NCBI GenBank assembly: GCA_025350145.1
Contig: JANXYH010000154.1
Coordinates: 1 to 49,076, forward strand
DNA: 49,076 nt
DNA from: Burkholderiales bacterium
GTDB taxonomy: Bacteria; Pseudomonadota; Gammaproteobacteria; Burkholderiales; Burkholderiaceae_C
Direction of reading: 5' to 3'
The position numbers and the translations under genes were made by a program. Under the pieces are notes generated by a model. That model saw only the letters and a list, made by a program, of their open reading frames with translations, did no database searches and had not been told where the DNA came from. How positions within the stretch are numbered: the stretch's first letter is position 1; every line of letters starts with the position of its first letter. Positions 1 to 49,076 of the stretch are shown here, piece by piece.

Positions 1-14
1 CCCCGGCCCTTCGG

Positions 15-108
15 GTAAGCCCCGAATTCAAACCCACTCGGCGTTGCAATGCTCGATGGGTCCAGCAACCCGTCTGCGCTGTGCGCTGGGCTTGAATTCG
101 GGGCTTAC
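15..108. repeat. 17-bp perfect inverted repeat with 60-bp spacer
   Basis: Bases 15-31 and 92-108 are exact reverse complements (17 of 17), each containing an EcoRI-like GAATTC core. The spacer (32-91) is 60 bp and shows no convincing gene. The repeat lies just beyond the 3' end of the Crp/Fnr gene, so it could fold at the end of that transcript, or be one copy of a dispersed repeat. No T-run follows, so a simple intrinsic terminator is not supported. Confidence 0.6.
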
Positions 109-166
109 GCGGGTGCATGGGATTGCCTCTCAGCCTCTCAGTCCGGGAGGCCGGCCGGGTCGCCGG

Positions 167-802
167 CTACCAGCGTGCCGGCAGCTTCTTCAGCAGCGTG
201 ATCCGGCCACGGTTGACGGCCACATAGCCGCCCTGGGTGAGCTGGGTGAAGATGCGGCTGACCATCTCGCGCGATGAGCCGACCCGGTCGGCAATGTCCT
301 GCTGGGTGAGCTTGACATCGACCACCTTGACATCGCCCTCGTCGCGGGCCAGCCCCAGCAGCACCTTGGCGATGCGGCCGTAGACATCGTCCAGCGCCAG
401 GCTTTTGACGGTGCTGGTCTGGTGCCTGACCAGGGCGATCAGCTTGCGCACCAGGTGCAGCGCAAAGTCGGGGTGGTTGGCCAAGAAGTCGCGCACCTGG
501 CCGCCCGGAACGACCACCACGGCGCTGGCTTCCAGCGTCATCACCGAGGCCGAACGCGGCCCGCCGTCGAGCGACATCTCGCCGAAGTATTCGCCCGCCA
601 CCAGGGTGTTGTAGACCACCTCGCGGCCGCTGCCCGAGGAGCCATACACCTTGGCCCGCCCGGACAGCAGGATGTAGAGCGAATCGCTGACATCGTCCTC
701 GTGCACCAGCACCGCGTTGGCCGGGAAATGGCGCACCCCGCCGCGCTGGGCGATCGCCTGGAGCAAGGCATCCTGCAAGGGATGCGCGGTGGGCGAGGCC
801 AT
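167..802 (-). CDS. Crp/Fnr family transcriptional regulator
   Basis: A 211-residue regulator with an N-terminal cyclic-nucleotide-binding fold (about residues 15-125) and a C-terminal winged helix-turn-helix (about 150-205). The phosphate-binding cassette reads GEMSLDGGPRSAS, keeping the Gly-Glu and Arg-Ser pair typical of cAMP-binding members, and the recognition helix SREMVSRI keeps the Arg/Glu/Arg pattern of CRP-type readers. There are no cysteines, so an FNR-type iron-sulfur cluster is excluded. The ATG at 802 is chosen because it starts the conserved domain; longer in-frame starts would add an unrelated tail. The effector and targets cannot be told from sequence. Confidence 0.88.
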   Translation of the reverse strand: MASPTAHPLQDALLQAIAQRGGVRHFPANAVLVHEDDVSDSLYILLSGRAKVYGSSGSGREVVYNTLVAGEYFGEMSLDGGPRSASVMTLEASAVVVVPGGQVRDFLANHPDFALHLVRKLIALVRHQTSTVKSLALDDVYGRIAKVLLGLARDEGDVKVVDVKLTQQDIADRVGSSREMVSRIFTQLTQGGYVAVNRGRITLLKKLPARW

Positions 803-1043
803 GGCTTGAGGGGAAGGTTGCGGTGCGGTGGCGGCGGGCGGGCGCGGGCAGATTTGGCCTGCCTGTGCGTTCGACCATATCGCATGCCCCCAGGCCGCCG
901 CCAGTCGGTCAAGCCCGGGTATCGGGCTGGTTGTGGTCAGGCCGATAAAATGCCAGCCGGCGTCGTCTGCATGACAGCGCTGCGGGCCGCCTGAGCCTAT
1001 CCTGCGCCCGCCCCATTCACGGCTTGAACGGACGACCACAGAC

Positions 1044-1304
1044 ATGGCCAAAGATGTCATCAAGACCACGATCGAGCCCGACGGCATGCGTTACCGCAGC
1101 AAGGCGCCGGGCTCACCGTTCTCGGTCGCGGGCTCGTTCGGCGCGGCGACGATGTCGTGCTTCCTTTGCGGCAAGCACCGCCCGCGTGCCGCGCTGACGA
1201 CGCGCAAGCTGCTGGGCAAGTCGCACTCGGTCTGCGCGCCATCGTGCAAGGCGGCGCAGGCCGGCCCCGCCGAGCAGATCACCGAACCCGCCGCCGCGGG
1301 CTGA
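1044..1304 (+). CDS. Small Cys-rich conserved hypothetical protein
   Basis: An 86-residue protein with no signal peptide and no membrane segment. Four cysteines fall as C39-x2-C42 and C64-x3-C68, which could form a small zinc-binding site (inference). The region around the first pair is basic and Gly-rich, and the C-terminal 15 residues are Ala/Pro-rich and probably disordered. It is transcribed alone and converges with the MFS gene. No strong Shine-Dalgarno is visible before the ATG. Proteins of this type occur in Burkholderiales, but I know no function. Confidence 0.6.
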   Translation: MAKDVIKTTIEPDGMRYRSKAPGSPFSVAGSFGAATMSCFLCGKHRPRAALTTRKLLGKSHSVCAPSCKAAQAGPAEQITEPAAAG

Positions 1305-1332
1305 GCGTCCACGCTGGCTTGGGCACCCCCGG

Positions 1333-2553
1333 TCAGCGCCTGGCCGGTGGCGCCAGCTCAGCGCAGCGCGGCCAGGCCAGCGCCACCAGCGGCAGCGCCA
1401 CGGCGTAGACCCAGCGCAGGCCCAGGTGCTGGGCCAGTTGGCCGAGCAATGGCGGGCCGAGCAGAAACACCACGAACGCGGTCTGCGCCAGGGCGGCGAC
1501 GTTCGCCGCCGCCGGCCGGTCGCGGCGTTGCGCGGCCGCCGACATCGCCAGCGGGAACATCACGCTGGTGCCCAGCGCCATCAGCGCGAAGCCGGCCAGG
1601 GCCAGCGCCACGTCCGGCGCCAGCGCCACCACCAGTGCGCCTGCGGCCAGCAGCGCCTGGCAGAGGCGGGCAATGCGCACCGGCCCATGGCGCTCAACCT
1701 GGGCGTCGGCGACGAAGCGGCCGGCGGCCTGCGCCAGGGCGCTGACCGTCACCGCCGCGCCGGCAGTAAAGGGCAGTGCGGCGAAGGTGTCGCGCATGTA
1801 GATCGCCGACCAGTCGCCGGTCGCGCCCTCCATCAGCATCGCCGGCAGGGTCAGCAGCATCAGGCCCAGGATCGCGCCGCTGGGCCGGGCAAAGCGCGGC
1901 GCGGCGGACGGCTCGCCTGCCTGGCCCTGCTCGCGCGGCGCGGCGGCCTCGAAACGGCGCAGCAACACGAGGCTGGCGAGCAGCACCAGCGGCACCACCG
2001 CCAGCAGATGGCGCTGCGGCGACCAGCCGGCCTGCGACAGCGCTGCGCCAACACCGCCAGCGGCGCAGAAGCCCAGGCTCCAGAAGGCGTGGGCGCGGTT
2101 CATGATGCGCCGGCCGAAGCGGTGCTCGACCCGGTCGGCCTCCAAGTTGACGACCAGTTCGGTCGCACCAATCACCAGACCGACCGGCAGCAGCGCCAGG
2201 TACAGCGCCAGCGGCCCCTTGGCCCAGGACGCCAGCGCCATCAGCAGCGGCAGCAGCGGCAGCAGGAGCTGCAGCGCCCGCCGCCCGCCCAGGCGCGCCG
2301 CCACCGGGCCGGCGAAGCTCAGGCTGATCAGCGTACCGCTGGACAGGCCGATCAGCGCCAGGCCGAGCGCGCCTTCGGACACGCCGAGCTGGCGCTGCAT
2401 GTCGGCCAGCCGCGGGAACAGGCCGCCCATGCCGAAGGCGTAGAGGAAGAACATGGCGAACACCCGGCGCCGGGCGGCAGCGGCAAGGGCGGCGTCGGGG
2501 CTGGCCTCGGGGCTGGCGTCAGGGCTGGCGGGCAAGGCTGGCGGGGCGGACAT
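1333..2553 (-). CDS. MFS transporter (FucP/YbjJ-like)
   Basis: A 406-residue major facilitator with about 12 hydrophobic helices. The first follows a Pro/Ala/Ser-rich N-terminal stretch (about residues 1-28) made of near-repeats of the type SPDASPEA. The segment after helix 4 (VVNLEADRVEHRFGRR, then the N-R-A-H-A-F-W-S-L motif) resembles the YbjJ/FucP group of sugar or metabolite permeases, so a proton symporter or exporter of a small solute is likely; the substrate is unknown. The start at 2553 precedes the low-complexity tail; an ATG at 2454 would remove the tail and trim helix 1. The gene is divergent from the acyl-CoA dehydrogenase with 88 bp between starts. Confidence 0.82.
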   Translation of the reverse strand: MSAPPALPASPDASPEASPDAALAAAARRRVFAMFFLYAFGMGGLFPRLADMQRQLGVSEGALGLALIGLSSGTLISLSFAGPVAARLGGRRALQLLLPLLPLLMALASWAKGPLALYLALLPVGLVIGATELVVNLEADRVEHRFGRRIMNRAHAFWSLGFCAAGGVGAALSQAGWSPQRHLLAVVPLVLLASLVLLRRFEAAAPREQGQAGEPSAAPRFARPSGAILGLMLLTLPAMLMEGATGDWSAIYMRDTFAALPFTAGAAVTVSALAQAAGRFVADAQVERHGPVRIARLCQALLAAGALVVALAPDVALALAGFALMALGTSVMFPLAMSAAAQRRDRPAAANVAALAQTAFVVFLLGPPLLGQLAQHLGLRWVYAVALPLVALAWPRCAELAPPARR

Positions 2554-2641
2554 GGGGGCAGCGGCGGCGGCGGACGATAGCAGCCGATGGCAGCGGATCG
2601 GGCTGCCTACACTGGCAGCCCAACCCCCACCGACGCGCGCC

Positions 2642-3811
2642 ATGAGCCCCAGCACCGACCGCTTCCAGGACATCCGCGACGGCGTGCGTGCCGTCTGCGC
2701 CCAGTTCCCCGACGAGTACCACCGTGGCGTCGACGCCGAGCGCGCCTACCCCGAGGCCTTTGTCGACGCCTTGACCCAAGCCGGCTGGCTGGCGGCGCTG
2801 ATCCCGACCGAATACGGCGGCTCGGGCCTGGGCCTGACCGAGGCCAGCGTGATCATGGAGGAGATCAACGCCAGCGGCGGCAATGCCGGCGCCTGCCATG
2901 GCCAGATGTACAACATGGGCACCCTGCTGCGCCATGGCTCGGCCGAGCAGAAGCAGCGCTTCCTGCCGCGCATCGCCAGCGGCGCATGGCGATTGCAGGC
3001 GATGGGCGTGACCGAGCCGACCACCGGCACCGACACCACCCGGATCAAGACCACGGCGGTGCGCAAACCCGGCAGCAGTGACCGCTGGGTCATCAACGGC
3101 CAGAAGGTCTGGATCTCGCGGGTCCAGCACAGCGACTGGATGATCCTGCTGGCCCGGACCACGCCGCTGGCCGAGGTCAAGAAAAAGAGCGAAGGCATGT
3201 CGGTGTTCCTGGTCGACCTGCGCCTGGCCGAGCAGAGCGGCCTGACGGTGCGGCCGATCCGCAACATGGTCAACCACGAGACCAACGAGCTGTTCTTCGA
3301 GAACCTGGAGCTGCCGCAGGAGAACCTGATCGGCGAGGAAGGCCAGGGCTTCAAGTACATCCTCGATGGCCTCAACGCCGAGCGCACCCTGATCGCCGCC
3401 GAGTGCATCGGCGACGGCCGCTGGTTCATCGAGCGGATCAGCCGCTACGTCAAGGAGCGGGTGGTGTTCGGCCGGCCCATAGGCCAGAACCAGGGCGTGC
3501 AGTTCCCGATCGCCGAGGCCCACATCGAGGTCCAGGCGGCCGACCTGATGCGCTACGAGGCCTGCCGCTTGTACGACGCCCACCTGCCCTGCGGCGCCCA
3601 GGCCAACATGGCCAAGTACCTGGCGGCCAAGGCCAGTTGGGAGGCCGCCAACGCCTGCTTGCAGTTCCACGGCGGCTTCGGTTTTGCCCATGAGTACGAC
3701 GTGGAGCGCAAGTTCCGCGAGACCCGGCTCTACCAGGTCGCGCCGATCTCGACCAACCTGATCCTGTCCTACGTCGCCGAGCATGTGCTGGGGCTGCCGC
3801 GCAGCTTTTGA
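2642..3811 (+). CDS. Acyl-CoA dehydrogenase family protein
   Basis: A 389-residue flavoenzyme covering all three ACAD domains: alpha N-terminal (about 5-115), beta (about 120-220) and the C-terminal helical bundle. It would oxidise an acyl-CoA at C-alpha/C-beta with FAD and pass electrons to ETF. The usual C-terminal catalytic Glu of the IYEGT motif is absent (the segment reads LYQVAPIS). A Glu-Arg pair at 247-248 (GLNAER) sits where isovaleryl-CoA and long-chain dehydrogenases carry their catalytic Glu. The FAD/acyl-binding motif FHGGFGF is present. The gene is divergent from the MFS gene and is followed by an independently promoted ABC binding protein. The substrate is not predictable. Confidence 0.88.
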   Translation: MSPSTDRFQDIRDGVRAVCAQFPDEYHRGVDAERAYPEAFVDALTQAGWLAALIPTEYGGSGLGLTEASVIMEEINASGGNAGACHGQMYNMGTLLRHGSAEQKQRFLPRIASGAWRLQAMGVTEPTTGTDTTRIKTTAVRKPGSSDRWVINGQKVWISRVQHSDWMILLARTTPLAEVKKKSEGMSVFLVDLRLAEQSGLTVRPIRNMVNHETNELFFENLELPQENLIGEEGQGFKYILDGLNAERTLIAAECIGDGRWFIERISRYVKERVVFGRPIGQNQGVQFPIAEAHIEVQAADLMRYEACRLYDAHLPCGAQANMAKYLAAKASWEAANACLQFHGGFGFAHEYDVERKFRETRLYQVAPISTNLILSYVAEHVLGLPRSF

Positions 3812-3825
3812 ACCCACAGCTGCGC

Positions 3826-3854
3826 TTGACAGCGCCCGCGGATCGGCCTAACTT
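3826..3854 (+). promoter_or_regulatory. Sigma70-type promoter for the ABC binding protein gene
   Basis: TTGACA at 3826-3831 is separated by exactly 17 bp from TAACTT at 3849-3854. This gives a start near 3861, about 20 nt before the ATG, with a GGGAGG ribosome-binding site at 3871-3876. The spacing and the perfect -35 make it the best promoter seen in the window. Confidence 0.75.
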
Positions 3855-3881
3855 CAGCGCCCACATTCCTGGGAGGGCGTG

Positions 3882-5576
3882 ATGCGCAAGACACAAGTGT
3901 TGGCAGCCGTGGCGGCGCTGCTGGGCGGCCAGTGGTTCAGCCTCTCAGCCGGTGCGCAGACCGACAAGCCGCAGTACGGCGCCAGCCTGGAGATCGCCGC
4001 CGCCAACTACAGCGTCGCGCCGATGTCCTGGGACATCGCCGATTGGGCCTGGAAGCTGCCGGCCGATTCGCTGCAGCTTGAACAACTCTTCGCCGCCGAC
4101 CTGAACAAGGCGCGCAGCCATGGCGGCAAGTACCGCTTCTTGACTGACGCCTGGTTGCCTCCGGACGCAGTGCGCGGCGAGCTGGCCGAGAGCTGGGCCT
4201 GGAAGGAGTCGCCGCTGCGGCTGGAGATCAAGCTGCGCAAGGGGGTGATGTTCCCGGCCAAGCCCGGGGTGATGGCCCAACGCGAGCTGACCGCCGAGGA
4301 CGTGGTGTTCAGCTTCAACCGCACCGCCACCAGCCCAAAGAAGGTGGCGGGATTCTTGGACTACCTCGCCAAGGTCGAGGCCCTTGACCGCCACACCGTG
4401 GTCATGACCTTCAACCATTACCAATCCGACTGGGACTACCGCTATGCCTGGGGCCACTTCTCGGCGATCGTGCCCAAGGAGGTGGTCGACGCCGGCGCCG
4501 GCAACTGGCGCAACGCCAACGGCACCGGGCCGTTCCAATTGGTCGACGTGGTCCAGGGCAGCAGCCAGAGCTATGTCAAGAACCCGCTCTACTGGGACAA
4601 GGACCGCATCGGCGGCCAGGACTACGCCCTGCCCTTCGTCGACAAGCTGAACATCCGCGTCTTCAAGGATGAAGCCGCCGTGCTGACAGCGCTGCGCACC
4701 GCCAAACTCGACATCCTGGAAACGATCCGCTGGAGCGCGGTCGATGAACTCAAGCAACATGCCCCGGCGCTGAAATGGCAGCGCCGCCCGGCGACCGGAG
4801 CGGTGACCCTGTCGATGCGCACCGACACCAAGCCCTTCGACGACATCCGGGTGCGGCGGGCGCTGAACATGGCGATCAACCGCCAGGAGATCATCGACGG
4901 CTACTACAAGGGCAATGCCGAGCTGTTCGCCTTCCCGCAGAGCGCGGAGTTTGGCGGCTTCTTCGAGCCCCTTTCGGCGATGCCCGAGTCGGTCAGGGAG
5001 CTGTTCGAGTTCAACCTCGACAAGGCGCGCAAACTGCTGGCCGAGGCCGGCTACGCCAAGGGCTTCAGCTTCAAGGTACAGGTCTGCGCCTGCGATCCCG
5101 ACCTGCTGGACCTGCTGCCACTGGTCGCCGCCCAGCTTGACAAGGTCGGCGTCAAGATCGAGATCGTGCCGACCGAGTACGGCGCGCTGTACTCGATGAT
5201 GCGCAACGGCACCGCCGCCACCGGCGTGTTCCGACTCAACGGCATAGGCAATCCGCCCCAGAGCCTGCGCCGGGACTTCGTCGCCGGCCAGTACTTCAAC
5301 ACCTCACGCTGGGATGACAAGGCCTTTGAACAACGGCTGGAGAGCGTCTACACCGAGCGCGACGAGGCCAAGCAGCAGGCCACGATCCATGCCCTGAGCC
5401 GCGAGATCCTGGACAAGGCGCCCTACATCTGGCTGCCCGGACCGCTGCGCTACAGCGCCTGGTGGCCCTGGGTGCGCAACTACGAGGGCGAGCTGTTCGC
5501 CGGTGGCATGCGCGGCGCGCCGATCTACGCCCGCATCTGGGTCGATCAGGCGATGAAGAAGAAGCTGGGGTTCTGA
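3882..5576 (+). CDS. ABC transporter substrate-binding protein, family 5 (peptide/solute)
   Basis: A 564-residue periplasmic binding protein of the DppA/OppA type (SBP_bac_5). A Sec signal peptide ends near residue 25 (LSAGAQ). The family fold then covers the rest, with conserved stretches such as LTAEDVVFSFNR and the region around DIRVRRALNMAINRQ. An ATG at 3882 directly follows a GTG at 3879 and is better spaced from the GGGAGG Shine-Dalgarno. No ABC permease or ATPase gene is adjacent, so this receptor either serves a transporter encoded elsewhere or is an orphan. The ligand (peptide, glycoside or opine) is unknown. Confidence 0.87.
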   Translation: MRKTQVLAAVAALLGGQWFSLSAGAQTDKPQYGASLEIAAANYSVAPMSWDIADWAWKLPADSLQLEQLFAADLNKARSHGGKYRFLTDAWLPPDAVRGELAESWAWKESPLRLEIKLRKGVMFPAKPGVMAQRELTAEDVVFSFNRTATSPKKVAGFLDYLAKVEALDRHTVVMTFNHYQSDWDYRYAWGHFSAIVPKEVVDAGAGNWRNANGTGPFQLVDVVQGSSQSYVKNPLYWDKDRIGGQDYALPFVDKLNIRVFKDEAAVLTALRTAKLDILETIRWSAVDELKQHAPALKWQRRPATGAVTLSMRTDTKPFDDIRVRRALNMAINRQEIIDGYYKGNAELFAFPQSAEFGGFFEPLSAMPESVRELFEFNLDKARKLLAEAGYAKGFSFKVQVCACDPDLLDLLPLVAAQLDKVGVKIEIVPTEYGALYSMMRNGTAATGVFRLNGIGNPPQSLRRDFVAGQYFNTSRWDDKAFEQRLESVYTERDEAKQQATIHALSREILDKAPYIWLPGPLRYSAWWPWVRNYEGELFAGGMRGAPIYARIWVDQAMKKKLGF

Positions 5577-5580
5577 GCGC

Positions 5581-5760
5581 CCCCAGACCTGCCGCTTCGC
5601 GTCAGGCCCCCCGAGGGGGTCAAGGAAGCTCGGGAGCGGCCCTTCGCTTCCTTGAGAGGCCCCGCGTCCGGGCCCTTGGGCAAACCCCGGGTCGGTCGGG
5701 CCCGGCCGGGGCCGAAAATTTGGCCCAGCGGCAGCCCTTCGCGTTGCCGGGAGCCCTGCC
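5581..5760. repeat. Palindrome-rich intergenic element (REP-like)
   Basis: This gap between two binding-protein genes is built of short palindromes: a C-run/G-run hairpin at about 5607-5619, a perfect 10-bp inverted repeat 5620-5629/5646-5655, and further CG-rich dyads to about 5760. The layout resembles dispersed palindromic units common in Burkholderiales gaps (from memory, not checked). It may end the upstream transcript. The start of the next gene lies immediately after it. Confidence 0.5.
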
Positions 5761-5762
5761 CC

Positions 5763-6749
5763 ATGATCCGCCTACGCCTGCGCCACCTCGTTTGCCTGCT
5801 GGCCGCCGTTGCCCTTTGCGGGCTCGCGCCGGTCCATGCCCAGACCTACCCCAGCCGGACGATCACGCTGGTGGTGCCGTTTGCCGCCGGCGGGCCGACC
5901 GATGTGGTCGCCCGCACGCTCGGTGCGGCCATGGCCAGGACCCTGGGCCAGACGGTGGTGATCGAGAACAAGGTCGGCGCCGGCGGCACGATCGCCTCGA
6001 CCTTTGTTGCCCGCGCCGCGCCCGACGGCTACACCTTCTTGATCCACCACAACGGCATGGCCACCGCGCCGTCGCTGTACCGCAAGCTCAACTTCAACGC
6101 CCTGACCGATTTTGAGTACGTCAGCCAGGTCGTGGACGTGCCCATGACCCTGCTGGCGCGCAAGGATTTCGGCCCCAAGACCCTGCCTGAGCTCGTCGCC
6201 TACGTCAAGGCCAATGGCGACAAGGTGACGATGGCCCATGCCGGGTTGGGCGCCGTCTCACAGTTGTGCAGCATGGTCTTTCGCCAGGCGGTGGGCGCGG
6301 AACTGACGACCGTGCCCTACGGCGGCACCGCGCCGGCGATGAACGCGCTGATGGGCGGGCAGGTCGATCTGCTGTGCGACCAGACGACCCAGACGACCCA
6401 GTTCATCAAGGCCGGCTCGGTCCGCTTTTACGGCGTCACCACCAGCCAGCGGATCAAGACCATGCCTGACGCGCCGACCCTGGCCGAGCAGGGCCTGAAG
6501 GGCTTCGAGGTCGTGGTCTGGCACGGTGTCTACGCGCCCAAGGGCACGCCCAAGGAGGCCACCGAGAAGTTCGGCGCGGCGCTCAAGGCGGCGCTCAAGG
6601 ACCCGGGCGTGGTGGCGCGAATGACCGACTTGGGCGTCGAGTTCGTGGCCGATGCCAAGCTCTCGCCCGAAGGCCTGCGCACTTGGCTGAAGCAGGAGAC
6701 CGAGCGCTACGCACCCTTGATCAAGGCCGCGGGCGTCTACGCCGACTGA
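5763..6749 (+). CDS. Bug/TctC family tripartite tricarboxylate receptor protein
   Basis: A 328-residue periplasmic solute receptor of the Bug (Bordetella uptake gene) family. A Sec signal peptide ends near residue 27 (APVHAQ). The mature protein begins with the family signature YPSRTITLVVPFAAGG and has the GGTIAS and MNALMGGQVDL blocks. Such proteins bind carboxylates or other small organic acids for TctAB-type transporters. No tctA or tctB is next to it, as is common for orphan Bug genes in Burkholderiales. Its last codons overlap the 3' end of the convergent VOC gene by 13 bp. The ligand is unknown. Confidence 0.92.
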   Translation: MIRLRLRHLVCLLAAVALCGLAPVHAQTYPSRTITLVVPFAAGGPTDVVARTLGAAMARTLGQTVVIENKVGAGGTIASTFVARAAPDGYTFLIHHNGMATAPSLYRKLNFNALTDFEYVSQVVDVPMTLLARKDFGPKTLPELVAYVKANGDKVTMAHAGLGAVSQLCSMVFRQAVGAELTTVPYGGTAPAMNALMGGQVDLLCDQTTQTTQFIKAGSVRFYGVTTSQRIKTMPDAPTLAEQGLKGFEVVVWHGVYAPKGTPKEATEKFGAALKAALKDPGVVARMTDLGVEFVADAKLSPEGLRTWLKQETERYAPLIKAAGVYAD

Positions 6750-7525
6750 AGCGGCTGAAGCGGCTGAAGCGCCGTCAATTCCAGCGCCGCGCCCAGCAGC
6801 GCCAGGCTGTTGCCCTTGACCGCCAGGCCGCAGCTGCGGGCCCTGGCCAGCACGGCTTCGGGGTCGGCCACGGCCAGGCTGAAGCCGGCCACGCTGTCGC
6901 CGCGCGTGGCATCGTCGGCCGGCATGAAATCGGCAAAGCCGTCGCCCAGCCCCAATCGCCAGCCCGGGCCCTGGGCGCTGGGGTCGGCCAGGCCCAGTAC
7001 CTGTGCCCAGCGCTGTGCCAAGGCCTGCGGTTGGGCCGAGCGCAGCGTGATCCCGCGCAGGCACTGCCGGCCAGCGTCGCCGGGCGCGACCCGCCAATCC
7101 GGCCCGCCCCAGCGCCAGGACGCGGGCGGCTGCGGTTGGTCGACCGAGACGATCGCACCACCGATGTCCTTGGGGTGCAGGTGGCTGGCGCGGATGTCGG
7201 CATGGTCGGACTGCCAGACCGTGCGCACGCCCAGCGCGGCAAAGCGGGCGCGGTCGGCGTCGAGGTCGGCGGTCTGCAGGATCAGCATGTAGCCGCTGTC
7301 GCCGTGGCGCTGCAGGTGGCGGCCGCAGGCGGTGTCTGTCAAGCCCGGGCCGGCCGGCGAGATCACTTCGATGAACTGGTCGCCGATGCTGAACACCGCA
7401 TTGGCGATGCCGAACTCGGCGACGCCGGGGTCGGCATAGGGCGTGCCCAGGCCGAACACCTGGGCGATCAGGTCGCTGCTGCGCTGCAGCTCGGCGGCGG
7501 CGAAAACAATCTGGCGGATGCGCAT
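6737..7525 (-). CDS. VOC (glyoxalase-fold) superfamily protein
   Basis: A 262-residue protein with two vicinal-oxygen-chelate-type modules: the first (about 1-125) starts MRIRQIVFAAAELQRS and the second covers about 150-250. It is probably cytoplasmic. Candidate metal ligands are too degenerate to assign chemistry, so it could be a lyase, dioxygenase or binding protein. The C-terminal tail LQPLQPLQSA is encoded by a 9-bp tandem repeat (6746-6771) that also holds the stop codon of the convergent Bug gene. Divergent from the aldehyde dehydrogenase, with 109 bp between starts. Confidence 0.75.
   Translation of the reverse strand: MRIRQIVFAAAELQRSSDLIAQVFGLGTPYADPGVAEFGIANAVFSIGDQFIEVISPAGPGLTDTACGRHLQRHGDSGYMLILQTADLDADRARFAALGVRTVWQSDHADIRASHLHPKDIGGAIVSVDQPQPPASWRWGGPDWRVAPGDAGRQCLRGITLRSAQPQALAQRWAQVLGLADPSAQGPGWRLGLGDGFADFMPADDATRGDSVAGFSLAVADPEAVLARARSCGLAVKGNSLALLGAALELTALQPLQPLQSA
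6746..6771. repeat. 9-bp tandem repeat, about three copies
   Basis: Three successive copies of CTGAAGCGG (the last with one change and one base short). The array lies in the 13-bp-overlap zone of two convergent genes, contains the TGA of the Bug gene, and encodes the Leu-Gln-Pro repeats at the end of the VOC protein. Confidence 0.8.
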
Positions 7526-7634
7526 CGGGTTTCACTCCAAGTGGCTGGCGCAGCGGTGGCGAGCAGGCTTCTAAAATCCGCAGTCCACCGATACCGGCGC
7601 CCTGCCAAACTGACCATTCTGGAGCCCACCGACC

Positions 7635-9092
7635 ATGCGCAACTATTCGCAGTTTTACATCAACGGCGCCTGGGTCGACCCGATCACGCCGCGTCTGCTG
7701 GATGTCATCAACCCGGCCACCGAGCAGTCCGCCGGCCAGATCTCGCTGGGCTCGGCCGCCGATGTGGACGCCGCCGCCCGGGCCGCCAGGGCGGCGTTTG
7801 CCGGCTATTCGCAGACCAGCGTGGCGCAGCGGGTGGCGCTGCTGGAGCGGGTCATCGCCGAGTACCAGAAGCGCTACGCCGACATGGCCGCAGCGATCAC
7901 TGAAGAAATGGGTGCGCCGGCCATGCTGGCGCAGAAGGCCCAGGCGGCGATGGGCATAGGCCATTTGCAATCGGCCCTGGGCGTGCTCAAGCATTACGCC
8001 TTCTCCGAGCTGCGCGGCAGCACCCTGGTGACCAAGGAGCCGATTGGCGTGTGCGGGCTGATCACGCCCTGGAACTGGCCGATCAACCAGATCGCCTGCA
8101 AGGTCGCGCCGGCGCTGGCGGTGGGCTGCACCATGGTCTTGAAACCGTCCGAGATCGCGCCCTTCTCGGCGCGAATCTGGACCGAGATCCTCGACGCTGC
8201 GGGCGTGCCGGCGGGGGTGTTCAACCTGGTCAACGGCGACGGCCCGACGGTCGGCGCGGCAATCGCCAGCCACCCCGAGATCGACATGGTGTCGTTCACC
8301 GGTTCGACCCGTGCCGGCATCGAGGTGGCGCGCAACGCCGCACCCTCGGTCAAGCGGGTACACCAGGAGCTGGGCGGAAAATCGCCCAACATCCTGTTGC
8401 CCGACGCCGATTTCAAGCGCGCCGTGACCGCCGGGGTGCGCGGGGTGATGAACAACTCCGGCCAGTCCTGCAACGCCCCGACCCGCATGCTGGTGCCCAA
8501 GGAGCGCATGGACGAGGTGCTGGCGATTGCCAAGGCGGTGGCTGAATCGACCACGGTCGGCGCGCCCGACAGTGGCGCGGCGCTGGGCCCGGTGATCTCG
8601 GCCACCCAGTGGGGCAAGATCCAGGCGCTGATCGAGCAGGGCATACGCGAAGGCGCGACCCTGGTGGCTGGTGGCCCGGGCAAACCGGCCGGGCTGGAGA
8701 CCGGCTACTACGTCAAACCCACGGTCTTCGGCCATGTCCACAACCAGATGACGGTGGCGCGCGAGGAGATCTTCGGCCCGGTGCTGGTGGTCCTGGGCTA
8801 TGACAGCGTCGACGAGGCGGTGGCGATAGGCAACGACACCCCCTACGGCCTGGCCGCCTACGTCAGTGGCACCGACCCCGAACTGACCCGCTCGGTCGCC
8901 GCCCGGCTGCGCGCCGGCCAGGTCAACCTCAACAGCGCCGCGCCGGACCTGATGGCGCCGTTCGGCGGCTTCAAGCAGTCGGGCAATGGCCGCGAATGGG
9001 GCGAGCACGCCTTTGGCGAGTTCCTTGAAGTCAAGGCGGTGCTGGGCTATGCCCCGGCCGCGCCCAAGCCGGTGGCGCCAGCGGCCGCCTGA
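7635..9092 (+). CDS. NAD(P)-dependent aldehyde dehydrogenase
   Basis: A 485-residue member of the ALDH superfamily that oxidises an aldehyde to its carboxylic acid. The transition-state Asn (N147 in TPWNWP), the general base E245 (QELGGKSP) and the nucleophile C279 (NSGQSC) are all present, as is the coenzyme loop FTGSTRAG. The length is normal for the family. It stands alone: divergent from the VOC gene and convergent with the flavoprotein gene, sharing a palindrome over both stop codons. A possible -10 (TAAAAT, 7572-7577) lies upstream and a weak GGAG precedes the ATG. The aldehyde substrate is unknown. Confidence 0.93.
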   Translation: MRNYSQFYINGAWVDPITPRLLDVINPATEQSAGQISLGSAADVDAAARAARAAFAGYSQTSVAQRVALLERVIAEYQKRYADMAAAITEEMGAPAMLAQKAQAAMGIGHLQSALGVLKHYAFSELRGSTLVTKEPIGVCGLITPWNWPINQIACKVAPALAVGCTMVLKPSEIAPFSARIWTEILDAAGVPAGVFNLVNGDGPTVGAAIASHPEIDMVSFTGSTRAGIEVARNAAPSVKRVHQELGGKSPNILLPDADFKRAVTAGVRGVMNNSGQSCNAPTRMLVPKERMDEVLAIAKAVAESTTVGAPDSGAALGPVISATQWGKIQALIEQGIREGATLVAGGPGKPAGLETGYYVKPTVFGHVHNQMTVAREEIFGPVLVVLGYDSVDEAVAIGNDTPYGLAAYVSGTDPELTRSVAARLRAGQVNLNSAAPDLMAPFGGFKQSGNGREWGEHAFGEFLEVKAVLGYAPAAPKPVAPAAA

Positions 9093-9110
9093 GCTGCGGG
9101 CTCAGGCGGC
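9084..9110. terminator. Palindrome spanning two convergent stop codons
   Basis: A perfect 11-bp inverted repeat (9084-9094 and 9100-9110) with a 5-nt loop. The TGA of the aldehyde dehydrogenase lies in the left arm and the stop of the flavoprotein gene in the right arm. It would form a strong hairpin in both transcripts. There is no U-tract, so it may act as a 3' end stabiliser or a Rho-linked terminator. Confidence 0.6.
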
Positions 9111-10217
9111 GACGCGGCGCAGGAAGCCGCGGTCGATGCGGTCCTTCCAGCGCCAGGCCCAGTCGCCCTCGGCGCTCCAATTTCCCCAGGCGGCGACGGC
9201 GCGCCGGTCACCCAGCGCCAGCAGCGCCAGAAAGCGGGCCTGCGGCCGGTGGTCGATCACCTGGCCCTGCTGCGCCAGGGCGACACGCAGGTTGTGCGCC
9301 AGCACCGGCGCCATCCGCACCGCGTGCACTCCGGCCTTGGGCAGCGGGGTGGCCCAGGCGGCGCAATCGCCGACGGCGTAAACCTCGGGGTGCGAGACCG
9401 AGCGGAGTTGGGCGTCGATGCGGATGAAGCCCTGACCGCACACCGCCAGGCCGCAGTCGCGCTGCCAGGCATGGGCCTGGGCGCCAGCGGCCCAGACCAG
9501 GAGTCGGGTGGCGGGTTCGCCGCTGCCGCTGCCGCAGTCGCGGGCGGCGTCGAAGCTGCTGCCCAGGCGCAGCTCGACCCCGGCCCGGCGCAGGGCGCGG
9601 CGCGCGCTGCGCTGCGCACCGGGCGCCATGCCGGGCAGCAGTTCGGTGCTCTGGCCGAGCAGGCTGGCCCGGACCTGGCGCCTCGGGCAGGCCCTGGCCA
9701 GCCAGTGGCACAGCGCCAGCAGCGACTCGACCCCGGCGGCGCCGGCACCGACGCCGCACAGGTGCAGCGGCCGGTCGTCGGTCGGGCTGGCCAGCGCGGC
9801 CTGCGTGGCCTGCCAGGCCGTGTGGAGCTGCGCCAGCGGCCGCAGCGGCAGCAACTGCAGCTCAGGAAGGCTGGCGGCCAGGGGCGGCGTCAGGGTCGAG
9901 CCGAGGTTCAGCGACAGCAGGTCGTAGTCCAGCGTCGCGCCGCTGCGCAGCCGCAGCCGGCGCTGCCCAGGCTGCACGCCCAGCAGCTCGTCGGCCAGCC
10001 AGCGCGCGCGGTTGGCCGCGACCAGCGGCGCAAAGTCGACGCAAATGTCCTCGTAGCGGTAATGCCCGGCCAGCCAGCCCGGCACCATGCCGGAGTACGG
10101 CGCCAGCGCCTGCGGCGAGACCAGCACCAGTTCGACACCGGGCGGCGGCGCTGCGGCCCAGGCCTTGAGCAGCAGCGCATGGGCGTGGCCGGCGCCGGCC
10201 AGCACCAGGCGCTTCAT
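9102..10217 (-). CDS. FAD-dependent oxidoreductase, Nterm_to_SelD type (stand-alone)
   Basis: A 371-residue NDH-2-like flavoprotein. The N-terminal FAD-binding stretch is VLAGAGHAHALLL, followed by the family block PYSGMVPGWLAGHY, and the second FAD motif YAVGDCAAW lies near residue 280. The family (TIGR03169 type) often forms the N-terminal domain of large SelD selenophosphate synthetases; here it ends after 371 residues and no selD is in the window. Its ATG overlaps the stop of the upstream PLAT phosphodiesterase gene by 4 nt (ATGA), so the two are almost certainly co-translated. The electron donor and acceptor are unknown. Confidence 0.82.
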   Translation of the reverse strand: MKRLVLAGAGHAHALLLKAWAAAPPPGVELVLVSPQALAPYSGMVPGWLAGHYRYEDICVDFAPLVAANRARWLADELLGVQPGQRRLRLRSGATLDYDLLSLNLGSTLTPPLAASLPELQLLPLRPLAQLHTAWQATQAALASPTDDRPLHLCGVGAGAAGVESLLALCHWLARACPRRQVRASLLGQSTELLPGMAPGAQRSARRALRRAGVELRLGSSFDAARDCGSGSGEPATRLLVWAAGAQAHAWQRDCGLAVCGQGFIRIDAQLRSVSHPEVYAVGDCAAWATPLPKAGVHAVRMAPVLAHNLRVALAQQGQVIDHRPQARFLALLALGDRRAVAAWGNWSAEGDWAWRWKDRIDRGFLRRVAA

Positions 10218-11407
10218 GCGCCAGGCGGCTCGGCCGGCGCCGGGGTCAGGGTGATGGGGCTGTCGCGTCGCAACCAGTCTTCCGCGCCGAAATCAAAACG
10301 CAGCGGCCGAGCCAGGCTGCGGCCGCTGAGCTCGATGTGCTGTCCCAGCCAGGCGGCGGCCAGGCCGTCGTCCAGCGCCTGCACCGTCAGGCTTTGGACC
10401 TGGCCGACATCGACCCCGTCGAGGCTGAAACCGTTGACCGCGCCGCGCTCGAACATGTGCGAGCGGCCGCCGTCTATCACCCGTTCGACTTCAGCGCTGC
10501 TGCCGCGCAGGGTGAAGCGAATCCGCACATCGGTGCCGGCCAGCGGCCGGTCGGCGGTGCGCACGCTCAGGGCGTACTGCGGCATGGCCGGCGCCTGCCA
10601 GGGGTTGTGGCCGTTGCCGGCAAGCCGGTAGTTGTCGCGGTAGCGCGGCTCTTCGAGGATCGCCAGCAGTTGCGGCACCGTCGCCAGGTCGATGATCACG
10701 CCGTCCAGCCCCAGCTCCAGGTAGGCGCGCAAGGTCTCGGGCTGGGCCAGCACCCAGGTGTAGACCAGCCGGGGCATGGCGCCATCGGCCGAGCCGGCCT
10801 GCAGCGCCTTGGCCTCGGCCAGGCTGCTGTAGACCTGCTTGGGGCTGTACTTCATCACCCCGTTGGCATAGGCGACGTGGCGCTGGCCGGTCTGGCGCAA
10901 GGCCGCAAGCGCAGCGGCCGGCGCATCGTCCTCGTCGATGCCGACACCGGCGTCGGGCCGGTCCTGCGCCCATTGGCCGAGAAAGCCGGCATGGCTGCGG
11001 TCGCTGACGGTCACCAGGATCGCCACGCCGGCACAGGCCGGGTGGCTGGAGAACTCGGCATCGACGATCCGCATCAGCGCGTTGATGTCGCCGCCGCGCT
11101 CGGCGTCCTTGTAGTCAAAGGCGATCAGGGCCAGGCCGGCACCGCGGCGCCTGCCGGCCGCATCCGGCGTCATCAGCGCACGCAGGCCCTGCAGGTAGGC
11201 GCGCAGACTGTGCGCGGCGTTGAACGGGGTCGAGAACGGCGTGTGGTCATGGGCCACGTAGTAGGTCTCGGGGTGGCCGCTCACGAAGCAGATGTCGGGC
11301 TCCAGCGCATTGGCGCCAGCGTCCAGGTAGGCCGCCACCTCGGCCAGGGTGTTCGGGTTGTGGGCGATGGCGTAGAACGCGCGGGCAATCGGTGGTGTAG
11401 CGGGCAA
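10214..11407 (-). CDS. Sphingomyelinase-D-like phosphodiesterase with C-terminal PLAT domain
   Basis: A 397-residue protein. Residues 10-270 resemble the SMase D / GDPD-like phospholipase D fold: H16 (AHN), E36 and D38 (LEPD), and H53 (AHDH) repeat the His/Glu-x-Asp/His layout and near-identical spacing of spider and corynebacterial enzymes (H12, E32, D34, H47), which cleave or cyclise choline lipids using Mg2+. Residues 278-380 match a PLAT/LH2 lipid-contact domain (AGTDVRIRF, FERGAVNGF, DVGQVQSL, and a late Trp-Leu). The start is TTG at 11407, supported by GGGAG six bases upstream; no in-frame ATG lies nearby. No signal peptide is visible, unlike secreted homologues. First gene of an operon with the flavoprotein gene. 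Confidence 0.8.
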   Translation of the reverse strand: MPATPPIARAFYAIAHNPNTLAEVAAYLDAGANALEPDICFVSGHPETYYVAHDHTPFSTPFNAAHSLRAYLQGLRALMTPDAAGRRRGAGLALIAFDYKDAERGGDINALMRIVDAEFSSHPACAGVAILVTVSDRSHAGFLGQWAQDRPDAGVGIDEDDAPAAALAALRQTGQRHVAYANGVMKYSPKQVYSSLAEAKALQAGSADGAMPRLVYTWVLAQPETLRAYLELGLDGVIIDLATVPQLLAILEEPRYRDNYRLAGNGHNPWQAPAMPQYALSVRTADRPLAGTDVRIRFTLRGSSAEVERVIDGGRSHMFERGAVNGFSLDGVDVGQVQSLTVQALDDGLAAAWLGQHIELSGRSLARPLRFDFGAEDWLRRDSPITLTPAPAEPPGA

Positions 11408-11494
11408 GCGCAGCTCCCGGGCAAATGCCGCACATGGTGGCTATGGCGGCGGGGGTGGTGAAAACATCCTACCCCGGCGGTGCTCGCCCGGAGC

Positions 11495-13546
11495 TCAGCC
11501 CGCCGCGACCCGCGCTGCCAGTTCGGCGCGCAGTTTCTTCAGCCGCTCCTTCGGGTCCTCGCGGCCGCGCGATTCGTCGAGCTTCATCTCGGCGATGAAG
11601 CGGCTGGGGATGCCTTGCACCGTGTCGCGGCCCTTCTTGCGCCGACGCAGGCTGCTCACCGCCAAGGTCTGGCGGGCGCGGGTGATACCGACGTACATCA
11701 GCCGGCGCTCTTCCTGCACGCGCTCGGGCGTCGCCTCCTCAACGTCGCTGCGAAATGGCAGCAGGCCCTCGTTGACGCCGGCCAGGAACACATGCGGCCA
11801 CTCCAGGCCCTTGGCGGCATGCAGGGTGGACAGGGTGACCACGTCCTGCTCGTCGCCGCGCTCGGCGATGCTGATGATGATGCTGATCGACTGGGCGACC
11901 TGCAGCACGGTCTGCGACCCGGTCGCGGCCGGTTCGTCGTCGCCTGCGCCGCAGCGGCGGGCGATCCAGTCGATGAAGTCGAGCACATTGCCCCAGCGCG
12001 CGGTGGCCAGCTTGGCGCTGTCCTCGCCGCCGTGCAGGTGCTGCTCGTAGCCGATGTCGGTCAACCAGCCCGTCAACAAAGTGCGAGCGGCTTCAGTGCC
12101 CGTGGTCTGGCGGGCGCGCTGCTCCAGGTCGTTGACGCAGCGGCCGAACTCGTGCAGGCCGGCGACCGCCTTGCTGCCGAGTTGCGCGGCCAGGCTGGGG
12201 GCGAACAGCGATTCGAACAGGCTCAGCTTCCATTGCCCGGCAAACTCGCCCAGCTTGGCCAGCGTCTGCTGGCCGATGCCGCGTTTGGGCGAGGTCACGG
12301 CGCGCAGGAATGCCGGGTCGTCGTCGGGGTTGACCAGCAGGCGCAGCCAGGCGCACAGGTCCTTGATTTCGACCCGGTCGAAGTAGCTGGTGCCGCCCGA
12401 GACACGGTAAGGGATCTGCGCCGCGCGCAGCTTCTGCTCGAACGGCTTGGCCTGGTGGTTGGCGCGGTAGAGCACCGCGAAATCGCGCGGCGCGATCGCC
12501 TGGCCGCCCTGACTGCGCAGGCCCTGGATGAAGGCCACCGCACGCTCGGCCTCGTGCTCTTCGCTGTCGGCCTGGAGCAGGCGCACCGGCTCGCCATCAC
12601 CGAACTCGCTCCAGAGCTTCTTCTCGAACAGCTTCGGGTTGGCGGCGATGACGCTGTTGGCCGCGCGCAGGATGTGGCCGGTAGAGCGGTAGTTCTGCTC
12701 CAGGGTGATGCGCTTGAGCCGGGGCCAGTCGCTGGGCAGGCGCTGGAGGTTGGCGAGGGTCGCGCCGCGCCAGCCGTAGATGCTCTGGTCGTCGTCGCCG
12801 ACCGCCGTGAAGTGGCCGGCACGGCGCTCGTCGGGGTGGCTGACGAGCAGCTTGAGCAAGGCGTACTGGACCGCGTTGGTGTCCTGGTATTCGTCGACCA
12901 GGACATGGCCGAAGCGGGATTGCCAGCGCAGCCGCGCCGCTTCGTCGCGCTGCAGCAGCTTCAGCGGCAGGCCGATCAGGTCGTCGAAATCGACCGCCTG
13001 GAACGCCGCCAGGCGCTGCTCGTACAACGCCATCAGTTGCGCCGCCATGCGCTCCTCGGGCTGGCTGGCGATGGCCGCCGCGCCGGCACTGTCCAGCCCC
13101 TGGTTCTTCCACAGGCTGATGGTCCATTGCCAGCGCTTGGCCAGCGCGTTGTCGCTGCAGCCGCCGGCCTCGCGCAGCAGCGCCAGCACGTCGTCCGAGT
13201 CGAGGATCGAAAACCGCGCCTTCAGGCCGATCGCCTCACCGTCCTGGCGCAGGATCCGCACCCCCAGGCTGTGGAAGGTGCTGACCACCAGTTCGCGCGC
13301 CGCGCGCGCCCCGACCAGCGCCTTGGCGCGCTCGCGCATCTCCTGCGCCGCCTTGTTGGTGAAGGTGATGGCGGCGATCTGCCCGGGTTCGAGCCCGGCC
13401 TGCATCAGCCGCGCGATCTTGTGCACGATCACCCGCGTCTTGCCCGAGCCGGCCCCGGCCAGCACCAGGCAGGGGCCGGACAGGTGGTGTACGGCTTCGA
13501 GCTGGGCGGGGTTGAGTGAGACGGGCGGGGCGGGCGGGGCGGGCAT
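11495..13546 (-). CDS. rep: ATP-dependent DNA helicase Rep (UvrD/Rep superfamily 1)
   Basis: A 683-residue 3'-5' DNA helicase that clears replication blocks. The Walker A motif GAGSGKT lies at 31-37 and follows the Q-motif region LNPAQLEAV. Later come TFTNKAA (motif Ia), DEYQDTN (motif II), the DDDQSIYGWRGA block (motif III), QNYRS (motif IV) and STLHAAKGLEW (motif V). Its length and the start of the protein match Rep rather than UvrD or PcrA. ATG 13546 is chosen because the 20 residues upstream look non-native. A G-rich array of GGGGCGGGC units encodes the Pro/Ala-rich start. Divergent from the AEC permease by only 74 bp. Confidence 0.9.
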   Translation of the reverse strand: MPAPPAPPVSLNPAQLEAVHHLSGPCLVLAGAGSGKTRVIVHKIARLMQAGLEPGQIAAITFTNKAAQEMRERAKALVGARAARELVVSTFHSLGVRILRQDGEAIGLKARFSILDSDDVLALLREAGGCSDNALAKRWQWTISLWKNQGLDSAGAAAIASQPEERMAAQLMALYEQRLAAFQAVDFDDLIGLPLKLLQRDEAARLRWQSRFGHVLVDEYQDTNAVQYALLKLLVSHPDERRAGHFTAVGDDDQSIYGWRGATLANLQRLPSDWPRLKRITLEQNYRSTGHILRAANSVIAANPKLFEKKLWSEFGDGEPVRLLQADSEEHEAERAVAFIQGLRSQGGQAIAPRDFAVLYRANHQAKPFEQKLRAAQIPYRVSGGTSYFDRVEIKDLCAWLRLLVNPDDDPAFLRAVTSPKRGIGQQTLAKLGEFAGQWKLSLFESLFAPSLAAQLGSKAVAGLHEFGRCVNDLEQRARQTTGTEAARTLLTGWLTDIGYEQHLHGGEDSAKLATARWGNVLDFIDWIARRCGAGDDEPAATGSQTVLQVAQSISIIISIAERGDEQDVVTLSTLHAAKGLEWPHVFLAGVNEGLLPFRSDVEEATPERVQEERRLMYVGITRARQTLAVSSLRRRKKGRDTVQGIPSRFIAEMKLDESRGREDPKERLKKLRAELAARVAAG

Positions 13547-13620
13547 GGCGGGTGGGCTGCGAGGGCGGCGGATGATAGCGGCGGCGCATTCGGCCAGGCG
13601 TCGCAAAATCCGGCCCCAAG

Positions 13621-14595
13621 ATGCAGCCCCTGGCCTCGATCATCGCCGTCACCGCACCGTTCTTCGCCCTGGTGCTGTGCGGCTATTTGGCGGTGCGCCA
13701 GCGCATCCTGCCCGAGTCGGCCATTTCCGGGCTGAACGCCTTTGTCCTGTACTTCGCCCTGCCGTGCCTGCTGTTCCGCTTTGGCGCCGGCACGCCGGTG
13801 GCGCAGATGTTCAACCCGGTGATGGGCGGGGTCTACCTGCTGTGCGCACTGACCATGGTCGGCCTGACCATCGCGCTGACGATTGGCGAGCATGTCCACC
13901 TCAAGGACGCCGCCTTCGGCGCCCTGGTCGCGGCCTTCCCCAACACCGGCTTCATGGGCGTCCCCTTGCTGGTGGCGCTGCTTGGCCCGGCGGCGGCCGG
14001 GCCGGCGATCTGCACCATCACCACCGACCTGCTCGTCACCACCACGCTGTGCCTGGCGCTGGCCGAGGCGCATGGCGTGGCGGGCCACAGCCGGCGTGCC
14101 GCCGCCTTGCGCATCCTGCGCGGCGCGCTGTCCAACCCCATGCCCTGGGCGATCATGCTCGGCGCGCTCTGCTCGGCGCTGGGCTGGCGCCCCAGCGGCC
14201 CGGCCGACACGGTGCTCAGGATGCTCGCCGACGCCGCCAGCCCGGTGGCGCTGTTCACCATCGGCGCGGTGCTGTGGCGCGCCGGCCAGCATGCCCATCG
14301 CCGCACCCCGCCGTCGCGCTACCTGCCGGTGGCCCTGCTCAAGCTGCTGCTGCACCCGCTGCTGGTGCTGGCCGTGGGCAGCGGTGCGCGCGCGCTGGGC
14401 GCGCCGCTGCCGGCCTTTTCCCTGCTCGTGATCACCCTGGTGGCCGCCCTGCCCAGCGCCAGCAATGTGGCGATCCTGGCCGAGCGCTACGGCGCCGACA
14501 GCGGCCGCATCGCCCGCATCATCATGAGCAGCACGGTGCTGGCCTTTGCCAGCTTCACCAGCGCGGTCTGGCTGTTCGGGATCGAGCCCAAGTAG
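13621..14595 (+). CDS. AEC family transporter (auxin efflux carrier-like)
   Basis: A 324-residue membrane protein with about ten hydrophobic helices in two five-helix halves, as in the AEC/PIN-like family that moves organic acids such as malonate or malate. N-terminal features include LVLCGYLAVRQ and the NAFVLYFALP segment; the second half contains NPMPWAIMLG and ALPSASNVAILAERYG, both typical. Its stop codon directly abuts the stop of the convergent carotenoid oxygenase gene, with no gap. The substrate is unknown. Confidence 0.88.
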   Translation: MQPLASIIAVTAPFFALVLCGYLAVRQRILPESAISGLNAFVLYFALPCLLFRFGAGTPVAQMFNPVMGGVYLLCALTMVGLTIALTIGEHVHLKDAAFGALVAAFPNTGFMGVPLLVALLGPAAAGPAICTITTDLLVTTTLCLALAEAHGVAGHSRRAAALRILRGALSNPMPWAIMLGALCSALGWRPSGPADTVLRMLADAASPVALFTIGAVLWRAGQHAHRRTPPSRYLPVALLKLLLHPLLVLAVGSGARALGAPLPAFSLLVITLVAALPSASNVAILAERYGADSGRIARIIMSSTVLAFASFTSAVWLFGIEPK

Positions 14596-16035
14596 TCAGC
14601 TCGCCGCCACCCAATTGCCGTGGAAACCCGCCGGGATGCGGTGCGGGATGGTCACCACCGCCTGCGGCGCGGCGCTGAAGTTGGCCGCGTCCAGAATCAC
14701 GAAGTCGGTGCTGTCGCGGGCCGGGTCGACCACGTAGCCCATCAGCCAGCCCTGGTCCTCGGCGGCGTCGGGATGCTTGGGCTGAAACACGAATTCGCCC
14801 GGGAAGCGGCCGGGGCCGAAGTCGTGCAGCAGCCGGCCGCCTTCGACCAGGTCGTGGCGGATCAGGCAACTGTCGGGCTGGAACTCGTCGTTGCCGTCGC
14901 GCCGCAGCGCCACGCTGTAGGCATAGCGGTAGGGCTGACCCAGGCGACGCTCGTCGGGCCGCGGAAACTCCTGCGGCTGGGCGTCCAGCACCTGGCGCCG
15001 GACTTGGGCGCCGGCCGGATCGATGGTCCAGCGCTCGAAGGCCGAGCTGTGGGCGCTGGGGCCGATCTGGTTGTGGTCGAACATGCTGGCGTGGGCGACC
15101 ACGTCCAGGGTGACCCGGCCGTCGTCGGTCTCGAAGGCGTTGCAGGGGTGAAAGACGTAGCAGGGATCGACCTCGCACCAGACGATGGTGCTGCCGGGAG
15201 CATCTTTCTTCAGCAGGCCGACGCGGGCCGGGTGCTTGGGGTTCCACTGGTAGGGGAAATTGAAGCCGGCGATCAGCGTCGCCATCGAGAACGTGACCGG
15301 CAGGTCGAGCACGATCACGTACTGGCGCGTGATCATGCAGTCGTGCACGCTGGGGCCGTTGCGCACCGCGATCGGCTCCTCGCGTTTGACCCGGCCGTCG
15401 CGGCCGACCACGACATGGCGCAGGCTGTTCTGATCCTGGCCCTCGTAGCAGATCGCGTGCAGTTCGCCGGTCTCACAGTCGCGGTGCGGGTGGGCCGAGA
15501 ACGAGCCCTTGAGGCTGCCACCAAAGGGGTCGTGTGCAACGGTGTTGAACTCGCTGTCGAGCCTGACCGGGTAGCCGCCAGCCTCGACCAGCGCCCACAG
15601 CGCGCCGGCATGGCCCAACACGTTGGTGTTGACGGTGTCGTTGAAGTGGCGTGGCCCGGGCGCGGGCGCTTCGCCCAGGGCCTGGCTGACCGCCGTCGAG
15701 CGGATCCAGCGGTTGCGGTACCACAGCGCCCGCCCGCCCTGCAGGCGCAGGCCATGGACCATGCCGTCACCGAGGAACCAGTGGTGGCTGGCATGGTTGA
15801 CCGGGCCGACCGGGTTGGGGCCGATGCGCACGTAGTGCCCGTCCAACTCGGGCGGGATGCTGCCCTGCACCGCCAGGCCGTCCAGCGTCAGCTCGCAGTC
15901 CATGGGCGCGTTCAGCCCGCTCACAAAGGGGTTGGGCCGACCCGGCTCGGCCATGCGCGCGCGATTGAAGCTGGCCAGCGCCTTCACGCCCTTGGTGACG
16001 GTGCTACGGATGACGCTTTCGACGATGCTGGTCAT
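14596..16035 (-). CDS. Carotenoid oxygenase family protein
   Basis: A 479-residue non-haem iron(II) dioxygenase of the carotenoid/stilbene cleavage family. The four iron-ligand histidines are readable: H182 (AHPH), H231 (VHDCM), H296 (FHPCNAF) and H472 (FHGNW). The N-terminal block LDGHYVRIGPNP is also typical. It would cleave a conjugated or stilbene-type double bond in a carotenoid, apocarotenoid or lignin-derived phenylpropanoid; no carotenoid synthesis gene is nearby, so a lignostilbene-like substrate is equally possible. ATG 16035 follows an AAGG-containing leader. A further in-frame ATG 18 codons upstream is less likely. It lies 146 bp downstream of priA on the same strand. Confidence 0.9.
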   Translation of the reverse strand: MTSIVESVIRSTVTKGVKALASFNRARMAEPGRPNPFVSGLNAPMDCELTLDGLAVQGSIPPELDGHYVRIGPNPVGPVNHASHHWFLGDGMVHGLRLQGGRALWYRNRWIRSTAVSQALGEAPAPGPRHFNDTVNTNVLGHAGALWALVEAGGYPVRLDSEFNTVAHDPFGGSLKGSFSAHPHRDCETGELHAICYEGQDQNSLRHVVVGRDGRVKREEPIAVRNGPSVHDCMITRQYVIVLDLPVTFSMATLIAGFNFPYQWNPKHPARVGLLKKDAPGSTIVWCEVDPCYVFHPCNAFETDDGRVTLDVVAHASMFDHNQIGPSAHSSAFERWTIDPAGAQVRRQVLDAQPQEFPRPDERRLGQPYRYAYSVALRRDGNDEFQPDSCLIRHDLVEGGRLLHDFGPGRFPGEFVFQPKHPDAAEDQGWLMGYVVDPARDSTDFVILDAANFSAAPQAVVTIPHRIPAGFHGNWVAAS

Positions 16036-16181
16036 GGCTGTGCCTTGCAGGAATGGAGATTGCGGATGTTGGATGCTTTGCCGGCCCAAGCCAATGGCGC
16101 TGTCGTGAGGCGCCTATCCTGCTGCGCCAAACGCCAAATGGCGGGCTGAACCGTCAGCCCCACAGGTTTGCCAGCCCAGGC

Positions 16182-18293
16182 TCAAATCGCCAACGGATCG
16201 ACATCGATGGCCCAGCGGGCCAGCCCCTTGTGGCTGCGGCGCAGGCCGTGCAATGCCGGCATCCAGGCCGCCAGCAGGGCTTGCAGGCGCGCCCTGGAAC
16301 TGGCCTCGATCAGCATCTGCACCCGCTCCATGCCGGCAATCTTGTTCAGCGTGGCCGGCACCGGCGGGTAGACCATCACCGCCTCGGCGCCGGGCAGGTC
16401 GGCGGCGGCGGCGGCGGCGGCGCGCAGAAAGTCGGTGGCCAGCGCCGCGTCGCGGGCCTCGGCGCGCAGCAACGCGAGGTGGCTGTACGGCGGCAGGCCG
16501 GCGCCCTGGCGTTCGGCCAACTGGCTGGCGGCGAAGGCGTCCATGTCGTGGCGCTGCAGGGCCTGGTACAGCGCATGCTGGGGGTGCCAGGTCTGGACCC
16601 AGACTTCGCTGCGGGCGGCGGCGTCAGCGTCGCGCCCGGCCCGGCCGGCGGCCTGCATCAGCAGCGCAAACAGGCGCTCGGGCGCACGGAAGTCGGCGGC
16701 AAACAGCGCGCTGTCGGGGTTGACCGCGACCACCAGGGTGACGCGGCGAAAGTCGTGGCCCTTGGTCACCATCTGGGTGCCGACCAGCACATCGACATCG
16801 CCGGCATGGACCTGTGCCAGCCGGCTCTGCAGCTCGCCCTGGCCACGCGCGGTGTCGGCGTCCAGCCGGCCGATGCGCGCGCCGGGCAACAACCCGGCGA
16901 GCTGCTCCTCCAGCCGCTCGGTGCCCTGGCCAAGCGCTGCGATGTCCAGATTGCCGCAGTCCGGGCAGGCGCGCGGCACCCGCTCGACCAGGGCGCAATG
17001 GTGGCAGCGCAGCGTCCGCTCGCGCTTGTGGAACACCCGCCAGGCGCTGCAATTCGGGCAGCCGCTCTTCCAGCCGCAGGCGCCGCAGTGCAGCACCGGG
17101 GCATAGCCGCGGCGGTTGAGGAACACCAGGCTTTGCTCGCCGCGTCCAAGCCGCTCGCGCAGCGATTGCAGCACCAGCGGCGCCAGCACCGGTGGCAGTT
17201 CACCGGCGGCCGGTCGGGGCAGCACGCCCATGTCGAACAAGCGCACCCGCGGCAGTGCGCCGTCGCCCACGCGCTGGTCCAGCCGCAATCGCTGGTAGCG
17301 GCCCTGGACGACGCGCAGCCAGCTCTCCAGGCTGGGCGTGGCCGAGCCGAGCACGACCGGGACACGTTCGAGCCGCCCCCGGTAGACCGCCAGATCGCGC
17401 GCCGAATAGCGCGCGCCCTCCTGCTGCTTGTACGACGGGTCGTGCTCCTCGTCGACCACGATCAGGCCCAGCCGGGTCATGGGCGCGAACACCGACAGCC
17501 GCGTGCCCAGGACGATGTCGGCCTGGCCAAGTGCCGCCTGCAGCCAACTCGCCAGCCGCTGCGCCGGGGTCAGTCCGCTGTGCATGGCGACCATCCGGCG
17601 CTGTGGAAAGCGCTCGGCAAAGCGGGCCTCGAGTTGCGGCGTGAGGTTGATCTCAGGCACCAGCACCAGCGCCTGCTTGCCGGCATCCAGGGCGGCCGCG
17701 GCGGCGCGCAGGTAGACCTCGGTCTTGCCGCTGCCGGTGACGCCTTGCAGCAGCATCGGCACCGGCGCAGCCTCGGCCATGGCCAGGGTGATGGCCTGCA
17801 CCGCATCGGCCTGGGCCGCAGCCAGGGCCGGCAGCGCAGGCGCCGGGTCGGCAGGCATTGGCCGGGCCAGCAACTTGGCCAGGCGTGCCAGCCGCCGCGA
17901 CAGTTGCAGCGGGTCGATCCGGCGCAACTCCGGTGGCAGCACCGCCAGCGCCAGTTCACCGACGCTGCGCTGGTAGTACGCGGCGGCAAAGTCCAGCAGC
18001 GCCAGCCAGTTCGGCGCCAGCGGCGGCAGGCTGTCGAAGACGGCGCCTACAGGCTTTTTGGATGGCAGTTCGTCCAAGCCCGCTGCGCCATGCCAGACGA
18101 TGCCCAGCACCTCGCGCCGACCCAGCGGCACGCGCAGCAATTGGCCTGGCAGCAGCGGCGCAGTGCTGAGGTAGTCGAGCGGTCCGATCAGGCCGCTGTG
18201 CTGTGGCGCCTCGATCGCGACCCGGACCGTGACCGGCGCGGTAGGCGCGGTAGGTGGGGTGGGCGTGGTGGGCGCCTCTGCCGCGACCGTCAT
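16182..18293 (-). CDS. priA: Primosomal replication protein N' (PriA helicase)
   Basis: A 703-residue replication-restart helicase that binds stalled forks and reloads the replisome. It has an N-terminal DNA-binding domain (about 20-130), Walker A GVTGSGKT (184-191), the DEEH box (281-284) and eight zinc-binding cysteines (C403, C406, C412, C415, C430, C433, C443, C446). The C-terminal helicase motifs include GTQMVTKGHDF and QAAGRAGR. The N-terminal 20 residues are a Thr/Pro/Ala-rich tail from a GC-rich repeat. ATG 18293 is favoured over an upstream ATG at 18341 that would lie in the DnaA-box region. The gene lies downstream of hemE on the same strand, after a 349-bp gap. Confidence 0.95.
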   Translation of the reverse strand: MTVAAEAPTTPTPPTAPTAPVTVRVAIEAPQHSGLIGPLDYLSTAPLLPGQLLRVPLGRREVLGIVWHGAAGLDELPSKKPVGAVFDSLPPLAPNWLALLDFAAAYYQRSVGELALAVLPPELRRIDPLQLSRRLARLAKLLARPMPADPAPALPALAAAQADAVQAITLAMAEAAPVPMLLQGVTGSGKTEVYLRAAAAALDAGKQALVLVPEINLTPQLEARFAERFPQRRMVAMHSGLTPAQRLASWLQAALGQADIVLGTRLSVFAPMTRLGLIVVDEEHDPSYKQQEGARYSARDLAVYRGRLERVPVVLGSATPSLESWLRVVQGRYQRLRLDQRVGDGALPRVRLFDMGVLPRPAAGELPPVLAPLVLQSLRERLGRGEQSLVFLNRRGYAPVLHCGACGWKSGCPNCSAWRVFHKRERTLRCHHCALVERVPRACPDCGNLDIAALGQGTERLEEQLAGLLPGARIGRLDADTARGQGELQSRLAQVHAGDVDVLVGTQMVTKGHDFRRVTLVVAVNPDSALFAADFRAPERLFALLMQAAGRAGRDADAAARSEVWVQTWHPQHALYQALQRHDMDAFAASQLAERQGAGLPPYSHLALLRAEARDAALATDFLRAAAAAAADLPGAEAVMVYPPVPATLNKIAGMERVQMLIEASSRARLQALLAAWMPALHGLRRSHKGLARWAIDVDPLAI

Positions 18294-18388
18294 CGCCTGT
18301 CTGCAAACTTGCAATTCGCGCGTATCCACATCACAAATCAACCCTAAGTTCTTGATTGAAAACGCTTTTCGTGGCGGGCTGGGGCAAC

Positions 18389-18409
18389 TGTGGATAACTT
18401 TGTGGGAAA
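18389..18409 (-). promoter_or_regulatory. Pair of DnaA boxes
   Basis: TTATCCACA (perfect) on the minus strand at 18397-18389 and TTTCCCACA (one mismatch to TTWTNCACA) at 18409-18401, in the same orientation with a 12-bp centre spacing. This is the densest part of the DnaA-box group upstream of priA. Confidence 0.55.
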
Positions 18410-18495
18410 ACCGCAGGCGAACCCGCTAAGTGCTTGATCCAATGGGATTTGGCCGGCCCGGGGCGGGATCAGATGGAAGCATAAAAATGCTTATT

Positions 18496-18508
18496 AATCA
18501 ATGACTTG
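18496..18508 (+). promoter_or_regulatory. IHF-binding consensus
   Basis: AATCAATGACTTG matches WATCAANNNNTTR at every defined position and is embedded in an A/T-rich stretch, as IHF sites usually are. It lies about 90 bp from the DnaA-box pair. Confidence 0.45.
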
Positions 18509-18642
18509 CCACGCATTTGCGGCATATTTCATGGTGCAGTGCAATGCGATCAGTGGCGCTTCATCCCCGCGCCAGATTTTGGGGATAAGTCAAGGCCTGA
18601 GCAGCCACTTACTTGCACTTGGTGGCAAAAAGGGCCCTGGGA

Positions 18643-19734
18643 TCATCCCTGAGCACGCAGCTTTGCAGAATGCGTGTGCACGGCCTCGACCAAGGCCGCC
18701 ACATGCTCGGTCGGGGTGTGCTGGCTGATGCCATGGCCCAGATTGAAGACATGGCCGCCGCAGCGCCCGTCCGCACGCTGCGGCGGCCCGAAACTGTCGA
18801 GCACCGCGCGGGCCTCGGCGGCCACGGCTTCGGGCGGGGCGAACAGCACCATCGGGTCGAGGTTGCCCTGCAGCGCGACCCGGTCATCGACGCGCAGGCG
18901 GGCTTTGCCCAAGTCACAGGTCCAGTCCAGGCCAACCACGTCGGCGCCGCTGGCGGCGATCTGCTCCAGCCACTGCCCGCCGCCCTTGGTGAAGACGATG
19001 CGTGGGATGGCCTGGCCGGCATGCTCGCGCTGAAGCTGCGCCAGCACCCGCCGGGTATAGGCCAGGCTGAAGGCCTCGAAGGCGCGGTGGCCGAGCACGC
19101 CGCCCCAGGAGTCGAACAGCATCACCGCCTGGGCCCCAGCCTCGATCTGGGCATTGAGGTAGGCGGCCACGGCGTCGGCGTTGACCGCCAGGATGCGGTG
19201 CAGCAGGTCCGGCCGGGCGTAGAGCATGCTCTTGATCTGCCGGTAGTCGTCCGAGCCCGCGCCCTCGACCATGTAGCAGGCCAGGGTGAAGGGGCTGCCG
19301 GCAAAGCCGATCAGCGGCACCCGGCCATTGAGGCTGCGGCGGATCTGGGCGACCGCGTCGAAGACGTAGCGCAGCTTGTTCAAATCCGGCGCCTGCAGGG
19401 CCTTGACCGCCGCCTCGTCGCGCACAGGATGGGCAAAGCGCGGGCCTTCGCCGGCTTCAAACGACAGGCCCAGGCCCATCGCGTCGGGCACGGTCAGGAT
19501 GTCGGAGAACAGGATCGCGGCGTCCAGCGCGAACCGCGCCAGCGGCTGCAGCGTCACCTCGGTGGCGTAATCGGGGTTGGTCGCCAGGCCCATGAAGCTG
19601 CCGGCCTTGGCGCGGCTGCGCTGGTACTCGGGCAGGTAGCGCCCGGCCTGGCGCATCAACCAGATGGGCGTGTGCTCGGTCGGCTGGCGCCAGCAGGCGC
19701 GCAGGAAGCTGTCGTTTTGCAGGGGCGCAGGCAT
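18643..19734 (-). CDS. hemE: Uroporphyrinogen decarboxylase
   Basis: A 363-residue cytoplasmic enzyme that removes four acetate carboxyls from uroporphyrinogen III to give coproporphyrinogen III in haem synthesis. The N-terminal signature [16 protein letters not shown] with its active-site Arg residues and the [12 protein letters not shown] block are intact, as is the [16 protein letters not shown] signature. The length is normal. It follows atpC by 84 bp with a terminator-like hairpin between, so it may have its own promoter; the same gene order (atp operon, hemE, priA) is known in other Burkholderiales. Confidence 0.96.
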
Positions 19735-19757
19735 CGCGGGATTATCGGAAGTGGGGC

Positions 19758-19794
19758 AAAACGAAACCCGCCGGACCAGGGCGGTCGGGCGGGT
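19758..19794 (-). terminator. Intrinsic-terminator-like hairpin after atpC
   Basis: On the minus strand a 7-bp GC stem (ACCCGCC/GGCGGGT, 19794-19788 with 19772-19766) with a 15-nt loop is followed by TTCGTTTT (19765-19758). It sits 24 bp after the atpC stop and before hemE, and would end or attenuate the ATP synthase transcript. Confidence 0.6.
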
Positions 19795-19818
19795 CTGGCG
19801 GGCGCGGAGCCGGTGGCT

Positions 19819-20247
19819 TTACTTCTTGCGCAGCTTGGCGATTGCCGCGATCTGTGCGGCCATCATCGCGAACTCGCCCTGGGCGCGGGCCAGGTCGATG
19901 TCGCTCTTGGCGTTCTTCATCGCCTCTTCGGCCAGGCGCTTGGCCTCGACCGCCTTGGCCTCGTCCAGGTCATGGCCGCGGATGGCGGTGTCAGCCAGCA
20001 CAGTGACCCGGCCGGGTTGGACTTCGAGGATGCCACCGGCGACAAACACCAGTTCCTCGCCGGCGCTGCTGCCGTCGGCGTTGGCGGTGTCTATGCGCAC
20101 CGCACCGGGCTTGATGCGGGTGATCAGCGGGGTGTGGCGGGGCAGGATGCCGAGCTCGCCGCTCTCGCCCGGCAGGGCGACAAAGCGGGCCAGGCCGGAA
20201 TAGATGCTGGCCTCGGCCGAGACCACGTCGACGTGGATCGTTGCCAT
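19819..20247 (-). CDS. atpC: F1 ATP synthase epsilon subunit
   Basis: A 142-residue epsilon subunit of the F1 central stalk, which couples rotation and inhibits ATP hydrolysis. The N-terminal beta-sandwich begins [16 protein letters not shown] and contains [15 protein letters not shown]; the C-terminal two-helix hairpin starts near residue 90. The Shine-Dalgarno AAGGAG precedes the ATG. Last gene of the atp operon, 9 bp after atpD. Confidence 0.96.
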
Positions 20248-20256
20248 CTCGGCTCC

Positions 20257-21672
<1,416 letters not shown>

Positions 21673-21706
21673 TTACGGTCCTTGAAACGGTATTCGGGAA
21701 AGACGG

Positions 21707-22594
21707 TCAGCCGGAAATTGCCGCTGCGCCACTGACGATTTCAGACAACTCGGTGGTGATCGCGGCCTGGCGGGTCTTGTTGTAGATCAGCTTGAACTCG
21801 GCGATCAGGTTGCCGGCGTTCTCGGTCGCGGCCTTCATCGCCACCATCCGCGCCGACTGCTCGCTGGCCATGTTCTCGGCCACCGCCTGGAACACCAGGG
21901 CCTCGATGTAGCGCGTCATCAGCTCGTCGATCACCTCGGGCGCGTCGGGCTCGTAGATGTAGTCCCAGGCAAACTGCGACTTCTCATCGGCGCTCTGGGC
22001 CAGCCGGTCGGCGGTCAGCGGCAACAACTGCTCGACCATCGGCTCCTGGCTCATGGTGTTGATGAACTTGGTGTAGCACAGGTACACCGCATCGACCTTG
22101 CCGCTGGTGAAGGCGTCAAGCATGGCCTTGACCGGGCCGATCAGCCGATCCAACTGCGGCGCATCGCCGAGCTGGGTGACATGGCCGACCAGGGTGGCGC
22201 CGATCCGGTTCATGAAACCGAAGGCCTTGTTGCCAATCGCCACCGCCTGCGAACTGCCACCGGCCACCTGGATCTCGCGCATCCGGTTGGTGACGGCGCG
22301 CAGGATGTTGGTGTTCAGGCCGCCGCACAGGCCCTTGTCGGTCGAGACCACGATAAAGCCGTTGGCCTTGGGCGCGCCCTCGACCTTGCGCAGGTAGGGC
22401 GACTTGTACTCGGGGTTGGCGCGCGACAGGTTCGCCGTAATGTTGCGGATCTTGTCGGCATAGGGCCGGGCTGCACGCATCCGGTCCTGGGCCTTGCGCA
22501 TCTTCGAGGCCGAGACCATCTCCATGGCCTTGGTGATCTTCTTGGTGTTCTCGAAGCTCTTGATCTTGCCGCGTATTTCCTTGCCTACAGCCAT
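21707..22594 (-). CDS. atpG: F1 ATP synthase gamma subunit
   Basis: A 295-residue rotor subunit with the two long terminal helices of the coiled coil: the N-terminal one starts [24 protein letters not shown], split here as [16 protein letters not shown] and [17 protein letters not shown], and the C-terminal one ends [16 protein letters not shown]. The central Rossmann-like part has the [11 protein letters not shown] motif. The start at 22594 is preceded by AGAGGAG; a longer reading frame upstream is the out-of-frame tail of atpA. Confidence 0.97.
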
Positions 22595-22631
22595 GCCGAA
22601 ACTCCTCTGGTGCCGATGCAGTTCAAGGGGA

Positions 22632-24185
<1,554 letters not shown>

Positions 24186-24249
24186 GGTGGTGTTCTCCTG
24201 GGTGCGGCCCGGGTTGCGGACTGTGGGACGGCCGGAAAGCTCGGCGAGC

Positions 24250-24780
24250 TCAGGCGGTCAGGGCGGCCTTCATTTGTTCAAGGCGGGCTTTGACCGAGGT
24301 GTCCAGCACCTCGTCGCCGACCACCACGCGGATGCCGCCGATCAACGCCGAATCGACGTTGACGGTGGCGTTGAGCTTGCGCGCAAAGCGCCTCTCCAGC
24401 GACGCGATGACATCGGCCAACTGCGCCGCGTCGATCGGGTAGGCACTGGTGATCTGGGCGTCGAAAACGCCGCTGCGGGCGTTGACCAGCGCCTGGTACT
24501 GCGCGGCGATGTGGCCCAAGGCCGGCAGCCTGCCGTTCTCGATCACCAGGCGCAGCAGGTTGCGGGCGCTCGCGCCCACCTCGGCAGCGACCGACGTGAT
24601 CAGCTCGAACACCTGCTCGGCGCCGACCTTGGGGTTGTCGGCGATTTCGCGCAGCTTGGGGTCGGCGACCACGGCCGCCAGGAGATTGACCTGGTCGGCC
24701 ACGCCGCCGGCGGCATCGGCCTGGACCGCCTTGAACAGCGCCTCGGCGTAGGGGCGGGCGATGGTTGCAAGCTCGGCCAT
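24250..24780 (-). CDS. atpH: ATP synthase delta subunit
   Basis: A 176-residue delta (OSCP-like) subunit that joins the peripheral stalk to the top of F1. It begins [14 protein letters not shown], the family hallmark, and ends with the [22 protein letters not shown] block. It starts 2 bp after the atpF stop. The true start is the ATG at 24780; the open frame continues further upstream only as a shadow of atpF. Confidence 0.96.
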
Positions 24781-24782
24781 GG

Positions 24783-25253
24783 TCAGAGTTCCGTCTTCAG
24801 ACGGCTCAGCAGTTCGGCATGGACGCCGGCATTGACCTCGCGCAGCAGGATCTGCTCGGCACCCCTGACGGCCAGCGCGGCGACCTGGTCGCGCAGCGAC
24901 TCTCGCGCCTTGATCACTGCCTGCTCGGCCTCGGCCTTGGCGGCGGCGACGATCTTCTCGCCCTCGACCGTGGCCCTGGCCTTGGCCTCCTCGACCAATT
25001 GCAGGCCCAGGCGCTCGGCATCGGCCAGGCGCTTGGCGGCGTCGTTGCGCGCGGCTGAAAGCTGCTGCTCGACACGCTGGTTGGCCACGGCCAGTTCGGA
25101 CTTGGCCTTGTCGGCCGCCGAGAGCCCGTCGGCGATCTTCCGGGCGCGCTCGTCGAGCGCGGCGGTGATCGGCGGCCAGACGAACTTCATCGTGAACCCG
25201 ACCAGGATCAGGAACACGATCATCTGAAAGATGAAGGTTGCGGTGATGCTCAC
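24783..25253 (-). CDS. atpF: ATP synthase Fo b subunit
   Basis: A 156-residue peripheral-stalk subunit: one N-terminal membrane helix (about 5-25, [20 protein letters not shown]) and a long Ala/Glu/Arg-rich coiled coil that dimerises and contacts delta. The start codon is GTG at 25253, with GAGG seven bases upstream. It is 110 bp after atpE, across a hairpin. Confidence 0.96.
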
Positions 25254-25287
25254 GTTGCTGCCTCAATCACGAGTAGGTGATGCGTTG

Positions 25288-25315
25288 GGGGCTGCCGACG
25301 ACAGGCGGCGGCCCC
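25288..25315 (-). promoter_or_regulatory. Hairpin between atpE and atpF
   Basis: A 10-bp stem with one wobble-type mismatch (25288-25297 with 25306-25315, 8-nt loop) lies in the 110-bp gap after atpE, the longest gap inside the atp operon. It could protect the atpE 3' end or partly end transcription, which would suit the need for many c subunits per enzyme. Confidence 0.4.
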
Positions 25316-25363
25316 GATCACGCTGGCAGCGGCGCGAACGCCGACCAGCGCGAACACGGCCGA

Positions 25364-26580
<1,217 letters not shown>

Positions 26581-26610
26581 TCACTCTTGTTCAGACTTTC
26601 AACAACCGGT

Positions 26611-27114
26611 TCAGTCCACGCGGTGCCCGCGCCACCGCCCTTGCCAAAGAAGCGCGAGCCAGTACACCTGCAGGCACAACCCCAGCGCAATCAACAGCGC
26701 CGGCCAATGGAGCGGCTGCACCAGCCTCGGCGCTGCAAACAGCATCAGCACCGAAAAACCCATTTTGACCGTCGTCCATAACATCACGCTGACAACACTG
26801 CTGCCGACGCTGATGCTGGACAGTGGGCTGGTCATGCCGCGCGCCATCAAGGCGCCCGGCACGACCGCGACGGCCGCGCCATAGAGCATCGACCATCCCA
26901 CCCCGGAATTGCCCGTGGCCGCAACGCCGATCAGCGCCATGACCAACCCCAGCACCACTTGCGTGGCGACCACCCGCCAGGGCGACACTCCCGGCTGCTG
27001 GGCCCTCAGGCGTTCTGCGTCGAAACGACTCAGAGGCTTGAAGTTGGCGTTCGCTGCCTCGTCCTGATCCCAGAGCGCGTTGCGGTCGTGCGGTTGAACA
27101 GACCGTTCAGACAT
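26611..27114 (-). CDS. atpI: ATP synthase assembly protein AtpI
   Basis: A 167-residue protein: a charged N-terminal tail of about 50 residues, then four membrane helices. AtpI helps assemble the c-ring and is linked to Mg2+ uptake. It is the first gene of the atp operon. ATG 27114 is chosen because the open frame upstream has a different, GC-driven composition. A weak -10-like TACACT (27155-27150) lies 36 bp upstream. Confidence 0.9.
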   Translation of the reverse strand: MSERSVQPHDRNALWDQDEAANANFKPLSRFDAERLRAQQPGVSPWRVVATQVVLGLVMALIGVAATGNSGVGWSMLYGAAVAVVPGALMARGMTSPLSSISVGSSVVSVMLWTTVKMGFSVLMLFAAPRLVQPLHWPALLIALGLCLQVYWLALLWQGRWRGHRVD

Positions 27115-27149
27115 CTCTGGAAACAAAACCCGTTGCGGCAAACCGTAGG

Positions 27150-27178
27150 AGTGTACGCGAATACCCGCGCTTTTCGCC
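27150..27178 (-). promoter_or_regulatory. Possible promoter of the atp operon
   Basis: TACACT (27155-27150) gives a reasonable -10, but the hexamer 17 bp upstream (GGCGAA) is a poor -35. Position ahead of atpI and the break from the upstream sugar gene make a promoter here likely; the exact boxes are uncertain. Confidence 0.3.
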
Positions 27179-27203
27179 CGATCCGACCGGCCCGGGCTGG
27201 GCG

Positions 27204-28112
27204 CTAGAGCTGCGCGCAATGCGCCGGCAGGCCCGGCACGGCCACCCGCAGGATCAGCACCCGGCCGGCCCAGGGCTGGGCCAGCAACTCGGGCGCCGGG
27301 CGGTTCTCGCGCGAACTGGTGATGTACAGGCTGCACAGGTCGGCCCCGCCGAAGCAGGGCATCGTCGGGCAGCGCACCGGCAGTGGCAGCGTCTGCAGCA
27401 GGCGGCCGTCGCCGTCCAGGCGCAACAGGCGCTGGCCTTCGAACATCGCCAGCCAGTAGTGGCCAAGGCTGTCCATGGCCGCGCCGTCGGGGCGGCCGGG
27501 GTAGTCGTCCAGGGACTGGCCATCGGCGAGCGGCGCGAACTGGGCGTAGCTGCGGCGCCGCGAGAGTGCGCCGCTGGCCGGGTCGAGGTCGAAGGCGTAG
27601 ACCGCATGGGCGCGGGTGTCGGCCCAATGCAAGGTTCGCCCGTCGGGGCTGAAGGCCAGACCGTTGCTGGTGGTGATGCCGCCGGCCACCTTGGACAGCC
27701 GGCCGCGGTCCAGGCAGTACAGCGCTGCCCGGGGCTGGCGCTGTTCATCGATGGTGCCGACCCAGAAGCGGCCCTGGGCATCGGCCTTGCCATCGTTGAA
27801 GCGCTCGGTCGCGGTGTCGTAGGGCGGCTCGGCGATGCGCTGCCGCTTGCCGCTGCGGGTGTCGAAGCTGAAGATGCCGTCGCGCATCGCCAGCAGCAGG
27901 CCGCCGCCGAGCAGTGGCGCGACACAGGCCGGCTCTGCCGCAAAGTCCCAGTGGCGGTGGCTGGCGCTGGCCGGGTCGAACCGGTTCAGGCGTTTGCCCG
28001 GGATGTCGCACCAGTAAAGCACCTGCTCGTCCGGGTGCCACAGCGGCGATTCGCCCAGCAGCGAGGCCGCCACCGGCAGTACGCCGATGCCGGCGCCCGG
28101 CGCTGCTGCCAT
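27204..28112 (-). CDS. SMP-30/gluconolactonase/LRE family protein
   Basis: A 302-residue six-bladed beta-propeller lactonase. The divalent-metal ligands of the family can be placed at E21 (LGESPLW), N106 (RFNDGK), N150 (TTSNGLAFSPDG) and D209 (RPDGAAMD). It would hydrolyse a sugar 1,4/1,5-lactone to the aldonic acid. Its ATG overlaps the TGA of the aldose 1-epimerase by one base (TGATG), so the two are co-translated, fitting a sugar oxidation step. 89 bp separate it from atpI. Confidence 0.9.
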   Translation of the reverse strand: MAAAPGAGIGVLPVAASLLGESPLWHPDEQVLYWCDIPGKRLNRFDPASASHRHWDFAAEPACVAPLLGGGLLLAMRDGIFSFDTRSGKRQRIAEPPYDTATERFNDGKADAQGRFWVGTIDEQRQPRAALYCLDRGRLSKVAGGITTSNGLAFSPDGRTLHWADTRAHAVYAFDLDPASGALSRRRSYAQFAPLADGQSLDDYPGRPDGAAMDSLGHYWLAMFEGQRLLRLDGDGRLLQTLPLPVRCPTMPCFGGADLCSLYITSSRENRPAPELLAQPWAGRVLILRVAVPGLPAHCAQL

Positions 28113-28975
28113 CAGACCGCAGCCACCTCGAGCAGGAACGAGGCGTCCATCGTCTGGCCGGGCTGGAGCGTGCGCAGGCCGTGCGCTGCGGGGTCGGCCA
28201 TGTGGATGGCGTTGTTGACATGGCTGACCGGCTCGACGCAGAAATAGCCCTTGGTCTGCGGCGTGTAGACGACCAGGTAGGGCAGCGACGCGCTGAGCTT
28301 GAGGCTCAGCTTCTCGTCGCGGATTCGCGCCGCGCCGCGCCAGCCTTCGAAACAGTTGTCGAAATCCAGGTGCGCGATGTCACTGTCGATGCCGGGCTGC
28401 GGCATCCGCCGGGTCGGCAACTCGGTGGTCGGATCGCGCTCCCAGCGGTCGGTCAGCTCGGCGTGCAGACGGCTGCGCGCGCGCTTGGGGAAATAGGGAT
28501 GCCAGCCCAGGCCAGCGGGCGCCGCCACGGCGGCGGTGTTGGTCAGGCTCAGGTCCAGGCGCAGGGCGTCGGGCGTGAGCTGGAGATGCTGGGTCAGGGT
28601 GAAATCGAAGGGCCAATGGCCGTCGGCAACGTGGCGGTACTCCAGCTCGGCCTGCGCCGTATCGGCCCGCCGCACCACCCAAGGCTGGCGCCAAGCGGTG
28701 CCATGCAGCGAATGCGGCGCACCGTCGAAGTTGGGCAGGGTCGTGTGGTCATGGCCCTGCCAGCGAAAACGCCTGTAACCCAGCCGGTTGCTGTAGGGCG
28801 CGAGCACGAATCCGCCTGACTGGCGCGGCGAATCCAGTGCCAGGGCATTGCTGTCGCTGACCAGCACCGGCAGGTCGCCATGCCACAGCCCGGCGATCGC
28901 ACCGCCCAGGTCAGGTCGCAGCACCAGTCGCAGGACGTCGGCGCGCAGCTCTAGGGTGGTCGGCGTGGGTTTCAT
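28112..28975 (-). CDS. Aldose 1-epimerase (GalM-like)
   Basis: A 287-residue mutarotase-fold enzyme interconverting alpha and beta anomers of an aldose. The active-site pair of histidines lies in SLHG and GLGWHPYF, and the catalytic Glu in FCVEPVSH. It is slightly shorter than E. coli GalM (346) and closer to the compact bacterial epimerases found in sugar-acid operons. It forms a two-gene unit with the downstream lactonase; the GNAT gene is 39 bp upstream. Confidence 0.9.
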   Translation of the reverse strand: MKPTPTTLELRADVLRLVLRPDLGGAIAGLWHGDLPVLVSDSNALALDSPRQSGGFVLAPYSNRLGYRRFRWQGHDHTTLPNFDGAPHSLHGTAWRQPWVVRRADTAQAELEYRHVADGHWPFDFTLTQHLQLTPDALRLDLSLTNTAAVAAPAGLGWHPYFPKRARSRLHAELTDRWERDPTTELPTRRMPQPGIDSDIAHLDFDNCFEGWRGAARIRDEKLSLKLSASLPYLVVYTPQTKGYFCVEPVSHVNNAIHMADPAAHGLRTLQPGQTMDASFLLEVAAV

Positions 28976-29014
28976 CGGATCAGCCTGCGGTGGTGGAAAG
29001 CGGCCGGCACGGCC

Positions 29015-29506
29015 TCAATCGAGGTCTACCTTGAGGTAGTGCGCGCCGGCAATCGGGTTGAAGTAGTACGGTGGAATCTCGTCAAAACCCAGTGACACGT
29101 ACAGGCCGCGCGCCGACTCCATCTCGTCCAGCGTGTCCAGCAGCATGCACGAGTAGCCGGCCTGCTTGGCCTTGTCCATCAGCGCCTGCGCCAGCATCCG
29201 CCCCAGGCCAAAGCGACGGAACGCCGGCCGCACGTACAGCCGCTTCATCTCGCAGGCGTTGGGGTAGTCGACATCGGTGAGCCCGCGCAGCGCACCGCAG
29301 CCGGCCAGCCGGCCATCGACATAGGCCAGCAGCAAACTGCCGCGCGGGGCGGCGTAATCCCCCGGCAGGCAGTCCAACTCGGCCGCGAAATCCTGAAAGC
29401 ACAGGTCGATGCCCAGCGCTGCGGCGTACTCGCGGAAGATGTCGCGCGTGGCGTCCAGCGCCTGCGGCGAGCCGGGCTCAAGCAGGGCAATCTTCGGCGA
29501 TGCCAT
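29015..29506 (-). CDS. GNAT family N-acetyltransferase
   Basis: A 163-residue GCN5-type acetyltransferase. The acetyl-CoA-binding motif A is RPAFRRFGLGRMLAQAL, preceded by EMKRLYV and followed by the LDTLDEMESARGLYVSLGF block, which matches the PanZ/RimI-like small-molecule or protein acetylase layout. The acceptor is unknown. It lies 39 bp upstream of the epimerase and may share its transcript. Confidence 0.9.
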   Translation of the reverse strand: MASPKIALLEPGSPQALDATRDIFREYAAALGIDLCFQDFAAELDCLPGDYAAPRGSLLLAYVDGRLAGCGALRGLTDVDYPNACEMKRLYVRPAFRRFGLGRMLAQALMDKAKQAGYSCMLLDTLDEMESARGLYVSLGFDEIPPYYFNPIAGAHYLKVDLD

Positions 29507-29571
29507 CTACGGGGATGTGGGGGCAGGAGCGCCGCAGTCTAACCGCGCCGATTCGCCGTTCTGCGGCCGCT

Positions 29572-30270
29572 TCAGCCGCCCAGCTTGGCCAGCAAACCTG
29601 CGCCGGTCATGCACAGCAGCGCCAGCACCAGCGCCAGCAGCCGGGTCGCCCAGGTGTCGCGCGAGGGCGGCACCTCGCCCGCCAACAGCTTGTCGCCGAC
29701 CAGCATCGGTTTGACCAGGCTGATGCCGCGGCGCTTGTAGAACAGGATTGCGGCCAGGTGCAACACCACCATCGCGATCAGGATCCATTGCCCGGCGCCG
29801 GTGTGCCAGGCGGTGGCGGCCAGCGCCCGCGCGTTGGCGACGTACTTGTTCAGCGGCCCGGTGGTGGCGACTTCGTCATCGGCAACCAGACCGGTCGCCA
29901 CCTGCACCAGCAGCAGCGCCAGCATGCCCAGCACCGAGAGGCTGCCCAAGGGGTTGTGGCCGACCTCGAAATGCTCGCCCGGCCGTTGCTGGCCGCGCAG
30001 GTAGCGCAGCAGCGTGGCCGGGGCGTAGATGAAGCTGGCAAAGCGCGACCAGCGCCCGCCGACCAGCCCCCAGACCAGCCGGAACACCAGCAAGGCCAGC
30101 ACCATCAGGCCGATCCGCATGTGCCAGTCCAGCGCCCCGACATAGCCGGTGACGATCAAGGCCACTACCATGCTCGCCAACAGCCAGTGGAAGACGCGGG
30201 TCGGCAAATCCCAGACCCGGACAGCACGGGTCGCGGCGGTGGCCTCGGGCAAGGCATTGGGGTTGGGCAT
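29572..30270 (-). CDS. Cytochrome b561 family protein
   Basis: A 232-residue membrane cytochrome with about four or five helices. Haem-ligand candidates are the histidines in RVFHWLLA, VGHNPLG, TAWHTGAG and VLHLAAIL, matching the bacterial b561 / Ni,Fe-hydrogenase b-type layout. It would carry electrons between the membrane quinone pool and a periplasmic partner. It is divergent from the cytochrome c' gene (235 bp apart), a pairing found in many betaproteobacteria. ATG 30270 starts a short Ala/Glu-rich tail before helix 1. Confidence 0.9.
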   Translation of the reverse strand: MPNPNALPEATAATRAVRVWDLPTRVFHWLLASMVVALIVTGYVGALDWHMRIGLMVLALLVFRLVWGLVGGRWSRFASFIYAPATLLRYLRGQQRPGEHFEVGHNPLGSLSVLGMLALLLVQVATGLVADDEVATTGPLNKYVANARALAATAWHTGAGQWILIAMVVLHLAAILFYKRRGISLVKPMLVGDKLLAGEVPPSRDTWATRLLALVLALLCMTGAGLLAKLGG

Positions 30271-30505
30271 GGCGAACTCGGTGGCGGGCAGGCGGGGCCT
30301 GCAACCATAGCCGAAGTGCGCCGGCTTGGCGCCGCGTCCGGCCGCGCCGCCCCGGCCTGCACCCAGGCCAACCCCCATGGAATATTGACAGCGCTGGCCC
30401 GTAGACTGCCCGGGCGTTGCTGCCGCCGCGACTTGAACGGTTGGCAGCATCGCCCGAGCCTTCAGTCCCGGACCGCAGCCGGTCCCCTACCTTCGGAGAA
30501 CCCGC

Positions 30506-30976
30506 ATGAACCGTCGCCTTCTGGCCGCCGCCACCTTCGTGGTGGCCTGGGTCAGCCTGCCCGCTGCCGCCCAATTCCAAAAGCCTGAGGACGCGATCAA
30601 GTACCGCCAAAGCGCCCTGACGGTGATGTCCACCCACTTCGGCCGGGTCGCCGCCATGGCCGCTGGCCGCATCCCCTATGACGCCAAGGCCGCCAGCGAC
30701 AACCTGGCCATCGCCGTCATGGCCTCGCGTCTGCCGTTCGTCGCCTTTGTCGAGGGCAGCGACAAGGGCCTGCCCAACCGCGCCAAGCCCGAGGTCTGGA
30801 GCCAGAACGCCAAGTTCAAGGAATTGGCCGAGAAGATGCAGGGCGAATTGGCCAAGCTCGACACCGCCGCCAAGGCCGGCACCCTGGACGCCCTGAAGCC
30901 GGCGGTGGCCGCCACAGGCGCTGCCTGCAAGGCCTGCCACGACGACTTCCGGGCCGAGAAGTACAGCGCCAACTGA
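30506..30976 (+). CDS. Cytochrome c'
   Basis: A 156-residue periplasmic four-helix-bundle cytochrome. A Sec signal peptide ends near residue 22 (LPAAAQ). The single haem-c site CKACH is at 141-145 near the C-terminus, as in all class II c-type cytochromes. These proteins bind NO and help resist nitrosative stress. The Shine-Dalgarno is TCGGAGAA. TTGACA lies upstream (30385-30390), but no -10 is at the right distance. The divergent b561 gene may encode its redox partner (inference). Confidence 0.93.
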   Translation: MNRRLLAAATFVVAWVSLPAAAQFQKPEDAIKYRQSALTVMSTHFGRVAAMAAGRIPYDAKAASDNLAIAVMASRLPFVAFVEGSDKGLPNRAKPEVWSQNAKFKELAEKMQGELAKLDTAAKAGTLDALKPAVAATGAACKACHDDFRAEKYSAN

Positions 30977-30986
30977 GCCCGCTGCC

Positions 30987-31051
30987 AGAACTCAGCCCGG
31001 GCTGGCGCCCGGGTCGGCAAAGCCGAGGATGACCCTGCGGGTCATCGCTGA
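30987..31051. repeat. 65-bp direct repeat, copy 1 (AlaX 3'-end fragment)
   Basis: Identical over 65 bp to 31102-31166, which forms the end of the AlaX gene. Copy 1 lies just past the cytochrome c' stop. On the minus strand it still reads the AlaX C-terminal codons and stop; just outside it, a degraded stretch still resembles the preceding AlaX codons but has lost a few codons and gained a stop. The unit is rich in dyads (CAGCCCGGGCTG; GATGACCC with GGGTCATC). Confidence 0.85.
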
Positions 31052-31072
31052 CTACTTTGGTGTTCACGTCAC

Positions 31073-31097
31073 GTGCACTGCGTGCACATGAGTGCAC
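31073..31097. repeat. Three GTGCAC palindromes in 25 bp
   Basis: GTGCAC occurs at 31073-31078, 31082-31087 and 31092-31097, spaced 9 and 10 bp, in the short gap between the two 65-bp repeat copies. It could be a protein-binding site or just junction sequence. Confidence 0.5.
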
Positions 31098-31101
31098 CCC
31101 A

Positions 31102-31166
31102 AGAACTCAGCCCGGGCTGGCGCCCGGGTCGGCAAAGCCGAGGATGACCCTGCGGGTCATCGCTGA
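31102..31166. repeat. 65-bp direct repeat, copy 2
   Basis: Second identical copy; it contains the AlaX stop codon and its last 19 sense codons. The two copies are offset by 115 bp. Confidence 0.85.
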
Positions 31167-31838
31167 TTTCTTTTCCACCTTGGTGACGATGACGGGGCCG
31201 ATCTCGGCGGTGTTGCCGACATGGGTGCCGCCGCAGGGCTGCAGGTCGACGCCGTGGATCTCCAGCACCCGGATGCGGCCCATGCCGCGCGGTGGTTGCA
31301 CGCTCATGCTGCGCACCAGGCCGGGGTTGGCGTCGAGTTCGGCCTCGCTGATCCAGCGGTGGCTGACCGGGTGAGCGGCGGCGACCAGGCGGGCGATCCC
31401 GGCCGAGAGTTCGGCCTTGTCCAGCGGCTCGGCCATGTGGAAATCCAGCCGGGCATAGCCGGCGGTGATCGAGCAGCCGTCTACCGGGTGCGGCACCAGC
31501 GCGCACAGCAAATGGGTGGCGGTGTGGAAGCGGCGGTGGGCGTCGCGTTTGGCCCAGTCGATCTCGACCTCGACCTGCTCACCGACATGCCAGGCCGAGA
31601 GCCCATCGGCGACAGCCGGAAGGTGCAGGATCTGGCCCGGCTCCGTGCCCTTGCGGGTGTCGGCCAGCGCCAGCACCCGGCCATCGGCGGCGCGCAGATA
31701 GCCGCTGTCACCGGCCTGGCCGCCGCCCACGGGATAGCAGACGCTGCGGTCGAGCTGAATGCCGCGCGCGTCGATGGCGATGATCCTGGCCAGGCAGTGG
31801 CGCAGGGTCGAGTCCTCGCGGAACAGTTCTTCGGTCAT
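31107..31838 (-). CDS. AlaX-type alanyl-tRNA editing protein
   Basis: A 243-residue stand-alone editing domain that deacylates tRNA-Ala wrongly charged with Ser (or Gly). The zinc site is complete: H105 and H109 (HTATH) with C202 and H206 (CGGTH). The Gly-rich GGGQAGDSG near 38-46 and the basic end VEKKSAMTRRVIL are also typical. It is a full-length editing protein without the AlaRS catalytic domain. Last gene of the MocR-linked unit, 6 bp after the VOC gene. Its final 19 codons lie in a 65-bp repeat, and the DPGASPG end is specific to this copy. Confidence 0.93.
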   Translation of the reverse strand: MTEELFREDSTLRHCLARIIAIDARGIQLDRSVCYPVGGGQAGDSGYLRAADGRVLALADTRKGTEPGQILHLPAVADGLSAWHVGEQVEVEIDWAKRDAHRRFHTATHLLCALVPHPVDGCSITAGYARLDFHMAEPLDKAELSAGIARLVAAAHPVSHRWISEAELDANPGLVRSMSVQPPRGMGRIRVLEIHGVDLQPCGGTHVGNTAEIGPVIVTKVEKKSAMTRRVILGFADPGASPG

Positions 31839-31844
31839 GGTGTT

Positions 31845-32522
31845 TCAGGCCCAGTCATAGCCGCTCAATTCGACCCGCCCCAGCGGGGTGTGCAAACCCA
31901 CCTGCAACCAGGCCGAGCCGGATCTGCCAGCAGTATTGACCAGCGCCCCGCGCAAGCCCAGCGCCTGCGCCGCGGCCTCGGGCAGGGTGCTCAGCCGCAG
32001 CTCCGCCAGACTGACCTGGCTGGCCGGCATCGCGTCGCAGGGATGGGCGCCGCACCACTCGATCAGCGTCGGCATGGCGCCACGGCCGGCGAAATTGCCG
32101 TCGACATTCAGCGCCAAGCGCCAGCGCAGCAGGCCCTGCGCGGTCTGGCGTTCGGCGGCAATGATCTGTCCGGCGTCCTGACCGGCAGCAGCCAGCGCCG
32201 CATGCAAGGCATCCAGGGCGCTGCTGCGGGCGACGAAGTGGACCAGCCTGGGGGCACTGCGGATGCGCAAACGCAGGCCCGGGTCGTCCATGCCGAACCA
32301 GCGCGGCCGGGCGGGCGGCGGTGCCTGCGGATCGATGGCGATGATTTCAAGGTAGCTGCCCGGGAAGGCCGGGCCGGACAGGTTCAGCAGGCAGTTGTGG
32401 GTGCCCATGGTGGCGTGCTTGCCGCCCGGCCCGGGCGCGACGCCCAGCGTCGCCCGGCACCAGGCCGCGCCATGGGCCAGGCTGTCCGCCACCACCACCA
32501 GGTGGTCGATCTGGCTGAACAT
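31845..32522 (-). CDS. VOC protein with glyoxalase-like domain
   Basis: A 225-residue protein starting FSQIDHLVVVADSLAHG and containing the SYLEIIAID block, typical of the Glyoxalase_3 type (PF13468) VOC domain. The remainder (about 110-225) is a second, more diverged half. The reaction is unknown. Its ATG overlaps the TGA of the PhzF gene by one base (TGATG), so it is translationally coupled in the MocR-linked unit. Confidence 0.85.
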   Translation of the reverse strand: MFSQIDHLVVVADSLAHGAAWCRATLGVAPGPGGKHATMGTHNCLLNLSGPAFPGSYLEIIAIDPQAPPPARPRWFGMDDPGLRLRIRSAPRLVHFVARSSALDALHAALAAAGQDAGQIIAAERQTAQGLLRWRLALNVDGNFAGRGAMPTLIEWCGAHPCDAMPASQVSLAELRLSTLPEAAAQALGLRGALVNTAGRSGSAWLQVGLHTPLGRVELSGYDWA

Positions 32523-33358
32523 CACAGGCTCACGCTGCCGGTGACCACGGGCGTGACATCGCCGCCGATCCAGATGTCGTCGCCGATCTGCGCTACATGC
32601 ACCCGACCGGCCCGGCCCAGCGCTGCGCCCTGGGCGGCAACATAGTGCTGCGGCGCCAGACCGGCGCCTATCAGCCACTGCGCCAGGCCGGCGTTTAGGC
32701 TGCCGGTGACCGGGTCCTCGGGCACGCCCAGACCGGGCGCGAAGGCGCGCACCTCGAAGGCGCACTCGCTGCCCGGCGGATGCGCCCCGACCACGCCGAG
32801 CTTGAGGTCGGCCATGGCCAAGAAATCGGGTCTGAGCGCGAGCACGCTGGCCGCGTCGGCCAGTTGCGCGGCCAGCCAGCCGGGGCCGTTGTCGGCCCAT
32901 TGCAGGCCCAGCAACGCCGCCTCGGGCAGGCGCAGCGCGGCCAGCACCTGGGCTCGGGTGGCGGCGTCGGCCGGGCCGCTGCGGCGCAAGGCTGGCGCGG
33001 CAAAGGCCAGTCGCCCGGCGTCGCGCCGCACCCGCACCAGGCCGAGACCGCATTCCTGGACCACCACTTCGGGCTGGCGCGGGCGGCCACCCGCGGCCAG
33101 CCAGGCCCAGCACGAGCCCAATGTCGGGTGGCCGGCGAAGGGCAGTTCGCCGCTGGGGGTGAAGATGCGCACTCGGTAGTCGGCCTGATCGCTGGTCGGC
33201 GGCAGCAAGAAGGTGGTCTCGGACAGGTGGGTCCAGCGCGCGAAATCGGCCATCTGCGCGTCGCTCAGGCCGGCCGCGTCGTGAACCACCGCCAGCGGGT
33301 TGCCGCGCAGCGGCACGGCGGTGAAGACATCGAGTTGGCTGAAAGTGCGGGTGGCCAT
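32522..33358 (-). CDS. PhzF family isomerase/epimerase
   Basis: A 278-residue enzyme with the two-lobed diaminopimelate-epimerase-like fold. The N-terminal signature VFTAVPLRGNPLAVV and the catalytic Glu E47 (HLSETTF) are intact, and FTPSGELPFAGHPT forms the substrate loop. Family members isomerise or epimerise small acids and amino-acid derivatives. ATG 33358 has a well-spaced AGGAG; a TTG 21 bp further upstream overlaps the previous gene's stop and is less likely. Coupled to VOC downstream. Confidence 0.92.
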   Translation of the reverse strand: MATRTFSQLDVFTAVPLRGNPLAVVHDAAGLSDAQMADFARWTHLSETTFLLPPTSDQADYRVRIFTPSGELPFAGHPTLGSCWAWLAAGGRPRQPEVVVQECGLGLVRVRRDAGRLAFAAPALRRSGPADAATRAQVLAALRLPEAALLGLQWADNGPGWLAAQLADAASVLALRPDFLAMADLKLGVVGAHPPGSECAFEVRAFAPGLGVPEDPVTGSLNAGLAQWLIGAGLAPQHYVAAQGAALGRAGRVHVAQIGDDIWIGGDVTPVVTGSVSL

Positions 33359-33375
33359 AGTCGCAATGCTCCTGT

Positions 33376-34371
33376 TCAAGCGCTGGCGAGCACCTGGGCA
33401 AACAAGGCTCGGTCGACATTGCCGCCCGACAGCACGACCGCGCTGCGGCGGCCGGCCAGCCGGGCCCGTTCCTGGGTCGCGGCGGCCAGTGCGGCCGCAC
33501 CCGCGCCCTCGGCGACCTGGTGGCTGGCCTCGTAGAGCCGGACCATCGCCTGCGCGACCTCGGCATCCGTGACCTGGACGACCCGGGCCAGGCCCCGGCC
33601 CAGCATCGCCAGGGCCTCAGGGTCGGGCGTGCGCACCGCCATGCCGTCGGCCAGCGCGGTCGTCACCGCATGCGACTGCGCCCGGCCCGAGGCCAGTGAC
33701 AGCGCGTAGGCCGGCGCATGGCTGGAGGTGACGCCGACGACTTCGGTCGCCAGGCCGAGCGCGTCGCGCGCGGCAATCACGCCGCAGGCGCCGGAACCCA
33801 GACCAATCGGCACGTAGACCGTGTCAATGTCGGCCACCGCGTCGAACAGCTCCAGCGCATAACTGGCCACCCCAGCCACCAGGTCGGGGTGGAACGACGG
33901 CAGCATCGGCCAGCCGCGCTCGGCGGCGAGTTTTGCGGCGTGCTCGCGCGCGGCCTGAAAGTCCTCACCATGCTCGACCAGTTCGGCGCCCAGGGCACGC
34001 ATCGCCGCATTCTTTTCGCGGCTGTTGCCCAGCGGCACGACGACCAGCGCCGTGACGCCGTGGCGGGCGGCGGCAAAGGCGATCGATTGACCGTGGTTGC
34101 CGCGGGTGGCAGTGACGACGCCCGCCGGCCGGGCCGGGCCCACGGCAGCGATCCAGCGCGCAAAGTAGACCAGGCCGCCGCGGATCTTGAACGCGCCAAC
34201 GGGGGTGTGGTTCTCATGCTTGAGCCACAGTTCGGTGCCGTCTCCGGGGCGCCCGGCGAAGGCCTGTTCGAGCAGCGGCCAGCGGTACTGCGGCGTCGCC
34301 GGCATGAGCGCGTGGACACAGCGCGCGGCCTCGCGCAGTGCCGCCAGTGTGTGGCCAAGTTCGGTCGTCAT
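33376..34371 (-). CDS. PLP-dependent threonine/serine dehydratase-like enzyme
   Basis: A 331-residue fold-type II PLP enzyme with no regulatory ACT domain. The PLP lysine is K62 in GAFKIRGG, and the phosphate-binding loop is GLGSGACG. It resembles threonine ammonia-lyase, serine racemase and hydroxyaspartate dehydratases, which turn beta-hydroxy amino acids into keto acids and ammonia; the exact substrate cannot be assigned. Its ATG overlaps the stop of the aminotransferase remnant by 4 bp (ATGA). 17 bp lie between its stop and the PhzF start. Confidence 0.85.
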   Translation of the reverse strand: MTTELGHTLAALREAARCVHALMPATPQYRWPLLEQAFAGRPGDGTELWLKHENHTPVGAFKIRGGLVYFARWIAAVGPARPAGVVTATRGNHGQSIAFAAARHGVTALVVVPLGNSREKNAAMRALGAELVEHGEDFQAAREHAAKLAAERGWPMLPSFHPDLVAGVASYALELFDAVADIDTVYVPIGLGSGACGVIAARDALGLATEVVGVTSSHAPAYALSLASGRAQSHAVTTALADGMAVRTPDPEALAMLGRGLARVVQVTDAEVAQAMVRLYEASHQVAEGAGAAALAAATQERARLAGRRSAVVLSGGNVDRALFAQVLASA

Positions 34372-34787
34372 GCGGCTTGCAATGCCTGGCTGTGGCGGTG
34401 TTGGGCCAACACCTGCCCGAGTCTGGCGACCGCCGTGTTGACCTGATCGGGCGACAGGGTGACGAACGACAGCCGCAGCGTGCGCGGGTCCGGCGGGCCG
34501 ACATAGAAGGCCGCGCCCGGGACAAAGGCGATGCCCGCAGCCAGCGCCAGCGGCAGCAGGGCAGTGGCGTCGCAACCCGGCGGCAGGCGCAGCCAGAAGA
34601 ACATCCCGCCCTGGGGCATCTGCCAGTGCGTGCCGGCGGGCATGTGGCTGGCCAGCGCCTGGGCCATGGCCTGCGCCTGGGCGCGGTAGCGGGCGCGGAT
34701 GGTCGGCACATGGCGCGCTAGAAAGCCATCGCGGATGGCCGAGGGGTTCAGACGCGCGCTGCGTCCGGCTGGGTTCCATAAAGGCAT
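34368..34787 (-). pseudogene. Internally deleted PLP aminotransferase (2-aminoadipate-transaminase-like)
   Basis: A 139-residue open frame with a strong GGAGGAG Shine-Dalgarno and an ATG at 34787. Its first 19 residues end SARLNPSAIR, the usual start of LysN/MocR-type aminotransferases. Directly after come residues that belong to the C-terminal small domain (FLARHVPTIRARYRAQ, then GGMFFWLRLP and TLRLSFVT). About 250 residues in between, including the PLP-binding lysine, are missing, and the frame is kept. The join is near 34728-34733. It cannot be catalytic; it might be a decay product, an assembly gap, or a surviving small-domain protein. It sits between the EamA and dehydratase genes. Confidence 0.78.
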
Positions 34788-34802
34788 CGCCACTCCTCCC
34801 AC

Positions 34803-35753
34803 TCAATCCACCGGCTGGCGCTTGGACAAGAACACCGTGGCCATCACCGCCAGCGAAAAGATGACCGTGGTCGCATCCAGGGACTCGCCCAGCACGGGCA
34901 CGGCCAGCCACATCGAGGCAAACGGCTGCAGCAACTGGATCTGGCTGACGCGCAGCATGCCGCCAAGCTGCAGGCCTCGGTACCAGGCAAAGAAGCCCAG
35001 CCACATCGAGAACACCGCCACGTAGACGAAGCCGCCCCAGGCGGCGGCGCGCACCGGCACCTCGGGCCAGTACAGCAGCGCCACCGGCAGGGTCAGCGGC
35101 AGGCACATGACCAGCACCCAACTGATCACTTGTTCGGGCGCCATCGCACTGAGCTTGCCAGGCCCGGGCGCCGACAGCCGGGCGCCGAAGACATAGCCCA
35201 CGCCGCCCCAGGCCACCGCCAACAGCAGCAAGCCATCGGCGATTTGCAGCCGGGCGCCGCCCTTGAACAATGCAAAACCGAGCACCAGCACCGTGCCCAG
35301 CCCGGCGCAGGCCCAGAAGCCGCGGCTGGGGCGCTGGCGCAGGACCAGCGCGCCGATCACCGCCGTGGCGATCGGCAGCAGGCCGGAGACCACGGCCGCA
35401 TGGGCGGCGTCGACCCGGTACACCGCCAGGCCAAGGAAGAACGGAAAGCCGAACACCACCCCCGAGGCGGTGATCCCCAGGCCGCGCCATTGGCCCGCCT
35501 GCGGACGCGGCGCGCGGCTCAGCCACAGCCAGATCGCCGCCAGGATGCCGGCCAGCGCGGCCCGGCCTATCGCCACGAACACCGGCGGCAACTGCGGCGC
35601 CGCCTGGCTGCCCGAGGCCAGCCGGGTCATCGGGATCGTCAGGGCGAAGATCAGCACGCCCAGGCCACCCAGCAACCAGGCTCGCGCGGTGGGCGACCGC
35701 CAACCGGCGGCGTGGGCTGGCGGGTGGGCAAGAGCAGGGGCGGGACCAGACAT
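34803..35753 (-). CDS. EamA/RhtA-family (DMT) transporter
   Basis: A 316-residue membrane protein with ten hydrophobic helices in two EamA repeats (about 28-155 and 165-310). DMT proteins of the RhtA/YdcZ group export amino acids such as threonine or homoserine, and many MocR or PLP-enzyme operons carry one. ATG 35753 is preferred to a GTG two codons upstream. First gene of the six-gene unit; it is divergent from mocR with a perfect dyad between. The exported solute is an inference from neighbours. Confidence 0.88.
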   Translation of the reverse strand: MSGPAPALAHPPAHAAGWRSPTARAWLLGGLGVLIFALTIPMTRLASGSQAAPQLPPVFVAIGRAALAGILAAIWLWLSRAPRPQAGQWRGLGITASGVVFGFPFFLGLAVYRVDAAHAAVVSGLLPIATAVIGALVLRQRPSRGFWACAGLGTVLVLGFALFKGGARLQIADGLLLLAVAWGGVGYVFGARLSAPGPGKLSAMAPEQVISWVLVMCLPLTLPVALLYWPEVPVRAAAWGGFVYVAVFSMWLGFFAWYRGLQLGGMLRVSQIQLLQPFASMWLAVPVLGESLDATTVIFSLAVMATVFLSKRQPVD

Positions 35754-35799
35754 GACCACAGTCTAGGCCCGGCACAGACACACAATGCAGCACAGTTGA

Positions 35800-35824
35800 C
35801 GGTACAGGGCAATACACTGTACCG
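35800..35824. promoter_or_regulatory. Candidate MocR operator (8+8 bp dyad)
   Basis: CGGTACAG (35800-35807) and CTGTACCG (35817-35824) are exact inverted repeats with a 9-bp spacer in the 93-bp gap between the divergent EamA and MocR genes. GntR/MocR regulators bind such gaps to control both genes. Confidence 0.6.
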
Positions 35825-35846
35825 ACGCCAACGCCGACACAGCCGC

Positions 35847-37328
35847 ATGAATGCCCCTCAGGAACCGCCCGCACTGGCGCTGCAGCGCGGCGCCCGCCAG
35901 ACCCTGTCCGAGCAGTTGTGCGCCAGCTTTGCGCAGCGCATCCGCAGCGGCGATCTGGCCAGCGGGGCGCGTCTGCCCTCGGTACGGGACTGCGCCAGGG
36001 CCCAGCGCCTGAGCCCCAGCACCGTGGTCGCGGCCTACGACCGGTTGCAGGCCCAGGGCCTGGTGCAGGCGCGGCAGCAGCGTGGCTATTTCGTCCGCGA
36101 CGCCGCCGCCCAGGTCGCGACCGCCGAGCGGGCGCCGCTGCCAGCAGCCCCCGCCTTGGCCGCGCCGGTCGACGCGACGGCGCTGATCCGCGGCATGTTT
36201 CAGGGCGCCGAAGGCCACCCCATCCCCGCCGGGCCGGGCATGGGCACGCTGCCCGAAGCCTGGCTGGACCAGCCGCTGCTCGACCGGGCGCTGCGCCGGG
36301 CCATGGCCGGGCCCAGCCAGGCGCTGCGCTACGGCGAGCCGGCCGGCGATCCGGGCCTGCGCCAGGCGCTGGCGCGGCGGCTGTCGGCCGACCTTGGCAT
36401 CGCCGCCGAGCCGGCGCAGATCGTCACCACCCTGGGCGCCACCCATGCCCTCGACCTGGTGGCGCGCAGCCTGCTGCAGCCGGGTGACGCGGTGCTGGTC
36501 GACGACCCCGGCTGGGCGATGGAATTTGCCCGCCTGGGCCGCATGGGCATGCGCTTGTTGCCGGTGCCGCGCGACGCCAACGGCCCCGACCTGGAGCGGA
36601 TGCAGGCGCTGCTGGCTGAGCACCGGCCGCGCGTGTACGTGACCGTTTCGGTGCTGCACAACCCGACCGGCCACAGCCTGTCGCTGGCCACCGCCCACCG
36701 CATCCTGCAACTGGCCGAGGCGCATGACCTGATGATCGTCGAGGACGACACCTATGCCTGGCTGGCACCCGGCCACAGCCCGCGCCTGTGCGCACTCGAC
36801 GGCCTGCGCCGCACCGTCTACGTCTCCGGCTTCAGCAAGATCCTGGCGCCGAACTGGCGGGTCGGCTACCTGGCTGCGGCACCCGCACTGGCCCAGCGCT
36901 GCATCGACACCAAGCTGTTGACCACCCTGACCACACCGGCGCTGTTGGAGCAGGCCGTGGCCTGGTGCCTGGACCAGGGGCTGCTGCGCCGGCATGCCGA
37001 ACGGGTGGTGCAGCGCCTGGCACTGGCGCGCAGCCGGGTCAGACGGCTGGCTGAAAGCGCCGGCTGCCGCTTCGTGGCGCCGCCACAGGGGCTCTTCGGC
37101 TGGGTCGACTGCGGCGTCGATGCCGACGTGCTGGCGAGCCGCCTGGCCGAACGCGGCTGGTTGGTCGCCCCTGGCAGCTTGTTCCATGCCCGTCCCCAGC
37201 CCAGCACACTGATGCGGCTGAACTTTGCCAGTGCCCAGCAGTTGGAGTTCTGGCGCGCGTTTGCCGCCGTGCGTGACACCTTGGCGCCCCCCGGATCGGG
37301 ACTTGCCAACGTCGGCGGTCAGCGCTAA
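35847..37328 (+). CDS. MocR-type (GntR + aminotransferase) transcriptional regulator
   Basis: A 493-residue regulator joining an N-terminal GntR winged helix (about 15-85; SGARLPSVRDCARAQRLSPSTV) to a fold-type I aminotransferase-like domain (about 110-480). The PLP site block YVSGFSKILAPNWRVGY holds the Schiff-base lysine. Such proteins bind PLP or a PLP-amino acid adduct and switch a neighbouring operon. It is intact, unlike the aminotransferase remnant in the divergent unit. ATG 35847 is the first codon of the GntR domain; no strong Shine-Dalgarno is visible. Confidence 0.92.
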   Translation: MNAPQEPPALALQRGARQTLSEQLCASFAQRIRSGDLASGARLPSVRDCARAQRLSPSTVVAAYDRLQAQGLVQARQQRGYFVRDAAAQVATAERAPLPAAPALAAPVDATALIRGMFQGAEGHPIPAGPGMGTLPEAWLDQPLLDRALRRAMAGPSQALRYGEPAGDPGLRQALARRLSADLGIAAEPAQIVTTLGATHALDLVARSLLQPGDAVLVDDPGWAMEFARLGRMGMRLLPVPRDANGPDLERMQALLAEHRPRVYVTVSVLHNPTGHSLSLATAHRILQLAEAHDLMIVEDDTYAWLAPGHSPRLCALDGLRRTVYVSGFSKILAPNWRVGYLAAAPALAQRCIDTKLLTTLTTPALLEQAVAWCLDQGLLRRHAERVVQRLALARSRVRRLAESAGCRFVAPPQGLFGWVDCGVDADVLASRLAERGWLVAPGSLFHARPQPSTLMRLNFASAQQLEFWRAFAAVRDTLAPPGSGLANVGGQR

Positions 37329-37486
37329 GGTTGACGGTTGAAACCTCCTGACACGAATCGGCGGCTTCGCTTGTCGGCCGGATGCGACATCCGCGCCCCG
37401 AGCTTCAATTAGCATTTGCCGCCGGTTTTACCCGGCTCGCATGGGAAGCTGCAACCATGGCCAAACCGTTGGCACGACCGAATGAT

Positions 37487-37506
37487 GGCGCCATGCCCAT
37501 GGCGCC
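37487..37506. promoter_or_regulatory. 8-bp perfect palindrome with 4-nt loop
   Basis: GGCGCCAT and ATGGCGCC (37487-37494 and 37499-37506) form a strong hairpin in the 238-bp gap upstream of the unrecognised 256-residue protein. A locally A/T-richer stretch lies around it. It could be the end of the mocR transcript or an operator. Confidence 0.35.
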
Positions 37507-37566
37507 GCCGCCGCAGCCCGGCCGCAGTTAAAAGATTCGCTCCAAAGTCGACTTGCCAACGCCACG

Positions 37567-38337
37567 ATGTTCGCCTCCACCCTGCCGCAAAGCCTGCCTG
37601 CCCCGCTGCGGCCACCGCGCGGGCTGCCGACCGACGAATGCTCTAGGCTGGACCTGGACAGCCTGGATGGCCAGGACGCCGTGGCGCATGGCGCGCCGAA
37701 CACCCGCCTGAGCTCGCTTTCGCCGTCGCTGCTACAGGATTTGCAGCGCTTTGAGGCCGGCGGCGCGCCGCAGACCGAGTTGGTCGAGGTGCTGGCCGCG
37801 TGCATCCGCCACACCCAGGCGCTGGGCATCGTGCTGCTGCGTGGCCAGAAGGTGCTGTCGCTGACCGCCTTCCCGCTCGACAAGCTGGTGCATTGCGTGG
37901 TGCCGATGGCCGAGTTCGTCGCCGCTGACCTGGCCGGGCTGAAGGTGCTGCAGGTAGAGCCGGCACGGGTCGAGCGGCCCGGCCCCGCGCGCCTGGGCGC
38001 CGACACGCTGGGCCATTTCGGTGCCATGTCCACGCTGCTCTGGGAGATCGCCCTGCGTGGCTCGCGCAACAGCCTGCTGCCCGAGTTGGCCGGCCGCGCC
38101 GCCTTCCGCATCGCCCCGGGGGTGATCCTGCACGGCCTGCGCGTGCCCGGCGCGATGGCCAATGCCGTCACCCGGATGCGCCGCCAGACCTGCAACGTCG
38201 GCGACATCGCCGGCTGGCCGGGCCTGAATGCGCCACGCGCCGCGCGCCTGGTCAACGCCCTGTACCTGCAGTCGGCGCTGATCGTCAGCCGCACCCACCC
38301 GGCGGCGACGAACGAAGGCTGGATCGGCTACCGCTGA
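37567..38337 (+). CDS. Uncharacterised protein
   Basis: A 256-residue soluble protein with no signal peptide and no membrane helix. The N-terminal 45 residues are Pro/Leu-rich. A middle part (about 65-125) alternates hydrophobic and charged residues (VLLRGQKVLSLTAFPLDKL). The C-terminal part (about 190-245) could be helical and HTH-like (CNVGDIAGWPGLNAPRAARLV), which is only a composition-based guess. It stands alone, converging with uup and sharing a palindrome over both stops. I do not recognise the family. Confidence 0.65.
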   Translation: MFASTLPQSLPAPLRPPRGLPTDECSRLDLDSLDGQDAVAHGAPNTRLSSLSPSLLQDLQRFEAGGAPQTELVEVLAACIRHTQALGIVLLRGQKVLSLTAFPLDKLVHCVVPMAEFVAADLAGLKVLQVEPARVERPGPARLGADTLGHFGAMSTLLWEIALRGSRNSLLPELAGRAAFRIAPGVILHGLRVPGAMANAVTRMRRQTCNVGDIAGWPGLNAPRAARLVNALYLQSALIVSRTHPAATNEGWIGYR

Positions 38338-38349
38338 GGCCGGGCCGGC

Positions 38350-38356
<7 letters not shown>
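38331..38356. terminator. Palindrome spanning two convergent stop codons
   Basis: CCGCTGAG (38331-38338) and CTCAGCGG (38349-38356) are perfect inverted repeats with a 10-nt loop; one stop codon lies in each arm (TGA at 38335-38337 and the uup stop at 38350-38352). No U-tract follows. Confidence 0.5.
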
Positions 38357-40221
<1,865 letters not shown>

Positions 40222-40291
40222 GGCCGGGATTGTCCGGGATCGGCCGGTTAGGCTAGCGCCGCCCTGCCACCACCCACCCAAGGAAACCGCC

Positions 40292-40585
40292 ATGGCCACC
40301 TACGTCGTCTTCGATGTCGAGATCCGCGATGCCGCGCGGTTTGCCGAGTTCATGCAAGGCGTCAAGCCGGCGATTGAGGCGGCGGGGGCGCGCTACCTGG
40401 CGCGCGGCGGCGCCCACCAGGTCTGGGAGGGCGATTGGCAGCCGCGGCGGATCGTGCTGCTGGAGTTTCCCAGCGCGGCGGCCTGGCAGGCGTTCTACGA
40501 AGGCCCGGTCTACCAGGGCCTGAAGGCCATCCGCGACGAGTGCAGCTCGGCCAGGCTGGTGAGCTTCGAGGGCCTGGCCAGTTGA
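40292..40585 (+). CDS. DUF1330 family protein
   Basis: A 97-residue small protein of the ferredoxin-like alpha/beta-barrel DUF1330 family: it starts ATYVVFDVEIRDAARFAEFM, with GGAHQVWEGDW and PRRIVLLEFPS typical of the family. The function is unknown; it may bind a small molecule. An AAGGAA Shine-Dalgarno lies at 40280-40285. It is followed by a GC-rich dyad and then the aminotransferase gene 108 bp downstream. Confidence 0.9.
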   Translation: MATYVVFDVEIRDAARFAEFMQGVKPAIEAAGARYLARGGAHQVWEGDWQPRRIVLLEFPSAAAWQAFYEGPVYQGLKAIRDECSSARLVSFEGLAS

Positions 40586-40693
40586 GCCGGGCAGCCGGCC
40601 GGGGTCCGGTCGGCGACTGACCCAGCACCGCTTCGCGGTTCACAATTCGACCCTTCAGCCGCGTTTTTCTAGACCACCTAAGGAGCCATTGCC

Positions 40694-42022
40694 ATGGGCC
40701 ACGCCGAACCCCAAGTTGCCAGCAGCGCCTTGCAGGCGCATTGGATGCCGTTCACGCCGAACAAGGAGTTCAAGGCCGAGCCGAGGATGGTGGCGCGCGC
40801 CAAGGGCATGTACTTCTACACCGCCGAGGGCAAGGCGCTGATCGATGCCTCGTCGGGGCTGTTCTGCGTCGCCGCCGGGCATTGCCGCGACGAGATCGCG
40901 CAGGCGGTGTTCGCGCAGTTGCAGACGCTGGACTTCAGCGCGCCCTTCCTGCGCGGCCAGAGCAAGGCCTTCGAGTTGGCCGAGCGCATCACCCAGTACA
41001 CGCCCGAAGGCCTGAACCGGGTGTTCTTCACCAACTCCGGCTCGGAGGCCATCGACACCGCGATGAAGATGTCGCTGGCCTACCACCGCGCCAATGGCCA
41101 GCCGCAGCGCCAGCTCTTCGTCTCGCGTGAGCGTTCGTACCACGGCGTCAACATGGGCGGCGTGGCGCTGGCGGGTATGGTCAACAACCGGCGCAGCTTT
41201 GGCGTCGGCCTGGCCGGCGTCTACCACATGCGCCACACCGCCCTGCCCGACCACAAGTTCGTCACCGGGCAGCCCGAGACCGGCGCCGATTTGGCCGACG
41301 ACCTGCAGCGGTTCTGCACGCTCTACGGCGGCGAGAACATCGCGGCGGTGTTCGTCGAGCCCGTTGCCGGCAGCTTCGGCTGCCTGCCGCCGCCCAAGGG
41401 ATACCTGGACCGGCTGCGCCAGATCTGCGACGCCCACGGCATCCTGCTGGTGTTCGACGAAGTCATCACCGGCTGGGGCCGGATCGGCGCCAACTTCGGC
41501 GCCCAGGCCTTCGGCGTCACGCCCGACCTGATGACCATGGCCAAGGCCATCACCAACGGCGCGCAGCCGATGGGCGCGGTCGCCGCCAAGCAAGGTGTCT
41601 ACGACACCATCACCAACGCCGGCCCGGCCAAGGGGGTGGAGTTCTTCCACGGCTACACCTACTCGGCCCACCCGGCGGCGTGCGCCGCCGGCCTGGCGAT
41701 GATGGACATCTTCGCCAACGAGCGCCTGATCGAGCGCGCCGCCGCGATGGCGCCGAAATTCAGCGCCGCGATCCACGGCCTGCGCGATTGCCCGGTCGTC
41801 ACCGACATCCGCTCGATCGGGCTGTTGGCGGCCATCGACGTGGCGCTGCTCAACAACACCCCTGGCGCGCGAGGCCACGAGGCGCAGAAGCGCTTGTTCG
41901 ACGCTGGCCTGAACTTGAAGAGCACCGGCGACGCCTTGATCATCGCCCCGCCCTTCATCATGGACGACAGCCACCTCGACGAAATCGTCACCAAGCTGCG
42001 CGGGGTCTTGGCCGGGCTGTAA
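40694..42022 (+). CDS. Omega-amino acid:pyruvate aminotransferase (class III)
   Basis: A 442-residue fold-type I class III transaminase that moves the amino group of beta-alanine or another omega-amino acid to pyruvate. The PLP lysine is K284 (MAKAITNGAQP) and D255 (VFDEVITGWGR) anchors the cofactor; the N-terminal block HWMPFTPNKEF matches beta-alanine--pyruvate transaminase. AAGGAG precedes the ATG. In many proteobacteria its partner is mmsA (malonate-semialdehyde oxidation); here an mmsA end lies 6.9 kb away. A 13-bp-stem hairpin follows the stop. Confidence 0.93.
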   Translation: MGHAEPQVASSALQAHWMPFTPNKEFKAEPRMVARAKGMYFYTAEGKALIDASSGLFCVAAGHCRDEIAQAVFAQLQTLDFSAPFLRGQSKAFELAERITQYTPEGLNRVFFTNSGSEAIDTAMKMSLAYHRANGQPQRQLFVSRERSYHGVNMGGVALAGMVNNRRSFGVGLAGVYHMRHTALPDHKFVTGQPETGADLADDLQRFCTLYGGENIAAVFVEPVAGSFGCLPPPKGYLDRLRQICDAHGILLVFDEVITGWGRIGANFGAQAFGVTPDLMTMAKAITNGAQPMGAVAAKQGVYDTITNAGPAKGVEFFHGYTYSAHPAACAAGLAMMDIFANERLIERAAAMAPKFSAAIHGLRDCPVVTDIRSIGLLAAIDVALLNNTPGARGHEAQKRLFDAGLNLKSTGDALIIAPPFIMDDSHLDEIVTKLRGVLAGL

Positions 42023-42030
42023 GGTGGCGC

Positions 42031-42064
42031 CGGCTGAAGAACCTGGCGCCGGGTTCTTCAGCCG
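42031..42064. terminator. 13-bp perfect palindrome between convergent genes
   Basis: 42031-42043 and 42052-42064 are exact reverse complements with an 8-nt loop, and the right arm holds the stop codon of the DUF3237 gene (42058-42060). The hairpin is very stable in both directions and likely ends or protects both transcripts. Confidence 0.7.
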
Positions 42065-42534
42065 ATGCGGTAGAAATCCAGGACCACAGCGCTGGCCTGG
42101 CGCTGGCCGACAGCGATGGCCAGCACCTTGTTCAGGTGCAGCCAGGCCGGCGCGCCGGTGGTGAAGCGCACCAGGGTGCGGAAGAAATAATCCTGGGGCG
42201 GCACCGCCTCACCGCGCGCCAGGCGGGCCATGACCTCGGGCCGGCCGTGGCGCAGGCCATCGCTCTGGATCTCGACCAGCGCGCCGTCGTCGGTGCGGAT
42301 AACGTAGTGCGCGGCGATCTCCAGCACCCCGTCGGCGCGGCCGATCTGCCAGTCGACGCCGCCCTCGACCAGGCTGCCGTTGAGCTCAGGTCCGCTGACC
42401 GTGCCGCCGCCCAGCGGCACATAGCGGCGCTCGCCATGCTTGGCCGGGCCAAGCGTGACCAGCGCGCCGACCTCGCAGCGCACCCGGCACATCGGCAGCA
42501 GGGCCGGTGGCGGCGGAAGCAGAAATTCACCCAT
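42058..42534 (-). CDS. DUF3237 family protein
   Basis: A 158-residue protein of the DUF3237 beta-barrel family: PMCRVRCEVGALVTLGPAK near the start and the conserved IQSDGLRHG and YFFRTLVRFTTGAPAWLHLNKV blocks, split here as YFFRTLVRF and TTGAPAWLHLNKV. Biochemistry is unknown; such genes often sit next to aromatic ester or lipid catabolism genes. It starts 16 bp after the tannase gene on the same strand, so they are probably co-transcribed. Confidence 0.88.
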   Translation of the reverse strand: MGEFLLPPPPALLPMCRVRCEVGALVTLGPAKHGERRYVPLGGGTVSGPELNGSLVEGGVDWQIGRADGVLEIAAHYVIRTDDGALVEIQSDGLRHGRPEVMARLARGEAVPPQDYFFRTLVRFTTGAPAWLHLNKVLAIAVGQRQASAVVLDFYRIG

Positions 42535-42550
42535 CGACGGCCCCGCAAAC

Positions 42551-44257
42551 TCAGGGCGCGGCGCAGGCAAAGCTGGCCGCCGACTCGGCGTCGCCGCCGC
42601 TGTAGCGCGCCACCTGCGGCCAGGGGCAAAGCGCCCGGCTGCGGGTCTTGGACCAGTCCGCCGGCAGCTCGGGGTTGGCCGGGTTGACGCTGGCGACGAT
42701 GCGCTGCGGCGCCTTGCCCTGCTCGACCCAGTCGACCAGGGCGCCCAGCGCGTCGAACTGGTCGGTGGCCGGCCCGCCGACGCAGTGGCCCATGCCCGGC
42801 ACCGGGAACACCCGCGCCACCTGCGCCGCCCGGGCACCGAGGTTGCTGCCCAGACGCTCGGCCCAGCGCAGGCTGTCCTTGACCGAGAACACCGGATCGC
42901 TGCTGCCGTGGTAGACCAGCATCTTGCCGCCACGCTGGGCGAAGGCGCTGAGTTGCGGGTTGGCGGCATCGGGCGGGGTCATGAAGTCCATCGCCGACTC
43001 GTTGAAATCGCCGCCCTTGGCATAGATCCGCGGCGCGTCGCGGTCGAAGTCGAAGCGGCTGAGGAAATCTACCAGCGCCGCCGGGTTGCCGGCGGCGGTC
43101 ATCGGCGGGGTGGTGAAGATGTAGGCCAGCGAGCCCGCGCCCATGGTGGCGATGATCGGGTTGCGCTCCCAGGGTGGGACCTGGCTCTCCAGCTTCCAGC
43201 TGCGCCAGCCACCGCCGCCCAGACCACTGTCCCAGGCCCAGTCGCTGTAGAGCGCCTGGCCGGCGCTGTTGCGCGGCCCGGCAAAGGACTTGACCAACGC
43301 CTTGACCTGGTTCTCGCTCAGGCAGGCGTCGGTCTTGGCGCCGCTGCACTGCAGGCTCTGCGGCTTGAACGTGGCCTGGCAGCGGCTCAGGTCGCCGACC
43401 ACGCCGTCGGCCAGGCCGTCGAGCGCGTCGCAGGCCTGCACCACCTTGGCCGCGACCAGCTTCATGTCGGCCGGGCTGAAGGCCTTGCGGATGTCGGCGT
43501 CAGCCATCTTCCAGCTCTGGATGTCCCAGGCATGCTGCACCGCCGCCTGCGGCAGGTTGAAGCCCGGCGCCCCGGCCAGGATGCCGTCGTAGCGCTCGGC
43601 ATAGCGGCTGGCCGCGACCATCGCATGGCGCCCGCCGTTGCTGCAGCCGGCCATGTAGTTGCGCTGCGGCGCCTGACCATAGTGGCGCAGCATCAGCGCC
43701 TGGGCGACCGGGTAGACCGCGCCGTTGGCGCTGTAGCCGTAGTCGCGCCGGGCCTGCGGGTCCAGGCCGAAGAGGTTGCTGCCGACCAGGCCGGCAGCGG
43801 CGTTGGCCGGGTCGCTGCCGCTGTGGCCCGAGTCCGAGCTGATGACCGCAAAGCCCCGCGCCAGGGCGTCGCTGGCCATCACCTGCAGGCCGCCAAAGGC
43901 CGGTTGCACCACGCCGTCGTTGCCGCCGTTGACTTGGTGCAGGAAGCGCCTGTTCCAGTCCGCTGGCAAGCGCATCTCGAAGCCAATGGCGTAGCGCTTG
44001 CCGTCCTGCCCGGTGCGCTCGTTGAGCACGCCGTTGACCTTGCAGTGCGCCGGGTGGCCCTTGTCGTCGGCGGCGACGCTCTCGGCGCCGGCCAGACGCA
44101 GGCCGCTCATCGCCGCTATCGCCGCCATGGCCGCAGGCAGGGCGGCGCAGGCAATCGGCGCGGCGGGCGGACTGGCGGGGGGATTGACGCAGCCGGCCAG
44201 CAGGGCAGCGGCGGATGCGGCCAGCAGCGCTGGCAACGGCATGGATGGGCGATTCAT
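42551..44257 (-). CDS. Tannase/feruloyl esterase family lipoprotein
   Basis: A 568-residue predicted lipoprotein: signal peptide with lipobox LLAGC (Cys23). The alpha/beta-hydrolase triad is of the disulfide-linked CS-D-HC type: S206 in GCSNGG, an Asp in YHGSSDPVFS and a His in PGMGHCVGG. It would hydrolyse aromatic esters such as feruloyl, galloyl or terephthalate-type esters at the cell surface or periplasm. It is divergent from a second tannase gene 205 bp away and upstream of DUF3237. The exact ester is unknown. Confidence 0.9.
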   Translation of the reverse strand: MNRPSMPLPALLAASAAALLAGCVNPPASPPAAPIACAALPAAMAAIAAMSGLRLAGAESVAADDKGHPAHCKVNGVLNERTGQDGKRYAIGFEMRLPADWNRRFLHQVNGGNDGVVQPAFGGLQVMASDALARGFAVISSDSGHSGSDPANAAAGLVGSNLFGLDPQARRDYGYSANGAVYPVAQALMLRHYGQAPQRNYMAGCSNGGRHAMVAASRYAERYDGILAGAPGFNLPQAAVQHAWDIQSWKMADADIRKAFSPADMKLVAAKVVQACDALDGLADGVVGDLSRCQATFKPQSLQCSGAKTDACLSENQVKALVKSFAGPRNSAGQALYSDWAWDSGLGGGGWRSWKLESQVPPWERNPIIATMGAGSLAYIFTTPPMTAAGNPAALVDFLSRFDFDRDAPRIYAKGGDFNESAMDFMTPPDAANPQLSAFAQRGGKMLVYHGSSDPVFSVKDSLRWAERLGSNLGARAAQVARVFPVPGMGHCVGGPATDQFDALGALVDWVEQGKAPQRIVASVNPANPELPADWSKTRSRALCPWPQVARYSGGDAESAASFACAAP

Positions 44258-44462
44258 GGCAGCCTTCGGTGGGATGTCTTGAGGGGGGCGTCTTGGCAGC
44301 GCATCAGCGGCGCGCCGTGGGCGCCCCGGCCACAGCCATCATGCCGCAGCGTCGGCCATTGCCGAAGCTGGCGGCGCCCAGGGCTTACGCCAGTGGCAGG
44401 GCGCCGCACTGCGCGATAGCGTGGTGGCTGCGGTTGCGATGCAGCCCGGAGCCCACCCTGCC

Positions 44463-46139
44463 ATGACCTTGCCAGCCCTGTCCGCCCTGCCCTCCCTGTC
44501 CACGCTGTCCGTGCTGAGCCTGGGGCTGCTGGCCGGCTGCGGCCCCATGCCCACCGGCCAGTTGCCCACACCCGCCCGCCCCAGCCAGGTTGCCGATGCC
44601 GCCGCCGCCTGCCAGGCCCTGACCCGCCAGGCCCTGGCCAGCGTGCGCCTGACCGAGACCACCCTGGTGCCGGACGGCAGCCAGCGCGCCAAGGAGCCCG
44701 GCAGCAACCGCGAAGTCGGCGCGCCGCTGCCGGCGCATTGCCTGGTGCGCGGGCGCATTGACGAGCGCATCGGCGCCGACGCCAAGCCCTACCACACCGG
44801 CTTCGAGCTGCGCCTGCCGGCAGCCTTCAGCGGCCGGCTGCTGTACCAGGGCGGCGGCGGCAACGACGGCATCGTCTTCAACGCCGTCGGCCGCAACACC
44901 GGCGCCCTGGGCTGGGCCGACAACGCCTTGCTGCGCGGCTTTGCCGCCGTGTCCACCGACGCCGGTCACCAGTCGCCCGGGCCGGAGTTCGGCCTGGACC
45001 CGCAGGCCCGCACCGAGCATGCCCACCGCGCCCACGAGCGCACCGCCAGCACCGCCAAGGCCTTGCTCGCGGCGTACTACGGCAGGCCGGCGGACCGCAG
45101 CTACTTCGTCGGCTGCTCGGGCGGCGGGCGCCAGGGCATGATGTTCAGCCAGCGCTACCCCGACATGTTCGACGGCGTGGTCGCGGTCGCCCCGGCGATG
45201 CGCGTGGCCGAGGGCGCGACCATCGCCGCGGCCTGGACGGTGCAGCAATTCATGGCCGTCGCCCCGGCCGGCGCCGATGGCCAGCCGGTGTTGGCCAAGG
45301 CGCTCAGCGAGGCCCAGTTGCGGCGCGTCGCCAACGAGGTGCTGGAGCGCTGCGACGCCGCCGACGGCCTCAAGGACGGCCTGGTCCAGGACAGCGCCAA
45401 CTGCCGCATCGACGCCATCGCGCTGCAATGCCCAGCCGGCAGCCCGGATTGCCTCAGCGCAGGCCAGGCCCAGGCGCTGAACAAGGTCATGGCCGGACCG
45501 CGCAACGCCAGCGGCCGGGCGCTGTACTTCGGCTGGGCCTGGGACCCGGGGCTGGCCGATGCCGGCTGGCGCGCCTGGACCCTGGGCACGGCCCAGCAAG
45601 GCCCGCCCAATGCCCGCCACGTCACCCTCATGGCCGGCGCCCTGGGCCACGAATTTGTCACCCCGCCTGACACTGCGCTGTCGACGCTCAACTTCGACTT
45701 CGAGCGCGACCCGGCGCGGATGCAGGCCTTCCACCGCGAGTACGACAGCGCCGACGACGTGGCCCTGGCCGGTTTTGTCCGGCGCGGCGGCAAGCTGATG
45801 CTGGTCCACGGCATGGCCGACCCGATCTTCTCGCCGCTGGAATCGATGGACTACCTGCGCCGCCTGCATGCCCAGCACGGCGCGGCCCGGGCGGCGCAGT
45901 TCGTCCGCGGCTTCTTCGTTCCGGGCATGGGCCACTGCGCCGGCGGGCCGGCCACCGACAGCTTCGACGGCCTGGCGGCGATGGTCGACTGGGTCGAGCA
46001 GGGCCGCGCACCGGAGCGGCTGCTGGCCAAGGGCTCGACCGCCATGCCGGGCATCAGCCGGCCGCTCTGCGCCTGGCCCAAGACCGCCCGCTACGACGGC
46101 GGCGATGCCGCCAGCGCCGAGAGTTTCAGTTGCCGCTGA
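44463..46139 (+). CDS. Second tannase/feruloyl esterase family lipoprotein
   Basis: A 558-residue predicted lipoprotein with lipobox LLAGC (Cys26). It keeps the same CS-D-HC layout: GCSGGG, HGMADPIFS and PGMGHCAGG. ATG 44463 gives a clean signal peptide; two in-frame ATGs upstream would extend it and are unlikely. It is diverged from its divergent neighbour, so the pair is an old duplication or two recruited paralogues rather than a recent copy. The serine hydrolase follows 53 bp downstream. Confidence 0.88.
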   Translation: MTLPALSALPSLSTLSVLSLGLLAGCGPMPTGQLPTPARPSQVADAAAACQALTRQALASVRLTETTLVPDGSQRAKEPGSNREVGAPLPAHCLVRGRIDERIGADAKPYHTGFELRLPAAFSGRLLYQGGGGNDGIVFNAVGRNTGALGWADNALLRGFAAVSTDAGHQSPGPEFGLDPQARTEHAHRAHERTASTAKALLAAYYGRPADRSYFVGCSGGGRQGMMFSQRYPDMFDGVVAVAPAMRVAEGATIAAAWTVQQFMAVAPAGADGQPVLAKALSEAQLRRVANEVLERCDAADGLKDGLVQDSANCRIDAIALQCPAGSPDCLSAGQAQALNKVMAGPRNASGRALYFGWAWDPGLADAGWRAWTLGTAQQGPPNARHVTLMAGALGHEFVTPPDTALSTLNFDFERDPARMQAFHREYDSADDVALAGFVRRGGKLMLVHGMADPIFSPLESMDYLRRLHAQHGAARAAQFVRGFFVPGMGHCAGGPATDSFDGLAAMVDWVEQGRAPERLLAKGSTAMPGISRPLCAWPKTARYDGGDAASAESFSCR

Positions 46140-46192
46140 GCGGTCCTGGCGTCTTACCCTGCGACCAACCCAACCGAATGGAGATTGCGACG

Positions 46193-47500
46193 ATGACCAT
46201 CCACACCCTGCCCACTGTCCTGCTGCGCCGCTGTTTGCTGGTGGCTGCTTTCGGCCTGGCCCTGGCCTTGCCCGCGCTGTCTCAGGGCTTGCCGATTGCC
46301 CGGCCCGACGAAGTCGGCCTTTCGCCACAACGCCTCAGCGCGATCGGCGACTGGTTGCGTGCCGAGGTGGCGGCCAAGCGCATCCCCGGCGCGGTGGTGA
46401 TGGTGCTGCGCGGCGGCAAGCTGGCCTACCAGGAAGTGGTTGGCCAACGCGACCCGACCAGTCCGGCGGCGATGAAGGTCGACGACATCTTCCGCATCTA
46501 CTCCATGACCAAGCCCATCGTCACGGTCGCGGCGATGATGTTGGTCGAGGAAGGCAAGCTGCTGCTGGATGCGCCGGTGGCGCGCTACATCCCGGCCTTT
46601 GCGGGGGTCAAGGTCGGCGTCGAGGTCAGCGATGCGCAGGGCAAGAAGTCGCTGGAGCTGGTCAACCCCAACCGGGCTATGACGGTGCAGGACTTGATGC
46701 GCCATACCTCGGGTCTGACCTATGGCTTCTTCGGTGAAGGCCTGGTCAAGAAGGCCTACCAGGACGCCAACATCAACGCCTCCGGCAACATCAGCAATGC
46801 CGAGTTTGCCGAACGCATCGCCCGCATGCCGCTGGCCTTCCAGCCCGGCAGCAGCTGGGACTACAGCAACGCCACCGATGTGCTGGGGCGGGTCATCGAG
46901 GTGGTATCTGGGCAGACGCTGTACGGCCACCTGAAGGCGCGGCTGCTCGACCCGCTGGGCATGCGCGACACCTCGTTCTACGTCAGCGAGCCGGCGCGCC
47001 AGGCGCGGATTGCCGAGCCCTTTGCCGACGACCGGGTGATTGGCGTCAACGCCCTGGTCGGCAACCCGCGCGAAGTCCAGGCGATGGAGTCTGGCGGCGG
47101 CGGCATGGTCAGTACCGCGCCGGACTACGCCCGCTTTCTGCTGATGTTGCGCAATGGCGGCCAACTCGACGGCAGGCGCTACCTGAGCCCCGTGACATTG
47201 GCCTCCATGACCAGCAACCACCTCAGCCCGGCGGTGCAGCGCACGCCGCTGTACCTGCCCGGAACAGGCTATGGTTTTGGCCTTGGCTTTGCGGTGCGCA
47301 CCAGCGCTGGCGAATCGGCCAGTGCCTCGGGGGTTGGCGAATACAACTGGGGAGGCGCCGGCGGCACGGCGATGTGGGTGGACCCGGCCAACGACATGTT
47401 CGTGGTCTTCATGATGCAGAGCCCGAAGCAGCGGGTGGGCTACCGGCCACTGCTGCGCAACATGGTCTACGGCGCGGTCACCGAGCAACGGCTGAAGTAG
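46193..47500 (+). CDS. Serine hydrolase (beta-lactamase/EstB-like, family S12)
   Basis: A 435-residue exported enzyme: Sec signal peptide ending near residue 30 (LPALSQG). The nucleophile motif is SMTK (S104-K107), the second motif YSN (Y224-N226), and the third lies in the WGGAGGT stretch, as in EstB esterases and class C-like enzymes rather than true beta-lactamases (no KTG). An esterase is the more likely role. ATG 46193 has GGAG about nine bases upstream. It may be co-transcribed with the second tannase. Confidence 0.9.
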   Translation: MTIHTLPTVLLRRCLLVAAFGLALALPALSQGLPIARPDEVGLSPQRLSAIGDWLRAEVAAKRIPGAVVMVLRGGKLAYQEVVGQRDPTSPAAMKVDDIFRIYSMTKPIVTVAAMMLVEEGKLLLDAPVARYIPAFAGVKVGVEVSDAQGKKSLELVNPNRAMTVQDLMRHTSGLTYGFFGEGLVKKAYQDANINASGNISNAEFAERIARMPLAFQPGSSWDYSNATDVLGRVIEVVSGQTLYGHLKARLLDPLGMRDTSFYVSEPARQARIAEPFADDRVIGVNALVGNPREVQAMESGGGGMVSTAPDYARFLLMLRNGGQLDGRRYLSPVTLASMTSNHLSPAVQRTPLYLPGTGYGFGLGFAVRTSAGESASASGVGEYNWGGAGGTAMWVDPANDMFVVFMMQSPKQRVGYRPLLRNMVYGAVTEQRLK

Positions 47501-47617
47501 CGCCTGGAACAGATTCGTCGGCTGAAGTCGGCGGCGATCTCGCAGTGCGCGTACGTGACCAGCACGGTGAATTCCCAAGCCCGGGATTCGGTCCAGCACA
47601 TCATCGGGCCGCGCGCC

Positions 47618-48049
47618 TCAACTCAATTGCGCTGAAAACGCCATCAAGGTCCAGACGATGGCCACCAACTGAACCAGGTTGACGGCGATCGCCGCGACAT
47701 GCATGCGGCGGAACTCCGCCACGGCGGCGTCGCCGGTGATCTCCATTTGCTGGCGCAGACCATCCATCTGCGGGATCAGTCGCCAACGCAGGCCGGCGGC
47801 CAGCGCCGCCACCGCTGCCGCAGCGCCGGCAAACAGCAGCCGCCCGGCCAGCGCAAAGCTGATCGCGGCGGCCCCGCCGGTGGCCATCGCGGCCAGGTAG
47901 TTGAGGTTGAAAAAGCCGCGCACGAAACGCGCGTCCAGCGGCGTGTCGTGCTGGAGCACCAGCAGCGGCAGCGATCCGAGCAGAAAGTAGGCGCTGCTGG
48001 CCAGCAGCGCCACGGTGCACACCAGGGCTGCGATCAAGGGAGCGGACAT
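47618..48049 (-). CDS. Small four-helix membrane protein (DUF1772/DUF4149-like)
   Basis: A 143-residue protein with four predicted membrane helices (about 3-25, 47-66, 68-88 and 118-140). The last is preceded by a short amphipathic stretch FRRMHVAAIAVN, in line with DUF1772/DUF4149 proteins. No function is known. It converges with the serine hydrolase and follows the DHFR-like reductase by 74 bp. Confidence 0.75.
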   Translation of the reverse strand: MSAPLIAALVCTVALLASSAYFLLGSLPLLVLQHDTPLDARFVRGFFNLNYLAAMATGGAAAISFALAGRLLFAGAAAAVAALAAGLRWRLIPQMDGLRQQMEITGDAAVAEFRRMHVAAIAVNLVQLVAIVWTLMAFSAQLS

Positions 48050-48123
48050 GGTGGTGATGGCGGAGCTTGGGGGGCCAGGCGCCAGCGGCGCATCCACCGC
48101 GCCGGCCCGGAATGGCCGCGGTG

Positions 48124-48777
48124 TCAGGCCTGCCTGCTGACGACGACATGGGTGGCCAGCGCCGAGGCCTCATGCCGGGTGCAGGCGTAACCCAGGGCGG
48201 GCAGGTTGATCCCCTCCAGCAGCCGCTCGCCCGAGCCCAGCAGCACCGGGGCGATGGCGAGGTGCATCTCATCGATCAGGCGCAGGCGCAGGCCTTGCTG
48301 GATGACATTGACGCCACCACCGAGGCGAACATCCTTGCCCGCCGCCGCATCGCGGGCCTGGGCCAGCGCGACGGCAAGGCCGTCGGTGACGAAGTGGAAG
48401 GTGGTTCCGCCGGCCATCACCAGCGCTGCCCGTGGGTGGTGGGTCAGGACGAACACCGGCACCTGGTAGACCGGGTTCTCGCCCCACCAACCCCGCCAGC
48501 GCTCATCCGGCCAGGGTCCGCGCACCGGGCCGAACATGTTCCTGCCGAGTATCCAGGCACCGATGTTGCTGAAACCCCGGGCGGCGAAGTCCTCATCGAC
48601 ACCCTCGGTCGCCCCGCCATCGCTGCCCAGCACCGCCTTCTGAAAGGTTCGGGTTGAAAACGCCCAGCCATGCAGCGCCGTGCCGCCCTCCCCCAGCGGG
48701 TTGGCCAGATCCTGGTTCGGCCCGGCGCCGAAGCCGTCCAAGGACACCGTGAAGCTCTCGACGCGAAGTTTGGACAT
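48124..48777 (-). CDS. Dihydrofolate reductase family / RibD C-terminal domain protein
   Basis: A 217-residue reductase-fold protein (RibD_C type). It begins KLRVESFTVSLDGFGAG and has LGRNMFG, VFVLTH, VRLGGGVNVIQQGL and LIDEMHLAIAPVLLGSGERL, all family landmarks. It probably binds NAD(P)H, but a genuine DHFR role is unlikely because the folate-binding Asp/Glu of FolA is not seen. The substrate is unknown. Confidence 0.88.
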   Translation of the reverse strand: MSKLRVESFTVSLDGFGAGPNQDLANPLGEGGTALHGWAFSTRTFQKAVLGSDGGATEGVDEDFAARGFSNIGAWILGRNMFGPVRGPWPDERWRGWWGENPVYQVPVFVLTHHPRAALVMAGGTTFHFVTDGLAVALAQARDAAAGKDVRLGGGVNVIQQGLRLRLIDEMHLAIAPVLLGSGERLLEGINLPALGYACTRHEASALATHVVVSRQA

Positions 48778-48875
48778 GGCGGTGGCTCCTGGTCAGGGTT
48801 TGGCGATTGGGCGGCGCGGCGGCGTTGGCGCAGCGGCCAGGACGGGCGGGCGCCCTCAGCCCAGTCGCCAGACGC

Positions 48876-49076
48876 TCACTTCGAGGTCGGGAAGCCGAAC
48901 TCCGCGCCCTTGGCGATGCTGTCGGGCCAGCGCTGCATCACGCTCTTTTGCTTGGTGTAGAAGCGCACGCCCTCTTCGCCATAGGCGTGCATGTCGCCGA
49001 ACAGGCTGCGCTTGAAGCCGCCAAAGCCATGCCAGGCCATCGGCACCGGGATCGGCACGTTGATGCCGACCATGCC
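48876..49076 (-). CDS. mmsA: Methylmalonate-semialdehyde dehydrogenase, C-terminal part (cut by window edge)
   Basis: The last 66 codons and stop of a CoA-acylating aldehyde dehydrogenase. The family end [39 protein letters not shown] and QKSVMQRW is unmistakable. The enzyme turns (methyl)malonate semialdehyde into propionyl- or acetyl-CoA in valine, inositol or beta-alanine breakdown, the step after the omega-aminotransferase at 40,694. The N-terminal part lies beyond 49,076. Confidence 0.9.

Follow-up and report, generated by a model that had tools for sequence, protein, structure and literature searches.

Six genes on the minus strand of the 49,076-nucleotide stretch of DNA analyzed here (the window; contig JANXYH010000154.1 of a Burkholderiales bacterium) follow one another in the order EamA transporter, aminotransferase remnant, dehydratase, PhzF, VOC protein and AlaX, and face a MocR-type regulator gene on the plus strand (Table 1). 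A preliminary description of this DNA, based on its letters and open reading frames, had reported the same layout and families, and both are confirmed: gene models and family matches agree on EamA, the PALP dehydratase, PhzF, VOC, AlaX, MocR and the aminotransferase remnant, and the spacings from EamA to AlaX are 15, -4, 17, -1 and 6 bp. Genes arranged in this way would probably be co-transcribed. The EamA gene starts at an ATG at 35753 or a GTG at 35759, and the EamA and MocR start codons are 93 bp apart. A Rfam scan of positions 28000–41000 gave nothing at gathering thresholds, ARAGORN found no tRNA in the window, and no sigma-70 promoter-like site was detected in 29000–40000, a null result of little weight since shuffles give 0.4 and the genome is GC-rich.

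Table 1. Genes and sites of the MocR-AlaX locus (positions in the window).
Feature	Position	Strand	Basis
AlaX, AlaX-M size class, last gene of the putative operon	31107..31838	-	PF07973, AlaRS and AlaXM models
VOC / Glyoxalase_3 protein	31845..32522	-	PF13468, E 4e-37
PhzF-family isomerase	32522..33358	-	PF02567, TIGR00654
PLP fold-type-II dehydratase, PRK06110 subfamily (PALP)	33376..34371	-	PRK06110, 481.6 bits; Foldseek best match TdcB
Aminotransferase remnant, 786-bp in-frame internal deletion	34368..34787	-	Alignment to 8 intact relatives
EamA (DMT superfamily) transporter, first gene of the putative operon	34803..35759	-	PF00892
Operator-like site	35788..35824		Spacing conserved in relatives; single match in the window's genome
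MocR-type regulator, divergent	35847..37328	+	PF00392 (GntR HTH) and PF00155 (Aminotran_1_2)

The AlaX product (243 residues) is a free-standing AlaRS-type editing domain with an N-terminal barrel and without the aminoacylation domain, as judged from its predicted structure (pLDDT 86.6) and the Foldseek matches of this model to the AlaX-M proteins 9iuw and 2e1b (TM 0.82–0.84, normalized by the AlaX-M chains). The zinc ligands H105, H109, C202 and H206 (HxxxH...CxxxH) are identical in all 92 other aligned rows, among which two records occur twice. While the whole-length fold and the zinc-site motif are those of AlaX-M, the window protein differs in being 25% identical to these structures in the Foldseek alignments, in lying within a metabolic operon, and in scoring below the curated cut-off of the NCBIfam AlaXM model NF040865 (162.7 bits; cut-off 300), for which reason it is labeled AlaX-M-like only; that cut-off is reached by none of the 299 genomes among the matches listed and by 2 of 14 control genomes. 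Sequence and model predict that the protein likely removes wrongly attached amino acids from tRNA-Ala. AlaX is described as hydrolyzing Ser- and Gly-tRNA-Ala (PMC11295145), and Escherichia coli carrying a non-editing AlaRS as being strongly slowed in growth by serine (PMC6918089).

The dehydratase had been called Thr/Ser dehydratase-like, a label that holds for family and fold and falters at the substrate loop. It scores well above the cut-off of PRK06110 (NF004771; 481.6 against 317 bits), TdcB is the best Foldseek match of its predicted structure (pLDDT 90.3), and it shares fold type II as well as GAFK-like and SGGN-like motifs with TdcB and IlvA. However, it has no C-terminal regulatory domain and its loop reads ATRGNHGQS where the aligned TdcB/IlvA PDB chains have ASAGNHAQG; TRGNHG is present in 36 of 36 aligned rows (some genomes occur twice), in place of the S-x-G-N-H substrate loop of Ser/Thr ammonia-lyases. 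Activity on Ser or Thr is therefore not assured. Furthermore, a 62%-identical dehydratase on a Pseudomonas aeruginosa plasmid (L143) stands outside any such module, so this enzyme alone cannot define the system.

The aminotransferase remnant is real, being derived by deletion from a gene that is intact in relatives: about 18 N-terminal residues are joined in frame to the last ~126 of ~401 residues, and the segment with the PLP lysine is gone. The nearest relatives of the intact family are 2-aminoadipate aminotransferases, and the rest of the window's genome (98% complete) yielded no close copy of full length. The remnant evolves faster. Decay of the whole module was considered in view of the long AlaX end branch and rejected, as the GNAT control is as fast (ratio 1.31, against 1.28 for AlaX); with these two rates alike, only the remnant looks relaxed, and modestly so. 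Among the other products, the PhzF-family isomerase has YddE and PhzF among its PDB relatives, a sequence comparison with the PDB at E 0.01 gave no relative for VOC or EamA, and PF00892 covers two stretches of EamA, the repeats expected of this family. The transporter could import, or could carry another compound than the one considered below.

The regulator combines a GntR HTH and an aminotransferase fold I domain in which the PLP lysine is read, in translation, within SGFSK, and belongs to the MocR group. The operator-like site matches the whole window genome once, at the MocR-EamA locus, and its spacing is kept in relatives; the boxes were derived from the same sequences as those tested, and the shuffles were mononucleotide ones. 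The best NCBIfam model for the regulator is PdxR (NF052282), and MocR regulons of the PdxQ type include DMT/LysE exporter, PhzF (COG384), GloA-type and aminotransferase genes (Suvorova and Rodionov, 2016, PMC5320631). The locus might accordingly be read as a regulon for PLP (vitamin B6) homeostasis in which AlaX is a general helper. We regard this as very improbable, as the regulator reaches 224.6 bits where the PdxR model requires 320, and no pdxO/pdxH (pyridoxamine-phosphate oxidase) gene turned up among those mapped.

Conserved co-occurrence around a MocR gene had been proposed as a check, and the neighborhood is indeed conserved. A module gene lies upstream of AlaX at 64 of 80 named loci (VOC at 47, PhzF at 9, the dehydratase at 7, the aminotransferase at 1); with gene starts estimated from alignment, AlaX begins within 100 bp of this gene at 58 of the 64 and overlaps it at 29. 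No module gene is seen upstream at the other 16 loci, of which 10 have a flank of 5 kb or more. Among 150 family genomes, 57 have AlaX, and in 25 of these it follows PhzF within 3 kb in the same orientation; PhzF and the aminotransferase are within 3 kb of each other in at least 97 of 113 PhzF-bearing genomes; both proximities exceed chance, though close relatives repeat each other throughout these counts. The aminotransferase is found in at least 119 of the 150 genomes (rows of at least 51% identity among the matches listed, weaker rows being dropped), compared with 57 for AlaX. Relatives' modules further carry a racemase of the Asp/Glu type as well as exporters of two kinds. Culturable relatives whose module ends in AlaX include Aquabacterium humicola (L037) and Rubrivivax pictus (L050).

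In other genera AlaX is set apart: in 20 of the 57 genomes it follows PhzF in the same orientation at a distance of 5–80 kb, in 4 it is more than 100 kb away (3 on the opposite strand), and in 7 the AlaX contig carries no PhzF. At two loci where AlaX stands apart a creatininase-like gene is divergent from it. On its other side, the flank of AlaX (cytochrome c', GNAT) is likewise conserved. AlaX could be a passenger, ancestrally downstream on the same strand and brought next to the module by loss of the genes between, an explanation that suits the distant same-strand copies, the conserved cytochrome c'/GNAT flank and the lack of AlaX at 6 of the 12 same-genus loci with the dehydratase (no AlaX was found anywhere in these six genomes, which are 61–99% complete). 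We hold it to be improbable, however, since short overlaps with the upstream gene persist even though the identity of that gene changes, and since differently ordered MocR-AlaX clusters, with AlaX from other branches of the tree, occur in two further lineages.

Where 7 kb or more of upstream sequence is available, 9 of 57 AlaX loci have the dehydratase, and the two genes occur together in a minority of the close AlaX-PhzF modules (3 of 25). Among 20 other genomes of the window's genus, 6 have both genes, 6 the dehydratase alone, 8 AlaX alone and none neither (Fisher p 0.042), whereas the 150 family genomes divide into 27, 22, 30 and 71 (p 0.004); these counts ignore kinship and some genomes are incomplete. 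The idea that the two genes substitute for each other is unsupported, the genus pattern being reversed across the family.

In the second of the three lineages, another family, the cluster consists of MocR and VOC-AlaX-LysE-EamA-Rid-aminotransferase; such clusters have related MocR, EamA and aminotransferase proteins, with AlaX second or first. In another class, MocR occurs with dehydratase-AlaX-PhzF. The AlaX tree, with groups named from neighborhoods, places the module copies of the three lineages separately. A single clade of all module copies is rejected (p-AU 2.8e-37), under a constraint that also parts them from nearby non-module copies. Three further groupings are likewise rejected as single clades: the whole Sphaerotilaceae-type AlaX group joined to the operon copies of the second family (p 0.0095), the second family's two AlaX types taken together (p 0.022), and that whole Sphaerotilaceae-type group joined to both other lineages (p 0.00044); the follow-up tests, including the last two, were chosen after the first tree had been seen and leave out the long branch L202. 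In the earlier tree the short-flank loci L075, L084, L086 and L090 were unscored and L076 and L099, also short-flanked, scored as 'none'; L127/L055 and L129/L057 are duplicate records, and G loci repeating named loci include L021/L061, L025/L064, L028/L037 and L029/L038. As the tree of the three lineages separates the MocR-AlaX clusters, AlaX was likely recruited to them more than once.

Phylum-wide, 57 of about 60 stand-alone AlaX rows among the matches listed were examined for neighbors with a simple ORF picker, locus identity being inferred from lengths unless typed and G000, G098 and G114 (window's family) being left out. PALP enzymes account for 15 of 41 close upstream neighbors among the matches listed (four typed: three cysteine synthase A, one PRK06110) and Hexapep proteins for 4 (two typed, both best matched by serine acetyltransferase, below its cut-off); downstream, 17 of 29 are rhodaneses (one typed, a 3-mercaptopyruvate sulfurtransferase) and 2 are LysE. 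EamA, which was expected, is absent from the close neighbors listed at E 1e-5. A Ser-like target, as put forward in the preliminary description, fits these serine/cysteine-type neighbors and the known substrates of AlaX (PMC11295145, PMC3158927). The same logic could be directed at a foreign or non-protein amino acid, such as an alanine or serine mimic that plants or competing organisms produce; a parallel is canavanine, the target of the editing protein CtdA, which is linked to a canavanine operon (PMC10018355). The racemase and the two exporter types in relatives would suit this target, and the six same-genus genomes without AlaX would suit a threat limited to some habitats; the ordinary cysteine- and serine-pathway genes often found beside AlaX elsewhere point instead to a common metabolite, and we consider a foreign target rather unlikely.

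The likeliest reading, which we put at about even odds, is a MocR-controlled amino acid stress operon, in which a serine-like amino acid is exported and degraded while AlaX clears mischarged tRNA-Ala. MocR with PLP would sense the amino acid and the divergent promoter would be released; EamA (plus LysE in relatives) would export it; the dehydratase, PhzF and VOC (in relatives also an intact aminotransferase, a racemase or Rid) would destroy it or tidy reactive products; and AlaX, from the same mRNA, would strip off what AlaRS had misattached to tRNA-Ala. The likeliest target would be L-serine itself or a small amino acid derived from it. The aminotransferase step has been lost in the window's genome. 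Support for this operon comes from the tight, conserved AlaX linkage, the separately placed MocR-AlaX clusters, the phylum-wide neighbors, the operator-like site and the published AlaX and AlaRS data cited above. Against it stand the dehydratase loop, the alternative that EamA imports or carries another compound, the AlaX loci without a module gene or set apart, the same-genus loci and many family genomes without AlaX, and the lack of the dehydratase in most AlaX-ended modules. The job of export, breakdown and editing originally proposed thus stands in part: the unit is conserved and MocR-linked, AlaX truly belongs to it in many relatives, where any of four genes may stand directly before it, and similar MocR-AlaX clusters occur in two other lineages, but the full make-up is not general. 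More tentatively, and somewhat short of even odds, an inducible translation-quality circuit may have arisen independently at least three times, in which a PLP-dependent MocR switches on AlaX along with the removal of a serine-type amino acid by export or breakdown, such that tRNA-Ala proofreading rises with the amino acid that causes the errors.

If so, this circuit would explain why AlaX is retained in bacteria whose AlaRS already edits, for which general redundancy is the usual answer (PMC3158927). The operon may be a switchable defense that protects translation from a serine-like amino acid. It would connect AlaX to a sensor, to a partner pathway and to an amino acid that can be tested, and would provide a physiological lead for EamA, PhzF, Glyoxalase_3 and PRK06110 proteins, named here by homology only.

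The earlier statement that no described system has this make-up was too strong. PdxQ regulons share the exporter, PhzF, GloA-type and aminotransferase genes and their control by MocR, with operators of a direct-plus-inverted-repeat kind; threonine dehydratase is named under other MocR regulons and not in the PdxQ passage, and 'alanyl' does not occur in the main text (PMC5320631). AlaX was not found in a MocR regulon in the literature searched. CtdA, a canavanyl-tRNA-Arg deacylase, is likewise a stand-alone tRNA editing protein, genetically tied to the breakdown of a single troublesome amino acid; it differs in being a B3/4-type protein that acts on tRNA-Arg, encoded directly upstream of the canavanine operon, and no MocR or exporter is described alongside it in the passages on it (PMC10018355). 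In fluorothreonine producers, FthB and FthC combine a tRNA deacylase with an exporter, both directed at one toxic amino acid and both conserved in the gene clusters that make it, but they serve producer self-protection (PMC7408626) and the deacylase is of another family, termed ProXp-ST1-related (PMC11295145). A MocR-linked operon would place AlaX with CtdA and FthB among the few editing factors tied to one metabolite.

The window is a single contig from a genome measuring 4.56 Mb, and its GC content is 69%. On the minus strand, genes for EamA, an aminotransferase remnant, a PRK06110-type dehydratase (DHT), PhzF, a Glyoxalase_3 protein (VOC) and the free-standing AlaRS-type editing protein AlaX follow one another in that order, with successive spacings of 15, -4, 17, -1 and 6 bp, and MocR, a regulator with a GntR HTH and an aminotransferase domain, starts 93 bp away on the opposite strand. 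Gene models, family matches and spacings (-4 to 17 bp) bear out the preliminary description of six overlapping or nearly touching genes facing a MocR regulator.

Features of the window in and around the MocR-facing array
Feature	Position	Remarks
Flank past AlaX	28112-30976	aldose epimerase, GNAT, cytochrome b-like gene (by eye), cytochrome c'; kept in many relatives
85-nt direct repeat, first copy	30974-31058	91% identical to second copy; spacing 115
85-nt direct repeat, second copy	31089-31173
MocR-AlaX module	31107-37328
ABC-F-like ATPase gene (named by eye)	38350-40299	one gene past MocR

The direct repeat takes in the 3' end of AlaX together with the interval that separates it from the cytochrome c' gene, and contains a terminator-like palindrome; given this repeat, the tail of AlaX looks recently duplicated. 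ABC-F proteins commonly act on the ribosome, and an ABC-F-like ATPase gene also lies close to MocR in relatives (L126, L127).

The predicted model of AlaX resembles the AlaRS editing region and AlaX-M in a structure search, and the zinc ligands are retained in all 92 other rows aligned; the protein falls under the strict NCBIfam AlaXM cut-off, as was the case throughout the 299 genomes of a phylum-wide draw. The dehydratase had been called Thr/Ser dehydratase-like, which holds for its TdcB-like predicted fold but not for its loop, which reads ATRGNHGQS in 36 of 36 aligned rows (PRK06110 rows from loci L021-L036 and L122-L133) and ASAGNHAQG in TdcB and IlvA. Judged by this loop, "threonine dehydratase" is a name by homology, and the unvarying TRGNHGQS suggests that the substrate of the PRK06110 subfamily differs from that of TdcB and IlvA. 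SGFSK is retained in the window's MocR, which makes PLP binding and an external aldimine plausible.

Eight same-genus relatives have, at the same place, an aminotransferase (AT) that is still intact, is 401-420 residues long and has 2-aminoadipate aminotransferases as its nearest PDB sequences. The window's copy has lost 262 codons in frame and lacks the catalytic lysine segment; the deletion breakpoints share 10 bp in L021, the relative with the most similar DHT, and a shorter match in other relatives. Relative to DHT, the remnant-to-intact distance is 1.66, compared with 1.14 among intact copies. No close full-length copy was found elsewhere in the window's genome, and AT is wholly absent from three further same-genus loci (L022-L024).

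The MocR-EamA spacer contains CAGCACAGTTGACGGTACAGGGCAATACACTGTACCG, made up of two direct boxes whose starts are separated by 12 bp and, 15 bp farther along, an inverted box. Two direct boxes and one inverted box form the commonest MocR motif structure described in PMC5320631. The best match reaches at least 14/17 in 25 of 34 spacers (0.06% of shuffles), the boxes being derived from those same spacer sequences. Genome scans at up to three mismatches gave a single match in each of six of eight genomes, always in the MocR-EamA spacer, and none in G016 and G043; a backwards control pattern matched once across the eight genomes. Similar NNTACAG boxes were read by eye in the spacers of a second family of the same order.

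The neighbourhood, whose co-occurrence in other genomes the preliminary description had proposed to check, is conserved: among the best 80 of 159 AlaX loci, a module gene lies upstream of AlaX in 64 and none in 16 (six of these with a flank shorter than 5 kb). Within the 64, the gap to AlaX is at most 100 bp in 58, with overlap in 29, and the gene directly before AlaX is VOC (47), PhzF (9), DHT (7) or AT (1). Where at least 7 kb upstream is available (57 of the 80 loci), MocR, EamA, AT, PhzF and AlaX occur together in 33, DHT in 9 and no module gene in 10. In relatives the module also includes genes for a LysE exporter and for a racemase of the Asp/Glu type.

DHT is present in 12 of 20 same-genus genomes. 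AlaX accompanies it in six of these loci (L021, L025, L028-L031) and is absent from the others (L022-L024, L026, L027, L032), whose genomes contain no AlaX anywhere, G001 being just 61% complete. AlaX is thus dispensable in same-genus DHT modules, half of which either lost it or never acquired it. Eight genomes have AlaX without DHT and none lacks both; the presence of one or the other in every one of G001-G020 is a pattern not seen family-wide.

In 150 family genomes (completeness of at least 90% requested), AlaX occurs in 57, DHT in 49 and PhzF in 113; AT copies of 51% identity or above are present in at least 119. In 46 of the 49 genomes with DHT, no more than 3 kb separates it from PhzF. 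For AlaX the distance to PhzF is at most 3 kb in 25 of 57 genomes, 5 kb in 26, 30 kb in 40 and 100 kb in 46, all 46 copies being downstream on the same strand; four others lie beyond 100 kb (three on the opposite strand) and seven have no PhzF on the contig. DHT occurs in just 3 of the 25 close AlaX-PhzF modules, so only a minority has exactly the window's set of six genes. AlaX lying apart from PhzF in relatives is the chief evidence for a possible origin of its position as a passenger; in both mapped loci of this kind (L122, L124) it is divergent from a creatininase-like gene.

MocR-AlaX clusters also occur in other lineages. In the second family, divergent MocR, EamA and AT are 43-45%, 44-46% and 53-56% identical to the window's, and the order is MocR facing either VOC-AlaX-LysE-EamA-Rid-AT or AlaX-EamA-Rid-AT (six loci mapped fully or nearly). 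Module genes lie beside AlaX in 24 of 30 loci examined and none of those sought in the other six; the search gave 85 matches, distributed over 83 of 150 genomes, those outside the 30 being mostly of lower identity. In another class (26 AlaX loci from 36 genomes, flanks up to 1.5 kb), MocR faces DHT-AlaX-PhzF; DHT adjoins AlaX in 20 of 26 loci, PhzF is present in 19 and MocR is visible in 15. This DHT scores 509.9 bits against PRK06110 (L147), and the MocR is a distinct, EhuR-like protein 25-30% identical to the window's.

The AlaX tree does not place the operon copies of the second family as sister to the Sphaerotilaceae-type copies, whose sister is instead the second family's non-module copies (support 100/99). 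Constraining all module copies to a single clade is rejected (p-AU 2.8e-37; the test is strict, as non-module copies are interspersed among them), and so is a clade in which the operon copies of the second family join the Sphaerotilaceae-type group as a whole (p-AU 0.0095, a test picked after tree inspection). From this topology and these rejections, separate recruitment of AlaX into MocR clusters is the simplest reading.

From the phylum-wide draw, 57 stand-alone AlaX loci were examined. Co-directional neighbours within 150 bp comprised, upstream (n=41), 15 PALP enzymes, 15 MscS-type channels, four Hexapep and two Glyoxalase_3 proteins and, downstream (n=29), 17 rhodaneses, two LysE and one PhzF. 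Three of four PALP neighbours typed are cysteine synthase A and one is PRK06110; two Hexapep neighbours (NCBIfam typing, L153 and L156) best match serine O-acetyltransferase, under its cut-off, and the one rhodanese typed is a 3-mercaptopyruvate sulfurtransferase. In the three AlaX-bearing plasmid records examined, out of 14, AlaX follows LysE (Priestia plasmid), precedes a DMT transporter (Agrobacterium pAt) or follows a cysteine synthase (S. meliloti pSymB). Serine/cysteine metabolism and amino-acid export thus recur beside AlaX, related genomes repeating each other. The order cysteine synthase A, AlaX, rhodanese recurs (L148, L155, L191, L140), with 3-mercaptopyruvate sulfurtransferase as the rhodanese where typed or annotated; in L153, L156 and L158 a serine O-acetyltransferase-like Hexapep gene precedes AlaX by 29 bp. 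In one family, AlaX lies a few bp from a large MscS-type mechanosensitive channel gene, which accounts for the 15 channels (L157, L159, L160, L166, L168, L171-L173, L175, L176 and similar, assigned by gene length).

In the proposed mechanism, a MocR-PLP sensor would derepress the operon, its products would export and degrade an amino acid, and AlaX would strip that amino acid from tRNA-Ala. Ser- and Gly-tRNA-Ala are both hydrolysed by AlaXp (PMC11295145), and serine supplementation strongly slows growth of E. coli with editing-deficient AlaRS (PMC6918089), which makes serine, or a small derivative of it, the best guess for the target. The main rival is a plant or microbial amino-acid analogue, which the absences of AlaX within the genus would fit too.

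Among open-licence papers, no description was found of AlaX or alanyl-tRNA editing with MocR, PhzF, an exporter, RidA, serine or a resistance cluster; judging by titles and abstracts, the papers that mention MocR with alanyl-tRNA or AlaX with RidA deal with other subjects. PMC5320631 alone combined three or more of MocR, EamA, aminotransferase and PhzF. The earlier statement that no described system has this make-up stands for AlaX within a MocR regulon, which as far as seen is not covered by prior art, but not for the components: the MocR-exporter-PhzF part is shared with PdxQ, a published MocR regulon type, and dedicated editing factors have precedents in the tRNA deacylase CtdA and in FthB/FthC, a tRNA deacylase with an exporter.
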